Shown here one piece after another: positions 1 through 64,000 of a stretch of 64,000 bases of DNA. The translations under genes were made by a program, and so were the position numbers. The stretch's first letter is position 1; each line of letters starts with the position of its first letter. The stretch is from assembly GCA_012514535.1 (NCBI GenBank), contig JAAZAA010000060.1, positions 45,285-109,284 on the forward strand. Reading direction: 5' to 3'. The DNA comes from Myxococcales bacterium (GTDB taxonomy: Bacteria; Myxococcota_A; Polyangia; Polyangiales; Polyangiaceae). Below the pieces are notes generated by a model. That model saw nothing but the letters and a program-made list of their open reading frames with translations, was not told the origin of the DNA and searched no databases.

Positions 1-1161
1 CTCCCGGAAGATTTCGTCGAGGCTGGCCCGTGTGACGTCCGTGCGCACGTTAGTGGACACACCGAAGTAGCCCGCCTGGCGGTAGCGCCGGATGTCGCTG
101 CGAGCGCCGTAGGTGTACCCCTTCTCCTCGCGCAGGTTGAGGTTGATGCGGCTCGTGAAGGACTCACCGATCGGGCGGTTGGCGACCAACCCCGGGAAGT
201 AGTCGGGGGCGTTGGCGCCCGCCGCGCGCTTGGCCACGGTCAGGGCGGACTGGGCGGCGCCTGGGTAGTGCACGACGTAGATCGGCAGCCGTTCGGGAGC
301 CGGCGCGACCGCGCGCGCCTCGACGCGCGCTTTGCCCTGCCAGTCTCCGAGAGCCTCCTCGAGCACTTGGCGCACGCGGTCTTCGCTCACACCGCCGACG
401 GTGACGATCTCGATCCCCTCGGGGGCGATCATGCGTTGGTGGTGGTTCTTGAGGTCGCGATAGGTGATGGCCTCGACGCTCTGGCGGGTGCCACGGGGCA
501 GGAACCCCGCGTAGCCGCTCCCGAAGAGCACCCGGTGGACGGCCACGCTCTGGGTGGCGCGCGGCTGCGCCTCGCTGGCGATGATCTGTGCCAGCAGATC
601 GTGCTTGCGTCGCTCGAACTCGTCCTTGGGCAAGCGTGGACGCCGCAGGATGTCGCTGAGCAGGGCGACGGAGGCCTCGAGGTTCTCCGCGAGGAGGTTC
701 ATGCCGAGCAGCATGTAGTCCACGCCCGCGGTGGCCTCGTAGTCCGTCGCCAGGAGGCCGAGCTCGTCGCTGAGCTCCAACGCCGAGCGCTTGCCGGCGC
801 CCTCGTCGAGCATGTCCGCCAAGAGGTAGGTGAGCCCCGCGAGGTCCTCCGGATCCGCGGCGGCGCCACGAGGGATGACGACCTGGAGGGACACGAGGGG
901 CGTCGAGCCGTGCTCGAGGTGCCACACGCGAATCCCGTTCTTCAGGGTGAAATGGGTGCCGTGGGGAGGCGTCCAGTCCACCGCGGGCGTGGGCTCCGGC
1001 AGCGCTGCGTACCGAGGATCGACCTGTTCGGCGGCGGGAGGCGGCGCGGGCGCAGGGGGAGGGGCTGCGGGCGCTGGCGCGGGAGTTTTTCCGCCACAGG
1101 CGGCGGTGAAGGCGAGCGCGAGGGCCGCGAGGGCGGTGGTCGTTCGAGGTGAGACGTTCAT
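1..1161 (-). CDS. M16-family peptidase-like lipoprotein, inactive subunit type (partial)
   Basis: Predicted secreted lipoprotein of the pitrilysin/M16 family. Its 3' end lies outside the window, so 387 residues are visible with no stop. The N-terminus is a lipoprotein signal (FTAACGG) followed by a Pro/Ala-rich linker, then an M16 domain. Where the catalytic HxxEH should be, the protein reads AGLTYLLADML, so the zinc ligands are missing. The downstream NLREEKGYTYG motif of M16 proteins is present. The start ATG overlaps the stop of the upstream M16 gene by 4 nt (ATGA), which implies translational coupling. In two-gene M16 systems one subunit carries zinc and the other shapes the substrate chamber; I infer that this is the non-catalytic partner. 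The gene is absent from the ORF track only because it is truncated. Confidence 0.85.
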   Translation of the reverse strand, partial: MNVSPRTTTALAALALAFTAACGGKTPAPAPAAPPPAPAPPPAAEQVDPRYAALPEPTPAVDWTPPHGTHFTLKNGIRVWHLEHGSTPLVSLQVVIPRGAAADPEDLAGLTYLLADMLDEGAGKRSALELSDELGLLATDYEATAGVDYMLLGMNLLAENLEASVALLSDILRRPRLPKDEFERRKHDLLAQIIASEAQPRATQSVAVHRVLFGSGYAGFLPRGTRQSVEAITYRDLKNHHQRMIAPEGIEIVTVGGVSEDRVRQVLEEALGDWQGKARVEARAVAPAPERLPIYVVHYPGAAQSALTVAKRAAGANAPDYFPGLVANRPIGESFTSRINLNLREEKGYTYGARSDIRRYRQAGYFGVSTNVRTDVTRASLDEIFRE

Positions 1162-2687
1162 CGGGAGTCCCCCTGAGCGGCGGAGCTGGGGTCCGCGGCG
1201 GGTTGCAGCATTTGGAGAGGAGCGCTGCGCTCCCCGGGTACGAAATCGATGCGCACGTGGCGGCCGGGCTGGAGGTAACGCCGCGCGGCCTCGTGCACGG
1301 AAGAGGCGGTCGCGGAGGTGTACCTCCCGAGATCCTCCGCGATGTAGTCGGCCTGCCCGGTGTGCAGGTAGTAGGTCGCGAGGAGCGACGCCCGGGAGCC
1401 CGCGGACTCGATGCGGGCGAAGAAGTCCTTCTTGAAGGCGTTCTTCGCGCGGGTCAGCTCCCGCTCCGACGGCGGAGTCGCGAGGGCGGCGTCGATCGCC
1501 CCGCGGAGCGCCGTGTGGAGGCGATCCACGTCGACGCCCGGCGCTGCGGTGGCGGCGATCACGTAGAAGCTGCTCAGCTTCTGCGAGACCTGGAAGGCGA
1601 AGACGTCCTTGGCGACCTTCTGTTCGTAGACCAGCGGGTGAAAGAGGCGGCTCGACTTGCCCTCGGAGAGGACGTTCGACCAGAGATCGAGCTCGGCGTC
1701 ACCGGGCGCGAAGAGCGCGGGCGTGTGCCAGGCGAGGTAGATGCGGGGGAGCTCGACGTCGTCCTGCTTGGTCCAATGGACCTCGGAGCGCAGCTCGGGC
1801 ACCGTCGCGGTGGGCGTCGGCGCGCGTTCCCCGGCGGGGATGTCCTCGAAGTAGCGCGAAATCAGCGACTTCACGCGGTCCTCGTCGAAGTCTCCGACGA
1901 CGGAGAAGACCGCGTTCGAGGGGACGTAGTACTGTTTGAAGAACTCCCGCACGTCGTCGAGGGTGGCGGCGGAGAGGTCCTCGTGAGATCCGATGGGCGA
2001 GTGGCGGTAGGGGTGACCCTCCGGGTAGAGGGCCTCGCCGAGGTACCACCACGCCATGCCGTAAGGCTCGACCTCGTAGCGCTGGCGCCGCTCGTTCTTC
2101 ACGACGTCCCGCTGGTTGTCGAGCTTGGCCTGGCTGAGGGCGGGCAGCAGGGAGCGCAGGCGATCGGACTCCATCCAGATCGGCAGCTCGAGGTAATTGC
2201 TCGGCACCCGCTGGTAGTAGTTCGTGCGATCCTGGTTGGTGGTGCCGTTCACGGAGCCGCCGATCGGCTCGAAGGGCTCGAAGTACTCGCGATCGTGGTG
2301 CTTCGACCCCTGGAACATCAGATGCTCGAACAGATGGGCGAAGCCCGTGCGTCCCTGACGCTCGTGCCCCGAGCCGACGAGGTACAGCATCTCCGTCGCC
2401 ACGACCGGGAGGCTGCGATCCTGGCTCAAGAGCACGGTGAGCCCATTCGACAAGGTGTACTGCTCGACGTTCACCTGGGGGACGGTGACGGTCCCCGCAT
2501 CGCCGGACGCCGCGTCGCCAGACGCCGTGTTGGTCGGCTGGGTGCTCGTCGGCCGAGCTGGTTGCGTCGCCGGAGGGCTCTCGGCGGGCTGGGCCTGGGC
2601 CGACGGGAGGGTCATGGCGCTGGCCAGTCCGACGAGCAGCGCCCCGGAGGCATGACTCCAACGAGGGAGGCTTCGCAGTCGCTTCAT
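1158..2687 (-). CDS. M16-family zinc metallopeptidase, catalytic subunit
   Basis: Predicted periplasmic or secreted zinc endopeptidase of 509 residues. A Sec signal peptide (cleavage near PSAQAQP, residue 32) is followed by a Pro/Thr/Ala-rich linker to about residue 70 and then the M16 domains. The inverted zinc motif HLFEH is at residues 118-122, and a downstream Glu in VVKNERR is the likely third ligand. The C-terminal half is the non-catalytic M16 domain. It is the first gene of a two-gene operon, its stop overlapping the start of the inactive homologue. I did not see a convincing Shine-Dalgarno. Substrate unknown; in this family it is usually peptides or misfolded secreted proteins. Confidence 0.92.
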   Translation of the reverse strand: MKRLRSLPRWSHASGALLVGLASAMTLPSAQAQPAESPPATQPARPTSTQPTNTASGDAASGDAGTVTVPQVNVEQYTLSNGLTVLLSQDRSLPVVATEMLYLVGSGHERQGRTGFAHLFEHLMFQGSKHHDREYFEPFEPIGGSVNGTTNQDRTNYYQRVPSNYLELPIWMESDRLRSLLPALSQAKLDNQRDVVKNERRQRYEVEPYGMAWWYLGEALYPEGHPYRHSPIGSHEDLSAATLDDVREFFKQYYVPSNAVFSVVGDFDEDRVKSLISRYFEDIPAGERAPTPTATVPELRSEVHWTKQDDVELPRIYLAWHTPALFAPGDAELDLWSNVLSEGKSSRLFHPLVYEQKVAKDVFAFQVSQKLSSFYVIAATAAPGVDVDRLHTALRGAIDAALATPPSERELTRAKNAFKKDFFARIESAGSRASLLATYYLHTGQADYIAEDLGRYTSATASSVHEAARRYLQPGRHVRIDFVPGERSAPLQMLQPAADPSSAAQGDSR

Positions 2688-3360
2688 TGGGAGGAAACCT
2701 CAAACACCCGGGGCGCCTTGTCAAAGGCGATGTGAGTTTTCCCAATGTTCGGCGTGGCGCGACGTGCGGCCCGTGAGCGGTCTCGTGTGTCTCATCGGGC
2801 GCAACGGGGCGCGCGCGGTCGTCACGCGGGGACGCAGCGAGATGGGGTGCTCGCGCCTTTTGGCCTGCTGACGCGACGGGCGATTCGCCGAGTGCGGCCG
2901 TTCGTCCCGCCCGAAAGAGCGAGACCGTTCGCCGATGCGGAAGGTTCGCACGGCCCCGGCGGGCTCGCCGGCGGGTCATCGCTCGTCGCGCGTTCGTGAG
3001 CTGGGGGAGTGGGGTGGCCGCGCTGGGGGTGGCCGCGCTGGGGCGCGCGGGGGCGCCCCGCGGGAGCGGACGGACTGTGACGCGCGGGGTGGAGAGCAGA
3101 CCGAAACGTGATGTCGTCTTGCCGTGACCGCGCGCGTTCGAGTGGGGCCTGGGCGGGCTCACGGCGACGGAGGCGCGACTCGGCGCGTCTCCTCCGTCCG
3201 TCCAGGGGAGCGCCGGAGCGGGCCTCGGCCCTCGCGCTCGCGGCGACGACGAAGCCGCGACCCGGTGAGGCGTGCTTCAAGGGTCGCTGGCGCGGGCACG
3301 GTGTCGAGGATCGGGCGAGCGGGTCGATGGAGACCCACAGAACCCGTGACGCCGACGAGG
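2688..3360. other. Intergenic stretch, no supported gene
   Basis: About 670 bp between the M16 operon and bfd. The track lists ORFs on both strands, but none has family signatures, a ribosome-binding site or a believable amino-acid composition (they are Arg/Ala/Pro rich, the signature of out-of-frame GC-rich DNA). The only structure seen is a 15-bp tandem duplication (GGTGGCCGCGCTGGG) near 3013-3045. Confidence 0.6.
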
Positions 3361-3582
3361 TCAGCCTGCGACGGCCAGGACGGCGCTGGCGGCGACGGGC
3401 CCCGACACCATGGGGAGCGGGCGCCTGGCGGACAGGAGCACGTCACGGATGGCTCCGACGCACCCCCCACATCCAGTTCCTGCGCCGCAACGTCGTCCCA
3501 CCTGGGCGACGGTGCGCGCTCCGTCCATCGCGCAAGCCTTGATGGTTCGATCGGTGACCCCGTGGCAGTGGCAGATGAGCAT
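3361..3582 (-). CDS. bfd: Bacterioferritin-associated ferredoxin
   Basis: A [2Fe-2S] protein that donates electrons to bacterioferritin so that stored Fe(III) can be reduced and released in the cytoplasm. The protein is 73 residues, the usual Bfd length. It begins MLICHCHGV, with the CxC...CxxC cluster ligands (CHC near the N-terminus, then CGAGTGCGGC). I chose the internal ATG at 3582 instead of the track start at 3720 because the extra 46 residues have no similarity to the family and overlap the operator. It is transcribed divergently from the bacterioferritin gene, with an iron-box-like inverted repeat about 85-105 bp upstream, which suggests low-iron induction. Confidence 0.9.
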   Translation of the reverse strand: MLICHCHGVTDRTIKACAMDGARTVAQVGRRCGAGTGCGGCVGAIRDVLLSARRPLPMVSGPVAASAVLAVAG

Positions 3583-3664
3583 GGCTTCAGACCGGCTTGG
3601 ATCGGGCGCCGAGGGGGCGTCCGTGCGGGGACGCCGGCCTTCCGTGCGCGTGCAGGTGTCTAGC

Positions 3665-3687
3665 ATGTTGAAAACGACTTTCAATAT
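3665..3687. promoter_or_regulatory. Candidate Fur-type operator between bfd and bfr
   Basis: A 23-bp inverted repeat, with ATGTTGAAA and TTTCAATAT as arms (8 of 9 positions complementary) around a 5-bp centre. It resembles the TGAAAAT-type iron boxes known from deltaproteobacterial Fur regulons. A further half-site, TTTCAATAG, lies at 3798-3806, nearer the bfr start. Position between two divergent iron-storage genes supports an iron-responsive role. Which regulator binds is an inference. Confidence 0.6.
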
Positions 3688-3899
3688 CCCATCTGCTCCG
3701 CGGCCGCCGATCCTTGGCAACCTCTGAAAATTCCACGAGTATTCGGGTGCCTCGGGGACGCTGGCGCGAGACCACCACCATCGGAGCCAAGATCGGCTTT
3801 CAATAGTTCAGTGTGGCCGTCACGACGCTCCCGGACGGTCTAGGCTAGAAGAGTCGTCGCGCCGTTCGGCGCCTTTTTCCCCAGGGAGGTATCGAGTCC

Positions 3900-4370
3900 A
3901 TGAAGGGTGACCCCAAGCTCATCGATCTGCTCAACGAGGTGTTGACCTCGGAGCTCACCGCCATCAACCAGTACTTCATTCACGCGAAGATGCTGGAGAA
4001 CTGGGGCTATCCGCGGCTGGCGAAGAAGAAGCGGGAGGAGTCCATCGAGGAGATGCGCCACGCCGACTCCGTGATCGAGCGCATCCTCTACCTCGAGGGC
4101 GTCCCCAACATGCAACGGCTGAACCCGGTGCGGGTCGGTGAGGACCCGGTGGAACAGCACGAGGTCGACCTGGCCCTCGAGGTCGACGCCATCGCGCGGC
4201 TCAACCGCGGCATCGCCCTGGCTACCTCGCTCCACGACAACGGCACGCGGGCGCTCCTGGAGCACATCCTCCGCGAGGAGGAGGAGGCGGTCGACTGGCT
4301 CGAGACGCAGCTCGGCCTGATCCAGCAGCTCGGGCGGGAGAACTACCTGGCCGAGCAGATGCACGACTGA
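3900..4370 (+). CDS. bfr: Bacterioferritin
   Basis: Haem-containing 24-mer ferritin that oxidises Fe(II) and stores it as a mineral core. The 156 residues align without gaps to E. coli Bfr. Haem ligand Met52 is present, as are ferroxidase ligands Glu18, Glu51, His54, Glu94 and Glu127. Position 130, a His ligand in E. coli (EEGHIDWLE), is Ala here ([10 protein letters not shown]), so the ferroxidase site looks incomplete. An SD-like GGGAGG lies 11 nt before the ATG. It is divergent from bfd with a shared operator region. No second ferritin subunit is in the window, so whether this is a working homomer or one half of a heteromer cannot be decided. Confidence 0.95.
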
Positions 4371-4622
4371 AGGAGCGGGGGGCGGAGACGCGGGCTCGTT
4401 TGGCCCTGCGCGCCCCCCGACCCGTTCGAGCCACCCGCCCTCGTCGTCGACCGCCCTCGTCGTTGGTGGAGCCGGCGCGGCGTGCCGGCGGGGGTGCGTG
4501 GGAGCCCTGAACTCGACGAGGTGTGGGGACCCGTCGGCCTGCTGGCCCCGTCCGCCGGTCGGGGCCTCGTCAGGTGATCCGCGCCGCGACGGCTCTCGAC
4601 CGCAGCGGCCCGGGAGCGTTTC

Positions 4623-5039
4623 TCAGCGCTGGCGCCCCATCTTCTTGCCGGCGATGGCCAGGGACAGCTCGACCTGAGACAGGAGCTTCTTGGCGCGGGC
4701 GGGGCCGAGGGTGATCACGAGCTCCCGGAACTGGCTCTCCAGCTTCTTCTTGGGGCCCTTGATGGTCTTCTTGCCCTCCTTCGAGAGGAGCGACCGCGCC
4801 TGCTTGTTCGCGGCGGAGCGGATGTTGTGGACGTACGCCTTGGAGATCACCATCCCCTTGTCGGCGGCCCGTTCCACGACCTCGCTCGCTGGCATGCTGC
4901 GGGGCAAGGAGCGAACGAAGGCCGCCTTGTCGCCCTGGCGAATCGTGGGCTGGGAGGTGCTGGTGCGCGCGGGCGCCTTCTTGGCTGCACGCGGAGTCGA
5001 CTTGCTCGATTTCTTGGTGGTGCGCTTTTTCGTTGCCAT
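4623..5039 (-). CDS. Histone-like basic DNA-binding protein
   Basis: A 138-residue, strongly basic protein. Residues 1-28 are a Lys/Arg/Ser/Thr/Ala-rich disordered tail (MATKKRTTKKSSKST...), like a histone H1 tail. Residues about 36-80 (FVRSLPRSMPASEVVERAADKGMVISKAYVHNIRSAANK) look like a small helix-turn-helix or winged-helix. The C-terminal 40 residues form a predicted amphipathic helix (LESQFRELVITLG...). I remember similar multi-copy proteins in myxobacteria but know of no assigned function. The start at 5039 was chosen over the track start at 5327 because upstream codons cover the promoter. Likely a nucleoid-associated protein or regulator; function is inferred from composition only. Confidence 0.75.
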   Translation of the reverse strand: MATKKRTTKKSSKSTPRAAKKAPARTSTSQPTIRQGDKAAFVRSLPRSMPASEVVERAADKGMVISKAYVHNIRSAANKQARSLLSKEGKKTIKGPKKKLESQFRELVITLGPARAKKLLSQVELSLAIAGKKMGRQR

Positions 5040-5100
5040 TCCTTGCCTCGTCTTCCTCATACGGCTGGCGCGTACAAAGGAATCACCATCACGAATGATT

Positions 5101-5129
5101 ATTATGTGGGCCAATTCGCTCGAGGTCCA
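5101..5129 (-). promoter_or_regulatory. Sigma-70-like promoter of the histone-like gene
   Basis: On the minus strand, TGGACC (-35, 4 of 6 to consensus) and CATAAT (-10, 5 of 6) are separated by exactly 17 bp, within one of the few AT-rich patches of the region. This places a start site about 55 nt upstream of the ATG at 5039. Confidence 0.55.
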
Positions 5130-6006
5130 GCGCTTCCGGCGGGATTCTCCCTTCGCTCCGCCCGAGATCGGCTGCTCGCTGCCGATGCCCAGGGCAGGTG
5201 TTTCGCTGGTTCGGGGCGCGTTCACGCCAGATCGTGAGCTCGTGCTGGACGTTCGGGCATGTGCGTAGACGCTTCCGCGCTCGAGGTGTCCAGAACGGCG
5301 GGCGTTCCTCACATCGACGGCCCCCATCGACGGTTCGTGCGGTCACGTGTTTGTACCTGCTACGACGCGCGCCTACCTGTCTGGTGTCGACGGGCGCGGT
5401 GCGCGAATTGTGCAGAGGTGTGCACGAAGTGTGCTGAGCGCCGCTGCGGGGCGCGGTTCCGCCCGCTGCTCCGCTGCGCGGCTTCGCCGCGCGGCTTCGC
5501 CGCGTCGTTCCACCGCACTGTTCTTGCGCACCGTTCCTGCACACCGTTCCTGCACACCGTTCGTCCACGCCGTTCCTCTACGCCGTGCCGTCGCACTGTT
5601 CGGATGGCCGTGGTGCCCTGCGGCTCCGGCGTGTCCTCCGCCTTGCCGTGTCGTTCCACCCTGCCGTTTCGCTACGCCGTTTCTCCGTGCGGACCCCGGG
5701 GAGCGTGGGGCTGCCTGGGGACGAAACTCGACCGAGTAGTCGGCCCGCCGGGGGACCGCTGGGGGAGCGCTGCGGCGCGGAGGAGGGCGCGGCGCGGAGG
5801 AGGGCGCGGTGCGCGGCCGCGCGGCTCCCTGTCCGGCGCCCCGGATCCGTGCGATATCTCGCGGGTTCCCCGCCCCGAAGACCGTGACAGCCTCCAAGTT
5901 GGATCCCGACGGCGCGGCTTCGACCGTGCACTCCGCTCCGCGAGCATCGGGCGACGCCGGGGCGTCGCGCGGCTCCCCGTCCTCGCCGCCGGGCTCGGGA
6001 GACCGG
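5130..6006. other. Non-coding region around the 13-bp array
   Basis: Apart from the 13-bp array this 880-bp stretch shows no gene I can support. The flanks (5130-5460 and 5690-6000) contain ORFs on both strands with no family signature. An SD-like GGGAG at 5996-6000 belongs to the next gene. Confidence 0.6.
5463..5690. repeat. Degenerate 13-bp tandem repeat array
   Basis: About 17 consecutive units with a 13-bp period, consensus close to CACCGTTCCTGCA. Units include GCGCGGCTTCGCC (twice), GCACCGTTCCTGC, ACACCGTTCCTGC, ACACCGTTCGTCC, ACGCCGTTCCTCT and ACGCCGTGCCGTC, becoming more diverged at both ends. Because 13 is not a multiple of three, the array cannot encode a peptide repeat in one frame, and the long ORFs of the track here are shadows. 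It lies between the histone-like gene and the metallophosphoesterase. Confidence 0.8.
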
Positions 6007-7860
6007 ATGCCCGGCGCGGAGCGAGGGCCGTGGCGTCTCGAGCGCGTGGGCGGAGACGTCCCGCGGGGGTCCTTTCGGAGGGGCAAGGGCAAGCCTCGCG
6101 GTGTGCGCTGGTTCGGCGCGCGGTCCTTTTGGGGACACCTGAGACATTTCGCCGCGAGCGCCGTCGCCACGGAGGACATCGACTCCCGTGACTGGATGAC
6201 GCCGGACGAGCCTCACGAGCTCAGCCTCCGCATCGCTCGACTGATCGAGCGAGGTCGAGCGAAGGAGGAGGGCGGCAAGGCCATGTCTCTCACGGAGCAA
6301 ATCGGCCGCGACCTCTGGATCGATTACCTCGCCGACACGGGGGACGACGCGGACGTGAGCGCGGCGGTCGCGGACATGCTCGTGCGCGACTACGTGGTCC
6401 CGGAGGTCACGCCGGGCACCGCGAGCGGCGTGACCGGGTCTGGGGGCGGGGGACCAGCGCAACGGCGAGAGGTGATCGCGCCGCGGGGCGACATCCTCTT
6501 CTTCGGGGGGGACACCGCCTACCCCGTCGCGACCGCCGAGGAGATCCACGATCGCGTGGTGGTGCCCTTCAACCGCGTCCTCGACGAGCGCTACGACGGA
6601 CGCGCGCGGGCCCTCATCGGGATCCCCGGGAATCACGACTGGTATGACGGACTCGACGGGTTCGCGCGGCTGTTCCGGCGGCGCCCCTACGAGCAGATGC
6701 CGGCAGCCGCGGGGACGATGCACGACACCCTCCAGCGGAGCGAGATCGCCCGGTACACGGAGTTCGCGAAGCGGTTCGTGCGAGGCGAGCACGTGGAGAA
6801 ACCCGGAACGCTCGATCTCGTCGGCTACCGCCCGGTGCAGTCGGCGAGCTATTTCGCGTTGCCCCTGGCGCCCGGGGTGCACCTGTACGCGGCGGATCGG
6901 CAGCTGCGCAACATCGACTACCGCCAGCGCCAATACTTCGAGAGCTGGCGTCTGCGCCATCCGAGGGCGGAGCGCCTGATCGTGCTCCCGGATCCGCCCC
7001 ATCATTTCGGTGAGGAGAACCCGTCGGGGCGACGGATGGTGCGAGCGCTCGGCCTGGACGAGACGCGGGAGCGCGCGCTCGTGCTCTCGGGGGACATTCA
7101 CCACTACGAGCGCTGGGCGGAGGGGATGACGAGCTATGTCATCGCAGGGGGCGGGGGCGCGTTCTTGCACCCGGCGCCCGTCACCCGGAAGCGGGCCACG
7201 CGCACGATGGAGTGGCCGGGACCGCGCCAGAGTCGGCGTCTGCTCTGGCAGGTGCCCTGGAAGGTCGGCGCGGGGCGCTCCGGTGTCCTGCCCCACTTCG
7301 CCTTCGGTGCGCTGCTGCTGCCGTCGGTCTTGGCGCTCCAAGAGGGGGCGCCGTTGCGCGCGGCCGTGGCGACCCTCCTCGCGTGGGCGTTCGTCTGGGT
7401 CTGCTTCGCCCTGATCGGCGGGCTGAGGAGGCGGCGTTCGCTGGCGCTGCTCCTGCTCGCTGCGGGGGGCGCCCTCGCGGTGGTGGCCGGACCGTGGCTC
7501 GCGCAAGGGGTCCTGGGCTGGGTGCTCGGAGGCTCCCTGTCCGTCGGCTCTCCGACGGCCCTCGCGGAGGGGCTGCCGCCGGGCGGGCAGGGGATCGCGC
7601 TGTCCGCGGTGATCCTGTTGCTGTCCAGCGTGGGGGCGAGCGTCGCCTTCGGTGTGTACCTGATGATGCTCACGTGGTGCGGCATCGAGAACACCCAGGC
7701 GTTCACCGCGCTGGATCACCCCGGGTTCAAGCATTTCCTGCGCATGCGCGTGCGACACGACGGTAGCGGGATCGACGTCTGGTGCATCGGCCTGCTCGAT
7801 CCCCTCGAGAAGGACGCGCGCCCCGTCCTCGTGGACGCGTTCTTCTGGCGGACGCGCTGA
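6007..7860 (+). CDS. Membrane-anchored metallophosphoesterase
   Basis: A 617-residue protein with an N-terminal calcineurin-like phosphoesterase domain and a C-terminal membrane region. Metal-site signatures are visible in order: DYLADTGDD, FFGGDTAYP, GIPGNHDWYDG and LSGDIHHYERW. Four or so hydrophobic helices follow (from GVLPHFAFGALLLPSVLAL to VLGWVLGG and AVILLLSSVGASVAFGVYL), then a short soluble tail. The ATG at 6007 has GGGAG 6 nt upstream and was preferred to the track start at 5809, where composition looks non-coding. Substrate is unknown. The gene stands alone, with repeats upstream and the TPR operon 96 bp downstream. Confidence 0.85.
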   Translation: MPGAERGPWRLERVGGDVPRGSFRRGKGKPRGVRWFGARSFWGHLRHFAASAVATEDIDSRDWMTPDEPHELSLRIARLIERGRAKEEGGKAMSLTEQIGRDLWIDYLADTGDDADVSAAVADMLVRDYVVPEVTPGTASGVTGSGGGGPAQRREVIAPRGDILFFGGDTAYPVATAEEIHDRVVVPFNRVLDERYDGRARALIGIPGNHDWYDGLDGFARLFRRRPYEQMPAAAGTMHDTLQRSEIARYTEFAKRFVRGEHVEKPGTLDLVGYRPVQSASYFALPLAPGVHLYAADRQLRNIDYRQRQYFESWRLRHPRAERLIVLPDPPHHFGEENPSGRRMVRALGLDETRERALVLSGDIHHYERWAEGMTSYVIAGGGGAFLHPAPVTRKRATRTMEWPGPRQSRRLLWQVPWKVGAGRSGVLPHFAFGALLLPSVLALQEGAPLRAAVATLLAWAFVWVCFALIGGLRRRRSLALLLLAAGGALAVVAGPWLAQGVLGWVLGGSLSVGSPTALAEGLPPGGQGIALSAVILLLSSVGASVAFGVYLMMLTWCGIENTQAFTALDHPGFKHFLRMRVRHDGSGIDVWCIGLLDPLEKDARPVLVDAFFWRTR

Positions 7861-7956
7861 GCGAGCCGGCGCCGCCACGGGTGTCGAGGTGGTCGAAGCG
7901 CACACACCGCGGCGCCGTTGACCCTCTCCGGGGATCCAGGGGAGACTTGCTCTGCG

Positions 7957-10900
7957 ATGCCAGGGACCAGGGACCCCGCTGCGGGATGGCTACGTGCGCT
8001 CCGCCGCGGTGGCGCTGGTCTCGCCCTGGCGTTGGTGCTCACGCCGGCACCGACCTTCGCCGAGGCGGGGGCGAGCGCGCTCCGGGCGGCGTCGGCGAAG
8101 AAGGGCGCGAAGCGACCCGAGCGTCAGGTCCAGGGGGCGCGCCCCACGGTGCAGAAGCAGCAGGCAGAGGCGGCGCGCGCCGCACGTTCGCGGCGCCTGC
8201 AGATGCAGATCCCCGAACGCCTGCGGGTGGCGTTGCAACATCAGATCGACCAGCGCATCGCGGAGAACGTCGCCGCCTCCGCGGCCCTGCGCGACGAGGC
8301 CATCGAGCTCTTGCGGGCGCTGGTCGATGGGGCGCCGCGTGGGTCGGCGGATCTGCCCGAAGCGTTGATGCGCCTGGGTGAGCTCGAGTGGGAACGCGCC
8401 CGCGAGGTCTTCCTCGCAGAGTTTCGGGAGTGGGAGCGGTCGCCCGCGGAGGATCGCGAGGCGCCGCCGACGCCGGACTACTCGACGGCTCGGGGGCGCT
8501 TCCAGCGCGTCCTGAAGGAGCACAAGAGCTACCGAGACTACGATCTGGCCTTGTACGTCGATGGCGTGCTGGCGCAGGAGGAGGGGCAGGCGGAGCAAGC
8601 GCTGCGACGCTTCAATCTGATCCTGTCGTGGTTTCCGAAGAGCCGCTTCGTCCCCGACGCCCACATGGTGCGGGCGGAGTACGAGTTCACGAAGCCGGCG
8701 CCGGACTACGCGCGTGCCCTCGCCGAGTACGAGAAGGTGCTGAGCTTCCAGGGGACGGAGCTCCGCGACCTCGCGCTGTTCAAGAGCGCCTGGACGTTGT
8801 GGCGCCTCGGCAGACAAGACGAGGCGGCGAAGCGCTTCCTGACGGTCTTCAAGGACACGGCGGAGGCGGACCGCCGATCGAGCGCGCGGCGGGCCGAGAT
8901 CGACGAGCTGCAACGGGAGGCGCTGCGGAACCTCGTCACCGTGTTCGCCGAGGACGAGCGCAACACGGCGGAGGACATGCACCGCTTCCTCGTCGACGCC
9001 GGTGGGGAGCGCTTCGCGGGGAGAATCGTGCTGGCCCTCGCGGAGACGTTCTACGATCAAGCCCACTACGAGCGGGGCATCGAAGCCTATCGGCTGCTCC
9101 TGAAGCTCGAGCCGACGCACCCCAGGGCGTACCGGCACGCGCTGCGCATCGCCCAGGGGCACTCCACGATCGAGTCCTGGGAGGCCCTCGAGCAGGACTA
9201 TCGGCAGGCGATCGCGACGTACGCGCCGCCGTCCCCGGTGAACCCGGCGGGCGCCGCGACGAAGGAGAAGCAGCCATCGCCGCAGGGCGCCGCTCCCCAG
9301 GCTTCGGCGTGGCACGCCGCCCAGTCCGCGGCGACACGCCAGCGCGCGGTCGCGGCCATCGAGAAGCAGCTGCGGCAGGACGCGATCGGCCTGCACGCGA
9401 AGGCGCAGGCAGATGAGAGCCGGTCGGAGTTCGAGGGCGCGAAGCGACTCTACGCGGTGTACCTGGACCGCTTCGGCGAGGACGCGGCCGCCTACGAGAT
9501 GCACTTCAACGCGGGGGAGATCGACTTTTACCACCTGGAGGACGCCCGCGGCGCGGCGAAGAACTACCTCGCGGCGGTGCGGCTGAAGCCGCAGGGTGCG
9601 CTCTCGCGCGACGCGCTGTTCAACGCCCTCACGGCCCTCGAGGTGGCGCGCGCGGACGAGTTCGACGCGGCCCAGGCCGCCGGGCGACCGCCGGAGGAGA
9701 CCCCGACGGACAAACAGCTCACGGAGGCGATGGAACTCTACGTGGCGACGTACCCGGAGGACGCGGCCGTGCCGGACCTGCTCTTCCGCCAGGGGAAGCT
9801 GTATTACGACTACGGCGTCTTCGATCCCGCGGTGCGCCAGTGGGGGTTGTTGCTCGAGAAGTACCCGCGCAGCGCCGAGGCCAAGGGCGCAGGGGAGCTC
9901 ATCCTCGACTCGTTCAACCGGAGTAAGGACTACGAGAACATCGAGGTGTGGGCGCGGCGCTTGAAGACGGCGCCCGCCTTCAGCGCGTCCGCCGAACAGA
10001 AGAAGCTCGACGAGCTCATCGTCGGCGCGGTGTTCAAGCAGGGCGAGCAGCTGGCGGCCGCTGGGGCCCACGGGCGCTCCGCTCAGGCCTACCTGCGCGC
10101 GGCGCGGGAGTTCCCCGGTGAGTCCCGCGCCGCCCAGGCCGCGGTGAACGCCGAGGTCGAGGCCAAGCGCGCGGGTGACCTCGCCACCCTGGCCGCGGCC
10201 GCGACGCTGCTGGCGGAGAAGTTCGGCGATCGGAAGGAGGTGCCGGAGGGGCTCTGGATCGCCGCCACGACCTACCAGGAGATCGGTTCCTTCGCGGAGG
10301 CCGCGGGCTACCACGAGCAGATCGCCGCGCGCTTTCGGCGGAGCAAGTACCATAAGGACGCCGCCTTCAACGCGGTGCTGCTGCGCGCGGCGGTGGGCGA
10401 CGAGCCGGGGGCGATCCGCGCGGGCGAGGCGTTCCAACGGGCGTACCCGCGGGACGCGCTCACGCCGGAGGTGACGTTCTTGATGGGCAAGGCCTACGAA
10501 CGCGCGGAGAAATGGCGGGAGGCCGACCAGCTCTACGCGCGTTATGCCCGCAACGCGCCCAACCCGAACCGGCGCATCGAGGCGTGGGTGCGGCTCGCGC
10601 TCGTGCGGCGAGACGACCCGGCAGGACGCACGCGCGCCTTGGACCAGGCGATCAAGCTCCACAAGAGCTACCAACAGAAGCTGGACGACGACGGGCGCTA
10701 CTTCTCCGCGCAGGCGCGTTACCTGAGCGGCACGCGTTGGCTCGAGGAGTTCGAGGCGGTGACCATCGAGGGTGACGTGCGGCAGCTCCAACAGCGCCTC
10801 CGCAAGAAGAGCCAGCTGCTCAAGAAGGCCGCGGACGAGTTCCTCGCGGCGTCGAAGATGGGAGTCGCGGAGTGGACCACCGCCTCGCTCTACCAGATCG

Positions 10901-11430
10901 GCCACACCTACGAGTCCTTCGCCAAGGCTCTCCTCGAGGCGGCGCCACCGCCGGAGCTGAGCGAGAGTGACGCGGAGGCGTATCGTCAATCCATCGACGA
11001 GTTCGTCATCCCCATCGAGGAGCGCAGCATCGAGGCCTATGAGAGCGGTTGGCTCAAGGCGGTCGAGCTCGGGATCTTCAATGAGTGGACGGCGAAGATG
11101 CGCGGCGCTCTCGGGCGTCTCTCGAGCGAGCTGTATCCGCCGCTGGAGGAGGTGGGCTTCCAGGTGCGCTCCGCGAGCACGTCGCCCTTGCCGCCCCTCA
11201 TCGTGGGGCTGCGGCGGGAGGCGGATGGACGGAGCTCTCCCTATCTGATGCCGAGCTCGGGCCGCGGTGACGAGGCGGAACGCGATACCCCACAAGACGG
11301 CGTCCAGCGGGAGGAAAACCAGCGCACCGACACCGGTGGCGGTGACCCCCAGCGCGAACGATCCCGCGGGGAAGGGGCTCAGCAGGAAGGGACCCGGCGT
11401 GTTGCAGCGGGCGGTGAGGTGCGTCGATGA
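7957..11430 (+). CDS. Large periplasmic TPR protein (GltD-like)
   Basis: A 1157-residue exported protein built almost wholly of tetratricopeptide-like helical repeats (for example YDLALYVDGVLAQEEGQAEQALRRFNLIL and ALFKSAWTLWRLGRQDEAAKRFL). A signal peptide (GGAGLALALVLTPAPTFAEAG) is followed by a basic, Gln-rich segment. The ATG at 7957 was preferred to a TTG 39 nt upstream because the signal peptide then starts normally. The stop overlaps the start of a TPR lipoprotein (ATGA). A big TPR protein coupled to a small TPR lipoprotein recalls GltD/GltE of the Myxococcus xanthus gliding machinery, where they form part of the envelope-spanning complex. That assignment is from memory of the gene arrangement, not from an alignment. 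The extreme C-terminus is charged and probably disordered. Confidence 0.8.
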   Translation: MPGTRDPAAGWLRALRRGGAGLALALVLTPAPTFAEAGASALRAASAKKGAKRPERQVQGARPTVQKQQAEAARAARSRRLQMQIPERLRVALQHQIDQRIAENVAASAALRDEAIELLRALVDGAPRGSADLPEALMRLGELEWERAREVFLAEFREWERSPAEDREAPPTPDYSTARGRFQRVLKEHKSYRDYDLALYVDGVLAQEEGQAEQALRRFNLILSWFPKSRFVPDAHMVRAEYEFTKPAPDYARALAEYEKVLSFQGTELRDLALFKSAWTLWRLGRQDEAAKRFLTVFKDTAEADRRSSARRAEIDELQREALRNLVTVFAEDERNTAEDMHRFLVDAGGERFAGRIVLALAETFYDQAHYERGIEAYRLLLKLEPTHPRAYRHALRIAQGHSTIESWEALEQDYRQAIATYAPPSPVNPAGAATKEKQPSPQGAAPQASAWHAAQSAATRQRAVAAIEKQLRQDAIGLHAKAQADESRSEFEGAKRLYAVYLDRFGEDAAAYEMHFNAGEIDFYHLEDARGAAKNYLAAVRLKPQGALSRDALFNALTALEVARADEFDAAQAAGRPPEETPTDKQLTEAMELYVATYPEDAAVPDLLFRQGKLYYDYGVFDPAVRQWGLLLEKYPRSAEAKGAGELILDSFNRSKDYENIEVWARRLKTAPAFSASAEQKKLDELIVGAVFKQGEQLAAAGAHGRSAQAYLRAAREFPGESRAAQAAVNAEVEAKRAGDLATLAAAATLLAEKFGDRKEVPEGLWIAATTYQEIGSFAEAAGYHEQIAARFRRSKYHKDAAFNAVLLRAAVGDEPGAIRAGEAFQRAYPRDALTPEVTFLMGKAYERAEKWREADQLYARYARNAPNPNRRIEAWVRLALVRRDDPAGRTRALDQAIKLHKSYQQKLDDDGRYFSAQARYLSGTRWLEEFEAVTIEGDVRQLQQRLRKKSQLLKKAADEFLAASKMGVAEWTTASLYQIGHTYESFAKALLEAAPPPELSESDAEAYRQSIDEFVIPIEERSIEAYESGWLKAVELGIFNEWTAKMRGALGRLSSELYPPLEEVGFQVRSASTSPLPPLIVGLRREADGRSSPYLMPSSGRGDEAERDTPQDGVQREENQRTDTGGGDPQRERSRGEGAQQEGTRRVAAGGEVRR

Positions 11431-12515
11431 GGACGGGCAGCGCTTCGTGGCTCCTGGTCGCGCTGGGCCTCCTCGGGGGCGCTTGCGGCGGCGCACGGGC
11501 AGGAGCCGACGCGGCGCGTCCTCCCGCGGCTCCGGAGGCGCTCGCGGCCCTCGCCCAGGGCGTCGAGGCGGAGGACGAGGAAGGCGCCCTACGCCATTTC
11601 GAGCGCGCCGTGGCTCAGGATCCGGAGCTCTGGGAGGCTCGGTACGATCTGGGCGTGGTCCTGGCGAATCGGGGGGACCTCGAGCGCGCCGAGCAGGAGC
11701 TGGCCCGCGCCCATGCGTCCGCGCCGGAGGCCGAGGACGTCGTCGTGGCGTTGGCAGAGGTGCGGCGGCGTCGAGGCGAGCCCGCAGGGGCGGTGGAGGT
11801 CCTGGAGGCCTTCGTCGCGGCGCAGCCGCGGGCGCTCACCGCGCGGACGGCGCTCGTGGCGGCGCTGCGGGAGGTGGGCGCCACGGACCGGGCGATCACC
11901 CAGGCGCGCGAGGTGTTGGTGCAGCGCCCGGGTGACGCGCGTGCCCTCAGCGAGCTGGCCATGGCCCACCTCGACCGCGGTGAGGTCGACGCCGCCGACC
12001 TGCTCGTCCGTCAGGCGCTGGCCGCGGAGCGAAGGACCGCGGCCGCGGAGCGCACCGCGGGGCTCGTCGCCTGGCGTCGGGGGGAGGACGCCGTGGCGTT
12101 CCGTCACTTCCAGGCCGCCGCGGAGCTGGATCCGAGGGACGCGACCGCCCAGTTGAACATGGGGTCCGTGCTCCTCATGGCCGGAGTGTACGACCGCGCC
12201 GCGACGGCGTTCCGGAGCGTGCTGGAGAACGAGCCCGCCAACGTCGACGCGGCGCTCGGGCTCGCCGCCGCCCTGCGCGGGTTGGGCAGTCGCGAGGACG
12301 CCACCCCCTACGCCGAAGCGGAGCGCTTGCTCCGCGGCGTGCTCGAGGCTCAGCCACGGCACCCCGAAGCGGCCTTCAACCTGGGCGTCTTGTATCTGCG
12401 GAACCTCGACCGTCGAGCGGACGCGAAGGCGTACCTGGAGCGCGCCAAGAAGAATGCGCCGAGCAAGTCGGAGACGTACCGGCGGGCGACCGAGCTGCTC
12501 GAGGAGCTGCGCTGA
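11427..12515 (+). CDS. TPR-repeat lipoprotein (GltE-like)
   Basis: A 362-residue outer-membrane lipoprotein candidate. The signal peptide ends in a lipobox (LGLLGGACGG), followed by at least eight TPR units (such as ATAQLNMGSVLLMAGVYDRAATAFRSVL and PEAAFNLGVLYLRNLDRRADAKAYLERA). The start codon overlaps the previous TPR gene's stop by 4 nt, so the two products are probably made in fixed ratio and act together. Similar lipoproteins in myxobacteria are annotated as adventurous-gliding protein GltE (AglT). Other glt genes are not present in this window, so the motility role is unproven; a generic assembly scaffold is the alternative. Confidence 0.82.
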   Translation: MRTGSASWLLVALGLLGGACGGARAGADAARPPAAPEALAALAQGVEAEDEEGALRHFERAVAQDPELWEARYDLGVVLANRGDLERAEQELARAHASAPEAEDVVVALAEVRRRRGEPAGAVEVLEAFVAAQPRALTARTALVAALREVGATDRAITQAREVLVQRPGDARALSELAMAHLDRGEVDAADLLVRQALAAERRTAAAERTAGLVAWRRGEDAVAFRHFQAAAELDPRDATAQLNMGSVLLMAGVYDRAATAFRSVLENEPANVDAALGLAAALRGLGSREDATPYAEAERLLRGVLEAQPRHPEAAFNLGVLYLRNLDRRADAKAYLERAKKNAPSKSETYRRATELLEELR

Positions 12516-12517
12516 AC

Positions 12518-14023
12518 ATGGCGCGCCCGGGCGGCGACGACGTCCGCTTCGACCTGGTGTTCCGCGGGGGGCGCGTCTACGACGGGAGCGGGCGACCTCC
12601 CGTCGTCGCGGACGTCGCGGTCACCGACGACCGGGTGGTGCGGGTCGGCGACGTGCCGGACCGAGGGAGCGTCGAGGTGGACGCTCAGGGGCTGTGTCTG
12701 GCTCCTGGCTTCATCGACGTGCACTCGCACGACGACTTCGCTGCGCTGCTCGAGCCCGCGCTCCCCTTCAAGGTCATGCAGGGGGTCACGACGGAGATCG
12801 TCGGCAACTGCGGCATGGGCGTCGCGCCCTTCGAGCCTGCGCTCGCGTTGGCTCGGAGCTTTCATCCGGGCTGCGAGCTGGCCCCGTGGGCGGGCCACCG
12901 CGGCTACCTGGAGCGCCTCGACGCCGAGCCACCGAGCGCGAACGTCGCCGTGTTGGCGGGGCACGGCACCCTCCGCTCGGCGGTGCTGGGCGAGGACTGC
13001 AGGCGCGCGGCGACGGACGCGGAGCTGACGCAGATGATGCGGCTGCTGGACGAGGCCCTGCAGGCGGGCGTGCTGGGGCTGAGCACGGGGCTCATCTACG
13101 AGCCGGGCCGCGACGCATCTGAAGCGGAGCTCGTGGAGCTGGCGCGGCAGCTGGGTGAGGGCGGGCTCTACACGACCCACGTGCGCAGCGAAGCCGACGC
13201 GCTCCTCGACGCGGTCGCGGAGGCGCTCGCGCTCGGGGAGAGGACTGGCGTGAGCGTGCAGCTCTCCCACCACAAGGCGAGCGGACGCAACAACTGGGGG
13301 AAGGTCGTCGACTCCCTGGCGATGGTGGACGCGGCGCGCCAGCGCGGCGCGGACGTGTGGCTCGATCAGTATCCCTACACCGCGAGCAGCACGAGCCTCG
13401 CGGCGGTGCTCGCGAGCGGGTCCCTGCAGGGCCACGGGCGGATGGGCGAGCTGCGGCCCCAGGACGTGGTGCTCGCCACGGTGGAGGGGCAGCCGGAGTG
13501 GGAAGGAGCGCCCCTCGGTGAGCTCGCTCGGAGCTGGCAGATCGGGGTGGAGGACGCTGCTCGTCGGGTGCTCGCCGCCGACGCCCACGCCTGGGTGGTG
13601 GTGCACGGGATGTGCGAAGAGGACGTCCGGCGCGTCCTCCAGCACCCGGCGACGATGATCGGCTCCGATGGCCTCCCGACGTCGCTCGGTCGTCCTCACC
13701 CGCGCCTGTATGGGACCTTTCCCCGGATCTTGGGGCATTACGCCCGTGACGTGGCGCTGCTGCCTCTGGAGCGCGCGATCCACAAAATGACCGCGCTGCC
13801 AGCGGCGCGCTTTGGGCTCCGTGGACGCGGAAAGATCGAGCCCGGCGCCTTCGCCGACCTCGTGCTGTTCGACGCCGCCACCATCCTCGATCAGGCGACC
13901 TTCGACGCGCCGCGCCGACCACCGGCCGGCGTGCGCGACGTGTACGTCAACGGTCGTGCCGTGGTTCGAGGAGGAAGGCACCTGGGCACGCGACCCGGCC
14001 GAGCCCTGCGCCGGGCCGCGTGA
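12518..14023 (+). CDS. N-acyl-D-amino-acid deacylase (D-aminoacylase)
   Basis: Cytoplasmic amidohydrolase that releases D-amino acids from N-acyl-D-amino acids. The 501-residue length and motif order fit the family: LAPGFIDVHSHDD (metal-binding His pair), GNCGMG (the bridging Cys of D-aminoacylases), the YTTHVRSE and QLSHHKASG His ligands, and IGSDG (catalytic Asp). The small beta-sandwich is formed by the first 60 and last 70 residues (GRGKIEPGAFADLVLFD). It begins 2 nt after the TPR lipoprotein stop and is probably co-transcribed, although the functions seem unrelated. It could serve in peptidoglycan-derived D-amino-acid salvage; substrate preference (Asp, Glu or neutral) cannot be told here. 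Confidence 0.92.
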   Translation: MARPGGDDVRFDLVFRGGRVYDGSGRPPVVADVAVTDDRVVRVGDVPDRGSVEVDAQGLCLAPGFIDVHSHDDFAALLEPALPFKVMQGVTTEIVGNCGMGVAPFEPALALARSFHPGCELAPWAGHRGYLERLDAEPPSANVAVLAGHGTLRSAVLGEDCRRAATDAELTQMMRLLDEALQAGVLGLSTGLIYEPGRDASEAELVELARQLGEGGLYTTHVRSEADALLDAVAEALALGERTGVSVQLSHHKASGRNNWGKVVDSLAMVDAARQRGADVWLDQYPYTASSTSLAAVLASGSLQGHGRMGELRPQDVVLATVEGQPEWEGAPLGELARSWQIGVEDAARRVLAADAHAWVVVHGMCEEDVRRVLQHPATMIGSDGLPTSLGRPHPRLYGTFPRILGHYARDVALLPLERAIHKMTALPAARFGLRGRGKIEPGAFADLVLFDAATILDQATFDAPRRPPAGVRDVYVNGRAVVRGGRHLGTRPGRALRRAA

Positions 14024-14048
14024 CGACGAGGTCCCCCCTGGTCTCTCC

Positions 14049-14819
14049 TCAGCCGCCCGCCTCTCGATGGGTCGGGTTGCGTGCCATCAAGCTCAACAGC
14101 TCGAACTGCGAGCGCACGTTCAGCTTCCGGTAGATGGCCTTGAGGTGGTTGCGCACCGTGTGTGTGCTGATCACCAGGTCTTGGGCGATGTCCTTGACCC
14201 GCCGACCGGAGGCGAGCGCCTCCACGATCTGGCGCTCCCGCATGCTGAGACGGTCCGCGTGCTCCTTGGGGAGCTCGCCGATCTTGTCGGCTTCGCCCGT
14301 CACGTCTGCGGGATAGAAGCCGGCATATCGCGCGGCGGTGATGGTCTCTTCGCTCGCGGACTCCTCGTCGACGTCCGGAGAGGCAAGCTTCTGCATCGCC
14401 TGGCGCTGCATCTTCGCCGCCGCCCACACTTCCATTTGGGCCTCGGCGACACGGCTGACCTGCAGCGCCTCCCGGAGCACCTTCGCGAGCTGCGCTGGCT
14501 GCACCGGCTTCGCGACGAATCGATAGATACCGGCGGTGTTCACCGCCTCGATCAGCGCCTCGCGGTCGGCGCTCCCCGACAGCATGACGCGGAGCACCTT
14601 GGGGTGCCGCTTCTGCGCCTCTGCCAAGAACTCGACGCCCTTCATGTCGGGCACCTCGTCGGCGCAGACCACCACGTCCACGGGCTGCTCGTCGAGGATG
14701 TTGAAACCCTCTTGGGCGCTCGAGGCACTAATGAACTCGTAGGGCTCCTTGTGTAGAGCCGATTGGATGCTCGCGAATACTTCGGGCTCGTCATCCACAA
14801 TCAGGACCTTGCGCGTCAT
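14049..14819 (-). CDS. Response regulator, receiver plus LuxR-type HTH
   Basis: A 256-residue two-component response regulator. The receiver (residues 1-120) has the acidic pair in VLIVDDEPEV, a phosphoacceptor Asp in VVVCADEVPDM, the Ser of MLSGSAD and the Lys of FVAKPV. A linker of about 65 residues follows, then a LuxR/FixJ helix-turn-helix (LSMRERQIVEALASGRRVKDIAQDL). The ATG at 14819 has GGGGAG 8 nt upstream, and the 64 extra residues of the track ORF are not credible. No histidine kinase is adjacent. It ends 25 nt from the convergent D-aminoacylase gene. It is divergent from a small gene with a sigma-54 promoter, but lacks an AAA+ domain, so it is not itself a sigma-54 activator. Confidence 0.9.
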   Translation of the reverse strand: MTRKVLIVDDEPEVFASIQSALHKEPYEFISASSAQEGFNILDEQPVDVVVCADEVPDMKGVEFLAEAQKRHPKVLRVMLSGSADREALIEAVNTAGIYRFVAKPVQPAQLAKVLREALQVSRVAEAQMEVWAAAKMQRQAMQKLASPDVDEESASEETITAARYAGFYPADVTGEADKIGELPKEHADRLSMRERQIVEALASGRRVKDIAQDLVISTHTVRNHLKAIYRKLNVRSQFELLSLMARNPTHREAGG

Positions 14820-14981
14820 CGATCGCTCCCCGTCCAGGCCGAGCCCTCTTTGGCTCGGGTTGCTCTGCAATGGGCTGACCCAGCCTAACTGGCGTCGAAG
14901 GTTTGGGACGGGCGCCGGGCCTGGGGCTTGAGCGTCGTGGATGATTCTGCAACGGCTCCTCCGGCTGAAGTGGAGCTTGGA

Positions 14982-14997
14982 TGGCACTTTCATTGCA
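14982..14997 (+). promoter_or_regulatory. Sigma-54 (-24/-12) promoter
   Basis: TGGCAC-TTTCA-TTGCA is a near-perfect match to the sigma-54 consensus, with GG (14983-84) and GC (14995-96) 12 bp apart. Predicted start is near 15007, about 100 nt before the 71-aa gene at 15110. No activator-binding site was identified. Confidence 0.7.
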
Positions 14998-15109
14998 CTG
15001 GTCCGCTTCACTGCACCGGTCCGCGGAGCCGTGCCGTTGCTCGCCTCGGCCCTGTGTCGGTGTGAGCGGCGTCACCAACGGGGATGCCCGAGAGCAGGGA
15101 GGGATCGAA

Positions 15110-15325
15110 ATGAGCGACAAGAAGACGAAGGGCGAGCGCTCGGCTTCGAGCAAGAAGCGCAAGATCCTCGCGGATCTCCACTCGGGGATGGTGTTGCTGG
15201 CCCGCTTCGCCGATCAGGCCGACGCGCCCGCGGGGGAGTCGGACGCGAGCGGTTCGCGGCGTTCGCAGGACGTGCGGCGCGTACTCAACGCACCGACGCC
15301 CCCCTCCAAGCACCGCTGGAACTGA
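15110..15325 (+). CDS. Small hypothetical protein (71 aa) under a sigma-54 promoter
   Basis: I do not recognise this protein. It starts MSDKKTKGERSASSKKRKIL: a basic, Lys/Ser-rich N-terminus, then one predicted amphipathic helix (ILADLHSGMVLLARFADQADAP), then an Arg/Ser/Pro-rich tail ending HRWN. No signal peptide or membrane segment. GGGAGGGA lies about 8 nt before the ATG, which is a good ribosome-binding site and the reason to prefer this start over the track start at 14981. A sigma-54 promoter lies about 100 nt upstream of its start. It is divergent from the LuxR-type regulator and convergent with rsgA. Confidence 0.65.
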   Translation: MSDKKTKGERSASSKKRKILADLHSGMVLLARFADQADAPAGESDASGSRRSQDVRRVLNAPTPPSKHRWN

Positions 15326-15380
15326 GCTGGGAGGCGGGCGCAGGCGCCTCATCCGGGGACGACGAGGTGCGTCCGACGTC

Positions 15381-16523
15381 TCAACGCGGTTTGCCTCGGG
15401 GCCCCCGTGGGCGCCCGGCGCTCCGGTTCGCCTTGACCGATCCGGGACGCGGCGCTCCGCCGCGAGGCCGCAGCGCCTGTTGGCGAGACAGCTCCTCGGT
15501 GAGCGCGTGATAGCTGTCGAGCCGATCGCGAGCGAGCTGGCCGTTTCGCACCGCGGCGAGCACCGCGCAGTCCGGCTCGGTGCGGTGGCGGCAATCGCGG
15601 AAGCGGCAGGCGGCGGCCAGCTCTTGGACGTCGTCGAACCCGCCGACGTCGTCTTCGTCCGCGGACAGCGCGAACTCACGCATGCCGGGCGTGTCGACGA
15701 GGAGCACGCCGCTCTCCGTGAGGAAGAGCTCCCGATGGGTCGTCGTGTGGCGTCCCCGCGCGTCCTGCTCGCGCTCGGCGCCCGTCTTCTGTGCGGTTCG
15801 CCCGAGGAGCGCGTTGACGATGCTCGATTTACCGACTCCCGACAGCCCGACCAGGCCCACGGTCGATCCGGGCCGGAGTCGCTCGCGGAGCTGGTCGAGC
15901 CCGCCCTCCGTGGTGGCGCTGGTGGGGATCACCGGGACCTGGGCAAAGCGCTCCCGCAGCGCCGTGACCAGCGCGTCCGCGTCCGGGCAGAGGTCGGCCT
16001 TGTTGAGGGCGATGAGCGCCTGGGCGCCCCCTTGCGCCACCGCTGACAGGTAGCGCTCGATGCGCCGCGGGTTGACGCTGCGGCGCGCGACCGCGTCGTG
16101 GACCCCGGGTCGGGGGAGCTGGCAGACGACGACGACGTCGTCGACGTTCGCGACGATGGTCTGCGGCTCCCGTCGACGCCCGGCGGCGCCGCGCTCGAGG
16201 TGGCTGTGCCGAGTCAAGGTATGCTCGATGACGTGCAGCTCACCTCCGCTCCCCGGCGCGAGGAGGACCCAGTCACCGACCGTGGGCAGCAACGGCGTCG
16301 CGACCCCCGGCGTAGCCCGCTCGCGCTCCTCGTAGAGTCTCCCGGCGAGCACGGCCCGGTGCATGCCCTCCGCCGTGAGCACGTCCCATTCACCCCGGTG
16401 CTGGGCGACCACCCGCCCTGGCAACAGCTCACGGAGCTTCGGGTCCGCGTCGACCTGCGCGCGAAAGAACTCGGAGTATCCGAGCGCGTCGAGGGAGTTG
16501 ATGGGCGCGGGCGAGTCGGCCAA
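15381..16523 (-). CDS. rsgA: Ribosome small-subunit-dependent GTPase A
   Basis: Circularly permuted GTPase that checks late maturation of the 30S subunit. Order of parts: N-terminal OB-fold (GRVVAQHRGEWDVL...VGDWVLLAPG), then permuted GTPase motifs NKAD (G4), SATTEGG (G5), GLSGVGKSS (P-loop) and DTPGMRE (G3), then a zinc site in CRFRDCRHRTEPDC, and a basic Arg/Pro/Gly tail. The start is uncertain: the track ORF runs through to 16931, but that part overlaps the divergent Nudix gene. A TTG at 16523 gives 380 residues, close to the family size; another TTG at 16535 is possible. It lies 58 bp from the divergent Nudix gene. Confidence 0.9.
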   Translation of the reverse strand: MADSPAPINSLDALGYSEFFRAQVDADPKLRELLPGRVVAQHRGEWDVLTAEGMHRAVLAGRLYEERERATPGVATPLLPTVGDWVLLAPGSGGELHVIEHTLTRHSHLERGAAGRRREPQTIVANVDDVVVVCQLPRPGVHDAVARRSVNPRRIERYLSAVAQGGAQALIALNKADLCPDADALVTALRERFAQVPVIPTSATTEGGLDQLRERLRPGSTVGLVGLSGVGKSSIVNALLGRTAQKTGAEREQDARGRHTTTHRELFLTESGVLLVDTPGMREFALSADEDDVGGFDDVQELAAACRFRDCRHRTEPDCAVLAAVRNGQLARDRLDSYHALTEELSRQQALRPRGGAPRPGSVKANRSAGRPRGPRGKPR

Positions 16524-16580
16524 AGTCCGCCCCAAGATGAGCTGTTTCCGAGGCGCGTCAAGGGCGCTCGAGGCGTCGAC

Positions 16581-17123
16581 ATGCTGAACCGCGCCGAGCT
16601 CCGCCGGAGCCTCGAGGCGCTGCAAGTCGCCGACGCCCTCGAGGGCGGGCACCGCTCCGCCGTCCTCGAGCTCTTGTCCCTCCCCGGGGACGTCGGATCG
16701 CGGACGCATTACGTGCCTGGACACCTCACCGCCAGCGCCTTCGTCCTGTCCCCCGACGAGAGCTCGTTGCTGCTGATCCATCACTCGAAGCTGGGCCGTT
16801 GGCTGCAGCCAGGGGGCCACCTCGATCCGGAGGACCAGTCGTTGCTCGCGGCGGCGCGGCGGGAGGTGAGCGAGGAGACCGGGCTGGACGACCTGGAGCT
16901 CCTCATCGGCCCCTTCGACGTCGACGTGCACGCGATCCCGTCAAGGGGCGATGCTCCCGCGCACTTGCATTTCGACGTGCGTTATTTGTTCTGCGCTCGA
17001 TCGGAGGTCGTGCGGGGAGGGAGCGACGCTCTGGACGCCCGCTGGTTCCCGCTGCAGGCCTCGGGCGAGTGGGCGACCGACGAGTCCGTCCTGCGCGCGG
17101 TCCGGAAGCTCGCGTCCCGTTGA
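16581..17123 (+). CDS. Nudix hydrolase
   Basis: Predicted nucleoside-diphosphate-linked-moiety hydrolase, 180 residues, cytoplasmic. The Nudix box is GHLDPEDQSLLAAARREVSE plus ETGL, matching Gx5Ex7REUxEExGU except that the first Glu is Asp, a variant seen in several Nudix subfamilies. The catalytic REVSEE part is intact. Residues 1-50 form an extra helical N-terminal extension. The start ATG at 16581 was chosen because the track ORF (from 16098) extends into the antisense of rsgA. Substrate unknown. It is convergent with a lipoprotein gene 66 bp downstream. Confidence 0.88.
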   Translation: MLNRAELRRSLEALQVADALEGGHRSAVLELLSLPGDVGSRTHYVPGHLTASAFVLSPDESSLLLIHHSKLGRWLQPGGHLDPEDQSLLAAARREVSEETGLDDLELLIGPFDVDVHAIPSRGDAPAHLHFDVRYLFCARSEVVRGGSDALDARWFPLQASGEWATDESVLRAVRKLASR

Positions 17124-17189
17124 GCGAACGCCCCGGGAGCGCGCGCCGTCCGACGGTGAGGCTCCTGCGCGCCGCCGGAGCGGTGAGCC

Positions 17190-18236
17190 TCACTCGCTGG
17201 GGCGCGTGTAATGGTAGACGGTGGGGTGGCGCCCTTCGGAGACGGTGTAGTAGCTCCGCCCGTCCGCGGAGAAGCCGATGGCCTCGCCCTGCACCTCCGC
17301 TGCCACGGGCACCGGGCACGCGCGAGACCGGAAGACATCGCGGAGGCGTTGCCCCTCCGCCCGCTGCCACAGGTACGCGGATCTGTAGGAGCGAACCAGC
17401 ACCCAACGCCCGTCCGCGGACACGTCTCCCCCCGTCGGGAGCAAGGCGCGGATGCCGGCGGCCTCCAGGTCCAGGGGCTCGCCTCCCTCGAAGGTCGCCA
17501 GCGGCTTGTCCAGCACGTCGACGTAGAAGATCCGCGGGGTGCGAAACAACGCCTTCGTCAGCACGACCACCTCGCCGGTCGTCGGATCGACGAGCAACGT
17601 CTCCGCGTCGTGGGGACCATCCGGGTAGCGGAGGCGGAAGCGCTCCAGGGGGCCCAGGTGCCCGCGCGCTGGCTCCTCCGGCGTGGCGGTGAGGGGCGGC
17701 TCGGGGACGCGATACAGGAAGACGCCCTCCTTGCGGCGGCGGCCGTTGTCCCCGATGTCGGCGATGTACAGGTACGATTGGTCCGCGCGGGGACCCGGAC
17801 CGACGGCGATGTCCTCCCAGTCGATGGCCTCGACCGTCGGGAGGGTGAAGATCCCGAGCAACGTCCCGGCAGGGTCCACGGCAAAGACGCGCGCGCCGTC
17901 CCCCGAGTCATTGTGCAACCAGAGCACGTCCGCGTGGCGTCGGCTGGCGACCAGCCCGGAGGTCTCGTCGATGTCCCGGCTCGCGACCCGTCCGCTGGCC
18001 ACGCCGGCATTGAACTTCGGGCAGGCCGTCTGCGGTGGGCGCGCGGGCGGCGGCGCTTTCGGAGGTGTCTCGTCGGGGCTCGGAGCGTCCGGGGTGTCCC
18101 CCTGCCGGGCTTGCAGGGCGCTCGAGGCCTCCTGCGCTGCCGCCCCGCGGGGCTCACGCTGGACGCTCGCGGAGGCCGGCCGATCGCAACCGAGGGGAGC
18201 GAGGAAGAGCAGGACGAGGGCGCGGGCGTCGAACAT
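17190..18236 (-). CDS. Lipoprotein with predicted beta-propeller domain
   Basis: A 348-residue protein with a lipoprotein signal (LLFLAPLGC) and a Pro/Ala/Glu-rich linker of about 65 residues. The remainder looks like a six- or seven-bladed propeller: repeated hydrophobic strands with aspartates (VLWLHNDSGDGARVFAVD, YLYIADIGDNGRRRKEG, AETLLVDPTTGEVVVLTKA, GFSADGRSYYTVSEG). The pattern resembles phytase/esterase-like and SdiA-regulated propellers, but I saw no convincing catalytic site. The ATG at 18236 is set by the signal peptide. It is divergent from the rlmI-like gene. Function unknown; surface or periplasmic. Confidence 0.78.
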   Translation of the reverse strand: MFDARALVLLFLAPLGCDRPASASVQREPRGAAAQEASSALQARQGDTPDAPSPDETPPKAPPPARPPQTACPKFNAGVASGRVASRDIDETSGLVASRRHADVLWLHNDSGDGARVFAVDPAGTLLGIFTLPTVEAIDWEDIAVGPGPRADQSYLYIADIGDNGRRRKEGVFLYRVPEPPLTATPEEPARGHLGPLERFRLRYPDGPHDAETLLVDPTTGEVVVLTKALFRTPRIFYVDVLDKPLATFEGGEPLDLEAAGIRALLPTGGDVSADGRWVLVRSYRSAYLWQRAEGQRLRDVFRSRACPVPVAAEVQGEAIGFSADGRSYYTVSEGRHPTVYHYTRPSE

Positions 18237-18409
18237 TCCGACCAGAGGGCGACCTGGCGAGCAAGCGGTCGATGGGCAGCGTACCAGGGGTTGGAGCCGA
18301 GCGCGCGGCGCCGAAGCTCGTGGTCCGACGGACGATCGGTGAACCGCGCGGTGCTCTAGCACGGAGGCAGCCCTCGGGCAGGGACGAGGGCGCGGGTATA
18401 AGGCCCGCC

Positions 18410-19582
18410 ATGACGACCTCCCGAGGCTCTCGCGAGCTGGTGCTCCCTGGCTCGCTGGCCGCTCACCTCGCAGCGGGGCACCCGTGGATCTACCGGGATC
18501 ACGTCCCGCGAAACTTCGACGCCCCGAGCGGGAGTTGGGTCAAGGTGAGATCCGGCGCGTGGGCCGGAGTAGCCCTGTGGGATCGGACCTCACCCATCGC
18601 TCTGCGGGTGTTCGCGCGCTCCGCAGTTCCCGACGAGGCGTTCGTGGAGCGGCGCCTCGTCGATGCCTGGGAGCTGCGCGCTCCATTGCGGGAGCAGGGG
18701 GTGACGGCGTTTCGCGTCGTGTACGGCGAGGGAGACGGCCTGCCCGGTGTCGTCGTCGACTACTACGCGGGTCACTGCGTCCTCGTCACCTACGCGGACT
18801 CCCTCGACGTGCTCGTCGCTCCGCTCACGAAGGCTCTCATGCGTACCGTGGGGGCGCGGAGCGTGCTGCGCCGTCGCGGGCCAGGCGACGTTCAGGTCCT
18901 GGCGGGGGAGGCTCCCTCGCGAGAGCTCGTCATCGAGGAGCACGGCGGGATGCGCCTCTTGGTCGACGTCTTCGCCGGGCAAAAGACGGGCCTGTTCCTG
19001 GATCACCGAGAGAACCGACGGTTCATCGGCGAGCAGGCGCACGGCAAGGACGTGCTCAATCTTTTCGCCTACACGGGCGGCTTCAGCGTCGCTGCGGCGC
19101 TCGGCGGTGCGCGCTCGGTGGTGAGCGTCGACGGAGCGGCCCCGGCCAGCGAGGCCTCGGTGGCGAACTTTCGCCTGAACGGGCTCCGCGCATTCCCCCA
19201 CGAGGCGGTGACCCGCGACGCCTTCGAGTACCTCGAGGAGGCGGCGCGGAGCGGGCGCGACTTCGATCTCGTGATCAGCGATCCGCCGAGCTTCGCCAAG
19301 AGCCGCGCTCAGCTCAAAGCCGCGGAGAAAGCGTATCGACGCTTGACCGCGCTGGGGTTGGCCGTCACCCGCCCCGGGGGCCTCTACGCGGCGGCGAGCT
19401 GTACGTCACAGGTGAGCCCCGAGGCTTTTCGTCAGGTGTTGGCGGACGCGTGCCGGAAGCAGCGAGTGCGCCTTCAGATCGTCCACGACATCGGGCAACC
19501 CCTCGACCACCCGGTGCTCGCGGCGCACCCGGAGGGGCGTTACCTCAAGTTCGTGGTAGGGCGGGTGCTGCCCCAAGACTGA
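18410..19582 (+). CDS. rlmI: Class I SAM-dependent rRNA methyltransferase (RlmI-like)
   Basis: Predicted 23S rRNA m5C methyltransferase of the RlmI/YccW type, 390 residues. It has an N-terminal PUA domain (LVLPGSLAAHLAAGHPWIYRDHV), a central EEHGGMRLLVDVFAGQKTGLFLDHRENR segment characteristic of the family, and a Rossmann domain with DVLNLFAYTGGFSVAAALGGA (SAM loop), SDPPSFAKS (motif IV) and AASCTSQVSP (Cys of motif VI). The start at 18410 was preferred because the upstream 125 codons of the track ORF are antisense to the lipoprotein. No SD is visible. The target C1962 is inferred from family membership. Confidence 0.85.
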   Translation: MTTSRGSRELVLPGSLAAHLAAGHPWIYRDHVPRNFDAPSGSWVKVRSGAWAGVALWDRTSPIALRVFARSAVPDEAFVERRLVDAWELRAPLREQGVTAFRVVYGEGDGLPGVVVDYYAGHCVLVTYADSLDVLVAPLTKALMRTVGARSVLRRRGPGDVQVLAGEAPSRELVIEEHGGMRLLVDVFAGQKTGLFLDHRENRRFIGEQAHGKDVLNLFAYTGGFSVAAALGGARSVVSVDGAAPASEASVANFRLNGLRAFPHEAVTRDAFEYLEEAARSGRDFDLVISDPPSFAKSRAQLKAAEKAYRRLTALGLAVTRPGGLYAAASCTSQVSPEAFRQVLADACRKQRVRLQIVHDIGQPLDHPVLAAHPEGRYLKFVVGRVLPQD

Positions 19583-19598
19583 GCGCTCGGGGCCGGGC

Positions 19599-20381
19599 TC
19601 AGAACGCGTAGCGCAGGGCCAGCGCGGTCATCAGCGCCGTCGGCGCCGAGGCGTCGTTGATGCGGTCCAGGCCCGGATAGTTGCGGAAGGTGCCCTGGAG
19701 CCCGAGGGCCAGGTGCGGGTTGATCTGGAGCCACTCGACGCCCAGTCGGGCGCCAAAATGAAAGTGGAGCTCGTCCGCCTGCGTGTACCCGTATTGCACG
19801 AGCACCTCTTCGGTGACCTCCGAAGCCCCGAGCTCGAGCTGAGCGTGGACACCGAGCCACTCCGCGAGGCTGAACTGGAAGCGAGCCCCCGCCCCGAACG
19901 CGTAGTGGGCATAGGTGCGGGGCGCGGGGGGACGCGCGGCGTAGCTCGTGTTGGCGAGGGTGAAGTCGCCGTTGATCAGCACCATGAACCACTTCGCGGG
20001 TTCGTAGCCGAGGTGCAGCTGAAACCAGGGAGACGGCGGAGAGACGTGACGCAGGGCGCCCAGGGGGAACGCCACGCCCGTGCCCGCCTCGAGCACCATC
20101 CCCCGGTGCCGCGGCGGCGGCGGGGGGACCTCCAGCGACGCTCCCGCCTGGCTGCTCTGGGGTAGGGAGCGCGAGTCGAGGAACGCCTCGATCTCGGCGC
20201 GGGTGGGCTGCCGCTTCCCGTCCGGGGGACGGCCGGAGCCGTCTGCTTCCGAGGACGGGACGCGCTCGTCGGCGCGCGACGTCGCGGCGGGAGCTGCAGG
20301 AGCGGCCGAGAACGCCATCAGGGCCGCGAGGAGCGCCAGCGGGCGCGCGGACCAGGGCGAGCGAGGAAGAATCGGTCCCAT
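19599..20381 (-). CDS. Outer-membrane beta-barrel protein
   Basis: A 260-residue exported protein. A signal peptide (ALLAALMAFSAAPAAPAATS) is followed by a charged/Pro-rich linker (to about residue 95, with a PPPPPRHRG stretch) and then a small barrel of alternating strands (PWFQLHLGYEPAKWFMVLING, ARFQFSLAEWLGVHAQLELG, HLALGLQGTFRNYPGL). It ends in ALALRYAF, the C-terminal aromatic strand recognised by the BAM machinery. No specific family recognised; size suggests an eight- to ten-stranded barrel. Convergent with rlmI, and co-directional with pyrE 35 nt upstream. Confidence 0.75.
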   Translation of the reverse strand: MGPILPRSPWSARPLALLAALMAFSAAPAAPAATSRADERVPSSEADGSGRPPDGKRQPTRAEIEAFLDSRSLPQSSQAGASLEVPPPPPRHRGMVLEAGTGVAFPLGALRHVSPPSPWFQLHLGYEPAKWFMVLINGDFTLANTSYAARPPAPRTYAHYAFGAGARFQFSLAEWLGVHAQLELGASEVTEEVLVQYGYTQADELHFHFGARLGVEWLQINPHLALGLQGTFRNYPGLDRINDASAPTALMTALALRYAF

Positions 20382-20416
20382 GAAGGGCCCTGGCAGGGTA
20401 CCGCGATCCGGGCCGA

Positions 20417-20977
20417 TCAGTCGCCCATGAAATCGCGCCGGGTGGCCAGAGCGACCAGGGGCAGCCCCGCCTCGCGAATGGCCTCGGCGCCGCCCTCCAG
20501 TCGATCGACGAGGGCGATGATGCCTACAACGTGCGCACCCGCCTCCCGCAGGACCTCCACCGCCTTGAGGCTCGAGCCTCCCGTCGTGACGACGTCCTCG
20601 AGCAAAGCGACGCGCAGACCCGGGCGCAACGCCCGATCCCCCTCGATCATTTTGGCGGAGCCATGGTCCTTGCGGGCCTTGCGCACGTAAAGCGCCGGGA
20701 GGGGGTGGCCCTTCTGGAAGCTCACGAGGGACACCGCGCTGGCCAGAGGACAGCCGCCGAGCTCGACCCCCGCGACGGCGTCGGTGGCACCGAGCTCCCG
20801 CAGCGCATCGAACATCAGCTCGCCGACGAGCGCGTGGCCCTCCGCGGTGAGGACCGTTTGTTTGCAGTCGATGAAGAAATCACTCTCCCGCCCGGAGGCG
20901 AGGAGGACGCGCTTGCGCTGAAAGCTCAGCGTGGCGAGGAGCTCGATCAGACGGTCTCGTTGGGTCTGGTTCACCAT
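20417..20977 (-). CDS. pyrE: Orotate phosphoribosyltransferase
   Basis: Converts orotate and PRPP to OMP in pyrimidine synthesis; cytoplasmic homodimer. The protein is 186 residues. Visible are SGRESDFFIDCKQTVLT (orotate-binding start), LGGCPLASAVSLV, the KARKDHG flexible loop and the PRPP-binding VALLEDVVTTGGSS. The ATG at 20977 (MVNQTQRDRL) was chosen over the track start 39 codons upstream, which overlaps the end of the bactofilin gene. It follows two bactofilin genes on the same strand (76-nt gap) and precedes the outer-membrane protein. Confidence 0.95.
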   Translation of the reverse strand: MVNQTQRDRLIELLATLSFQRKRVLLASGRESDFFIDCKQTVLTAEGHALVGELMFDALRELGATDAVAGVELGGCPLASAVSLVSFQKGHPLPALYVRKARKDHGSAKMIEGDRALRPGLRVALLEDVVTTGGSSLKAVEVLREAGAHVVGIIALVDRLEGGAEAIREAGLPLVALATRRDFMGD

Positions 20978-21053
20978 CGTCTCTTTCGGCGCCGTCGTTC
21001 GGCGTCTTCTTCCAGGGCCTGCTCGAACGGGGTCCGGTCGAGGCGGGGCCCGC

Positions 21054-21752
21054 TCAATCCTGTCCGCTGCTGGGCCGGCGTCGTCCGCGTACACCCTTCG
21101 TCAGCGCGGGGACGACGGGAGCCGGGGGACCGACGCGCCCCGAGGGGTTCGTTTGGGGGGAGCGCGCTCCGATCGAGTCGGTGGACGCCGAAGACGACGC
21201 CGCACTCGAGGGGGCCACGTTCGTGGCCGGGACGCTCGGGGCCGTGGGCAGCGCTGGCGGCGGGGGCACGGCGTGAGGCGAGGCGCCGCCACCGCCACCT
21301 CCACCGTGAGCGCGCCTCCTCCGACGATCGCGTCGTCGGCGCTCATGTCCCCCGGGCGCCTCGCTCGGCGTCGCGTCGACGTCGTCGCTCTGGTCGGCGA
21401 TCACTTCGTCCTCGTCGTCGTCCTCCTCGAGGTCGCCGCCTTCCGTGCGCACGGTGCCACGCACCCGCGCTCCCTCCTCGATGCCCAGCCGCGCGGCGAC
21501 CAGGTCTCCGCTCACGTTGGCGCCTGCCTGGAGGCTCAAGCTCTCCTTGGCGACGACGCTGCCGTCGACCCGCCCCGCCACGCGCACGCCCTGAGCGCGG
21601 ATGGAGCCGAGCACGACACCGTCCGGCGCCACCGTCACGGTGCCTTCGAGGACGACGTCTCCCTGGACACGCCCGATGATTTCCAAGTCGCCCCTCCCCG
21701 TGACATCGCCGATGACGATGCTGGTGGGCCCGATGATCGACACTCTCGCCAC
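21054..21752 (-). CDS. Bactofilin with long disordered C-terminal tail
   Basis: A 232-residue cytoskeletal protein. Residues 1-105 form the bactofilin beta-helix, seen as short repeated V/I/G turns (IIGDVTGRGDLEIIGRVQGDVVLEGTVTV, VRVAGRVDGSVVAKESLSLQAGANVSG). It continues with an acidic patch (EEDDDEDE), a very basic patch (ERRRRDRRRRRAHGGG) and a Pro/Ser/Ala-rich tail. Bactofilins self-assemble into filaments that organise cell-wall or chromosome-associated proteins. The basic patch could contact DNA, RNA or the membrane, but this is inference. It lies 14 nt downstream of a second, tail-less bactofilin in the same operon. Confidence 0.88.
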   Translation of the reverse strand: MARVSIIGPTSIVIGDVTGRGDLEIIGRVQGDVVLEGTVTVAPDGVVLGSIRAQGVRVAGRVDGSVVAKESLSLQAGANVSGDLVAARLGIEEGARVRGTVRTEGGDLEEDDDEDEVIADQSDDVDATPSEAPGGHERRRRDRRRRRAHGGGGGGGASPHAVPPPPALPTAPSVPATNVAPSSAASSSASTDSIGARSPQTNPSGRVGPPAPVVPALTKGVRGRRRPSSGQD

Positions 21753-21766
21753 TCGACTCCCTCCGT

Positions 21767-22081
21767 TCAGTCGCCCATGTCGACTTTGCCGCGGAACGTC
21801 GCTCCATCGGCGATGGTCAGCCGCGGAGCCTTCACGTCGCCTACCAGCCGTCCTCCGGCGAGCAGGTCCACCCGCTCCGTGGCCGTCACGTTGGCGGTCA
21901 CGCTCCCCGCCACGCTGACGGTGCGGCCGCTCACGTCCGCCTCGACGGCACCCCGCGAGCCGAGCTCGACGCTCCCCTTCGTGGTGACTCGTCCGCGCAC
22001 GCGACCCTCGATGTGCACGTCGTCCTCGCTCGTGAGGTCTCCCTCGATCGTGAGCTCGGAGGCGATGATGGTGGAAGACAT
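21767..22081 (-). CDS. Bactofilin, core-domain only
   Basis: A 104-residue polymer-forming bactofilin consisting of little but the beta-helix core (ELTIEGDLTSEDDVHIEGRVRG, VELGSRGAVEADVSGRTVSVAGS, LVGDVKAPRLTIADGATFRGKV). The ATG at 22081 has GAGG 6 nt upstream; the track start at 22225 adds an implausible Pro/Gly-rich leader. It is the first gene of an operon with the tailed bactofilin and pyrE. Two adjacent bactofilins of different tail length suggest a co-polymer in which one subunit supplies the core and the other the binding tail. Confidence 0.88.
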   Translation of the reverse strand: MSSTIIASELTIEGDLTSEDDVHIEGRVRGRVTTKGSVELGSRGAVEADVSGRTVSVAGSVTANVTATERVDLLAGGRLVGDVKAPRLTIADGATFRGKVDMGD

Positions 22082-22409
22082 GGTGTCCTCGTGGGTGACG
22101 AAGTAGGTGGTGGCGCGCCGGTCCCCGCCCGTGCCTCCTCCCGGGGCGTGGGCTCCTCCGGGTGGCCCGAGAGGAGAGGAGGACCCGGGAGGAGAGTAGG
22201 AAGAGCGCAGGAGGGGCGCATGCACGGGTGCCGCAGAAGGACCGGGCGCGGCGCCACGCTAGTACAGTGCTCGATCCCTGTCACGGGCAGCCGCGGACGA
22301 GGGCGACCCCGTGGCGCGACGCGGCGCGGGGGGCTCCGAAAGCCGCCAAACCCCGGGGATCCGTTGGCAGGCTTGCGGCGATCCCCCGCGGCATTATGTT
22401 GGTCATCCC
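22082..22409. other. Divergent intergenic region, bactofilin/thioredoxin
   Basis: A 328-bp region carrying the promoters of the bactofilin operon (leftward) and trxA (rightward). It is GC-rich with purine runs (GGGAGGAGAG); I see no clear promoter match, repeat or small gene. Confidence 0.5.
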
Positions 22410-22733
22410 ATGGCATCTGACAAAGTCCACGTGTTCAACGACCTGAATTTCGAGCAGGAGGTCCTTCAGGCAGATCAGCCCGTCCTGGTCGATTTCACGG
22501 CCAGCTGGTGCGGCCCCTGCCGGGCGCTCGCCCCCATCATCGATCAAGTCGCCGAGACGCTCGATGGCAAGGCCAAGGTGGGCAAGGTCGACATCGACGA
22601 GGCGCCGCTCACCGCGGGCAAGTTCGGAGTGCGTGGGGTGCCCACGGTCATGGTGTTCAAGGGTGGAGAGCAGGTGGCACAGCACATCGGGCTCACCACG
22701 AAGCAGAAGCTGCTGGACCTCGTCGGGACCTGA
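22410..22733 (+). CDS. trxA: Thioredoxin
   Basis: Small cytoplasmic dithiol reductase of 107 residues, the standard thioredoxin length. It has VLVDFTASWCGPCRALAPII with the WCGPC active site, the buried Asp (LVDFTA) and the cis-Pro loop GVPTVMVF. The ATG at 22410 gives MASDKVHVFNDLNFEQEV, a normal N-terminus; the track start upstream adds 33 non-conserved residues. A 13-bp direct repeat (GATGAGCACCAGT) lies just after the stop. It stands as a single gene between divergent bactofilins and a lipoprotein gene. Confidence 0.95.
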   Translation: MASDKVHVFNDLNFEQEVLQADQPVLVDFTASWCGPCRALAPIIDQVAETLDGKAKVGKVDIDEAPLTAGKFGVRGVPTVMVFKGGEQVAQHIGLTTKQKLLDLVGT

Positions 22734-22915
22734 GCGATCAGGGATGAGCACCAGTGATGAGCACCAGCCCGGCTGAGAGGAGCACGGCGAGCAGCGCCGT
22801 GGCTCCACGGACAGGTGGAGGGGGGATCCGGGGCGGGTGGTGCGCCGCTCTCCCCTCGCGTCGGGCAACCTCCGGTTCCTCGTCCCCTGCACGGTCACCG
22901 CTCGGGTAAGGGGTC

Positions 22916-25900
22916 GTGTCCAGAGGAGCTCGACTCGTCGGGGCGTTCTGCTTCGGGGCGCTGGCGGTGTCGGCCTGCGGCGAGCCGGGACAGGGCGGCG
23001 CGCGCCGGCCACCGCTCATGACGGGCTCCGACTGGAGCGCCCCACGTGTCGTCGAGCCCGTGCGCTGGATTTTCCATCCGTCGACGCGGACGGAGGCCAA
23101 CGCTCGACTCAAGCTCGACGGGCAGCGGGAGCTCGCCGTCGGGGAAGGCGGAGAGCGTTGGCTCGAAGGCGAGGGCGCGCACGCCGACGTCGCACCGTTC
23201 GTCGCACCCGAGCCCCTCATCGATCTGGGGCGAACCGGCGATCGTTATGCATTCGTGGGCGCGTCGGGCCTCGTGTACCTCGCCGACGAGCCGCTGGGGC
23301 CCTTCGTGGACGTGCGACGCCCTCCCCGCCCGTTCGTCTCGGCGACGTCCCAGGACGGTGTGCTCGCGGGCGTGGAGCCCTCCGGCGGGCTCTGGATCGG
23401 CGCAGACTGGGGGGCGCGCTGGGAGGCCGCGGAGGTGCCGAACGCCCGCTTCGTCGAGGTGGCTCTCGGGGCACGGGGAACGGGTCTGGCCCTCGCCATC
23501 CCCGAGGCTTGGTGGGCGAGCGCGGATGGGGGCAGGAGCTGGCGTCCTACGGAGCTGCCGCCGCTGGGCGCTCGCCGGATCGGACGGGACGCCGCGGGCG
23601 ATCTCGTCGTCGAGGGCCTGTTCCGCCGCGCACGCTACGAACAGGGGCGCTGGATGGATCCGGCGCCAGCGCGATCTCGACCGACTCGGCCGTCCCCGAC
23701 GACGCAGGTGGAGCCCGCCCCCGACGCGGCGCCCTCCCCCGACGCGGCGCCCTCCCCCGACGCGGCGCGAGTGCAAGAGGGTCGGGCGGTCCTCGATGAC
23801 GCGGGCTACTTTGCCCTGGAGCTCGTGACGGAGGAGGGGGAGCGAGCGTGGCGCGTCCTGTCGGGTCCCCTGGGCGCGCGCCTGCAGGAGCGCACTGCGG
23901 CGACCTTGCCCGTCACGGAATGCCGCGACGTGCGCGTCGCGCGGCGCGGGGAGCACGTCGCCGTCCTCTGCGGCTCGAAGGGCGCCGAGCACACCAGCGC
24001 CCTGGTTCGCCTCTACGTCAGCGAGGACGCGGGGGCGACCTTCCAGCGCCAGAAGCTCTCGCTGCGGGGGGGATGGAGTGAGCTGAGGCTCGCCATCGGA
24101 CCGCGCGGCGCGGTCGTGCTCTCCGGGATCTGTCCGCCCCATCGAACGGAGCTCGGCTGCGCGCCCCGCGGGGTGTATCGCTTGTCGAAGGGGAGCAAGG
24201 AGCTCGAGCCGTTGGCGCTCCCGGGGCTGGGGCGGGTGGACGCGGTCGCGGTGGGGCCTCGCGATCGCCTCTACGTCGTCGGAGCTCGGGACAAGGATCA
24301 GCGCCTCAGCCTCTACGCGTCCCTGGATGACGGGCGATCGTTTCAGATCCGGGATCTGGAGATGGGGGACGGCGGCGCAGGGGATCGGCGTCACGGGAGC
24401 GAGCGGTTCGTGCCGCGGCTGACGATCGACGAGGATGGCGCGATCGCCGTGGTGGTGCGGACCTCGAACGGCTGGGGCCATGTCGCGCTGGATCCGGAGG
24501 GACACGTGCTCTCCCGCGGAGCACCGCCGCCTCCCGCGCGCTCCGTCGCCGCCGTGGGCCTCAAGGCGCTGGCGCTCGATCCGGCGCGCCCGAGCCTCTG
24601 GGAGTCCCTGGACGGGGGGAGCAGCTGGGAGGTCGTGCCGCTGCCGCGGCCCCCTTGCTCGAGCGAGGGGCAGCGCGGATCGTCGAGCGACGAGCCCTGT
24701 GAGGTAGAGATGAGCTGCTCTCCCGCGGGGTGCCTCTTCGGGGCGACCTTGTCTCGCCTCGGCTGGGACGCAGAGGCGGAGTCGGGTCGCATCGGCGATC
24801 CGCGCGCCATCCCGAGCGGGCCGGCGACTCCGCCCGCTCCGAGGACGCCGATCGCCTGTGTACTGGGCGGTGAGCCTTGGCAGACCTTGGAGGGCGTGAG
24901 CGGCGTGCCCGGTGCCGCGGACGCGGTCGTGGGGCGCACGACGTGGTTCGCGGTGGGCGCGGATTTCGAGACCGGCGCGGTCTGGGCGCTGCACGCTTAC
25001 GAGGGCGGGCGGAGCGTGCGACGCCAGCAGATGTTCGGGCCGCTCGCCGAGCCGACGCGCCATGCGCTCGCGGTGGTCGATCAGGTCGAGGGGAGCGCTG
25101 CGCTGCGCTACCGGGTTCCTCACAGTTCCCGCGGCGAGAAGGAGATCACCGCGGTGGAGGTGGCGTGGGACAACCGCTTCCAGGATCTGGTGGGGCACGC
25201 CAAGATCGCGGGAACGTTCGAGCCCAGCCCCGGGGACTACCGCAACCACGCGCCGCGCACCCTGCTCGCGCAGCCGGCGCTGCTGAGCATCGCGGGGCGC
25301 GGCGTGCACGTGCGGCTCCACGCGTCGCCCCAGGATCGCCAACCGACCTACTACACCGAGGGGAAGACGGTGGAGACCCTCCCGGCGGTGCCGTGGCCCG
25401 CGTCCCGGGAGTCGCGGCGCACCGAGATGGTCCGCGTCGGCGCGCGGTCCCTCCCCATTGGCTTCCATGGGGGCGGTCAGTGGCTCTCCTGGGCCCGTCC
25501 CAGCGCGGACGCAGCGGGCGCGTCGGGCGACGCTCGTTGGAGCTGGGGAGCGTCTCTCCTCGGCCTGCCCCGACCTCCAGCCGGCTTTGGCCAGGCGGTG
25601 TCCATCACCTACTCCGGGCTCACCCCTTCCCTCGCCGTGGTGCAGGTGGGGCCGGGAGGGGGCTGGTGGCACGCCTACACGTTGCCGTTTCAGTGGGGGG
25701 CGGTGCCGTTCGGGGAGCCCGCACCCGCGCCGCTGCTCGCCGACCTCCCGGATCCTCCGCCGCCCTGTGGCGCCTCCGAGCGACGAGATTCGCCGCGGGT
25801 GGTCGCGCCTTCCGTCCCCGGAGAGGCCTACACCGTGTTGGTGACGGACACCGTGGATCCACCCCAGGTGCTGACGACGGCGCGCGCCGTGCTGCATGGA

Positions 25901-26179
25901 ACCCCCGATCGACCTTGTCTGGCCGCCTTCGAGGCGAGCGGTGCGAGCGCTCGTGACCCGCGGGCCTCGCGCTCCACGTCCACCACGAGCGGCTGGGACA
26001 CGACGAGCGATCGCTTCTTCGCCGTCCTCCCCGCGGCGGACCTCGGCCACGCCTGGCTCTTCCGGGAGGTCACCGCCTCGCACTGGGAGCGCACGATCCA
26101 CGCGCGTCCCATGAGCTGTCGCTTCGACGCGAGCGCGGTGATCCCGCCAGAGCTCTCCGGGAGGGGCGTCGCGCCCTGA
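22916..26179 (+). CDS. Very large lipoprotein with BNR/sortilin-like repeats
   Basis: A 1087-residue predicted surface or periplasmic lipoprotein. GTG start, signal peptide and lipobox ALAVSACG. The protein has many BNR-like motifs in which an Asp-box follows a strand (SADGGRSWRP, SEDAGATFQR, SLDDGRSFQI, SLDGGSSWEV), so it should fold into one or two beta-propellers. A proline-rich hinge near residue 270 has three 18-bp repeats encoding PDAAPS. Several Cys pairs (CSSEGQRG...CEVEMSC) suggest disulfides. AAGGGG lies just before the GTG. No enzyme motif seen. Similar large propeller lipoproteins are frequent in myxobacteria, where they are thought to take part in adhesion or polymer binding, but function here is unknown. 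Confidence 0.8.
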   Translation: MSRGARLVGAFCFGALAVSACGEPGQGGARRPPLMTGSDWSAPRVVEPVRWIFHPSTRTEANARLKLDGQRELAVGEGGERWLEGEGAHADVAPFVAPEPLIDLGRTGDRYAFVGASGLVYLADEPLGPFVDVRRPPRPFVSATSQDGVLAGVEPSGGLWIGADWGARWEAAEVPNARFVEVALGARGTGLALAIPEAWWASADGGRSWRPTELPPLGARRIGRDAAGDLVVEGLFRRARYEQGRWMDPAPARSRPTRPSPTTQVEPAPDAAPSPDAAPSPDAARVQEGRAVLDDAGYFALELVTEEGERAWRVLSGPLGARLQERTAATLPVTECRDVRVARRGEHVAVLCGSKGAEHTSALVRLYVSEDAGATFQRQKLSLRGGWSELRLAIGPRGAVVLSGICPPHRTELGCAPRGVYRLSKGSKELEPLALPGLGRVDAVAVGPRDRLYVVGARDKDQRLSLYASLDDGRSFQIRDLEMGDGGAGDRRHGSERFVPRLTIDEDGAIAVVVRTSNGWGHVALDPEGHVLSRGAPPPPARSVAAVGLKALALDPARPSLWESLDGGSSWEVVPLPRPPCSSEGQRGSSSDEPCEVEMSCSPAGCLFGATLSRLGWDAEAESGRIGDPRAIPSGPATPPAPRTPIACVLGGEPWQTLEGVSGVPGAADAVVGRTTWFAVGADFETGAVWALHAYEGGRSVRRQQMFGPLAEPTRHALAVVDQVEGSAALRYRVPHSSRGEKEITAVEVAWDNRFQDLVGHAKIAGTFEPSPGDYRNHAPRTLLAQPALLSIAGRGVHVRLHASPQDRQPTYYTEGKTVETLPAVPWPASRESRRTEMVRVGARSLPIGFHGGGQWLSWARPSADAAGASGDARWSWGASLLGLPRPPAGFGQAVSITYSGLTPSLAVVQVGPGGGWWHAYTLPFQWGAVPFGEPAPAPLLADLPDPPPPCGASERRDSPRVVAPSVPGEAYTVLVTDTVDPPQVLTTARAVLHGTPDRPCLAAFEASGASARDPRASRSTSTTSGWDTTSDRFFAVLPAADLGHAWLFREVTASHWERTIHARPMSCRFDASAVIPPELSGRGVAP

Positions 26180-26249
26180 GCGAAGCCTGGGGCGCAGGGT
26201 GCGGCGCTCCGTGAGCTCTCGGGCCTTTGTCGATACCGCCCGCGTCCCG

Positions 26250-26405
26250 GGGGCCGCACTGCGCGGTGCCCGGGCTGCGCATCGAGCGCTGCGCGGTGCT
26301 CCGGGTTGCGCGCTGCGCGGTGCTCCGGGTTGCGCGCTACGCCGTGTTCCGGGTTGCGCGCTGCGCGGTGCTCCGGGGTGCGCGCTACGCTGGGGTCCCG
26401 GGGTG
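26250..26405. repeat. 24-bp tandem repeats
   Basis: Five to six units of about 24 bp with the core GCGCGCTGCGCGGTGCTCCG followed by GGTT, diverging at both ends (for instance GCGCGCTACGCCGTGTTCCG plus GGTT). The array sits between the lipoprotein and the convergent glycosyltransferase. Although 24 is a multiple of three, the encoded GCALRGAP peptide has no start, ribosome site or context, so I treat it as intergenic. Confidence 0.75.
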
Positions 26406-26437
26406 AGCCCTGCGCACTGCTCTGCGCACGACTCTGC

Positions 26438-27166
26438 CTACAGGACGGCGGAGCCGCGCGGTGTCACCCCCGCCCAGCGGCGGAGGATCACCCCTGCCAC
26501 GACGAGAGCGTGCCAGGGGCGGACACCGCTCTGCTCGTTGGCATACACGGGCCGCACGGGCACCTCGCGGACGCGACATCCGGCCCGCGCGAGCAGCAGC
26601 AGGAGGTCGTTGGGGTAACCATAGCGGGGCCACAGCTCGGCGAGGGGGATGCGCCGCGCCGCGCTCGCGGTCAGCGCGGTGTAGCCGCACTGGCTGTCGT
26701 CCACGTCGAGCCCGGAGGCCAGACTGGTCAGGCGGGCGAGCCACCTGCCCGCGAGGCGTCGTGGCCATGGCATGGCCCTCACTTCCGGGTGCAGGAAGCG
26801 GTTGCCCTTGACGTAGTCGGCCTCTCCCGCGTGAATCGGCTCGAGGAGGAGCGCCAGATCGTCGGGGTCCATCTGGTTGTCACCGGCCATGACGACCAGG
26901 ATGTCCGCGCCTCGGTCGAGCGCGCGCTGGTAGCCGGTCACGATGGCAGCGCCCACGCCCCGGTTCTCGGGGTGTCGCAGCAACGTCACGCGTGGATCGG
27001 AGACGGCGCGGACGGCGTCACTGGTGCCATCCGGGCTCGCGTCGTCGACGACCACGATGTCGTCCACGCACGGGGGAAGACGGCGCAGCGTCTCCGCGAT
27101 GAGGTGCTCCTCGCGGTAGGCGGGGACGATGATCGCCACGCGGTGGTCGTTCCACACGGGACGCAT
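26438..27166 (-). CDS. Family 2 glycosyltransferase (DPM1-like)
   Basis: A 242-residue GT-A enzyme resembling polyprenyl-phosphate mannosyl/glucosyltransferases. It shows AIIVPAYREEHLIAETL, DDIVVVDDASPDGTSD (nucleotide binding), HPENRGVGAAIVTGYQRAL and ILVVMAGDNQMDPDDL (the DxD-like metal motif). A hydrophobic C-terminal segment (WHALVVAGVILRRW) is too short for a firm membrane anchor. The ATG at 27166 (MRPVWNDHRV) was chosen; the 116 extra residues of the track ORF cross the divergent promoter. It probably transfers a sugar from a nucleotide donor to a lipid carrier, consistent with other glycan genes later in the window. Confidence 0.85.
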   Translation of the reverse strand: MRPVWNDHRVAIIVPAYREEHLIAETLRRLPPCVDDIVVVDDASPDGTSDAVRAVSDPRVTLLRHPENRGVGAAIVTGYQRALDRGADILVVMAGDNQMDPDDLALLLEPIHAGEADYVKGNRFLHPEVRAMPWPRRLAGRWLARLTSLASGLDVDDSQCGYTALTASAARRIPLAELWPRYGYPNDLLLLLARAGCRVREVPVRPVYANEQSGVRPWHALVVAGVILRRWAGVTPRGSAVL

Positions 27167-27336
27167 GGCTATCGCAGCGACGACGTCCCGACAAGCGCAG
27201 CAGGCGGAGACGTTTTCCGCGCGGCTCGGCGCGGTGTGCGCGGTCGTTCGGCGTGGCGGTAGCCGTGCACCGCGGGGGTGGGCTCGGAGCTCGCTCGGTG
27301 TTGCCCTCGAGTCGGGCCCTCCGCTAAGGCTCGGGC

Positions 27337-28002
27337 ATGGGCTCCCCCGAAGAATCAGCCGTGGCGCCGGAGCCGTCCGGTGCGCCGCCGCGGGAGAGCC
27401 GTGAGGCCCCCCGCCGGAGCGGTCGGCGGAGCTGGATCCTCGGGGCCGTGGCGCTCGTCGTGGCGGGGCCCTACGCGTGGAGCTGGGCGACCTATCCGAG
27501 CGACAAGACGCCACGGGGAGCGTACCTCCGCGTCGTCACCGCGGTGAACCGTGGGCGCCCCGAGCAGTTCTTCGCGTACATCGAAGAGGCGGCGCAGCAC
27601 GCCTGCTACACAATCCGGGATTATCGGCGCCAGGCGCTCGATCACATCCGCGCGAGCTACCCGGAGCCCCAGCGCTCCGAATGGACGGCCCGCTATCGCG
27701 CGCTGGCCGAGGCCCCCGACGGCGCCGACGTGTTCGCCATCTACGCGCACGAACGGGGCTGGCTCGATCGCCTGCGGCGCGACATGTCGGGGGTGGAGGG
27801 CATCGAGATCGCCGGCGAGCGGGCGACCGTGCGGACGGTGCAGGGCACCCGCTATCCCTTCCGACGACGGCCGAACGGCATCTGGGGGAGCACGCTCTTC
27901 ACCGCGGATCTCGTCACGGAGGCAGAGAACGCGGCCCGTGATCTCAAGCTGGTGGAGCAGGCGGCGGCGGACTTTCGCCGCGCCGCCACCCGTCGACCGT
28001 AG
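27337..28002 (+). CDS. Hypothetical membrane-anchored protein
   Basis: Not recognised. 221 residues: a disordered, Pro/Glu-rich N-terminal 28 residues, one transmembrane helix (SWILGAVALVVAGPYAWSW), and a soluble domain rich in Arg, Tyr and Glu (YLRVVTAVNRGRPEQFFAYIEEAAQHACYTIRDYRRQALDHI), predicted mixed alpha/beta with a C-terminal helix. Topology suggests the soluble part faces the periplasm. It is divergent from the GT2 gene and convergent (10 nt) with the rhodanese gene. Confidence 0.75.
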   Translation: MGSPEESAVAPEPSGAPPRESREAPRRSGRRSWILGAVALVVAGPYAWSWATYPSDKTPRGAYLRVVTAVNRGRPEQFFAYIEEAAQHACYTIRDYRRQALDHIRASYPEPQRSEWTARYRALAEAPDGADVFAIYAHERGWLDRLRRDMSGVEGIEIAGERATVRTVQGTRYPFRRRPNGIWGSTLFTADLVTEAENAARDLKLVEQAAADFRRAATRRP

Positions 28003-28012
28003 GCGTCCGCCT

Positions 28013-28447
28013 TCAGCCCCCGACGCGGGCCTTGACGTCCGCGTAGCTGCGGCCCGACGGCGCGCCCGTCTCCACCTCGCGCGTGCCGTCCTTCCAACCT
28101 GGAACCGGACGCCCGAAGGGGTCGCGCTTGCCCTCGAAGCCCGCGCTCATGTCGCAGAGCTCGACGAAGCCCGCCTGCTTCAGGGTGGCGGTGGCCTTCG
28201 CGGAGCGCCCTCCCATCTTGCAGCCGACGACCAGCTTGGCGTCCTTCGGGAAGAGGCCCTCCATCACCCGCAGGAAGTCCGGGTTGGGCACCATGCCAGC
28301 AGGACCCTGGTGGCTGATGGGCACGTTGAGCGCCCCCGGTACGTGTCCCGCTTCGAACTCGGGCTCGCTCCGCACGTCCACGTAGGTGTAGCCCGCCTGG
28401 AGGAGATCCGCCGTCTCCTCGGGGGAGACGATCTTGACGTCGGTCAT
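28013..28447 (-). CDS. Rhodanese-like sulfurtransferase
   Basis: A 144-residue single-domain rhodanese. It has YTYVDVRSEPEFEAGHVPGALNVP (CH2A motif) and the active-site loop VVGCKMGGRS with the catalytic Cys, then a C-terminal extension (GKRDPFGRPVPGWKDGTREVETGAPS) that is typical of plant/cyanobacterial-type rhodaneses. The ATG at 28447 (MTDVKIVSPEE) was preferred to the track start 23 codons upstream. Probably moves sulfane sulfur to a thiol acceptor; the real acceptor is unknown. Cytoplasmic, no signal peptide. Confidence 0.88.
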   Translation of the reverse strand: MTDVKIVSPEETADLLQAGYTYVDVRSEPEFEAGHVPGALNVPISHQGPAGMVPNPDFLRVMEGLFPKDAKLVVGCKMGGRSAKATATLKQAGFVELCDMSAGFEGKRDPFGRPVPGWKDGTREVETGAPSGRSYADVKARVGG

Positions 28448-28531
28448 GGTCCTGTTCCTTTCGCGACCAAAGTTAGTCGGCGCTCGGGATCTGCGCCAGA
28501 CGGGGGCGTCACACAAGGGCCGCGGTGGACC

Positions 28532-28575
28532 GGGTCATCGACGGGTCATCGACGGGTCATCGAGGGTCGCCGAGG
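28532..28575. repeat. 11-bp tandem repeat
   Basis: Four contiguous 11-bp units: GGGTCATCGAC twice, GGGTCATCGAG, then the diverged GGGTCGCCGAG. It lies in the 153-bp gap between the rhodanese gene (whose promoter it may adjoin) and the 3' end of the kinase gene. Confidence 0.75.
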
Positions 28576-28600
28576 GGGCCCTGGAGCACCGCGGGTGCCG

Positions 28601-30232
28601 TCAGAGGGCGTGTTTGCGGAGCGCGCGGATGATGGTGGTGCGCTCGTCCGTCGCGGGCGGCGCGAAGGAGCGCCACCAGCTGGCCGCGTCCTCCGGCGTC
28701 CACTGGTTGGCGCAAGCGAGGCGCTCCAGGGCCGCCTGGAGCTCCCTCACGCTCTGGAAACGCTTGGCGGGATCCTTCTCGAGGAGCCGCATCACCACCG
28801 CCTCCAGATCCGCGGGTACTGGCCCGGTGGCCACTCGTGAGGGGCGCGGGGGCGCCTCGCTCGCGTGAGCGACGGCCAGCGCCAGGGGGCTCTTCTTCTC
28901 GAAGACCGCGCGCCCGGTGATGAGGAAGAACATCACGCAGCCGAGCTGGTAGAGGTCTGCGCGGTAGTCGACGGTTTCCCCTGCGGCCTGCTCCGCGGGC
29001 ATGTACGCCGGCGTGCCGTAGAGGAACCCGTCTTGGGAGAGCGTCGTGAGTCCGCCGCCCGCTTCCGACGTCTCGTGGGCGGACACCATGCCGAAGTCCA
29101 GCACCTTGAGGAAATCGCGGGTCAATCCCCGCCGCACGACGAACAAGTTGCTCGGCTTGATGTCCCGGTGGGCGATACCGAGCTCGTGCGCCTCGCCGAT
29201 GGAGTCACAGGCCTGGCGCATCAGGTGCACGACTCGGGCCGGGTGCAGCGGGCCGCGCTCCTCGACGAGCCTCTGCAGGTCGAATCCCGTGAGCAGCTCC
29301 ATGACGTAGTAGGGAGTTCCCTGCTGTCCGATGCCGAAGTCATAGAGGCTCACCGTGTGCTCCGAGGACAGCAGCGCCGTGGCCTGGGCCTCGCGCTCGA
29401 AGCGCACCAAGAAGCTGCGGCTCGTGCTGGACGGAGCGAGGAGCTTCACCGCGGCGGGTCTTGCGAGCAGCCGATGTCGCCCCTCCCACACCTCGCCCGC
29501 TCCCCCGGCGCCGAGCTTGCGCACGAGACGGTAACCGCCGATGTCGCGCGCGAGATCGGTCCGTGACCAGGAGCTCACCCGGGCAGAGACGAGGCCCACG
29601 GCCAGCGCCGAGGCGGTCCCGAGGGCGGAGAGCGCGAGGTCGCGGGAGCTCGTATCCAGCAGACCCAGTAGCTGGAGGAGCGCCGCGGTCGCAGGCTGCG
29701 CGGCGGCTGCCAAGGAGACCACCGCGATCGCCCACCGAAAGGAGAGGGGGATCACGATGGGCAAGAGCACGACGAGGAGCGCCGCCGGTGTGATTTGTGT
29801 CACTCCGCCGCCGGGGTGCGCGTGCCAGTGCAAGGCCAGCGCCCACGCCAGCGCGACGCTGACGCTCGCGAAGCGCCGCAGCCCCGCTTCCGCGGATCCC
29901 GCGTCGAGCTTCGACATCGCGACGAGCGCCAGCTGGAGCACCAACACCGCGAGCGCCGGCCAGGGCCCGAGGGGGCTCTCGCCGTGCATCACGCGCAGCA
30001 TGCCCAGATGCGCGAGGGTCAGCGGCAACAGGGCCAGGGCGATGAGGCCAGCCCTGCGTTGCGCCAGGCGCAGGGAGGATGACACGAAGCCGCGGCGCCG
30101 CGGTAACACACGTCGCTCGGCGACGACCCGCACCCGCCGGGGATCCGTATCCACGGGACGGGGGGAGCGCGACGTGAGCCACGGGCGGCGAGCGAGCGCC
30201 CGATCGAGGGAGTCTCTCCAAGCAATTCCCAC
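28601..30232 (-). CDS. Membrane Ser/Thr protein kinase (multi-TM N-terminus)
   Basis: A 543-residue protein with about six hydrophobic helices in residues 60-215 (for example AGLIALALLPLTLAHLGML and ALLVVLLPIVIPLSF) and a cytoplasmic Hanks-type kinase from about residue 226. The kinase looks active: LGAGGAGEVW (G-loop), AAVKLL (ATP-Lys), AHRDIKPSN (catalytic loop), LDFGM (metal-binding) and GTPAYMPAEQ (activation/P+1). Most bacterial kinases of this class put a single TM after the kinase, so N-terminal multi-TM is unusual. The GTG at 30232 has AGGG 6 nt upstream; the 139 extra residues of the track ORF overlap the divergent gene and are rejected. It is divergent from, and paralogous to, the double-kinase gene. 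Confidence 0.88.
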   Translation of the reverse strand: MGIAWRDSLDRALARRPWLTSRSPRPVDTDPRRVRVVAERRVLPRRRGFVSSSLRLAQRRAGLIALALLPLTLAHLGMLRVMHGESPLGPWPALAVLVLQLALVAMSKLDAGSAEAGLRRFASVSVALAWALALHWHAHPGGGVTQITPAALLVVLLPIVIPLSFRWAIAVVSLAAAAQPATAALLQLLGLLDTSSRDLALSALGTASALAVGLVSARVSSWSRTDLARDIGGYRLVRKLGAGGAGEVWEGRHRLLARPAAVKLLAPSSTSRSFLVRFEREAQATALLSSEHTVSLYDFGIGQQGTPYYVMELLTGFDLQRLVEERGPLHPARVVHLMRQACDSIGEAHELGIAHRDIKPSNLFVVRRGLTRDFLKVLDFGMVSAHETSEAGGGLTTLSQDGFLYGTPAYMPAEQAAGETVDYRADLYQLGCVMFFLITGRAVFEKKSPLALAVAHASEAPPRPSRVATGPVPADLEAVVMRLLEKDPAKRFQSVRELQAALERLACANQWTPEDAASWWRSFAPPATDERTTIIRALRKHAL

Positions 30233-30407
30233 CCGATACCCTAGCGCTCTAACGCCTATGGTGCAGCGCTCGCGGGAGCGGAGGTGCGGCGCGATCGAGC
30301 TAGCGCGCGTCAGCCGGATCCGAACGAAGCAGGGCGGGCAAGATTGATTGGATCGGTCATCGATGGGGTGCGACGCCGCGCTTCCGCGGTGACCCGAGCG
30401 GTCCGCC

Positions 30408-33400
30408 ATGTCGACATCTCGTCCGTTCGTCGCGCCACACCTGGGGGCCGAGGGAGTCGCCGGGCAGCGGCGGCGCAAGCGACAGCCTACGAGTCGCCTC
30501 CCGCGGCGGGCGCTGTCACTCGTCAGGCAGCGCCTGTTCTTGGGCGCCACGCTGATGGCGGGGCTCACGCTCGGCAACGGTGCCCTCTGGCTGCTGACCC
30601 AGCCCTCCCTGCGAGTCCCGCCGCGCTTGGGGGACGTGCTGGGGCTCATGCTGTTCGCTCTGGTGCTCGACGGGGCGATGTTGCGGGTCAGCCGAGGCCG
30701 ACGCCTCGGTGACGAGGCGATGGTCTCCTTCGGCCTCGCCTATCACCTGCTGCGCACCTTCGCGGTGGCCCTCTACTCCGTGCGGCTCGAGGTGCTGCTC
30801 GGCTGGGAGCCCTCCGCCGTCACGTTCGCGAGCGCGACCATCGCGACCTTCCCGCTCCTCGTCCCGACGCCGCCGCTCAAGACCTTGGTGGTCTCGCTCG
30901 CGGCGGGTGCGATGCCTCCGCTGGTGCTCTGGCTCCACGGAGCATCGCTGCCGCTCCTGGGGGAGGGGATCGCCTTCGCCGCGGTGTCGGTCGCCCTCGC
31001 GGTATTTTGCGGTCAAGTCGCCTACGGGCTCTCCGCCGCCGTGGCGCGCAGCGACGAGCTGGGCGCTTACCGGTTGATTGAGCGTCTCTCGCAAGGGAGC
31101 GCCGGAGCCCTGTGGCGAGCGGAGCATCGTCTCCTCGCCCGCCCCACCGCCGTGAAGATCATTCGCCCACCGTGGCTCGTGGGGCGGCGCTTCGTCCAGC
31201 ACCTCGAGCGCTTTCGACGCGAGGCCCAGATCGCGACGCGGCTGACGTCCCCCCACTCCGTCACGGTCTACGACCACGGGATCGCGGACGACGGCTCGTT
31301 CTTCTATGCGCGAGAGTTCCTGGACGGCGAGACCCTCGAGCAGCGGGTGCACCGCGAAGGTCCCCTGCCACCCCTCGACGTCGTACGTATCGCCCTGCAG
31401 GTGTGCGACTCGCTGGGGGAGGCTCACCAGCTCGGCCTGGCCCATCGTCGCTTGAGCGCGCGGCAGATTTTTCTGTGCCGCGTCGGAGCCCGTGACGACT
31501 TCGTCAAGGTCCTCGACTTCGGCTTGATCGACCTCGAACAACGCCTCGAGCGGGACGCGGTGCCGCGGACGGAGGGGCGCCGCGTGTGTGGCGTCGAGGA
31601 CTGCCTCGCGCCGGAGACCGTCGCCCGCGGGGTGGCGGACGCTCGCTCGGATCAATACCAGTTGGGGTGCGTGCTCCAGTACCTGCTGACGGGGCGGAGC
31701 GGGCCTCCGTCCGCGCATCGCGGAGCACTGGAGGGAGTCGCGCCGTCGGCTTGGCTGCACCTCCTCGAGCGCAGCGTGGCGGAGGAACCCGCACGGCGCT
31801 TCCCGTCGATCGACGCCTTCGCCGCGGCGCTCCGGGACCTCTTGCGCACGCAACTGCGCGGGTCGACGACGCCTGCGCAGCTCGTGCCTCTCGTCTCCAG
31901 CTTCGAGCCCTCCTTCGAGACGCTCTTCGAGCCGCCCGAGGGCGTCGCCTCGGGCCCGGACGAGCGGGGCACGTCGCGCTCCAGCGCCCGGAGCGTCGAC
32001 CGTGGGACCTCGCCGCGCACCGCGGAGCTCAGCGCTCGTTCGCGGGCCGTGGCGCGAGCGATGGACGTCTCCCGGCATCGCCTCGAGCGGTTCGCGGGGC
32101 TCCTGGCGGCGGCGACGGTGCTGAGCCTGCCGATCCTGGCGTTCGTCGACCCGTACGAGCTCTCCGCCGTCGTCGCGCTCACCGGCCTCTTGGGGATCTC
32201 CTTCGCCTTGGATGTCGTCCTGGTGTTGGCGGCGCGCGATCGCCACCTCGGCGGCGAGGCGGTCATCCGGCTGGGGGCCGTGTACTTCGTCTTGCGGTCT
32301 TCTTTGCTGACGTCCACCGCGATGGTGTTGGGCGACCTGCTCGGGACGGGCCCGGCGCGCATGTCGTTCGGCCTGGTGCTCCTCGTGATCGCGCCCTTCC
32401 TCCTCGCCGCGCGGCCCGCGCAGATCCTGATCGTCGCGCTGCTCGGTGCCCTCGCTCACCCCGTGGCCCTGCTGACGTCGGCGAGCCCCGTGGGCACCAG
32501 CGAGCTGATCGCGGGCATGATCGACGCGGTCACGGTGGTGGTCGGCGCCTATGCGTGTGCGCGTCTGGTGGAGGCGCTGCGCCGCTCCGTGACCCGGGAC
32601 ACCTACGGCGTCTATCGACTCACGCGGCTCCTGGCCAAGGGCGCGATGGGGGAGGTGTGGCGGGCGGAACACGACCTCCTGGCCCGACCAGCGGCCATCA
32701 AGCTGATCGCACCCGGCACGGTGCGCCGCCCCGGAGGTGCCGCGCTCTCCGCTCGCTTCGAGCGGGAGGCGCGAGTGACGGCGCGGTTGACGTCGCCGCA
32801 TACCGTCACCCTGTACGACTACGGTGTCTCCGAAGACGGCACCTACTACTACGTGATGGAGCTGCTCGAAGGTCAGGATCTGCAGGACTTCGTGGAGAGT
32901 CATGGGCCGCTGCCGTGGCAGCAGGCGTTGCTCGTCGCTCTGGAGATCTGCGACTCGCTCGTCGAGGCCCACGCCCTGGGCCTCGTGCACCGCGATCTGA
33001 AGCCGGCCAACGTCTTTTTGGCGCGAATCGGGCGCGATCCACAGTTCGTCAAAGTGCTCGATTTCGGTCTGGCCGAGCTCGAGAGCCACATGCGGGGGGA
33101 CGACGACCGACACCCCCGCGTGGTGGGCACGCCGGGGTACATCCCGCCCGAGACGCTGCTGGAGCAGGGCGGGGACGCGCGCTCCGATCTGTATCAGCTC
33201 GGTTGTGTCCTCTTCTATCTCCTCACGGGCCGCCTCGTGTTCGAGCGCCCTTCGGTCACCGCGCTCGCGGTGGCGCACGTTCGCGAGGACCCGCCGCCCG
33301 TGTCCGAGGCGGCAGGGGTGGTCGTCCCCGTGGAGCTGGAGGAGGTCATCGCGCGCTGCCTGGAGAAATCGCCGGAGGATCGGTTCGCCTCGGCGGAGGA

Positions 33401-33533
33401 GCTGCAGCGAGCGTTGTGCGCGGTGCTGGTCGCGTGGGGACCCGCCTGGCTTCGTGGAGGGGTCTCTCCGGACATTCTCCCGCTCGCCTTCGAACCAGGT
33501 GCGCAGGCGTGGAGCGCGCCTCGGACTCTGTGA
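30408..33533 (+). CDS. Tandem membrane pseudokinase-kinase fusion
   Basis: A 1041-residue protein made of two copies of a [multi-TM + kinase] module. Unit 1: hydrophobic helices in residues 42-210, kinase-like domain about 221-480. Unit 2: helices in about 560-725, kinase about 735-1005. Unit 2 is intact (AKGAMGEVW, K765, HRDLKPAN with D863, DFG at 885-887, GTPGYIPPE). Unit 1 retains K250 and DFG (370-372), but its catalytic loop reads AHRRLSARQ: the HRD Asp is Arg348, the catalytic Lys is Ser and the metal-binding Asn is Gln. I conclude that unit 1 is a pseudokinase. A Ser/Arg-rich linker (515-550) joins the units. ATG start at 30408. The stop lies 1 nt before the rnj start. Confidence 0.9.
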   Translation: MSTSRPFVAPHLGAEGVAGQRRRKRQPTSRLPRRALSLVRQRLFLGATLMAGLTLGNGALWLLTQPSLRVPPRLGDVLGLMLFALVLDGAMLRVSRGRRLGDEAMVSFGLAYHLLRTFAVALYSVRLEVLLGWEPSAVTFASATIATFPLLVPTPPLKTLVVSLAAGAMPPLVLWLHGASLPLLGEGIAFAAVSVALAVFCGQVAYGLSAAVARSDELGAYRLIERLSQGSAGALWRAEHRLLARPTAVKIIRPPWLVGRRFVQHLERFRREAQIATRLTSPHSVTVYDHGIADDGSFFYAREFLDGETLEQRVHREGPLPPLDVVRIALQVCDSLGEAHQLGLAHRRLSARQIFLCRVGARDDFVKVLDFGLIDLEQRLERDAVPRTEGRRVCGVEDCLAPETVARGVADARSDQYQLGCVLQYLLTGRSGPPSAHRGALEGVAPSAWLHLLERSVAEEPARRFPSIDAFAAALRDLLRTQLRGSTTPAQLVPLVSSFEPSFETLFEPPEGVASGPDERGTSRSSARSVDRGTSPRTAELSARSRAVARAMDVSRHRLERFAGLLAAATVLSLPILAFVDPYELSAVVALTGLLGISFALDVVLVLAARDRHLGGEAVIRLGAVYFVLRSSLLTSTAMVLGDLLGTGPARMSFGLVLLVIAPFLLAARPAQILIVALLGALAHPVALLTSASPVGTSELIAGMIDAVTVVVGAYACARLVEALRRSVTRDTYGVYRLTRLLAKGAMGEVWRAEHDLLARPAAIKLIAPGTVRRPGGAALSARFEREARVTARLTSPHTVTLYDYGVSEDGTYYYVMELLEGQDLQDFVESHGPLPWQQALLVALEICDSLVEAHALGLVHRDLKPANVFLARIGRDPQFVKVLDFGLAELESHMRGDDDRHPRVVGTPGYIPPETLLEQGGDARSDLYQLGCVLFYLLTGRLVFERPSVTALAVAHVREDPPPVSEAAGVVVPVELEEVIARCLEKSPEDRFASAEELQRALCAVLVAWGPAWLRGGVSPDILPLAFEPGAQAWSAPRTL

Positions 33534-33534
33534 T

Positions 33535-35214
33535 ATGGATCGTCCGGAAGACGTGTCGGATTACCTCGATTCGGATACCGTGCAGTTGGTGCCGCTCGGA
33601 GGGCTGGGTGAAATAGGCATGAACTGCCTGGCCATCGAGCACCGCGACGGCGTGTTGGTCGTGGACTCCGGCATCGGGTTTCCCCAGGACGATCTCGGCG
33701 TGCAGTTGGAGCACCCCGACTTCTCTTGGCTGATCGAGCGACGCGAACGTGTGAGCGGTGTGTTCGTCACCCACGGGCACGAGGATCACATCGGCGCGGT
33801 ACCGCACCTGTTGCGACACCTGGGGAGGGACGTCCCTGTGTTCGCGCCTCCCCACGCGGTGCAGCTGCTCCAGTCCCGCTTCGACGAGCACGAGCTCGAG
33901 TGGGACCTGCTGGTGGAGGCGCTGCCCAAGAACCGCTATCCCGTGGGCCCGTTCGAAATCGAGCCCGTGCGCGTGTCCCACTCGATCATCGACGCCACCG
34001 GGTTGGCGATCCGCACTCCCGCGGGGCTCGTGGTGCACACGGGGGACTTCGACATGGATCCCAGTCAGCCCGCGGGGGAGCCGATCGACGCGGAGCGGTT
34101 CCAGGAGCTCGGAGACGAGGGGGTGCGCCTGCTCCTCAGCGACAGCACGAACGTGGACACCGAGCAACGGCCCGGCTCCGAGGACTCGGTGGCGCGGGCC
34201 CTCGAGGAGCTCGTGCAGGGCGCCACGGGGCGGGTGGTGATCGCGCTGTTCGCGAGCAACATCCACCGCATGAAGATGCTGGGCGAGATCGCGCAGCGGA
34301 CGGGCCGGCGTTTGTGTCTCCTCGGGAGGAGCCTGGTGAAGCAGCAGGCCGCCGCCGCCGCGCTGGGCAGGATTTCCTGGCGCAGCGATCTCCTGGTCGC
34401 ACCGGAGCAGGTCGCGAGCGTCCCGGCTTCGAACCTCCTGGTGTTGGCGGGAGGGACCCAGGCAGAGCAAGGCTCGGCGATGCGACGCCTCGCCTCGGCG
34501 TCCCATCAACACCTTCAGCTGGAGCCGGGGGACGCGGTGGTCTTCTCGTCGCGCATCATCCCCGGCAACGATCGTCCCGTGCTCGAGATGGTGAACGACC
34601 TGCTGCGGCTGGGGGCGACCGTCCACACGCGGTTCTCGGATCCCGCAGTGCACACGAGCGGTCACGCGGGGCGCAGCGAGCAACGTCGGATGCTCCAATG
34701 GACCCGCCCGCAGAGCTTCCTGCCCGTCCACGGCACCCTGCACCACCTCCGCCGGCACGCGGCGCTCGCGCGGCAAGAGGGGGTACAGGACACCCTGGTC
34801 GTGGAGAACGGGACCCCCGTCATTCTGAGCGCCACGGGACCGCTCCGCGCAGGAACACCCGTGCGCCACGGGCGGGTGCGCGTGCTGTGGGGAGGGCACG
34901 CCCTCGAGGAGGAGACGCGGCGGCGACGGGTCGAGCTCGCGCGGAATGGCCTGGCGATGGTCACCGTCCAGGTCACTCGGAAACGTCGCCTCGTGGGTGC
35001 TCTAGCGGTGACCACCCGAGGCGTCCCCGTGGTGGACGAGGAACGGATGGCCCTGCAGCGGCTGCGGAGGGCGGCGGCCGAGGCCGTCGAGAGGAACCGC
35101 GACTACCGCATGGAGGGGCTCGAGGAGCCCATCCGCCGGGCGGTGCGCCGGGAGCTGTTCGAGCTGACGGGGACGCGCCCCGTGGTCGAAGTGCACGTGA
35201 TCGAACAAGACTGA
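33535..35214 (+). CDS. rnj: Ribonuclease J
   Basis: Metallo-beta-lactamase/beta-CASP RNase with 5'-exonuclease and endonuclease activity in mRNA decay and rRNA processing. The 559-residue protein matches family size. Motifs: PLGGLGEIGMNC, THGHEDHIG (zinc ligands), HTGDFD, beta-CASP region (IALFASNIHRMKMLG, SSRIIPGN), the HTSGHA motif and FLPVHGTLHHLRRH. A C-terminal domain of about 100 residues follows. The ATG at 33535 begins 1 nt after the kinase stop, so the gene is almost surely co-transcribed with it. The track ORF starting at 33205 is an extension within the kinase gene. Confidence 0.93.
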   Translation: MDRPEDVSDYLDSDTVQLVPLGGLGEIGMNCLAIEHRDGVLVVDSGIGFPQDDLGVQLEHPDFSWLIERRERVSGVFVTHGHEDHIGAVPHLLRHLGRDVPVFAPPHAVQLLQSRFDEHELEWDLLVEALPKNRYPVGPFEIEPVRVSHSIIDATGLAIRTPAGLVVHTGDFDMDPSQPAGEPIDAERFQELGDEGVRLLLSDSTNVDTEQRPGSEDSVARALEELVQGATGRVVIALFASNIHRMKMLGEIAQRTGRRLCLLGRSLVKQQAAAAALGRISWRSDLLVAPEQVASVPASNLLVLAGGTQAEQGSAMRRLASASHQHLQLEPGDAVVFSSRIIPGNDRPVLEMVNDLLRLGATVHTRFSDPAVHTSGHAGRSEQRRMLQWTRPQSFLPVHGTLHHLRRHAALARQEGVQDTLVVENGTPVILSATGPLRAGTPVRHGRVRVLWGGHALEEETRRRRVELARNGLAMVTVQVTRKRRLVGALAVTTRGVPVVDEERMALQRLRRAAAEAVERNRDYRMEGLEEPIRRAVRRELFELTGTRPVVEVHVIEQD

Positions 35215-35236
35215 GCGGACGAGGACTGATCGGACG

Positions 35237-36289
35237 ATGGCGTTGAAGTCGAAGAGCACGTCCGGGGTCCGCTCGACCCCGTGGCGGCGGTTGGCCCAGA
35301 TCGGGCTCGTGGCGCTCCTGGCCCTGGCTCCTGCCTGTGACAAGAAGGAGACCTCTGGTCCGGCGCGCAATCAGGTGCCCGCGCGGGAGGAGGCCCCGAC
35401 CGCGGCGCCCCAGAGCGCCAGTGAAGGTCGTCGTGAGGTCGCTGCTGCCGAGCGGCCTTTTCGCTTCCCTGCTGCCGAGCGCCTCGTCGCCATCGGAGAC
35501 CTCCACGGAGATCTGGCAGCGACACGCCGAGTGTTGCGGCTCGCCGGGGCCATCGACGAGGAGGACCGATGGGTCGGGGGTGAGCTCGTCGTCGTGCAGA
35601 CGGGGGACCAGCTCGATCGCGGCGACGACGAGCGGGAGATCCTCGAGCTGCTCGAGAGGCTCCAGGACGAGGCGCGCGCGGCGGGCGGCGCGCTCCACGT
35701 GCTGAACGGGAACCACGAGACGATGAACGTGCTCGGTGACTTCCGCTACGTGACCCCGGGGGCTCGCAACGCCTTCGACGACGCGAAGCCCCGCTCCCCG
35801 TGGGCGGCGCGTCATCCGCGGGAGTGGCAGGGGCGAGCGGGCGCGTTCCTGCCCGGAGGGCAGTTCGCCCGGCTCCTGGCGGAGCGGGACGTCGTCATCG
35901 TGGTGGGGGACACGGTGTTCGCCCACGCGGGCATCCGAGCTCCCCACGTCGATCACGGGCTCGGGAAGCTGAACGCGGAGACGCGAGCCTGGATGCGCGG
36001 CGAGACCCAACATCCCCCGCGCCTGATCGTGGACTCCGAGGGGCCCGTGTGGACGCGTGCGTACGCCCCGGAGGTGCTCGACGAGGCCACCTGTCAGAGC
36101 CTCGCGCGGGCCTTGGACAAGGCGGGGGCGCGTCGCCTGGTGGTCGGGCACAACGTCCAGAGCGGCGGCGTGACCCCTGGCTGCGACGAGCGCGTGTGGC
36201 GCATCGACGTGGGCCTGGCGCAGCACTACGGAGGCAGGACCGAGGCCCTCGAGATCCGGGGGGATCAGGTCCGCGTCCTGCGCCCGTGA
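35237..36289 (+). CDS. Calcineurin-like phosphoesterase lipoprotein
   Basis: A 350-residue predicted envelope phosphatase. The N-terminus carries a Sec/lipoprotein signal (GLVALLALAPAC) and a charged/Ala-rich linker. The catalytic domain has all the metallophosphoesterase motifs: VAIGDLHGD, VVQTGDQLDRG, LNGNHET, FAHAGI and VVGHNVQ. The order and spacing fit the Shewanella-like (SLP) phosphatase subgroup, which resembles PPP-family protein phosphatases. GAGGACTGAT lies before the ATG. It follows rnj by 22 nt in the same operon as the double kinase, so it could be a counterpart phosphatase, but its export signal puts it outside the cytoplasm. Target unknown. Confidence 0.87.
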   Translation: MALKSKSTSGVRSTPWRRLAQIGLVALLALAPACDKKETSGPARNQVPAREEAPTAAPQSASEGRREVAAAERPFRFPAAERLVAIGDLHGDLAATRRVLRLAGAIDEEDRWVGGELVVVQTGDQLDRGDDEREILELLERLQDEARAAGGALHVLNGNHETMNVLGDFRYVTPGARNAFDDAKPRSPWAARHPREWQGRAGAFLPGGQFARLLAERDVVIVVGDTVFAHAGIRAPHVDHGLGKLNAETRAWMRGETQHPPRLIVDSEGPVWTRAYAPEVLDEATCQSLARALDKAGARRLVVGHNVQSGGVTPGCDERVWRIDVGLAQHYGGRTEALEIRGDQVRVLRP

Positions 36290-36377
36290 TCCCGATGCGG
36301 TGGAGCGCCGTCGCCGGGCAGCGACGACGCTCGGGGCAAGGAAGCCGGGAGCCGACGTCGCGGCCCCCGCGCGCGGT

Positions 36378-36974
36378 TCAAGCGGTGGGCGTGGTCTCGC
36401 TGCGGAACAGCTCCACCGACTCGAGCACCTGCGGCTCGTTGGGGCGATCGCGCGAATCACGGGGCACGTTCGCGAGCCGGGCGATCACGTCCTGCCCGAC
36501 CACGACGCGGCCGAACACCGAGTGACGATTGTCGAGGTGCGGCGTCGGCCCCTCGGTGATGAAGAACTGGGAGCCGTTCGTGCCCGGGCCCGCGTTGGCC
36601 ATGGACAGGACGCCGGGGCCGTCGTGGCGCAGCTCGGGATGGAACTCGTCCTGGAAGCGGTAGCCGGGGCCGCCCGTGCCCCAGCGAGCCTGGGAGCGGG
36701 GATCGTCGTTGCGGCTCAGGGGATCGCCGACCTGCACCATGAAGCCGGGGATGACCCGGTGGAACTTCACCCCCTGGTACAGGGGCTCGCCCTTCTTGGA
36801 GCTCCCGTCGATCGGATCCTTCCAATCGATCGTCCCCGTCGCGAGACCGACGAAGTTCTTGACCGTGTTGGGGGCTCGTTCTTCCTCGAGGCGGACGACG
36901 AGGGACCCCTGCGTCGTCGCGAGGCGGGCGTAGAGTTGGCCGGTGCCGGGGACGTCGATGGCGGGAAACTGCAT
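36378..36974 (-). CDS. Peptidyl-prolyl cis-trans isomerase, cyclophilin type
   Basis: Catalyses Xaa-Pro isomerisation in protein folding. 198 residues with no signal peptide, so probably cytoplasmic. Cyclophilin motifs: [32 protein letters not shown] (catalytic Arg in FHRVI), [22 protein letters not shown] and [13 protein letters not shown]. The insert [18 protein letters not shown] is longer than in E. coli PpiB. It stands alone, convergent with the phosphoesterase gene (88-bp gap). Confidence 0.92.
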
Positions 36975-37130
36975 GATGACTCCAATCGTTTCGCGAATAC
37001 GCGGGACAAAACAGAGGTCCGACGGGAAGCCGGGCTCTGGAGGATGCGGAAAGGAATGGCTTGCGGACTGCGGACGCTACGGAGCGGCTGCACCGGGAGA
37101 GAAGCTGCGCGCTTCGGAGCCGCCGGCGGC

Positions 37131-37850
37131 TCAGGGCTGTAAAGTCCGGCCGCTCAGCGGGTCTTCGCAGGTGACGCACGCCGAGGGGACGTGATCCTTG
37201 TGGTAGACCTGCCCGCACCGGGGACAGAGACGGGCGTCGCTCTCGAAGGCGATGACCTTGCGGCTGGAGGCGCAGCGACGACCCGCCACCTGAGCGTCTT
37301 CGATCTCTCGCTCGGTGCTCGGGCTGGAGTCGGGAGCGGGGAGCCCCCCGAGGACTTCCTTCTGCACGTCGAGCGCGTCCGGCATCCGTTCGGCGGCCTC
37401 CTTGAGCACCCAGGCAGCTGCCGCGGGGTGGGCCTTGAGGGGGAAGGAGAGGGTCGGCGGTCCGCCCAGGCCGGGGATGGCCCGAATGATCAGGCGTCCG
37501 CTGACCACGCGGATCGACTCGATGTCGCACCAGGGCAAGCGCTCGATCTCCGTGCCGATCTCCAGGGCCACGCCTCCATCTCCCACGTAGATGGCGGCCA
37601 AGGACGACTGAGCGAACCACAGGGCGATGCCGAGCCCCAGCCCGCCGAGGGCCACCAGATAGGACGCGTACTCGATCGGAGGATCCTTGATCCAGAGGCC
37701 GAACACGCCTCCGCCCAAGAGCAACGCACCCAGGAGGCCGATGGCAGCGACCCAGGGGGCCATGTAGTTGCCGTGAGTGGCGAACCGGCGCTCCTTGCGC
37801 TTGCGGACGGTCCGCTTCTTCGACGCGCGCGCTTTGGTCTTCTGCGACAT
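37131..37850 (-). CDS. Membrane protein with RING-like/zinc-ribbon C-terminus
   Basis: A 239-residue unknown protein. A very basic N-terminus (MSQKTKARASKKRTVRKRKERR) precedes two TM helices (WVAAIGLLGALLLGGGVFGLW and YLVALGGLGLGIALWFAQ). A PH-like beta segment (IERLPWCDIESIRVVSGRLIIRA) follows, and a C-terminal cysteine cluster (RRCASSRKVIAFESDARLCPRCGQVYHKDHVPSACVTC). The cluster resembles the prokaryotic RING finger (CPRCGxxYH...CxxC), although the first CxxC is reduced to a single Cys, so zinc binding is uncertain. The N- and C-termini are probably cytoplasmic. Neighbour genes give no functional hint. Confidence 0.75.
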   Translation of the reverse strand: MSQKTKARASKKRTVRKRKERRFATHGNYMAPWVAAIGLLGALLLGGGVFGLWIKDPPIEYASYLVALGGLGLGIALWFAQSSLAAIYVGDGGVALEIGTEIERLPWCDIESIRVVSGRLIIRAIPGLGGPPTLSFPLKAHPAAAAWVLKEAAERMPDALDVQKEVLGGLPAPDSSPSTEREIEDAQVAGRRCASSRKVIAFESDARLCPRCGQVYHKDHVPSACVTCEDPLSGRTLQP

Positions 37851-37937
37851 GGGTCGCGGGAGACTACTGTCGGTGTCCGGGTCTCACAAGCGCGGGGCCC
37901 TGGGCGGTGGGGCGCGGTGGGGCGCTACACTGGCCCC

Positions 37938-39329
37938 GTGCCACACACTGGCCCCGTGCCATCCCCAGCGCAGCCCCGAGGCACGACGCGCCGACCGCTG
38001 GGCGGCAGGCTCGCCTGGCTCACGTTGCTCGTCCTGCCCGCCGCGACGGTGCTGCTCGTCGGCTTCGCGTGGCTCGTGGCCGCCGCTCCGAGCTCCTTCG
38101 TGTACGCGCGCCTGATCGGCGGTCCCACGGACGCGGAGGGCCCCTGGACGGGCCGGGTGCAGGTGGTCGAGCGCGACGGTGGCGTGGAGCGGCCTGCGGC
38201 CCGGACTCCGGTGCGGGTCGCCTGGTTGGGGGGGCCCTTCGAGTGGCGGGGCTCGACGGACGACGAGGGGTGGGCCGACGTGGAGCTCGATCGACCGTCG
38301 GGCGCGCGAGAGCTCGCCGTCGACGTGTTCGCGGGGGAAGGGCCCGAGGCGATCGCGCGCGGTCGGGTGCAGCTCTCGGCGGAGGAGTGGCTCGCCTCTG
38401 CGCGGCGTCGCTCGGGACGCCTCGCAGGACGGACCGAGGGGGCGCTCCGGGTGGGCGTCACCGTGTCGGGAGGGGGCCTGGCGGTGCCCTTCGCCGGCCA
38501 GTTGGAGATCGATGTGCAGGGGGCCGAGGGCCCCGCCCGGGATGTCGAGCTGCGCTGGTCGGGGAGCCACCTGGAGGTCGCCGCGGTCGAGCCGCTCCAC
38601 ACGGACGAGGCGGGGCGCGCGCACCTCGTCGTGGTGCCTCGCGGCCACACGGCCTCCCTCGAGCTCCGCGCCGAAGGACCCTCGGGCCGCAGCGGTCGCT
38701 GGTTTTCGACCCTCCCCGTGGTGCCCGGGGCGATGCGAGCGGAGCGCGCGGGGGACCAGCTCCACATCCGCTCGCCCCTCGAGCGTGAGCGGGCGTGGTA
38801 TACTTGGGTGATCGGGGGGCGACGGCTGGGCGGGGGCAGCGTGTCCCTACGACCGGATGGTTCGGGCGGGGCGGTGGGCCAGATCGCGGTCCCCGAGGAG
38901 CTGCGACAGCGCGCCGCGGCGCAGGAGGCGTGGATCGTCCTCTCGAGTGAGCCGGACGCCCGTTCTCCGGCGGCCGTCGGGTGGCCGCTGGGCGAGCAAG
39001 CCGAGACCCTCGACGTGCCCGAGCACGTTCTGTTGGATGGGGCCGCTGACGGAGAGGCGCGGGCCGCCCGTGAGCGGGCCCGTCTCCGCTGGGTCATCGG
39101 GAGCTCCGGTGCCCTCGCGACGTTCGTCGTCCTGGTCCTGTTCGCGGGGCGAGTGCGCGCGGACCGCCTCGCGGCGGTGCATCGGCTCTCGGAGCTCTCG
39201 GAGGAGGAGCGCGTCGCGGACGCCGCGAGCGTCGGGGACACGGCGGGTTGGCGCCTCTGGGTCGCGCTGCTCTGCCTCGCCCTCGGGCTCGCCCTCGTCA
39301 CGCTCGTCGGATTGCTCGGAGAGCGCTAG
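37938..39329 (+). CDS. Unknown membrane protein with extracytoplasmic Ig-like region
   Basis: Not recognised. 463 residues with an N-terminal TM helix (LAWLTLLVLPAATVLLVGFAWLV), about 300 residues of predicted beta-rich, Ig-like or carboxypeptidase-regulatory-like repeats (VRVAWLGGPFEWRGSTDDEGWADVELD), then two C-terminal TM helices (WVIGSSGALATFVVLVLFAG and WVALLCLALGLALVTLVGLL) around a charged loop. Two in-frame GTG codons at 37938 and 37956 sit in an 18-bp direct repeat (ACTGGCCCCGTGCC), so the start is ambiguous. Divergent from the zinc-ribbon gene. Likely extracytoplasmic domain; function unknown. Confidence 0.68.
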   Translation: MPHTGPVPSPAQPRGTTRRPLGGRLAWLTLLVLPAATVLLVGFAWLVAAAPSSFVYARLIGGPTDAEGPWTGRVQVVERDGGVERPAARTPVRVAWLGGPFEWRGSTDDEGWADVELDRPSGARELAVDVFAGEGPEAIARGRVQLSAEEWLASARRRSGRLAGRTEGALRVGVTVSGGGLAVPFAGQLEIDVQGAEGPARDVELRWSGSHLEVAAVEPLHTDEAGRAHLVVVPRGHTASLELRAEGPSGRSGRWFSTLPVVPGAMRAERAGDQLHIRSPLERERAWYTWVIGGRRLGGGSVSLRPDGSGGAVGQIAVPEELRQRAAAQEAWIVLSSEPDARSPAAVGWPLGEQAETLDVPEHVLLDGAADGEARAARERARLRWVIGSSGALATFVVLVLFAGRVRADRLAAVHRLSELSEEERVADAASVGDTAGWRLWVALLCLALGLALVTLVGLLGER

Positions 39330-39393
39330 GGCCCGTCTTCAGCGGAGCGGGCGACGGTCGTATGCGGGGTCGTTCGATCGGAGTGACAATCGA

Positions 39394-39423
39394 AGGTGGG
39401 GTGCTAGAAGCCCCACCGGAGGC
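39394..39423 (+). promoter_or_regulatory. Hairpin immediately upstream of a strong SD (TTG-start gene)
   Basis: GTGGGGTGCTAGAAGCCCCAC forms a stem with one bulged base and a three-nucleotide loop, directly followed by CCGGAGG, a strong Shine-Dalgarno 7 nt before the TTG at 39429. It could modulate initiation or be chance in GC-rich DNA. Confidence 0.4.
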
Positions 39424-39428
39424 AACCC

Positions 39429-40445
39429 TTGCCTGACAGCGGTCGTCGTATCGAAGGGTTCGAAGAGGTTCACTGGACGCGGTGGGGCGAGGCGCTCGGG
39501 GTCGGTCCCTCCGCGCCCGGCGCGGATGGTCTCGTGTTGATCACGGACGGGGACGAGCGCCTGCTGCGGCTCCTCCACTCCCGCAAGGGCCCCCTGCCAC
39601 CGCAGGGGGTCCGCTTTCCGGGCTCCCTCGCTCAGATCGCCTCCGATCATGGCTGCTCGTGGCTGCTGCAGCTGAGCATGGAGGACGCGAAGGCGCTCGC
39701 CGCGGAGAGCTGGGCGCGGCGCTCCGATCAGGACTACCTCGCACGCTTGTTGTCGCTCTGGGGCGCATTGCAGGACCTGCAGAGTGAAGGGCGCCTCGAG
39801 AGCTTCCCGCATCGCCTCGACCGCTGGCCCGCTCTGGTCGATCTGGCGCCCCGAGGGCTCGCGTCCCTCTGCCCCGACGACCACGTGGCGGTGGCCGCCA
39901 TCTGGCGAGGGACCCGGCTGTCCACGGCCCTGGCGTTCCGACGCCGCAGGGGGCGCATCGATCGCATCGTCGGTCCCGCGGTGCTCCAGGAGGCGATGGG
40001 GCTCGTGTCGGGCGACTGGACGCGGGATTACCGTTACCTGTCTCAGGCCGTGGAGCGCCACCTGGGTCCCTTGGGTCTGGGCTTCTTCGCCCAAGAGGCG
40101 GCGGCGCGGGAGCTCAGCAGGCGCGGCGACGCGGCGGCGTGGGCGCGCGCGGTGGCGACGCGGGACGTGATCGTGTCACCCATGAGCGCTGGCATGGCGC
40201 TGTCCCTGGGGGTGGATCTCGGACGCACCGTACTCCGCCGCGCGCGCGATTTCGTCAGCGGGCGAGGGTTCGGCGGCTGGATCCCCCCGGAGCTCGGGCC
40301 CCTGTTCGAGTCGGAGGCCCACCGCCCCGATCTGCGTGACCTGCTCGGGGTGGACGCCTTTTCCCTGCTCGAGCAGGCGACCGCTGCCCAGGGGGATCCT
40401 CTGGGAGGCGACTCCTTCGCTCCTCTTGCTGGCGCTGGTGGGTAA
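39429..40445 (+). CDS. Hypothetical soluble protein
   Basis: No family recognised. 338 residues, mixed alpha/beta, no signal peptide or TM helix. It opens MPDSGRRIEGFEEVHWTRWG and contains a Leu/Arg-rich mid-part (SLWGALQDLQSEGRLESFPHRLDRW) and a helical C-terminus. The TTG start is supported by a good SD (GGAGG) after a hairpin; no ATG lies nearby in frame. It ends 9 nt before the GTG start of the histidine kinase gene, so the two may form one operon. Confidence 0.7.
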   Translation: MPDSGRRIEGFEEVHWTRWGEALGVGPSAPGADGLVLITDGDERLLRLLHSRKGPLPPQGVRFPGSLAQIASDHGCSWLLQLSMEDAKALAAESWARRSDQDYLARLLSLWGALQDLQSEGRLESFPHRLDRWPALVDLAPRGLASLCPDDHVAVAAIWRGTRLSTALAFRRRRGRIDRIVGPAVLQEAMGLVSGDWTRDYRYLSQAVERHLGPLGLGFFAQEAAARELSRRGDAAAWARAVATRDVIVSPMSAGMALSLGVDLGRTVLRRARDFVSGRGFGGWIPPELGPLFESEAHRPDLRDLLGVDAFSLLEQATAAQGDPLGGDSFAPLAGAGG

Positions 40446-40454
40446 GATGCCCGC

Positions 40455-42407
40455 GTGAGGCCCTGGGGTCGAATCCGTCGCCGGCTCGCGCTGGCCATCG
40501 TGCTCACCGCGCTCTTGCCGATGCTCGTCGCCATCGGCCTCGTGGAGACGACGGTGCGCCAGACCTCGGCCCGCTTCTTCGTGCCCGAGGTGGGGCAGCG
40601 TCTGGATCAGTCCCTCGAGCTGTATCAGGAGCTGGCGGACGCGATCAAAGCGAGCATGCGCACGCGGGCCACGGCGATGGCCCTCGATCCTGCGCTGCGC
40701 GAGGCGGTGGAGGCAGGCGACGTCGGGGCCGCTCGGGGGCACCTGGAGCGATACCTCCAAGTGTACGACGACGCCGTCTCCCTCGTCGTCGTCGACGCCG
40801 AGGGCGAGGTCTTCGTCAGCGTGGATCGGGGCGCGCCCGTCGACGCGAACACCGAGAAACAGCTCACGGTACGCCGCACCCTCGGAGGTCACCCTGGCCC
40901 GGAGGAGGCAGAGGGCCTCGACGGTTTGGACGGTGAGGGCCCGGGTGCACAGGGCCCAGGCGCGACGGGGCCAGAGGCAACGGGCCCAGAAGCAACGGGC
41001 CCAGAAGCAGAGGGCGGCCCGGACGCGCAGACTCCGGACGCAAAGCGTTCGGACGCAGAGCGAGATCCGGTCGAAGGTGCCCTCGAGGGCAAGGAGGGGG
41101 AGCACCCCGCGGGCCTGCAGGGTGAGCCTCCTCCAGGGTTCTTCGACGACCTCACGAGCCCACCGCGACACGAGCTCCACGCGGTGTTCGCGACCGCCCG
41201 GGCTCCCTTCGACGAGCACCACGAAATGAGCGGCTTCGTGGACACCTATCGTCGCATCGAGCAGCGTCGGGAGGCGGACGAGCAGAGCTACGTCTTCGCC
41301 TTCGCGGCGCTGCTCGGCATCACGATCCTCGCCGCCATCGGCATGGGCGTCTTCCTGGCGCAGGGGGTGTCGAGGCGGATCGGCGAGCTGGCGCGGGCCA
41401 CGCGCCAGGTCGGCGCCGGCGATCTGCGCGTCCGCGTCAACGAGGGCGGGAGCGACGAGCTCGCCGATCTGGCTCGAGCATTCAACCGCATGGTCGCCGA
41501 GGTCGAGTCGAGCCGCGCGCGCATCGAGTACCTCCAGCACATCGGCGCGTGGCAAGAGATGGCGCGGCGCCTTGCCCACGAAATCAAGAACCCCCTGACG
41601 CCCATCCAGTTGGCGGTCCAGGAGGTGGAGCGGCGCTATGGCGGGGAGGACGCCGGCTTTCGGCGTCTGCTCCAGACCACGCGGGAGATCGTCGAGGACG
41701 AGGTGGGCACCCTGCGCCGGCTGGTGAGCGAGTTCTCCGGGTTCGCGCGCCTACCGCGCGCGGAGCTGGAGCCGGGGGATCTGGCGGAGCTGCTGCGACA
41801 ACAGGCCGCTCGCTTGCGTCTGGGCTCCGACGATCCGGAGGCCTCCCCCGCGGAGTCCACCGGCCGCCTGCCCGCGCACGTGCATTTGGAGCTCGACGTG
41901 CCGCAGGCAGAGGCGCCCGCGTACCTCGATCGGCAGATGCTGGGGCGTGTGCTCGCCAACCTGACCCGGAACGCCGTCGAGGTGCTCTCCGAGGGCGTCC
42001 CGCCGGGATCCGGCGGCGAGGAGGGCGCTCGACCCGGAGGCGCCGCCGGACGACGACTGGGCCTCCGCTTGAGTCGGGAGGGCGATTATTGGATGGTGGA
42101 CGTCGACGACGATGGGCCGGGCATCGAGCCCGAACGGCGCGGCGCCGTCTTCGATCCGTACGTGACCACGAAGCTCGACGGCACGGGGCTCGGCCTCGCC
42201 ATCGTCAAGAAAATCGTCGTCGAGCACGGTGGCCTCGTCTCTGCCGAGACCTCACCCTGGGGTGGGGCCCGCATCCGGGTGCGTCTTCCGGTGCTGGGCA
42301 CCCCGAGCTCGGAAGCGGCCCTCGAGGCCAGCCGCTTCGAACCCACCCCCCCTCGAGCCTCCGCGTCGCTTCGACGAGCCGCGCCCCTCACCTCCAACAT
42401 CCCATGA
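40455..42407 (+). CDS. Sensor histidine kinase, NtrY-like
   Basis: A 650-residue membrane histidine kinase. TM1 (LALAIVLTALLPMLVAIGL), a long extracytoplasmic domain (to residue about 275), TM2 (FAFAALLGITILAAIGMGVFLAQ), HAMP (VSRRIGELARATRQVGAGDLRVRV), an H-box HEIKNPLTPIQLAVQ and an ATPase domain (NLTRNAVEVL, DDDGPGIEPERR, TGLGLAIVKKI). The NtrY-like HEIKNPLTPIQ H-box is clear. The sensor contains a low-complexity insert of 15-bp repeats (TGPEA) and an acidic stretch. GTG start. No response regulator is adjacent, so its partner is elsewhere. The stop overlaps the next gene's ATG by 4 nt. Confidence 0.93.
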   Translation: MRPWGRIRRRLALAIVLTALLPMLVAIGLVETTVRQTSARFFVPEVGQRLDQSLELYQELADAIKASMRTRATAMALDPALREAVEAGDVGAARGHLERYLQVYDDAVSLVVVDAEGEVFVSVDRGAPVDANTEKQLTVRRTLGGHPGPEEAEGLDGLDGEGPGAQGPGATGPEATGPEATGPEAEGGPDAQTPDAKRSDAERDPVEGALEGKEGEHPAGLQGEPPPGFFDDLTSPPRHELHAVFATARAPFDEHHEMSGFVDTYRRIEQRREADEQSYVFAFAALLGITILAAIGMGVFLAQGVSRRIGELARATRQVGAGDLRVRVNEGGSDELADLARAFNRMVAEVESSRARIEYLQHIGAWQEMARRLAHEIKNPLTPIQLAVQEVERRYGGEDAGFRRLLQTTREIVEDEVGTLRRLVSEFSGFARLPRAELEPGDLAELLRQQAARLRLGSDDPEASPAESTGRLPAHVHLELDVPQAEAPAYLDRQMLGRVLANLTRNAVEVLSEGVPPGSGGEEGARPGGAAGRRLGLRLSREGDYWMVDVDDDGPGIEPERRGAVFDPYVTTKLDGTGLGLAIVKKIVVEHGGLVSAETSPWGGARIRVRLPVLGTPSSEAALEASRFEPTPPRASASLRRAAPLTSNIP

Positions 42408-42979
42408 GCCAACGACCCGCCCCCATGAGCCAGAGCAAGACCCTCCACCCCAAGCAAGCGTGGTTCCTCGGCGTGGTCGCGGCCGCCGTGACGCTCATGT
42501 TCGCCTTCGTGATCCTCCCCCAGCTCGATCCCAAGAAGCCCTCCCTCGTTGGTCGACCCGCGCCAGAGTTCGGGCTGGAGCTGCTCACCGGCGGAGAGCC
42601 GGGGGATCGGGTGCGCCTCTCGGATCTGAGCGGCCGCGTGGTCGTGCTCGATTTCTGGGCGAGCTGGTGCAAGCCCTGTGAGGAGCAGGCGGCCATCATG
42701 GAGCAGGTCGCGAAGGAGTTCGCGGGGCAAGACGTGTACGTCCTGGGGGTGGCGACGAGTGACTCCCGCGACGACGCGCGCGGTTTCCTCGCCGCTCACG
42801 ACGTGAGCTATCCCTCGGGGTTCGACGACAGGAACGCCGTGGCCAACGCGTACGGCGTGACGGCCCTACCGACCGTCGTGGTCGTCGATCGAGCGGGGCG
42901 CGTGGTCGAGGCGGAGGCGCGCGTGGTGAGCCAGCGAGAGCTGGCGGAGCTGATCCGAGCCACCCTCGCGGGCTCCTGA
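42404..42979 (+). CDS. Membrane-anchored TlpA/ResA-like thioredoxin
   Basis: Extracytoplasmic thiol-disulfide oxidoreductase, 191 residues. A TM anchor (FLGVVAAAVTLMFAFVILPQ) is followed by a thioredoxin-fold domain with VVVLDFWASWCKPCEEQA (CxxC = CKPC) and the cis-Pro loop ALPTVVVVD. The ATG at 42404 overlaps the histidine kinase stop (ATGA); a second ATG at 42425 is possible. Roles in this family are cytochrome-c maturation or envelope redox maintenance. Coupling to a histidine kinase is unusual and may hint at redox-linked signalling, though this is inference. Confidence 0.9.
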   Translation: MSQRPAPMSQSKTLHPKQAWFLGVVAAAVTLMFAFVILPQLDPKKPSLVGRPAPEFGLELLTGGEPGDRVRLSDLSGRVVVLDFWASWCKPCEEQAAIMEQVAKEFAGQDVYVLGVATSDSRDDARGFLAAHDVSYPSGFDDRNAVANAYGVTALPTVVVVDRAGRVVEAEARVVSQRELAELIRATLAGS

Positions 42980-43043
42980 GACCGCCGAGCGCTCACGGTC
43001 GGGCCCTGGGCTTGCTCCGGCATCCTTTGTAGAAGGAGCGAGC

Positions 43044-43859
43044 ATGTCGGGATCGATCGGAGACGCCCTCGTGCTCGGTTTGCTGCAGGGAGTCACCTGG
43101 ATCCTCCCGGTGTCCGCGTCGGCCCACTCCGCTCTGGCCCGGCTCTTGTTCGGTGTCGGCCCGGCGCCGGCCACCCTCGTCTTCACGGTGCAGGTCGGCA
43201 TCCTGGCCGCCACGGCGCTCGCGCTGCGAGGCCGCCTCCGGGAAATGGGCGCTGAGTGTCTACGAGCCCTCGAGACTCCCCGTCGCCTCGTGTCCAGCCC
43301 GGGGGGAAGGGACGTGCTCGCGGTGGTGCTCGCGACCTTCCCCACGGCGCTGTTCGCCGTGGCCCTCTCGGAGGTGGTCGCTCCCTGGCGATCGTCTCCG
43401 CTTGCGCTGGGCATCGGTCTCGCCCTCACCGTCTTGGTGTTGCTGTCGACCCAGTGGGTAGGGCGCGGTCAGATCGAGCTCCCTGGGTGGAGCACGGTGC
43501 TGCTGATCGGAATGGGGCAAGGCTTGGCCTTTTCGCCGGGGGTCTCGCGGAGCGCGGTCACGATCGCCATCGCCCTCTGGCTCGGGCTGCGGCGCGATCG
43601 CGCCTTCGAGCTCAGCATGCTGCTGAGTCTGCCCCTGCTGGCGGGCGTCGCCCTGCTCCATCTGCGTGAGGTGCTCGGGAGCTCCCCGGGGTGGTCTGCC
43701 GCCCTCCTCGGGGGAACTGCGGCGTTCCTTGGGACGTCCCTCTCGCTGGGGCTGCTGCGCCGCGCCGTCATGAGCCCCTGGTTTCCGTGGTTCGCCCTCT
43801 GGGTGGGACCTCTGGCCATCGCGACCCTCGCCATGGCCCGGGTCTGGCCCGGACGCTGA
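43044..43859 (+). CDS. UppP/BacA-family membrane phosphatase, active site altered
   Basis: A 271-residue polytopic protein of the undecaprenyl-diphosphatase family, which recycles the lipid carrier for cell-wall and glycan synthesis. The second signature is kept (FSPGVSRSAVTI with its Arg). The first is not canonical: QGVTWILPVSASAHS, where E. coli BacA has EGLTEFLPVSSTGH. Thus the second Glu is Trp19 and a Ser is Ala25, while Gln15 (a tolerated variant) and His28 are kept. Both changed residues matter for activity in studied enzymes, so this may be inactive or act on another lipid. About eight TM segments. The next gene is the GDP-mannose enzyme. Confidence 0.85.
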   Translation: MSGSIGDALVLGLLQGVTWILPVSASAHSALARLLFGVGPAPATLVFTVQVGILAATALALRGRLREMGAECLRALETPRRLVSSPGGRDVLAVVLATFPTALFAVALSEVVAPWRSSPLALGIGLALTVLVLLSTQWVGRGQIELPGWSTVLLIGMGQGLAFSPGVSRSAVTIAIALWLGLRRDRAFELSMLLSLPLLAGVALLHLREVLGSSPGWSAALLGGTAAFLGTSLSLGLLRRAVMSPWFPWFALWVGPLAIATLAMARVWPGR

Positions 43860-43961
43860 GCGGCGCCGACGCCGCCTCGCGACGCTGCCCCGCACTGCGC
43901 CCTCGCGCAGGCCGCATTGCTTTACCCTTGCATCGCTCGGGTGGCTTGCTTGACTCGCGCC

Positions 43962-45065
43962 ATGTCGGTCAACGGTTCGCCCAACCTCTACGCGGTGGTC
44001 CTCGCGGGAGGCAGCGGGACGCGATTCTGGCCCGCCTCACGCCGGCTCCGGCCGAAGCAGCTGCTCGCCCTCGGCAAGAGCCCCTCGAGCCTCATCGCGG
44101 CCACGGTGCGACGCATCGAATCCCTCGTCGCGCCCGAGCGGACCCTGATCGCCACGGGGGCTCACCTGGTCGAGGCGACGCGCGCGGAGCTGTCGTGGCT
44201 CCCCGAAACCTCGTTCCTCGCCGAGCCCCGCCCCCGGAACACGGCGCCGTGCATCGCCTGGGCGAGCGCGCTGATCGCCCGCCGCGATCCCGACGCGCTC
44301 GTGATGGTGCTCCCCAGCGATCAGTACGCCGCCGACGAGGCGCAGTTCCGCGCCGTGATCGAGCGAGCCGTCGCCGCCGCGGCGGAGGGCCCGATCACCA
44401 CCGTGGGCATCGTGCCCACGCGCCCCGAGACGGGCTACGGCTACATCGAGGTCGGCGAAGCGCGCGCCAATGGGGCGCACCGCGTGGCCCGCTTCGTGGA
44501 GAAGCCCGACGCCGCCACCGCGCTGAGCTACCTCGAGAGCGGGCGCTACCTCTGGAACAGCGGGATGTTCTTCTTCCAGGCGCGACGCATGGTCGACGCC
44601 GTCCGCCGGCATCTGCCGGAGCTGGCGGCGGGCGTGGACCGCGTCGTGGAGGCGCCCACCGGGCAAGAGTCCGCCGCCGTCGCGGCCCTCTTCGAGTCGG
44701 CCGCCGCGGTGAGCATCGACTACGGCGTGATGGAGCGGGAGGAGGACCTGAGCGTGGTGCCCGGGGCCTTCGGGTGGAACGATCTCGGCAGCTGGGAGAG
44801 CGCCTGGGAGGTCGCCGACAAGGATCCTGCGGGCAACGTGGGCTCGGCGGAGACCGTCTTCGTCGACTCGAGCGGCAACCTCGTCGCCGATCTGGGAACG
44901 GCAAGCGCGCAGGAACGCCGGAAGGTCATCGCCCTGGTGGGCGTGCACGATCTGTGCGTCGTCGACACGGGCGACGCGCTCCTCGTGATGAAACGCGAGC
45001 GCTCGCAGGACGTGCGCGAGGTGGTGGCCGAGCTCCAGCGTCGCGACCTGCAGGATCGGACCTGA
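43962..45065 (+). CDS. manC: Mannose-1-phosphate guanylyltransferase
   Basis: Makes GDP-mannose from mannose-1-P and GTP, precursor for polysaccharides and glycolipids. The 367 residues contain VVLAGGSGTRFWPASRRLRPKQLL (nucleotide-binding/catalytic), LAEPRPRNTAPCIAWA, FVEKPD (sugar-phosphate-binding), WNSGMFFF and GWNDLGSWES. The protein is the mono-functional guanylyltransferase, without the isomerase cupin of bifunctional ManC. Start chosen at ATG 43962 (MSVNGSPNLY); a TTG at 43917 is the track start. It lies next to the UppP-like gene, fitting glycan synthesis. Confidence 0.92.
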   Translation: MSVNGSPNLYAVVLAGGSGTRFWPASRRLRPKQLLALGKSPSSLIAATVRRIESLVAPERTLIATGAHLVEATRAELSWLPETSFLAEPRPRNTAPCIAWASALIARRDPDALVMVLPSDQYAADEAQFRAVIERAVAAAAEGPITTVGIVPTRPETGYGYIEVGEARANGAHRVARFVEKPDAATALSYLESGRYLWNSGMFFFQARRMVDAVRRHLPELAAGVDRVVEAPTGQESAAVAALFESAAAVSIDYGVMEREEDLSVVPGAFGWNDLGSWESAWEVADKDPAGNVGSAETVFVDSSGNLVADLGTASAQERRKVIALVGVHDLCVVDTGDALLVMKRERSQDVREVVAELQRRDLQDRT

Positions 45066-45169
45066 GCCGCACCGGGACGTCTCCCTCGGGGGCGACGAGC
45101 GCGTCGACTCGGCCCATCGAGCGGCTCATCGAGGGGCGGCGATCGGCGAACCAGCAGGCGAACCGCAGC

Positions 45170-47266
<2,097 letters not shown>

Positions 47267-47315
47267 GGGTGGTGTCGGTGGCGGGCGCCACGAGCCGCGA
47301 TGAGCAGTGGGACGT

Positions 47316-48380
47316 TCAGGGGAACTGCGCGATGCGGGGGAGGCCGGTGTCCTCAGGCCACCCCCGCGCCACGTTGAGGGCTTGGATCGCTTGGGCAGAG
47401 GCGCCCCGCGCGAGGTTGTCGATCGCCCCCATCGCCACGACGAATCCCGTCCGCTCGTCCACCGCGTAGCCCACGTGCGCCCGAGCGGAGCCTCTCACCC
47501 ACAGGGTGTCCGGGAGGCGCCCTTCGGGCAAGACGCTCACCAGCCCGGCTCCGTACATCTCCTGGGCCGCCTCGCGGCACTGCTGGGCAGAGACGCCCCG
47601 CGCCGCGCGCGCGTAGCAGGTGGTCAGGATGCCGCGGATGATGGGGACCAACTGCGGCGTGAACGTGACCTTCACGTCGCCACCAGCGACCCGCGAGAGC
47701 TCCTGCTCCATCTCGGGCGTGTGTCGGTGCGTGCCCGCGATCTTGTAGGGGCGGACCCCTTCGGCCGCCTCGGGCAGGTGCGTCGTGGCGCTCGCCTTGC
47801 GACCTGCGCCGCTGACGCCGCTCTTGCCGTCGACGATGATGGGCTGGCTCGAGTCGATCAGCCCGGCGCGCAGCAGCGGGGCGAGGGGGAGCACGGCGCT
47901 CGTCGGGTAGCACCCCGGACCAGCGATGAGCCGCGCGCCAGGCAACTCCTCCCGATGGAGCTCGGGGCAGCCGTACACGGCCTGCTCCAGGCAATCAGGG
48001 CGCGGGTGCTCGCCGTACCAGGCTTCGTAGGTGCTCACGTCGCGCAGCCTGAAGTCCGCGGACAGGTCCACGACCTGAGCGCCCGCGTCGAGCAGCGCGC
48101 CGCCGATGCGGGCGCTGGCGGCGTGGGGGAGGGCCGTGAAGACGATGTCCAGGCGCTTGGCGACCTCTGGCGCGTCGGAGACCTCGAGGGCCTCGAGCTG
48201 CATGTCCGCCAGCCCGCTGACGCCCTCCGTGGAGGGGATGACCTCCCGCAGGGGCTTCCCGGCGTTTTCGCGAGCGGCGACATAGACCAGCTCGAGGTGC
48301 GGGTGTGCGTCGATCAACCGGATCAGCTCGGCACCGGTGTAGCCACCAGCGCCAACGATGCCTGCGCGAAGTCGGGTCAT
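47316..48380 (-). CDS. argC: N-acetyl-gamma-glutamyl-phosphate reductase
   Basis: Third step of arginine synthesis: NADPH-dependent reduction of N-acetylglutamyl phosphate to the semialdehyde. The 354 residues show [17 protein letters not shown] (NADP-binding), [10 protein letters not shown], and the catalytic Cys in [15 protein letters not shown], followed by [12 protein letters not shown] and [14 protein letters not shown]. No other arg gene is near. It is co-directional with rpsI, separated by 151 bp that contain a terminator-like hairpin. Confidence 0.96.
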
Positions 48381-48469
48381 GACTGTGAGTGGGGCAGCTG
48401 CCGGACGGTCGCTCGGACGATGCCCAGCGGTGGAGAGTGACAGGAAGCGGGGAGCGGTGGAAGGGGGCG

Positions 48470-48510
48470 AAATGAGCGACGCGGCCCGCCTGGTGGGGGC
48501 CGCGTCGTGA
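48470..48510 (-). terminator. Hairpin terminator after rpsI
   Basis: A perfect 11-bp stem (CGACGCGGCCC / GGGCCGCGTCG at 48477-87 and 48497-507) with a 9-nt loop, starting 25 nt past the rpsI stop. On the minus strand it is followed by CTCATTTCG, a weak T-tract, so intrinsic termination may be partial. Confidence 0.6.
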
Positions 48511-48531
48511 GAAGCTCGGGTAACCGTGCGA

Positions 48532-48924
48532 TCAACGCTTGGAGAACTGGAACTTCTTGCGGGCCCCGGGCTGGCCAGGCTTCTTTCGTTCCTTCTCGCG
48601 GGAGTCCCGCGTCAGGTAGCCGGCTCGCTTCAGGGTACGACGTCGCTCGGCGTCCTCGCGCACCAGCGCGCGGGCCACACCGTGGCGCACCGCCTCGGCC
48701 TGAGCGCCGTGGCCGCCACCAGCGACGGTGGCCTTCACGTCGTACTTGTCCGAGAGCTCGAGGAGCTCCAGTGACTGCCGCGCGATCATGCGCGAGGTCT
48801 CGCGCTCGAAGTACTCGTCCGCGCTGCGGGAGTTCACGGTCATCACGCCCGAACCCGGGGTGATCCAAACGCGCGCGACCGCGGTCTTGCGCTTGCCAGT
48901 GGCGTAAACTGCGTTTTCACTCAT
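48532..48924 (-). CDS. rpsI: 30S ribosomal protein S9
   Basis: Small-subunit protein whose C-terminal tail reaches the P-site tRNA. 130 residues: [14 protein letters not shown] at the start, the conserved GGG segment ([23 protein letters not shown]), and the terminal KKFQFSKR with the invariant Lys-Arg. It follows rplM by 15 nt, the usual bacterial rplM-rpsI operon, and ends before a hairpin. Confidence 0.98.
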
Positions 48925-48939
48925 GGTGGCTCACCAAGA

Positions 48940-49374
48940 TCACAGGGTCAAAGACTGGGGCTGTTGCGCAGCGTGAGGATGATCGGTGCCAGCGTACACC
49001 TTGAGCTTCTTGAGCAGCTGACGTCCGAGCACGCTCTTGGGGAGCATGCCCTTCACGGCGTGACGAATGGGCAGCTCGGGCTTGCGCGCGATGGCGTCGT
49101 CGAAGGTCTGGGCCTTCAGGTGCCCGGGCGCGCCGCTGTGCGAGTAGTACTTCTTCTGGGCACCCTTGTTGCCCGTGACCTTCACCTTGTCGGCGTTGAT
49201 CACGATGACGAAGTCACCGGTGTCCACGTGCGGCGTGAAGGTCGGCTTGTGTTTGCCGCGCAGCACGGTGGCGACACGGGAAGCGACGCGCCCGAGGGGC
49301 TGGCCGGCGGCATCCACGATCCACCACTTGCGTGCGGGCAAGGCTTCGGCAGGCTTGGCCTGGTAGGTTCGCAT
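48940..49374 (-). CDS. rplM: 50S ribosomal protein L13
   Basis: Early-assembling large-subunit protein. The 144 residues include [43 protein letters not shown] and [22 protein letters not shown], all signature L13 stretches. The ATG at 49374 ([12 protein letters not shown]) was chosen because L13 begins there; the track ORF starting at 49626 adds 84 non-conserved residues. It leads the operon with rpsI. Confidence 0.98.
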
Positions 49375-49921
49375 GACGGGTCCGTTTCTGAGGTTCAGCA
49401 GGGCCCGCCAAGCGGCTGACCAGGGCTCCGAGGAGCTGCTGGTGGGAGACGCTCGGGTGGGCCCCATCCCGGGAGCGCAGCGGGCGAAATGCTCGCTTGC
49501 CCGCCGGGCGGGTCTCCCTCGACTCCGGAAACCGGGGCACCACGCCGACCGGTCCCCAGGACTCGGGGGGCGGCTGTCGTAGCTTCGAAGGTCCGTGGCG
49601 TCAAGAAACGCCGCCACGGAACCCACCCTGTGCGTTCACCGGGCGCCCGCACCCCGTCCGTGCGCTCTACTCGTACGCCTTCCAAGGTCGTGCGCCCTCG
49701 GAGGGCTCGTGCGACGAGGGGAACGAATCGAGCCGCTGGCGCGAACCTTGGCCTAGGTACACGCCCCTGCGGGGGCGGTCTAGCGGGCTCGTTCGCGGGC
49801 TTCCCGGAGCGACACGCGGGCGCCTCCAGCACCTCGCTGGGCGAATTCCTGGTGGAGGGGTCGCGCTAGCCAACGAAAGCCTGCACAATTCCAAGGGCTT
49901 GCGTAGCGAGCTTTCCTCGTC
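49375..49921. other. Divergent promoter region, rplM / signalling gene
   Basis: A 547-bp region between rplM and the MshEN/HD-GYP gene, containing promoters for both. I see no conserved L13 leader, small gene or strong promoter. A minor stem (CGCCCCTGCGGGGGCG, 49762-49777) lies within it. Confidence 0.5.
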
Positions 49922-51859
49922 ATGCCTCCTAGTCCGCAAACTCGACTCCTCGACAAGATGGTGGCCGACGGCCTCATCACCCCCGAGCAGCGCGAAGCGA
50001 CGCTGAACCACCTCCAAGCCTTCGGCGACCGGCTCGAGGAGGCGTTACTCGACACGAACGCGGTCACGGAGGCCAACCTGCTCAAGTACCTGGCGGGGGT
50101 CTACCGCACGCGCTTCGTGTCGACGGAGAAGCTGGCAAAGGCGGACATCGACCGGCTCACCCTGGACAAGGTCCCCAAGAAGCTGGCCGTGCAGCACGGC
50201 GTCTTCCCGGTCCTGTTCGACGGGAAGGGGAGCGTGCTCAGCGTGGTCACGGCCGATCCCCACAACGCGGTCGCCCTCGACGAGATCAAGCTGGTGTCGG
50301 CGGTGCGGGAGGTGCGCGCCTTCGTGGCTCGTCCGCGGGCGGTCAAGGCGGCCATCGCCAAGGCATACAGCGGGGACATCCACGCCTTCGCGACCCTCGA
50401 CAGAGACGCTCACCAGCAGTTCACGTCGATGCTCGACGTCTACGAGCGCAACCTCGTGACGGACGAGAGCATGGCGGTGGCGCTCGCCCGCGAGGATCGC
50501 CCCCGAGAGCGGGTGCTGAGCGCCGAGGAGCTGGAAGGCGGCGCGAGCGGGACGGCCCGCGGCGTCCACGACAAGGGCTACCTGGAGACCTTGAACGTCT
50601 TGGTGAGCCTCCTCGAGAACTCACGGCAGGATCTCCGCGGTCACTCCGCGCAGGTGGCGCGCCTCATCCGCCAGCTCGGCGAGCGCATCGGCCTGACGGA
50701 GAGCCAGCTCAGCTGCCTGCAGATCGCAGGATACATCCACGACCTCGGCAAGGCCGGTGCGTATCATCTGACGTCCCTCAACGTCGCGGAGTACGAGGGG
50801 CACGCCGCCTCGGCGCGCAAGGTCGTCCACTCACCGGTCCAGCTCATGGAAGCAGTCGGCCTCCCTCACGAAGTCCGGCACGCGGTCGAGGGCATGTACG
50901 AGCGCTTCGACGGTGGGGGGCTGCCGAAGGGGGTGAAGGGCAAGGACATTCCTCTCGGGGCGCGGGTGTTGGCCATCGCGGACACCTACGCGGATCTCAC
51001 TCAGAACCCGAGAAATCCTTTCCGGAAGCGACTCACTCCGGTCGAGGCCTGCGACGTGCTCGAGCGCTACAAGGGCACGGTTTTGGATCCGAACCTGGTG
51101 GACCTGTTCCGGCACACGGTCTCCGGTGAGGACCTCAAGGCGCGCCTCCTCGCCAACCGCCACCGCGCGCTCATCATCGACTCCGATCCCGAGGAGATGA
51201 CGGTGCTCGAGCTGCGCATGGTGGAGCAGGGCTTCGAGGTGCAGCAGGCGCGCACGTCGGATCAGGCCCTCCAGCACCTCCGCTCCGGCGAGTTCGAGCT
51301 GGTGGTCAGCGAGCTCGACCTGAAGCCACACGATGGCTTCGCCCTGCTCGGGGAGGCGCGGAGGCACGCCTGGGGCCAGAAGCTCCCCTGGATCATCTTG
51401 ACCAGTCGGGCCGCCAGCGAAGACGCCCGTCGGGCCTTCGAGCTCGGCGCGTCGGATTTCATGGTCAAGCCCTTCTCGGCGGATCTCCTCGTCGCGAAGC
51501 TCAAGCAGGTGATGGAGCGCGAGGCCGTCGCGCGGGGCACGAGCCGCGGCGTGTCGGGTTCGCTCCTGGAGATGGGGCTGCCGGACATGGTCCAGGTCCT
51601 CTGGCACGGTCGTAAGACCGGCTCTCTGAAGATCCGCGCCGCCAAGGAGACCGGCGAGATCCATTTCGTGGAGGGCCAGATCTGGAACGCGATGTGGAGC
51701 ACTCTGCGCGGCGAAGAGGCCTTCTACGCCATGCTGGGCTTGACCGACGGGACGTTCTACCTCGATCCGAACTTCAAGGCGGACGCCCAGGTGATCCAGG
51801 CGAGCCCGGAGGCGCTGCTCCTCGAGGGCATGCGGCGCCTGGATGAGGGAGGGCGCTGA
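49922..51859 (+). CDS. MshEN / HD-GYP / receiver / PATAN multidomain protein
   Basis: A 645-residue soluble signalling protein with four domains: MshEN-like (about 5-150, RLLDKMVADGLITPEQREAT), HD-GYP (about 210-390), receiver (about 415-540) and DUF4388/PATAN (about 540-645). HD-GYP keeps HSAQV, IHDLGK, EGHA and IADTYAD, but the HHE and GYP motifs read MYERF and GGGLP, so phosphodiesterase activity is doubtful. In the receiver the phosphoacceptor Asp seems to be Glu (VVSELDLKPHDG), whereas the Ser and Lys are kept. MshEN domains often bind c-di-GMP, so the protein may be a c-di-GMP sensor instead of an enzyme. Alone on the strand; the start ATG is 49922. Confidence 0.88.
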   Translation: MPPSPQTRLLDKMVADGLITPEQREATLNHLQAFGDRLEEALLDTNAVTEANLLKYLAGVYRTRFVSTEKLAKADIDRLTLDKVPKKLAVQHGVFPVLFDGKGSVLSVVTADPHNAVALDEIKLVSAVREVRAFVARPRAVKAAIAKAYSGDIHAFATLDRDAHQQFTSMLDVYERNLVTDESMAVALAREDRPRERVLSAEELEGGASGTARGVHDKGYLETLNVLVSLLENSRQDLRGHSAQVARLIRQLGERIGLTESQLSCLQIAGYIHDLGKAGAYHLTSLNVAEYEGHAASARKVVHSPVQLMEAVGLPHEVRHAVEGMYERFDGGGLPKGVKGKDIPLGARVLAIADTYADLTQNPRNPFRKRLTPVEACDVLERYKGTVLDPNLVDLFRHTVSGEDLKARLLANRHRALIIDSDPEEMTVLELRMVEQGFEVQQARTSDQALQHLRSGEFELVVSELDLKPHDGFALLGEARRHAWGQKLPWIILTSRAASEDARRAFELGASDFMVKPFSADLLVAKLKQVMEREAVARGTSRGVSGSLLEMGLPDMVQVLWHGRKTGSLKIRAAKETGEIHFVEGQIWNAMWSTLRGEEAFYAMLGLTDGTFYLDPNFKADAQVIQASPEALLLEGMRRLDEGGR

Positions 51860-52705
51860 TCGGAGCGCCTGCGTCGGCGTGACGGCATCGAGCGAGGCCT
51901 CCTGGGCCTCCTGGTCGTTGGACGAAGGCCCGGCGAGTCGCTGCGCCGCGAGGAGCGAGGCCGTGGGCGGGCGCGTCGTCATCGCGTCGAGGCGGGGCGA
52001 TGTCGTGGAGGGGGCCTCGACGAGGCCTCGACGACGTCGTGCGCGAGCGGCTCGAGGCGTCGTCGGGACAGGGTGTAATGGGGGGTGTAATGGGGTGTGC
52101 GCGCAGGTGTGCTTTGGTCCGGCCGTCAGATCGAAGATTGGCTTTTCCGAGAATCGCCGATTGCCTGTGAGTTGAAGTGGTATTGTGTAGGTGGGGAGTG
52201 GGTGGGGCGCGGTCCGAGCTGTCGCGTAGTTGCTCCGACGACCGTTGCTGCCCCGTCGCTGCGCCGTCGAGCGCGCGTCAGTTCGCCTCCTCCGAGGCGC
52301 TCGTCGCCGCAACGTGCCGACGTGAAAGGCGATGGCGTCGTCGTCGGAGCGCCGCACCAGCCCGCGAAGCCGTGACGGCACGTGTGGCGGCAGGGGCTAT
52401 GTCATTGGAATGGGCTGTTCGTGCTGGAAGGTGCGCAACGCGTGGCCGGAGCGGTGTGGCCGGGAGAAGCGCGGCAGGGACGCGCACCGCTGTAGGGAGG
52501 CAGCGACAGGGCGTGGAACGACGGCGCGGAGCGATGGGGCCTGCGTCGTTGGAATGGGCTGTTCGTGCTGAAAGGTGCGCCCGGCGCGAGGCCGGGAGGC
52601 GGCGCCAGGAGGTAAGCGATCGACAACCGAGATAAGAGGAATGATTATCGCTCGAGGGATGCTCGTGCTAACCTTGATGGAGCAGCACCCCCGGGTTCGT
52701 TCAGA
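51860..52705. other. Non-coding stretch with a duplicated 32-bp element
   Basis: About 850 bp with no credible gene. It contains a 32-bp direct repeat (see separate entry), a patch of low GC (52130-52200, TTGAAGTGGTATTGTG), and a small inverted repeat (GATAA...TTATC) at about 52634-52652 upstream of the next gene. The low-GC patch stands out against the surroundings and may hold a promoter or RNA gene. Confidence 0.5.
52405..52580. repeat. Two 32-bp direct repeats 144 bp apart
   Basis: TTGGAATGGGCTGTTCGTGC is followed by TGGAAGGTGCGC in the first copy (52405-52436) and TGAAAGGTGCGC in the second (52549-52580); 31 of 32 positions agree. No terminal inverted repeats, so not an insertion sequence. 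Function unknown. Confidence 0.75.
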
Positions 52706-53293
52706 ATGCCGCCACCACCCCTCCTCGGATACAATAACAACGTCCGCCACAGGGGCCGGGTCTTCCATATTCAGACGGAGGACTCGGGCGTTGCGAACCC
52801 GCGCATCATGACCCACCTGTTCGCGGATGGGGGGCGCATCGTCAAATCGACGCGGACCGACTACTCGGAGCACCTGGGGCGGCCCGATCTCGTGGACACC
52901 GTGCGCGCGCTCATGAAGGAGCAGCACAAGGCGATGTTCGTGGCGCTGCGTGGGGGCGAGCTCGACGACTTGATCGGTTTCGAACCCGAGGCCCCTCCGC
53001 CGAGCCTCGTGGGTGCCGCCGTGCGCGCGGTCGCCGGCTCGTTGACGCCGAGCTCGCGACCCGCCCCGGCGACGAGCAAGAGTCAGCGCCCGAAGAACAA
53101 TCCCGAGAGCGGCGTGCAGCGGGCGGCGGACACGGAGAGCCGGAGCTATGCCGCACCCCGGCCCGCGACCATTTTCGCGGACGCCCCCGTGCGGGACAGC
53201 CTCTTCGGAGAGACGGTGATGGAGAAGTCCCTCGACGAGACCATCCTCAGCTACCTCTCCGAGGACGCTGAAGCGGCGGACGGCAGCCGCTGA
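52706..53293 (+). CDS. Myxobacterial conserved protein of unknown function
   Basis: A 195-residue protein. The first 95 residues contain the conserved core (YNNNVRHRGRVFHIQTEDSG, then IMTHLFADGGRIVKSTRTDYSEH and MKEQHKAMFVALRGG). I remember near-identical cores in several myxobacterial genomes, always unassigned. The remainder is a disordered, Ser/Pro/Ala-rich tail ending in a short helical segment (DETILSYLSEDAEAAD). No signal peptide. The core's F-H-I-Q-T and basic patches suggest a small domain binding a partner or nucleic acid, but that is speculation. Upstream is the repeat-containing gap; downstream is tRNA-Cys. Confidence 0.75.
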   Translation: MPPPPLLGYNNNVRHRGRVFHIQTEDSGVANPRIMTHLFADGGRIVKSTRTDYSEHLGRPDLVDTVRALMKEQHKAMFVALRGGELDDLIGFEPEAPPPSLVGAAVRAVAGSLTPSSRPAPATSKSQRPKNNPESGVQRAADTESRSYAAPRPATIFADAPVRDSLFGETVMEKSLDETILSYLSEDAEAADGSR

Positions 53294-53580
53294 GGAGGCA
53301 AGAGGAGCCGAGGGGGTACCATCGGCACCGGGCCGGACCGGGGATGCCCGTGTCAGGCCTGCTGCTGGGATGCAGCGGTCTCCACTCCGGCGCTGCTCGG
53401 CGGTGGTCGCCGGCGGGGCGCGGGGCGCGGGGCGCAGAGCAGAGCAGAGCAGAGCGGAGTTCATCCGCTTGATTCTGGCGTCGGCGCATGGCAACGTCCC
53501 GGCCCGCTCCGCAGGCCTCACGGCTCCCGCAGGGCGGGCCCGGGGCTGCCCACGCGGGACGGTCTCGGTCGAGTTCTCAG

Positions 53581-53652
53581 GGCGAGGTAGCCAAGTGGTT
53601 AGGCAACGGTTTGCAAAACCGTCACACGCCGGTTCGAATCCGGTCCTCGCCT
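53581..53652 (+). tRNA. tRNA-Cys (GCA)
   Basis: Complete cloverleaf: acceptor stem GGCGAGG/CCTCGCC, anticodon stem around TTGCAAA with anticodon GCA, T-arm CGGTTCGAATCCG, and discriminator T as expected for tRNA-Cys. CCA is not encoded. It lacks flanking tRNAs and is followed by a terminator 20 nt later. Confidence 0.97.
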
Positions 53653-53668
53653 CCCAGAAAGCAGCTGA

Positions 53669-53697
53669 AAAAGCCGGGCCAAGTGCCCGGCTTTTCG
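53669..53697 (+). terminator. Rho-independent terminator after tRNA-Cys
   Basis: AAAA-GCCGGGC-CAAGT-GCCCGGC-TTTT: a 7-bp GC stem, 5-nt loop and T-tract, 20 nt past the tRNA. It is A/T-symmetric, so it could also stop transcription on the minus strand. Confidence 0.85.
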
Positions 53698-53743
53698 CGT
53701 CCTGGGGAACGCCCGGGCGGGAAGGTAGCCGCTGGATGGGCGC

Positions 53744-54901
53744 TCACCAGCTCGGTGCGACGAAGCGGCGGTCGGGGCGGCCGAAGCGGTAGCCTTGGAG
53801 GAGGTCACAGCCGACGTCGAGGAGGAGGTCGCGCTCCTGTGTGGTCTCGACGCCCTCGGCGAGGACGCAGTAGCCGAGGTCCTGGCACACCTCCGTCAGG
53901 GAGCGGATGAGGCGACGTTTGACGCCGCTCTTGTCGGCGTCGTGCACGAGCGACATGTCGATCTTCACCACGTCGGGTTCGAGCTGGATGAAGCTCGACA
54001 ATCCCGCATAACCAGCGCCTAGGTCGTCGATGGCGATGCGACATCCGGTCTCTCGCAGCGAGGCGATCTTGGTGCGGGCGGCGGGGACCGAGTCCAGCGA
54101 GGCGCGCTCGGTCACCTCGAGGACGAGGCGCCCCAGACGATCGGGGCACTCCAGGAGATCGTCGAGCAGCGCGTCATCCGAGAGGTCGTGGGGGTGGAGG
54201 TTCAGGAACAACGTCCAGTCCTGATCCTCCGCGAGCGCCGCGAGGGCGAGGCGCCGCGCCCGGTGGCTCAAGTCGCCGAGGCGGCCCAGACGCTCCGCCG
54301 CGTCCAGCAGCGCCTCGGGTTGACGGAGCGACGGCTCGCCGCTGCGCATGAGGGCTTCGTAGCCGAACAGCCGCCCACTCCCCGCGGAGATGATGGGCTG
54401 GAAGGCAATCCACAGCTTCTCGAGAGCGCGCTCGAAGGCAGCCTCCAGAGCGGCGCGTGTGCCCTCTCCTGCGTTGGTGCCCAGTTCGTTCAGCGCGGCC
54501 CGCTTCGTCGCCGCCAAGCGACGGAGCTGCACCGCGCGACGGATCACGTCCAGGAACTCCTTGGTGGGGACCGGTTTGAGCAGGTACTGGAGGGCCCCGT
54601 AGTTGACTGCCTCGGTGGCGCTCTCGAGCGTCGGAGCCCCGGTGAACAGGATCACTGGCACGTCGAGATCGTGCTCCCGGATACGGCGGAGCAGCTGAAC
54701 CCCATCCATGTCCGGCATGCTGATGTCGGTCACGATGACGTCGAAGTCGACCTCCGAAGCACGGCGCAGCGCGTCCTTCGCGTTGCTGAACGCCTCGGCG
54801 ACGAACCCATGGGTGGCCAGCAGCTTCTGCAGCGCGGTCGTGATCGCGATCTCGTCATCCACGAGCAGGATGCGGCCCGACGATGGTGGAATCACGGACA
54901 C
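53744..54901 (-). CDS. Response regulator with EAL c-di-GMP phosphodiesterase domain
   Basis: A 385-residue two-domain protein: receiver (residues 9-125; ILLVDDEIAI, VIVTDISMPDMDG phosphoacceptor, FTGAP, LLKPV) and EAL (about 145-385). EAL signatures look catalytic: YEALMR (EAL), FLNLHP, LEVTE, IAIDDLGAGYAGLSS, VKIDMSL and AEGVET. Expected to hydrolyse c-di-GMP to pGpG under phosphorylation control. Start uncertain: GTG at 54901 is adjacent to the SD, while GTG at 54895 lies 6 nt from GGGAGG. Sits close to the MshEN protein, suggesting a c-di-GMP theme. Confidence 0.92.
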   Translation of the reverse strand: MSVIPPSSGRILLVDDEIAITTALQKLLATHGFVAEAFSNAKDALRRASEVDFDVIVTDISMPDMDGVQLLRRIREHDLDVPVILFTGAPTLESATEAVNYGALQYLLKPVPTKEFLDVIRRAVQLRRLAATKRAALNELGTNAGEGTRAALEAAFERALEKLWIAFQPIISAGSGRLFGYEALMRSGEPSLRQPEALLDAAERLGRLGDLSHRARRLALAALAEDQDWTLFLNLHPHDLSDDALLDDLLECPDRLGRLVLEVTERASLDSVPAARTKIASLRETGCRIAIDDLGAGYAGLSSFIQLEPDVVKIDMSLVHDADKSGVKRRLIRSLTEVCQDLGYCVLAEGVETTQERDLLLDVGCDLLQGYRFGRPDRRFVAPSW

Positions 54902-54976
54902 CCTCCCTCCCCTGAACGATCGCTCAAGGTGTCGAGTCGGTCAAACCTCTCCGCGTCGCGAGCACCAGGTGGCTCG

Positions 54977-56092
54977 TCAAGAAACGGCGCTCTCGGGCTT
55001 CGCGCGACCGCGCTCCGCGACCAACTCCTCGAAGAGCTCGCCGAGGTGATCGGCGTGGGCCTGCCAGGAGTAGCGCCCCTGCACGAGCTGCCTCCCTTCG
55101 GCCCCGAGGCGCGCGCGGAGAGCGGGATCAGCCATGAGCCGCTCGATCGCCCGCGCGAGCGCCGGCACGTCGCCCGTGGTCACCAGGCACGCGTGACGCT
55201 CCTGCTCGAAGATGGCGCGCATGTTCTCCGTGTCGAGGATCAACGTTGGTTTGCCGCACGCCAGGTATTCGAAGATCTTCAGCGGATCGAAGAACATGCC
55301 GTGGCTGGCCAGCGCCTCGTGGCGCGATGGGTCGTAGACCGCGGTGCAGGCGTCCGCGATCGAGATGTAGTTCGGCACTTCCTCGTAGGGCACCACGCCC
55401 GCGAAGCGGATGCGGTGACGTTGGCCGAGCTCGCCCGTGAGGCGCTCGATTTCCGGCCGCGTCTTCCCATCGCCGACCAGCAGGACCTTGAGGGGGCCGG
55501 CTGCGCCCGCGCGGTCGAGCTCGGCGACGGCGCGGACCAGGATGTCCAGCCCGTGCCAGTGGTAGAAAGCTCCGGTGTAGACGAGCAGAAAGTCCGACGG
55601 GGTGAAGCCCAGCCGCTCGCGCAGATCGGGCGCGGAGATGTCCGGACGGAAGCGCTCGATGTTGGCCCCCCAAGAGACACGCACGACCTTGTGCTGGTAC
55701 TGGTCGGGGACGAGGTGGGGCGCGGTGGTGATGAGGCGCGCCGCGCCACGCCAGGTCAGGGGCGAGACGTCCGTGTCGAGGACCATCGAGATCACGGGGA
55801 CGCCGAGGGCGCGACCGAGCAACACCCCAGCCCCGCGGGCGCTGAAGCGCTCGTAGACGGCCTGGGGCCGGAAGCGCCGCGCGGCGGGGTAGATCGCCGC
55901 GGCGTGGAGCGGAGCCAGCACGGCGGCGGAGCCGAGGCCGATCCCCAATGTGTCCGGGCCTCGCGAGCCCCGGCGCGCCGCCAGGAGCACGTCGTGGTGT
56001 CTGCGCAAACCGGCGACGACCTCCGTGACATGGGTCGAGCCGCCGTTCGTACCAGGTACCGAGATGTTGGGTGCGACGAAGAGGAGGCGCAT
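54977..56092 (-). CDS. Family 4 glycosyltransferase
   Basis: GT-B fold glycosyltransferase, 371 residues. N-terminus MRLLFVAPNISVPGTNGGSTHVTEV (acceptor side with Gly loop); C-terminal donor site DFLLVYTGAFYHWHGLDILVRAV, LLVGDG, and the E(x7)E-type segment FDPLKIFEYLACGKPTLI. No TM helix; likely a peripheral enzyme of the inner face. Donor and product are unknown. It is separated from the REC-EAL gene by 75 nt and belongs to the scattered glycan set of this end of the window. Confidence 0.9.
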   Translation of the reverse strand: MRLLFVAPNISVPGTNGGSTHVTEVVAGLRRHHDVLLAARRGSRGPDTLGIGLGSAAVLAPLHAAAIYPAARRFRPQAVYERFSARGAGVLLGRALGVPVISMVLDTDVSPLTWRGAARLITTAPHLVPDQYQHKVVRVSWGANIERFRPDISAPDLRERLGFTPSDFLLVYTGAFYHWHGLDILVRAVAELDRAGAAGPLKVLLVGDGKTRPEIERLTGELGQRHRIRFAGVVPYEEVPNYISIADACTAVYDPSRHEALASHGMFFDPLKIFEYLACGKPTLILDTENMRAIFEQERHACLVTTGDVPALARAIERLMADPALRARLGAEGRQLVQGRYSWQAHADHLGELFEELVAERGRAKPESAVS

Positions 56093-56281
56093 CGAAATCC
56101 GGGGCAGGGGGGCGCGGCGGAGCGGGATGAGGGCGGCGGGAGGGGAGTGTCCCCGCGGCGGCCACCTTATCGCGCTCTGCCCGGCTCCGCGACAACCCCG
56201 GTTACTCTCCCCACGCGCCCTTCGCTTGCTCCTGGCTTCAGTCTCAGGCCGCAGCGCCGCCTGCGCTCGCCCCGGCGACGC

Positions 56282-57229
56282 TCAGACGTCGTCGCCCCGG
56301 AGGCTCTCGGGCTCCCCCGGATCGAAGGTCTCGACTCCCCGCGGCACGTCCTCGGGAGCGTTCGCGGCCAGGGTTCCGCTCTCGCCGATGCCGCTTTCGC
56401 CGCCACCTTCGCTGGTGTGTTCGGCTTCGGTCTGGCTGCTCGCCTCTGCCTTGGCGCTGCGGAGAGCCTCCGAGCCGATGGCCTTGGCCTTGTCCGTGGC
56501 CTCATGGGCAGCGTGGCGAGCTTGCTCCTTGAGCTCACGGCCCTTCGTCCCGAGCAGCTGGTGCTCCTTGCGGGACATCGGCGCCATGGCCGCGACCGCG
56601 GCGCCCAGAGCCAGACCCAGGCCCGCCAGGATGAGCGGCTGCTCGTGGACGAGGTCACGCCCCCGCTCTCCGGCCTGGCGCGCTCGCGCGCCCATGTGCC
56701 GCCACTCTTCCTGCGTGTAGCTGCCCATCTCTCGGGCTTTGGTCCGCGTCGCCTGCAGCTTGCCGCGGACGTTCTCGCCGAGGTCGTGGGCTCCGGACCG
56801 GAGCTTCCGGGCGCTCCCTTGCGCACCCTCCTTGAGGCTGCGCATTCGCTCGGCTCCCTCGTGCGCCATGCTCCGGGCGCGAGCGCCCTTCTCCGAGCCT
56901 TCGGTCGACTCGACCTCGATGCGATGGCTCTCCGGGTGGCGCTGTCGCGAGTCCGCGTAAATCAGGTACCCGAAGCTCGCGCCGATGAGGACGACGGGGA
57001 GGGGATTTTCCTCGACCGTACGACCCAAGTTCTTGAAGAAGCGCCCGGCGCCGCCCCCGCCCCGCAGCGACTCCCAGACTTGGTGCAATAGCTGACCTGG
57101 TTGCAGTTGGCTGCCGAGCGCCTGCAGCGTGCCCTGGATCTCACCGCGGATTTCCCGGAGATCCGACTGGATCTCCTGCGAGCTGCGTCGAGCCACCGCG
57201 TTGCCGTTCGTGTACTGCTCGTACGTCAT
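56282..57229 (-). CDS. DUF3618-type membrane protein
   Basis: A 315-residue protein. N-terminal helical part (YTNGNAVARRSSQEIQSDLREIRGEIQGTLQALGSQLQ) typical of DUF3618, one TM helix (NPLPVVLIGASFGYLIYA), a long charged, coiled helical region (KGARARSMAHEGAERMRSLKEG... with repeated Ala/Glu/Lys), a second TM (EQPLILAGLGLALGAAVAAMAP) and an acidic tail. The ATG at 57229 has a strong GGGGAGG and overlaps the preceding stop (ATGA). Last of three coupled genes; these families are known together in stress- or nutrient-deprivation-induced envelope operons. Confidence 0.82.
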   Translation of the reverse strand: MTYEQYTNGNAVARRSSQEIQSDLREIRGEIQGTLQALGSQLQPGQLLHQVWESLRGGGGAGRFFKNLGRTVEENPLPVVLIGASFGYLIYADSRQRHPESHRIEVESTEGSEKGARARSMAHEGAERMRSLKEGAQGSARKLRSGAHDLGENVRGKLQATRTKAREMGSYTQEEWRHMGARARQAGERGRDLVHEQPLILAGLGLALGAAVAAMAPMSRKEHQLLGTKGRELKEQARHAAHEATDKAKAIGSEALRSAKAEASSQTEAEHTSEGGGESGIGESGTLAANAPEDVPRGVETFDPGEPESLRGDDV

Positions 57230-57714
57230 GAGTCCTCCCCCCATGATGCCAGCCGTTGCTTGATGAGGCGGCCGTCGGCCTTCGCTTCATCGATCGCGCG
57301 GTTCGGCTTCAAGTTCTGTGGTTCGACGCGCTTCTTGCCCGCGGAGACCATCACCCCACCAATGATCGCCGCGATGGCGCCGACGACGAGGAACGCAAGC
57401 CAAGTGTCCATCACGAGGCTCAGCGCCAGCGCCGCCGCGGAGAAGAGGAGGATGATTCCCGTCAGCAGCACCACCGTGCCGCCCACCATGGACGCGATGC
57501 CGCGCTCCGCCTGGGCGATCTTCTCGGACATCTCCGCGCGCAGCAGCTGCCCTTCCGCTCTCACGAGGGCTTGCGACTCGCGCCCGAGGTCGCGAAGCAG
57601 CGTCATCACTGGCCAATCGCCCCGCCTCTCGGAGCTGATGCGTTCCTCGGCGCCCGCCGCTTCCCGGCGCCAATCCCTTGCCTCAGTTTGTGGTTCCACC
57701 TTCTCCCCCCTCAC
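57226..57714 (-). CDS. Phage-holin-superfamily/YqjE-like membrane protein
   Basis: A 162-residue protein with an amphipathic N-terminal helix (TLLRDLGRESQALVRAEGQLLRAEMSEKIAQAERGI) and two TM helices (VGGTVVLLTGIILLFSAAALALSLV and TWLAFLVVGAIAAIIGGVMVSAG), then a basic tail. This is the DUF1469/YqjE ('phage holin') family; despite the name, nothing here indicates prophage. GTG start at 57714 overlaps the upstream stop (GTGA), and the stop overlaps the DUF3618 start. Middle gene of the operon. Confidence 0.85.
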   Translation of the reverse strand: MRGEKVEPQTEARDWRREAAGAEERISSERRGDWPVMTLLRDLGRESQALVRAEGQLLRAEMSEKIAQAERGIASMVGGTVVLLTGIILLFSAAALALSLVMDTWLAFLVVGAIAAIIGGVMVSAGKKRVEPQNLKPNRAIDEAKADGRLIKQRLASWGEDS

Positions 57715-58325
57715 GTGGTGCCGTATGGGCGCTCGCTCTCACTCTCCGGTCCAGTCAAGTTCAGCGTCTCCGTCGTGGGGATCGCTGGACGAGGCGCCAG
57801 CGCCGTCGCTTCCCCCTCCTGGCGTTCGAACTCGTGCTCCTGGCGTTCGAACGCAGGGCGCTCGGACTCCCCGCCTGCGACGTCCAGCTCCTGCTCCGCT
57901 TGCGCCTGACCGCTGTCGCTCCGCAAAAGGCGTGTCGCAAAGAAGCTCGCCGCGATGGCCGCGCCAAAGAACAGGAGCGGCTGCTCGCGCCCGAAGGTCT
58001 CCACCTGGGCGAGGAGCTCCCGCGGCCCCTTGCGCTCCATGGTCTTCGCCGAGCGATCGCAAAAACGAGCCACTTGCCTCACGGTGTCGGTGAGGGCGCT
58101 GTCATTCTTCTCGAGCTCATGGGCGGAGACCTCGAGCGCGTTACCCAAATGGCCCAGCTCCTTGGCGACCATGCCCTTTCGCGCCGAGACCTCGGAGTCG
58201 AGGCGCTCCTTCGCCTCGGCGGCGAGCTGATGCCCCTCGCGCTTCGCCGTGTCCTTGGCGGCTTCTCCGCCACTCCGAACGTCGGAAAGCGTGCTTTTCA
58301 GCTTCTCCGTGTGTTCCTCTTCCAT
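57711..58325 (-). CDS. DUF883/YtxH-like membrane protein
   Basis: A 204-residue protein beginning with a long coiled, Lys/Glu/Ala-rich helix (EKLKSTLSDVRSGGEAAKDTAKREGHQLAAEAKERLD), then one TM (PLLFFGAAIAASFFATRLL) and an acidic, Gln-rich tail with a direct repeat (FERQEHEFERQEGE). It resembles DUF883/YtxH proteins that tether to the inner membrane. First gene of the three-gene operon. Upstream is a large gap with an inverted repeat. Role probably envelope stress or stiffness; no experiment known to me for this exact set. Confidence 0.78.
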   Translation of the reverse strand: MEEEHTEKLKSTLSDVRSGGEAAKDTAKREGHQLAAEAKERLDSEVSARKGMVAKELGHLGNALEVSAHELEKNDSALTDTVRQVARFCDRSAKTMERKGPRELLAQVETFGREQPLLFFGAAIAASFFATRLLRSDSGQAQAEQELDVAGGESERPAFERQEHEFERQEGEATALAPRPAIPTTETLNLTGPESESERPYGTT

Positions 58326-58558
58326 CCCCTCATCCCCCTCAGGATCGTCACCCGTCGGTGCGACGGGTGGTGGTCTCCCTAAACCGTAGCACCAGGCTCG
58401 GCTCGAGCCCGTCGATCCGCCGGCAGTTTGACGGGGGGAAGAAGCGAGGGGGACGTCACGCGTAATCGCGCGGGAGACCTCCTCGCCCGGAGTGGCGCGC
58501 TCGAGGTATCGGGCTTGGATACCGCCTTCGAGTCACACGAGCTTTCGAGTGGAGCGAC

Positions 58559-58586
58559 TCATCGACTCGACAGCGCGAGTCGATGA
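58559..58586. promoter_or_regulatory. Perfect 11-bp inverted repeat upstream of envelope operon
   Basis: TCATCGACTCG, six bases (ACAGCG), CGAGTCGATGA: a perfect palindrome arm pair about 230 bp before the operon start. Could be an operator or a hairpin; further CGAGT motifs lie next to it. No T-tract follows. Confidence 0.5.
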
Positions 58587-58887
58587 ATAGAAGCGCGGAT
58601 CTGAGCCTCCCCCCATTTCACGGACACCCCAAATGGCGCGTGAATGCGCAGGGAGTGTTCCACGGCATCATCGAAGGTTAGGACACGAATGGATGCGGTC
58701 TAGCGGCGAATATGTTGCTTGATCGTGGGCGAGGACGAATGACGTTCGTCAGTCGTTCGTCAGTCTTGGGGTCCCGGCTGCTGGGCCGATTTGAGCTCGG
58801 TGATCGCTCATGACCCCGCGGGCTGTGGGCCAAAGGGCGAGCACGCCGGACGGCGAATCGATTTGGTGCTCTGATAGCTGTGCCCGA

Positions 58888-58942
58888 GACGAGCCCGCGA
58901 CGAGCCCGTGATGAGCCCGTGATGAGCCCGTGACGAGCGGAG
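58888..58942. repeat. 11-bp tandem repeat
   Basis: Units GACGAGCCCGC, GACGAGCCCGT, GATGAGCCCGT, GATGAGCCCGT, then GACGAGCGGAG: five contiguous 11-bp copies. Same period as the array at 28532, but unrelated sequence. Confidence 0.75.
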
Positions 58943-59179
58943 TGGGGGCGCATGCCGCAGGGCACGTGGTCGCGGCGCATGCCCCATCGCGGGACGAAGT
59001 GCACGGATCCTTGCGATCGTCGCCCGGGGAGAGGAGCGCCGAAGGCGTTGCGAACGTTCGAGGGCGTCCGCGCGCTGGGGCACGGCGAAACGTAGGCGAA
59101 CCCGAACCGGGAGACGGGAGGTCGGCGGTCGCGGCGGGGTAGGCGCGGGAGGCTTCGACCCTGAGAGCAACCGCGCCGT

Positions 59180-59965
59180 TTATGCCGATCGCGGCAGGAG
59201 TCCCAAGAGCCGGCTGTCCTCCAGGAACTGCGCGGCGGCTCGTTGCTCGAGCTCGGTGAGCCGGAACGCAGGGTGCCTCTTCAGGTCACGGAAGACGTGC
59301 TTGCAGATTCGGTACCAAACCTTCTGCGAGAAGCTGTGCTGGAGCGCCCCTTCGAAGTGCCGCAGATCCCAGGTGTTCGCCCCGTGGAAGCAGCGAATGA
59401 AGAGGTGGCTGTGCGGCTCCTCCAGGACGCCGAAGCGGACCGTGGCAGCAAGCTCCTTGAGATACACGGTGTCTTCGGCCCGACCGAGATTGGGATAGCG
59501 CACGTTGGAGCGACGGTGCAGGACGGTGCCTGGGGTCGTGCCCCGCGGTATGTTCGTGTGGAAGAGGTGTTCCGCGTAGCCCGGAGTGTCGAGGTGACAC
59601 AACGTGTTCTGCAGGACGACGACGTCGAGACCAGAGGCGGCCGCTGCCATCTGCGTCGCGATGCGCTCGGGGTGGTACCACTCGTCGTCATCCCACTGGA
59701 TGAGGAAGTCTCCGCGAGCGCGCTCGAGGGAGAGGTTGCGGAGCTGCCCGAGCCGGACAGCGGGATCGGGGGTGAGCTTGTGGTACTGGATGGGGAACAG
59801 GTGCCGATACTCGGCGAGGACCGGCTCATAGTCCTCGTCGCCATCATCGATGATGACGAGCTCCTTGTTGCCCCACGTCTGTGACGCGAGACAGTGCAAG
59901 GCCCGGCGCGCGAAGCGCGCGCGGTTCTTGGTTACCATGAGGCAGCTGACGAGAGGCTCGGTCAT
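59180..59965 (-). CDS. Family 2 glycosyltransferase
   Basis: A 261-residue GT-A enzyme. The signature order is SCLMVTKNRARFARRALHCL, ELVIIDDGDEDYEP, LGQLRNLSLERARGDFLIQWDDDEWYHP (DxD metal motif) and later EDTVYLKEL. No TM region. ATG at 59965 (MTEPLVSCLM) chosen; the track start at 60100 adds non-conserved residues. It follows the flippase gene (214 nt gap) and is probably part of a cell-surface glycan cluster. Product not predictable. Confidence 0.88.
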   Translation of the reverse strand: MTEPLVSCLMVTKNRARFARRALHCLASQTWGNKELVIIDDGDEDYEPVLAEYRHLFPIQYHKLTPDPAVRLGQLRNLSLERARGDFLIQWDDDEWYHPERIATQMAAAASGLDVVVLQNTLCHLDTPGYAEHLFHTNIPRGTTPGTVLHRRSNVRYPNLGRAEDTVYLKELAATVRFGVLEEPHSHLFIRCFHGANTWDLRHFEGALQHSFSQKVWYRICKHVFRDLKRHPAFRLTELEQRAAAQFLEDSRLLGLLPRSA

Positions 59966-60179
59966 GACGATGATTTGGTGAGGACCATGCACTGCGCGAG
60001 CGCTGGGCCGATCATGTAAAGGGCGCTCCGTGACCGCTGCGTCCACGCCTTGAAGGTTTGGGGCAGCTGGCGGGCGACCATTGGCCTCGGCGTCTAGCAC
60101 GACCGGCCGCAGAAGCGCCAGGCGACGGAGGAGCGCCGGGCCAAGCCGAATGCTGGCTCCTGGGCGGCGGAATGTGAGT

Positions 60180-61670
60180 TCAGCGTGCGGCGTTCAACGG
60201 AGCGCCGAGATCGGAGGAGAACGACGGGGCGTCGTCCGGAACCTCAGGCAGGGCGCGGGCAACGCCGAGGGCGCGCGCGAGGAGCCAGTAGCCGACGGCG
60301 TAGACGATGAGCTTCACACCAAGTTGTGACGCGAGATCGGGGGCCAGGGATGCGACGAACCAGGCGGTACCGGCGCTCGCGGTGGCCGCGCAAAGAATGA
60401 GTCCATAACGGCGCCATGGGTAGACGTCGGCAAGGCGGGACTGCATGACTTGCGCGACGCAGTAGAGGAAGAAGACGACATTGATGATGTACGCGAGGAG
60501 CGTGCCCAAGGCGGTTCCCGGCAAGCCGAGGAGGTACGTGAGCGGAATGCTGAACACGACGTTCATCACCAGCAAGAACACGCTGGCGAACCAAAGCGTT
60601 CGTGGCTTCCCGGCGGCGCGCAGGATCATGCCGTAGGCCATGATGCGATGGAGCAGGATGGCGCTGTAGATCTGGAACGGCAGGATCGCTACGACGTACA
60701 CCGGGTCGAGGAACAAGCGGATGGCCTCCGGTGCGCACAAGATGATGCCCACGGTGACCGGCCCCACCAGCAACGCGCCGCGGCTCGTGGCGGCGAGCCA
60801 ATAGGCTCGGGCTCGGGTGAGGTCACCGGAGTGGAAAGCATGTGTGATGCGGGTCGCCAGGATGGTCCCCATGGCGTTCCCGAGGACCGGGACGAGCGGG
60901 ACCTCCTGTCCCGCGAAGACGTACGCGCCGAAGGCACTCGGGATGAGGGCGGCGACGATCCACTTGTCCGCGTGCCGGTTGAGCACGGTCGAGCCGATGG
61001 AGAGGGCGAGAGGCGCCGTGTAGACGAGTTGCTCCCACGCGAGGCGGAGATCGATGCGCAGCGGCCCCGGAGGCATCGTTTTCGCGAGCAGGTAGACCGA
61101 CACGCACAGGCGCAGCGCGGCATAGGCGGCGAGCCCTTGCGCTGCTTCCATCAGGCCGTGGCCGAGGAGGAGGGGTGTGCTCAGGCACACCACCTTGAGG
61201 CCGCTCATCGCGGTCCCGTAGACACTGGCCCAACCTGGTCGTTCGGCGGCGACGAGCGCCTGGGGCGTGCAGGTCGACGGCAGTTCAAGGAGGACGGTCA
61301 AGGCGATCCAGGGCAGGAGCGGGGCTGCCTGGTCGGTGACCCCGCCGAGCCAGGGGCGCGCCGCGAGCACCAGGCCGCCGACGATCAAGCCGGACGTGGC
61401 CAACATCGCCGCCGTCTGGAGCACGACGCCGCGACGTCGCGGGCCATCGACCTTGCCATAAAAGAAGTAGATGCCCTCCTGGATGTTCAGGCCTCCGATC
61501 CCGACGGCGGTCAGGTAGACGGTGAGTGTCAGGGCGACGACGGTCCAGATCTCCGGTGCGAGGAAGCGCACGAGCAGAATGACGGCGAGGAACTCGACCA
61601 GCGTCATGGCGCTCTGCCCGGCAGCGAGGACCAGCGTGCGTCGCAGTAAGGGGAAGCGTTCCGCGGACAT
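60180..61670 (-). CDS. Polysaccharide flippase, MATE/Wzx superfamily
   Basis: A 496-residue integral membrane protein with about 12-14 hydrophobic helices, of the MOP (Wzx-like) exporter superfamily. The N-terminal TM pair (LVLAAGQSAMTLVEFLAVILLVRFLAP) and the repeating architecture match lipid-linked oligosaccharide flippases. It likely moves undecaprenyl-linked glycan units across the inner membrane. The ATG at 61670 (MSAERFPLLRR) was chosen because the track ORF's first 73 residues overlap the upstream gene. It is 1 nt from the upstream glycosyltransferase stop (61672), so the two are probably coupled. Confidence 0.88.
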   Translation of the reverse strand: MSAERFPLLRRTLVLAAGQSAMTLVEFLAVILLVRFLAPEIWTVVALTLTVYLTAVGIGGLNIQEGIYFFYGKVDGPRRRGVVLQTAAMLATSGLIVGGLVLAARPWLGGVTDQAAPLLPWIALTVLLELPSTCTPQALVAAERPGWASVYGTAMSGLKVVCLSTPLLLGHGLMEAAQGLAAYAALRLCVSVYLLAKTMPPGPLRIDLRLAWEQLVYTAPLALSIGSTVLNRHADKWIVAALIPSAFGAYVFAGQEVPLVPVLGNAMGTILATRITHAFHSGDLTRARAYWLAATSRGALLVGPVTVGIILCAPEAIRLFLDPVYVVAILPFQIYSAILLHRIMAYGMILRAAGKPRTLWFASVFLLVMNVVFSIPLTYLLGLPGTALGTLLAYIINVVFFLYCVAQVMQSRLADVYPWRRYGLILCAATASAGTAWFVASLAPDLASQLGVKLIVYAVGYWLLARALGVARALPEVPDDAPSFSSDLGAPLNAAR

Positions 61671-61671
61671 G

Positions 61672-62598
61672 TCAGTACCGGTCGCGTAGCTGCTCGAACG
61701 CGTGCATCGCGGCTTGCCACCCTGCGCGGCTGGCGTCGGGCGAGGCGTGTTGTGTGCTCCAGGCGCGAGGGTTGTATCGACGCGTGTCGAGTGAAGCCGT
61801 AAAGGCCGCGAACGCCTCGACGAGCCCGCTGGTCCGGCGGCGCGCGACCTTGGGATCGACGAGGTAGACGTCCGTGGGGCCCGAGGCATCCTGCATGAGC
61901 CCCACGCGCGTGAAGAAGCACGGCAGATCCATCGCCATCGCTTCGTTGCAGACGATGCTGTTGCCTTCGTAGCGGCTCAGGTGAGCGAAGGCGCGCGCGC
62001 TCCGCAGGCGATCCGGGACCTGCTCTGGGGAGCAGGCGAGCGGTTCGAACTCCCACGCGGGGAACGTCCGCGCGAGGTGTTCGATCGCGCGCTTCCCTTT
62101 GTGATCGGTCCGCGCGTCGTGAAGGATGAGCCGCGGACGCTCTCCGGTCAGCCGCCCGTCGAAGCGCTCGAGATCCACGGGATGATAGATGACGACGTGA
62201 GCGCGGTTGCCGTGGAGACGAGCGAAGGTGGACGAGATCCACTCGGCACACGCCACCCAGATGGTGTTGGGACGACGAGCTGCCCGCGCCTGGGCGCGGA
62301 GGAGGCGGAGATCGCCCCAGTTGCGCGTCTCACCCCACTTGACGCGCGCGACGCCGTGCTGAAACCCGATGACGGGGACGTCCTCCGGGAAGTCGAGCAC
62401 CCAGTGGTTGTCGCAGATGACCGGGAGGCGTTCGCGACGGACCCGTTCGACGTCGAGGGTGGCTGGAGTCATGAACTCGACCTGCTCGAAGACGAGGCCG
62501 AGGTTCCGGGCGAAGGTCTCCACGCCTCCCACGTGGGTGAGGGGGTCGTGCCGGCCGTAGTGGACGACCCGGTAAGGGAGACGCGGGGGGGGCGGCAT
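61672..62598 (-). CDS. Family 4-like glycosyltransferase
   Basis: A 308-residue GT-B fold glycosyltransferase, shorter than usual. N-terminus YRVVHYGRHDPLTHVGGVETFARNLG (acceptor-side Gly loop), then the donor-side DHKGKRAIEHLARTFP, LSRYEGNSIVCNEAMAMDLPCF with E(x7)E. It is the first gene of a minus-strand pair with the flippase and probably elongates the glycan it exports. Divergent from serA (134-bp gap). Confidence 0.88.
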   Translation of the reverse strand: MPPPPRLPYRVVHYGRHDPLTHVGGVETFARNLGLVFEQVEFMTPATLDVERVRRERLPVICDNHWVLDFPEDVPVIGFQHGVARVKWGETRNWGDLRLLRAQARAARRPNTIWVACAEWISSTFARLHGNRAHVVIYHPVDLERFDGRLTGERPRLILHDARTDHKGKRAIEHLARTFPAWEFEPLACSPEQVPDRLRSARAFAHLSRYEGNSIVCNEAMAMDLPCFFTRVGLMQDASGPTDVYLVDPKVARRRTSGLVEAFAAFTASLDTRRYNPRAWSTQHASPDASRAGWQAAMHAFEQLRDRY

Positions 62599-62732
62599 TT
62601 CGGCCCCATCCTTCCCATGGTCGGCGGGTTTCCCGCAAGAACGGCCGAGAAACGACGGTGCTGGCGGGGCCCGACGAAGGTGGCCGATGACGGGTGACGA
62701 CCCGGGTCCCTGGTGCTACGGTCCGCGCCGCG

Positions 62733-63968
62733 ATGCCCGACCAGGCCACGACGTCCTATCCGAAGAACAAGATCAAGGTGGTGCTCTTCGAGAGCATCCA
62801 CGAGAGCGCCAACCAGCTCATCGCCGGTGACGGTTTGCAGCTGGAGACGGTCCCCGGAGCGCTCGAAGGCGACGCGCTCATCGAGAAGGTGCGCGACGCG
62901 CACCTGATCGGTATCCGCAGCAAGACCCAAATCACGGGCGAGGTGCTGGAGCACTGCAAGAAGCTCCTCGGGATTGGCTGCTTTTGTATCGGCACCAACC
63001 AGGTCGACCTGGTGAAGGCGAACCAGCTCGGCATTCCGGTGTTCAACGCGCCGTTCTCCAACACGCGCAGCGTGGCGGAGCTCGTCATCTCCGAGATCGT
63101 GGCGCTCTCGCGGCACCTGCCCGACCACATCCGCGAGGTCCATGAGGGCGTGTGGCGCAAGAGCTCACGCGGTTCGTTCGAGGTGCGGGGCAAGACCCTC
63201 GGCATCGTCGGTTACGGGCGCATCGGGCGGCAGGTCGGCGTGTTGGCGGAGGCCATGGGGCTGCGCGTCCTGTTCTACGACGTCGAGCAGCAGCTGCCGA
63301 TGGGGAACAACCGCAGCGTGAGCACTCTCGAGGAGCTGCTGGCCCAGTCCGACTTCGTGACGCTGCACGTGCCCGCGGCGCCGGATACGCACGGCATGAT
63401 CAAGGCGCAGGAGATCGCGATGATGAAGCGCGGCTCCTATCTCCTGAACCTGAGCCGCGGCACCGTGGTCGACATCGACGCGCTCGCGGCCGCCCTGAAG
63501 GAAGGGCACCTCGCCGGGGCCGCCATCGACGTGTTCCCCACGGAGCCACGCACCAACGGCCCGGGCTTCGAGTCGCCCCTGCGAGGTCTCTCCAATGTGA
63601 TCCTCACGCCCCACGTCGGAGGCTCCACGGAGGAGGCTCAGGAGGCGATCGGGCGCGAGGTGGGAGCCCGGCTCCTGGAGTTCCTGAACGCCGGCATCAC
63701 GACGGGCGCGGTGAACTTCCCGCAGGTGAACGCGCCGCCCCTGGCCGGCTCCCACCGCATCCTCAACGTCCACCGCAACGTGCCCGGCGTCCTCAGCGCG
63801 ATCAACAGCATCGTGTCCGGCGTCAAGGCCAACGTGGCGGGTCAGGTCCTCGCGACGGATCCGAACATCGGGTACCTGGTGATGGATCTCGATCAGACCG
63901 TATCGGACGAGGTGAGCGCAAGGGTGCGGGAGCTCGAGACGAGCATTCGCACGCGCATCCTCTACTGA
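62733..63968 (+). CDS. serA: D-3-phosphoglycerate dehydrogenase
   Basis: First step of serine synthesis from 3-phosphoglycerate. The 411-residue protein has the substrate domain (IGIRSKTQI, GCFCIGTNQVDL), the NAD domain GKTLGIVGYGRIGRQVG, the catalytic LLNLSRGTVVD (Arg), the Glu in DVFPTEP, the His in TPHVGGST, and a C-terminal ACT domain (NVHRNVPGVLSAINSIVSG) for serine feedback inhibition. The type is close to E. coli SerA in length. The start ATG at 62733 (MPDQATTSYPKNK) was chosen. It stands alone near the window's right end. Confidence 0.96.
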   Translation: MPDQATTSYPKNKIKVVLFESIHESANQLIAGDGLQLETVPGALEGDALIEKVRDAHLIGIRSKTQITGEVLEHCKKLLGIGCFCIGTNQVDLVKANQLGIPVFNAPFSNTRSVAELVISEIVALSRHLPDHIREVHEGVWRKSSRGSFEVRGKTLGIVGYGRIGRQVGVLAEAMGLRVLFYDVEQQLPMGNNRSVSTLEELLAQSDFVTLHVPAAPDTHGMIKAQEIAMMKRGSYLLNLSRGTVVDIDALAAALKEGHLAGAAIDVFPTEPRTNGPGFESPLRGLSNVILTPHVGGSTEEAQEAIGREVGARLLEFLNAGITTGAVNFPQVNAPPLAGSHRILNVHRNVPGVLSAINSIVSGVKANVAGQVLATDPNIGYLVMDLDQTVSDEVSARVRELETSIRTRILY

Positions 63969-64000
63969 AGCTCCCGAGCTCTACGAAGCGGGCCCTACGA

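Follow-up and report, generated by a model that had tools for sequence, protein, structure and literature searches.

A four-domain Polyangiales protein with replaced residues at three switch sites: possibly a hard-wired adaptor for type IV pili and polarity

What does a signalling protein do when the residues that normally make its domains switch have been exchanged for others? The question is raised by a gene at 49922-51859 on the forward strand of the window (the whole 64,000-nucleotide stretch of DNA that was analysed). The open frame, the Pfam matches and the homologues indicate a real ORF, which starts with ATG and encodes 645 amino acids in the order MshEN, HD-GYP-like, receiver and DUF4388 (PATAN). 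These are the four domains named in an earlier, sequence-only reading of the locus, and the Pfam search that it called for found each of them. The MshEN domain (residues 8-152; 49943-50377, forward strand) is matched over residues 71-152 (46.5 bits, cut-off 23.1) and the HD-GYP-like domain (residues 218-405; 50573-51136, forward strand) is matched by HD_5 over residues 226-392 (91.8 bits). The receiver (residues 415-533; 51164-51520, forward strand) has a CheY-like fold and a Response_reg match over residues 417-527 (63.3 bits). The PATAN domain (residues 545-642; 51554-51847, forward strand), matched by DUF4388 (PF14332) over the same residues (79.3 bits, cut-off 25), is the best conserved of the four, with the lowest mean column entropy among aligned homologues. 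Against the PDB, a family profile matches PilB and PilF (MshEN), PleD and CheY-like receivers, and HD-GYP structures. In a full-length AlphaFold model the individual domains are confident (mean pLDDT 88), whereas the pTM of 0.43 means that the model gives no reliable domain arrangement or interdomain contacts. Literature searches found no paper on an architecture that has MshEN, HD-GYP and PATAN together, and a search for DUF4388 returned one unrelated paper.

The family is widespread in Polyangiales, the order to which the host belongs. Homologues (E<=1e-40) are present in 163 of the 184 sampled Polyangiales genomes (98 of the 112 good ones), mostly at one per genome. In a phylum-wide sample they occur in 44/284 genomes, nearly all of them in Polyangiales with few outside the order. 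Named relatives of the host are Polyangiaceae, Sorangiineae, Sorangium and Polyangium. The sequence-only reading had missed this conservation, as it had the neighbouring gene described below. Some genomes also carry second, more divergent family copies (L140, L141 and L164), and these too have Glu at the phosphosite. Unless another total is given, the residue conservation reported here refers to an alignment of 118 distinct homologues.

At the phosphoacceptor site of the receiver ('ELVVSELDLKPHDGF') Glu464 occupies the expected Asp position (codon 51311-51313, forward strand). Residue 464 is Glu in 116 of the aligned homologues, with a single Asp and a single Asn as the exceptions, and the tree of the family needs two changes at this position. 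Replacement of the receiver Asp by Glu, as proposed earlier, is borne out, and the alignment places no conserved Asp at the phosphoacceptor. In the host genome, where 78 receivers were read out of 108 found, 75 have Asp and the sole Glu is that of the query protein. Set beside the near-fixation of Glu among the homologues, this argues that Glu464 is not there by chance. The acid pair D420/D422, T494 and K516 are all present in the query protein, and the full set (Glu, acid pair, Thr/Ser and Lys) is found in 99/118 homologues. Both Y-T coupling positions are kept in 97/118; among pseudo-receivers in general, 47% keep them (PMC12632262). The T+1 position is Ala or Gly in just 35/118 homologues, whereas 74% of true receivers have one of these small residues there; the difference is in keeping with a loss of phosphorylation. 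By its fold, its Pfam match and Glu464 the domain is an Asp-less receiver, or pseudo-receiver, and it is very probably not phosphorylated at residue 464 in the usual way. Glu is already the commonest natural substitute for the receiver Asp (26%; PMC4395418), and this type of exchange is therefore familiar. The new element is the fixation of Glu464 in this four-domain architecture. Does the Glu lock the receiver in an 'on' state, as was suggested? The intact Thr, Lys and Y-T coupling residues are those that a phosphomimetic needs (PMC12632262), and to that extent the suggestion stands, whereas the locking itself is something that we infer.

The HD-GYP-like domain has degenerated only in part. 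A model of this domain alone is confident (pLDDT 94.4, pTM 0.91), and Foldseek gave 12 matches at E<=0.001, every one an HD-GYP structure, with DvhD, PmGH, PA4781 and Bd1817 among them. Six of the eight metal ligand positions of PmGH (PMC4159591) are kept: D/E237 (E185 in PmGH), H241 (H189), H273-D274 (H221-D222), H294 (H250) and D/E354 (D305). The first His, H241, and the first residue of the HD diad (H273-D274; 50738-50743, forward strand) are found in 118/118 homologues and D274 in 116/118; the query itself has H241, H273-D274, K277, H294 and D354. However, the metal-binding His-His pair (PmGH H276-H277) is replaced by M325-Y326 (50894-50899, forward strand), with Met or Leu at 325 in 115/118 homologues and Tyr at 326 in 115/118, such that the motif HHExxDGxGYP reads MYERFDGGGLP in the query. 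The position of the putative general acid (PmGH D183) is Arg (R235) in 108/118. The GYP motif has become G-F/L-P (F/L334), and its tyrosine (the PmGH Y285 position) was not seen in any of the 118 aligned homologues. Changing any one of H276, H277 and D183 to alanine abolishes the activity of PmGH (PMC4159591). The segment from K277 to T284 is eight residues long in 113/118 homologues compared with 16 in PmGH; its near-invariant end 'YHLT' (Y281-H282-L283-T284; 50762-50773, forward strand), in which H282 is found in 117/118, stands for a loop that is eight residues longer in active HD-GYPs. Loop L10/11, in turn, is longer by two residues in 118/118. Hydrolysis of c-di-GMP is unlikely because the His-His pair and the general-acid Asp are replaced and the loop is shortened, and on these residues the domain is very probably not a c-di-GMP hydrolase. 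The HD-GYP domain had been called inactive-looking, a description that fits the replaced equivalents of H276, H277 and D183 but overstates a degeneration that is only partial, with six of eight ligand positions retained. H303 was considered as the equivalent of PmGH H250 and rejected, as H294 fits by the LTxxxxxxEYxxHR motif and by alignment with PA4781; HMMER against PmGH places it differently. Covariation of residue 325 (M/L) with residue 354 (D/E) was also set aside, since the 87 M-D and 20 L-E pairs trace back to an insufficient number of separate changes in the tree.

The MshEN domain had been introduced as one that often binds c-di-GMP. MshEN domains that bind c-di-GMP have two RLGxx...G...LxxxLxxQ motifs (PMC5013675). 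In this family the positions of motif Gly11, Gly40, Gln32 and Gln61 are lost in nearly all homologues, and the Gly40 position (Glu39 in the query) is Glu in 106/120. Of 14 key positions the query keeps 8 and most family members 4-6, which is not the pattern of a c-di-GMP-binding MshEN; other MshEN proteins of the host genome, PilB and two more, score 10, 12 and 12 of 14. Higher scores than in the family occur in relatives, with 9 in two distant ones outside the order and 12 in a remote one; the loss of the motif therefore probably took place in the lineage that led to this family. The glycines of the two RLG motifs are gone, as are the two ligand-contacting glutamines (PMC5013675), and on this ground c-di-GMP sensing by the domain was rejected. 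It follows that the HD pocket is all that is left to carry the earlier idea of a 'c-di-GMP-only sensor', and there the evidence is mixed, with some of the contacts seen in DvhD kept and others lost (PMC13090378).

What, then, might the HD pocket do? One answer is provided by DvhD of Desulfovibrio vulgaris (PDB 9RBZ), a degenerate HD-GYP c-di-GMP receptor. An HD domain of this type would bind c-di-GMP (or 3',3'-cGAMP), leave it uncleaved and make the protein a cyclic-dinucleotide-controlled switch, as the sequence-only reading supposed. The two domains share the HD-GYP fold, and c-di-GMP-bound DvhD gives the best Foldseek TM-score of the HD model (0.78). In DvhD, too, other residues stand in for the HH pair, the first of them Met (PMC13090378), and in both proteins an inability to hydrolyse c-di-GMP is predicted. 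The Arg and aromatic residues of loop L10/11 are present as well: R364 (R/K in 101/118), F/Y367 and R368 match DvhD R650, Y652 and R653 (PMC13090378), and, with contacts mapped by alignment, the hydrophobic M646 also has a counterpart. However, the contacts Y621 (here F/L), E668 (here Y383) and Y523 (here D237) are missing, K582 corresponds to R/K in most homologues but to Ala in the query, and the loop that forms the bridging site is shorter by the eight residues noted above. In addition, metal ligands that DvhD has lost are retained here, and a pure receptor would not need them. Taken together, this makes a DvhD-type receptor rather doubtful, and a cyclic dinucleotide a conceivable ligand that we would not presume. 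What if the retained residues still serve catalysis of a different kind? In this scenario H241, H273, D274 and D/E354, together with D/E237, H294 and perhaps H282, would bind one or two metals and the domain would hydrolyse some other phosphorylated substrate. The H...HD...D motif of mononuclear HD phosphatases is indeed intact (PMC8177086), H282, K277 and H294 are 93-99% conserved, and D354 varies to Glu alone, save for one Ala. Nevertheless, an altered enzyme is improbable: an Arg stands where the putative general acid should be, the fold matches are to HD-GYP proteins and not to mononuclear phosphatases, and the retained ligands may be structural only, as may also hold for the inactive Bd1817.

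A similar doubt applies to the receiver, where the Glu might be structural and not an on-switch, leaving a dimerisation or docking module whose state is independent of residue 464. A natural Glu does not always lock a receiver on: ChxR stays active when its Glu is exchanged for Asp or Ala (PMC4395418). Moreover, in CheY a Phe at K+2, the residue of the query, favours the inactive state, whereas Ala, Val, Ile or Leu, the residues found at this position in most homologues (88/118), favour the active state (PMC12632262). Two observations do not fit. Glu464 is conserved in 116/118 alongside T494, K516 and D420, where many pseudo-receivers drift, and when the Glu is lost in one genus (g2), T494 and D422 are lost with it. 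A purely structural Glu is therefore unlikely in our estimation. Finally, could the whole protein be a decayed signalling protein without function? Canonical residues are missing in three domains, as decay would predict. However, an open frame and 28 invariant columns are retained across 58 diverse homologues, and the great majority of sampled genomes in the order have the gene. Both contradict the loss of function, which we consider scarcely credible.

A link to cell polarity comes from the gene that the sequence-only reading overlooked. The next gene downstream (52706-53293, forward strand) encodes RomY, identified by its N-terminal domain (NCBIfam NF053858 RomY_Nterm, 111.6 bits, cut-off 50) and by its length of 195 amino acids, compared with 188 in M. 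xanthus (PMC9481161). In M. xanthus RomY is a co-GAP that stimulates the GAP activity of MglB on the polarity GTPase MglA (PMC9481161). RomY lies directly downstream on the same strand in 19/19 loci of the closest relatives, the window included, and at the locus L061 it still adjoins the gene although ribosomal genes do not flank it there any more. The gap to romY is 0-389 bp in relatives and 847 bp in the window, where a 44-nt direct repeat (52393-52436 and 52537-52580, 89% identical) lies in the intergenic region (51860-52705). The adjacency is confined to one clade of about 19 loci. The gene lies elsewhere in Sorangium, Polyangium and others, and in the former two it is downstream of a gene that by its sequence looks rpoC-like. 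RomY-like genes were found in 55/57 sampled genomes of the order, and many genomes that lack the family have RomY. The host genome also encodes a second protein with the RomY N-terminal domain (L269; G000:C86:11100-11345) in an open frame of 477 amino acids, and long proteins of this kind occur in many relatives. Between romY and a REC-EAL gene is a tRNA-Cys (gca) at 53580-53656 on the forward strand, the sole tRNA that ARAGORN finds in the window. Beyond it is the REC-EAL gene (53744-54901, reverse strand) to which attention had been drawn as a catalytically complete enzyme 2 kb away. Its receiver Asp is intact and its EAL motif set does look complete, with PvrR as the best named model (124.7 bits, far under the cut-off of 580). 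However, its place beside the family gene is not conserved, not even among the nearest relatives, and it was rejected as a functional partner. Further along, a 320-amino-acid protein (56282-57244, reverse strand) with a weak DUF3618 match (22.1 bits, below the cut-off of 24.9) is encoded near a glycosyltransferase-like ORF.

Gene content points in the direction of pili. PilB was called with an equivalog model (E<=1e-180) and counted by hand in the order's 112 good genomes. It is missing in 5/14 genomes without the family compared with 2/98 with it (Fisher p 0.0003), and these two exceptions are fragmented assemblies. Three of the five belong to one genus, which reduces the association to about three independent losses of PilB. 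Genus g2 is a different case, with three genomes that lack RomY yet have PilB. Its two homologues that were read (L158 and L159) have Asp or Asn at residue 464 and are the only two of the 118 without Glu, in what counts as a single event. A connection between the loss of RomY and the loss of Glu is suggestive, but it concerns one clade, and a genome without RomY (G001, 86% complete) keeps the Glu.

How might these pieces work together? The Glu receiver, the HD domain without essential catalytic residues and the adjacency of RomY in close relatives suggest that the protein is probably a wired-on adaptor and not an enzyme. Its precise description as a phosphorylation-independent signalling adaptor for type IV pili or polarity, as opposed to a c-di-GMP turnover enzyme, is tentative and falls a little short of an even chance. 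Glu464 would contact T494 and K516 and hold the receiver in an on-like state, in which case no kinase would be needed. The input, if there is one, might be a nucleotide, perhaps a cyclic dinucleotide, that the HD pocket binds without hydrolysis; the pocket could be ligand-binding or structural. The output would run through PATAN, possibly with a contribution of the PilB-like MshEN domain, and would reach either the motor of the type IV pilus or the MglA/MglB/RomY polarity module. That the output goes to pilus or polarity at all is evenly balanced, and membership in the polarity module is a conjecture from gene adjacency in one clade. Several precedents favour the adaptor reading. In cyanobacteria, PATAN response regulators act on the type IV pilus, and in Synechocystis PixE does so by binding the pilus motor PilB1 (primary work reviewed in PMC7690835). 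FrzS is an example of the pseudo-receivers that take part in the control of pili in myxobacteria (PMC11580455). M. xanthus needs c-di-GMP to position its polarity proteins correctly, and how c-di-GMP does this is not yet known (PMC11255338).

None of the known systems has the same composition. DvhD is a dCache-PAS-HD-GYP membrane receptor that has lost the HD diad (SQ), whereas the present family keeps the diad and most ligands in an HD domain fused to MshEN, receiver and PATAN. Bd1817, an unconventional HD-GYP of Bdellovibrio, is likewise without the GYP tyrosine and is inactive, as is predicted for the query, but it keeps a binuclear iron site whereas the HH pair is gone here. A receiver and an HD-GYP domain are also joined in the REC-HD-GYP phosphodiesterases (RpfG type; NosR family NF053512), and the NosR model matches the query HD domain with 128.6 bits, under its cut-off of 400. 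Those phosphodiesterases have the receiver Asp and a complete catalytic set, and in them REC precedes HD-GYP. The cyanobacterial PATAN-CheY regulators PixE, PixG and LsiR join PATAN to a receiver without an HD or MshEN domain, and they are not described as Glu pseudo-receivers in the text consulted. FrzS of Myxococcus xanthus is a pilus and polarity regulator with a pseudo-receiver, but it has a coiled coil in place of HD, MshEN and PATAN domains. The MshEN domains of MshE and PilB have the same fold as the N-terminal domain of the query, which lacks the ATPase and the c-di-GMP contact residues.

There is thus precedent for each separate part. No description of the conserved combination, of the triple replacement of switch sites or of the RomY link was found in the literature searched. 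In its fullest form the proposal is of an order-wide Polyangiales regulator in which different but conserved residues stand at all three switch sites (MshEN motif, HD-GYP centre and receiver Asp). It would be a hard-wired adaptor linking a remodelled HD pocket with type IV pili and with the MglA/RomY polarity machinery; as a whole this is speculative and would be a less than likely outcome. The family may be informative in several ways. Pseudo-receivers are common, and how they work has been described as a mystery (PMC12632262). A Glu pseudo-receiver that is conserved across an order, with its pocket otherwise intact, its architecture fixed and its cellular context likely, would offer a clean test of the natural-phosphomimetic idea. 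The family would also add a pseudo-HD-GYP domain with a conserved, remodelled pocket to the class that includes DvhD, a receptor whose structure was solved recently. Lastly, it may provide a candidate partner of RomY in a myxobacterial branch whose polarity and motility have apparently received little study.
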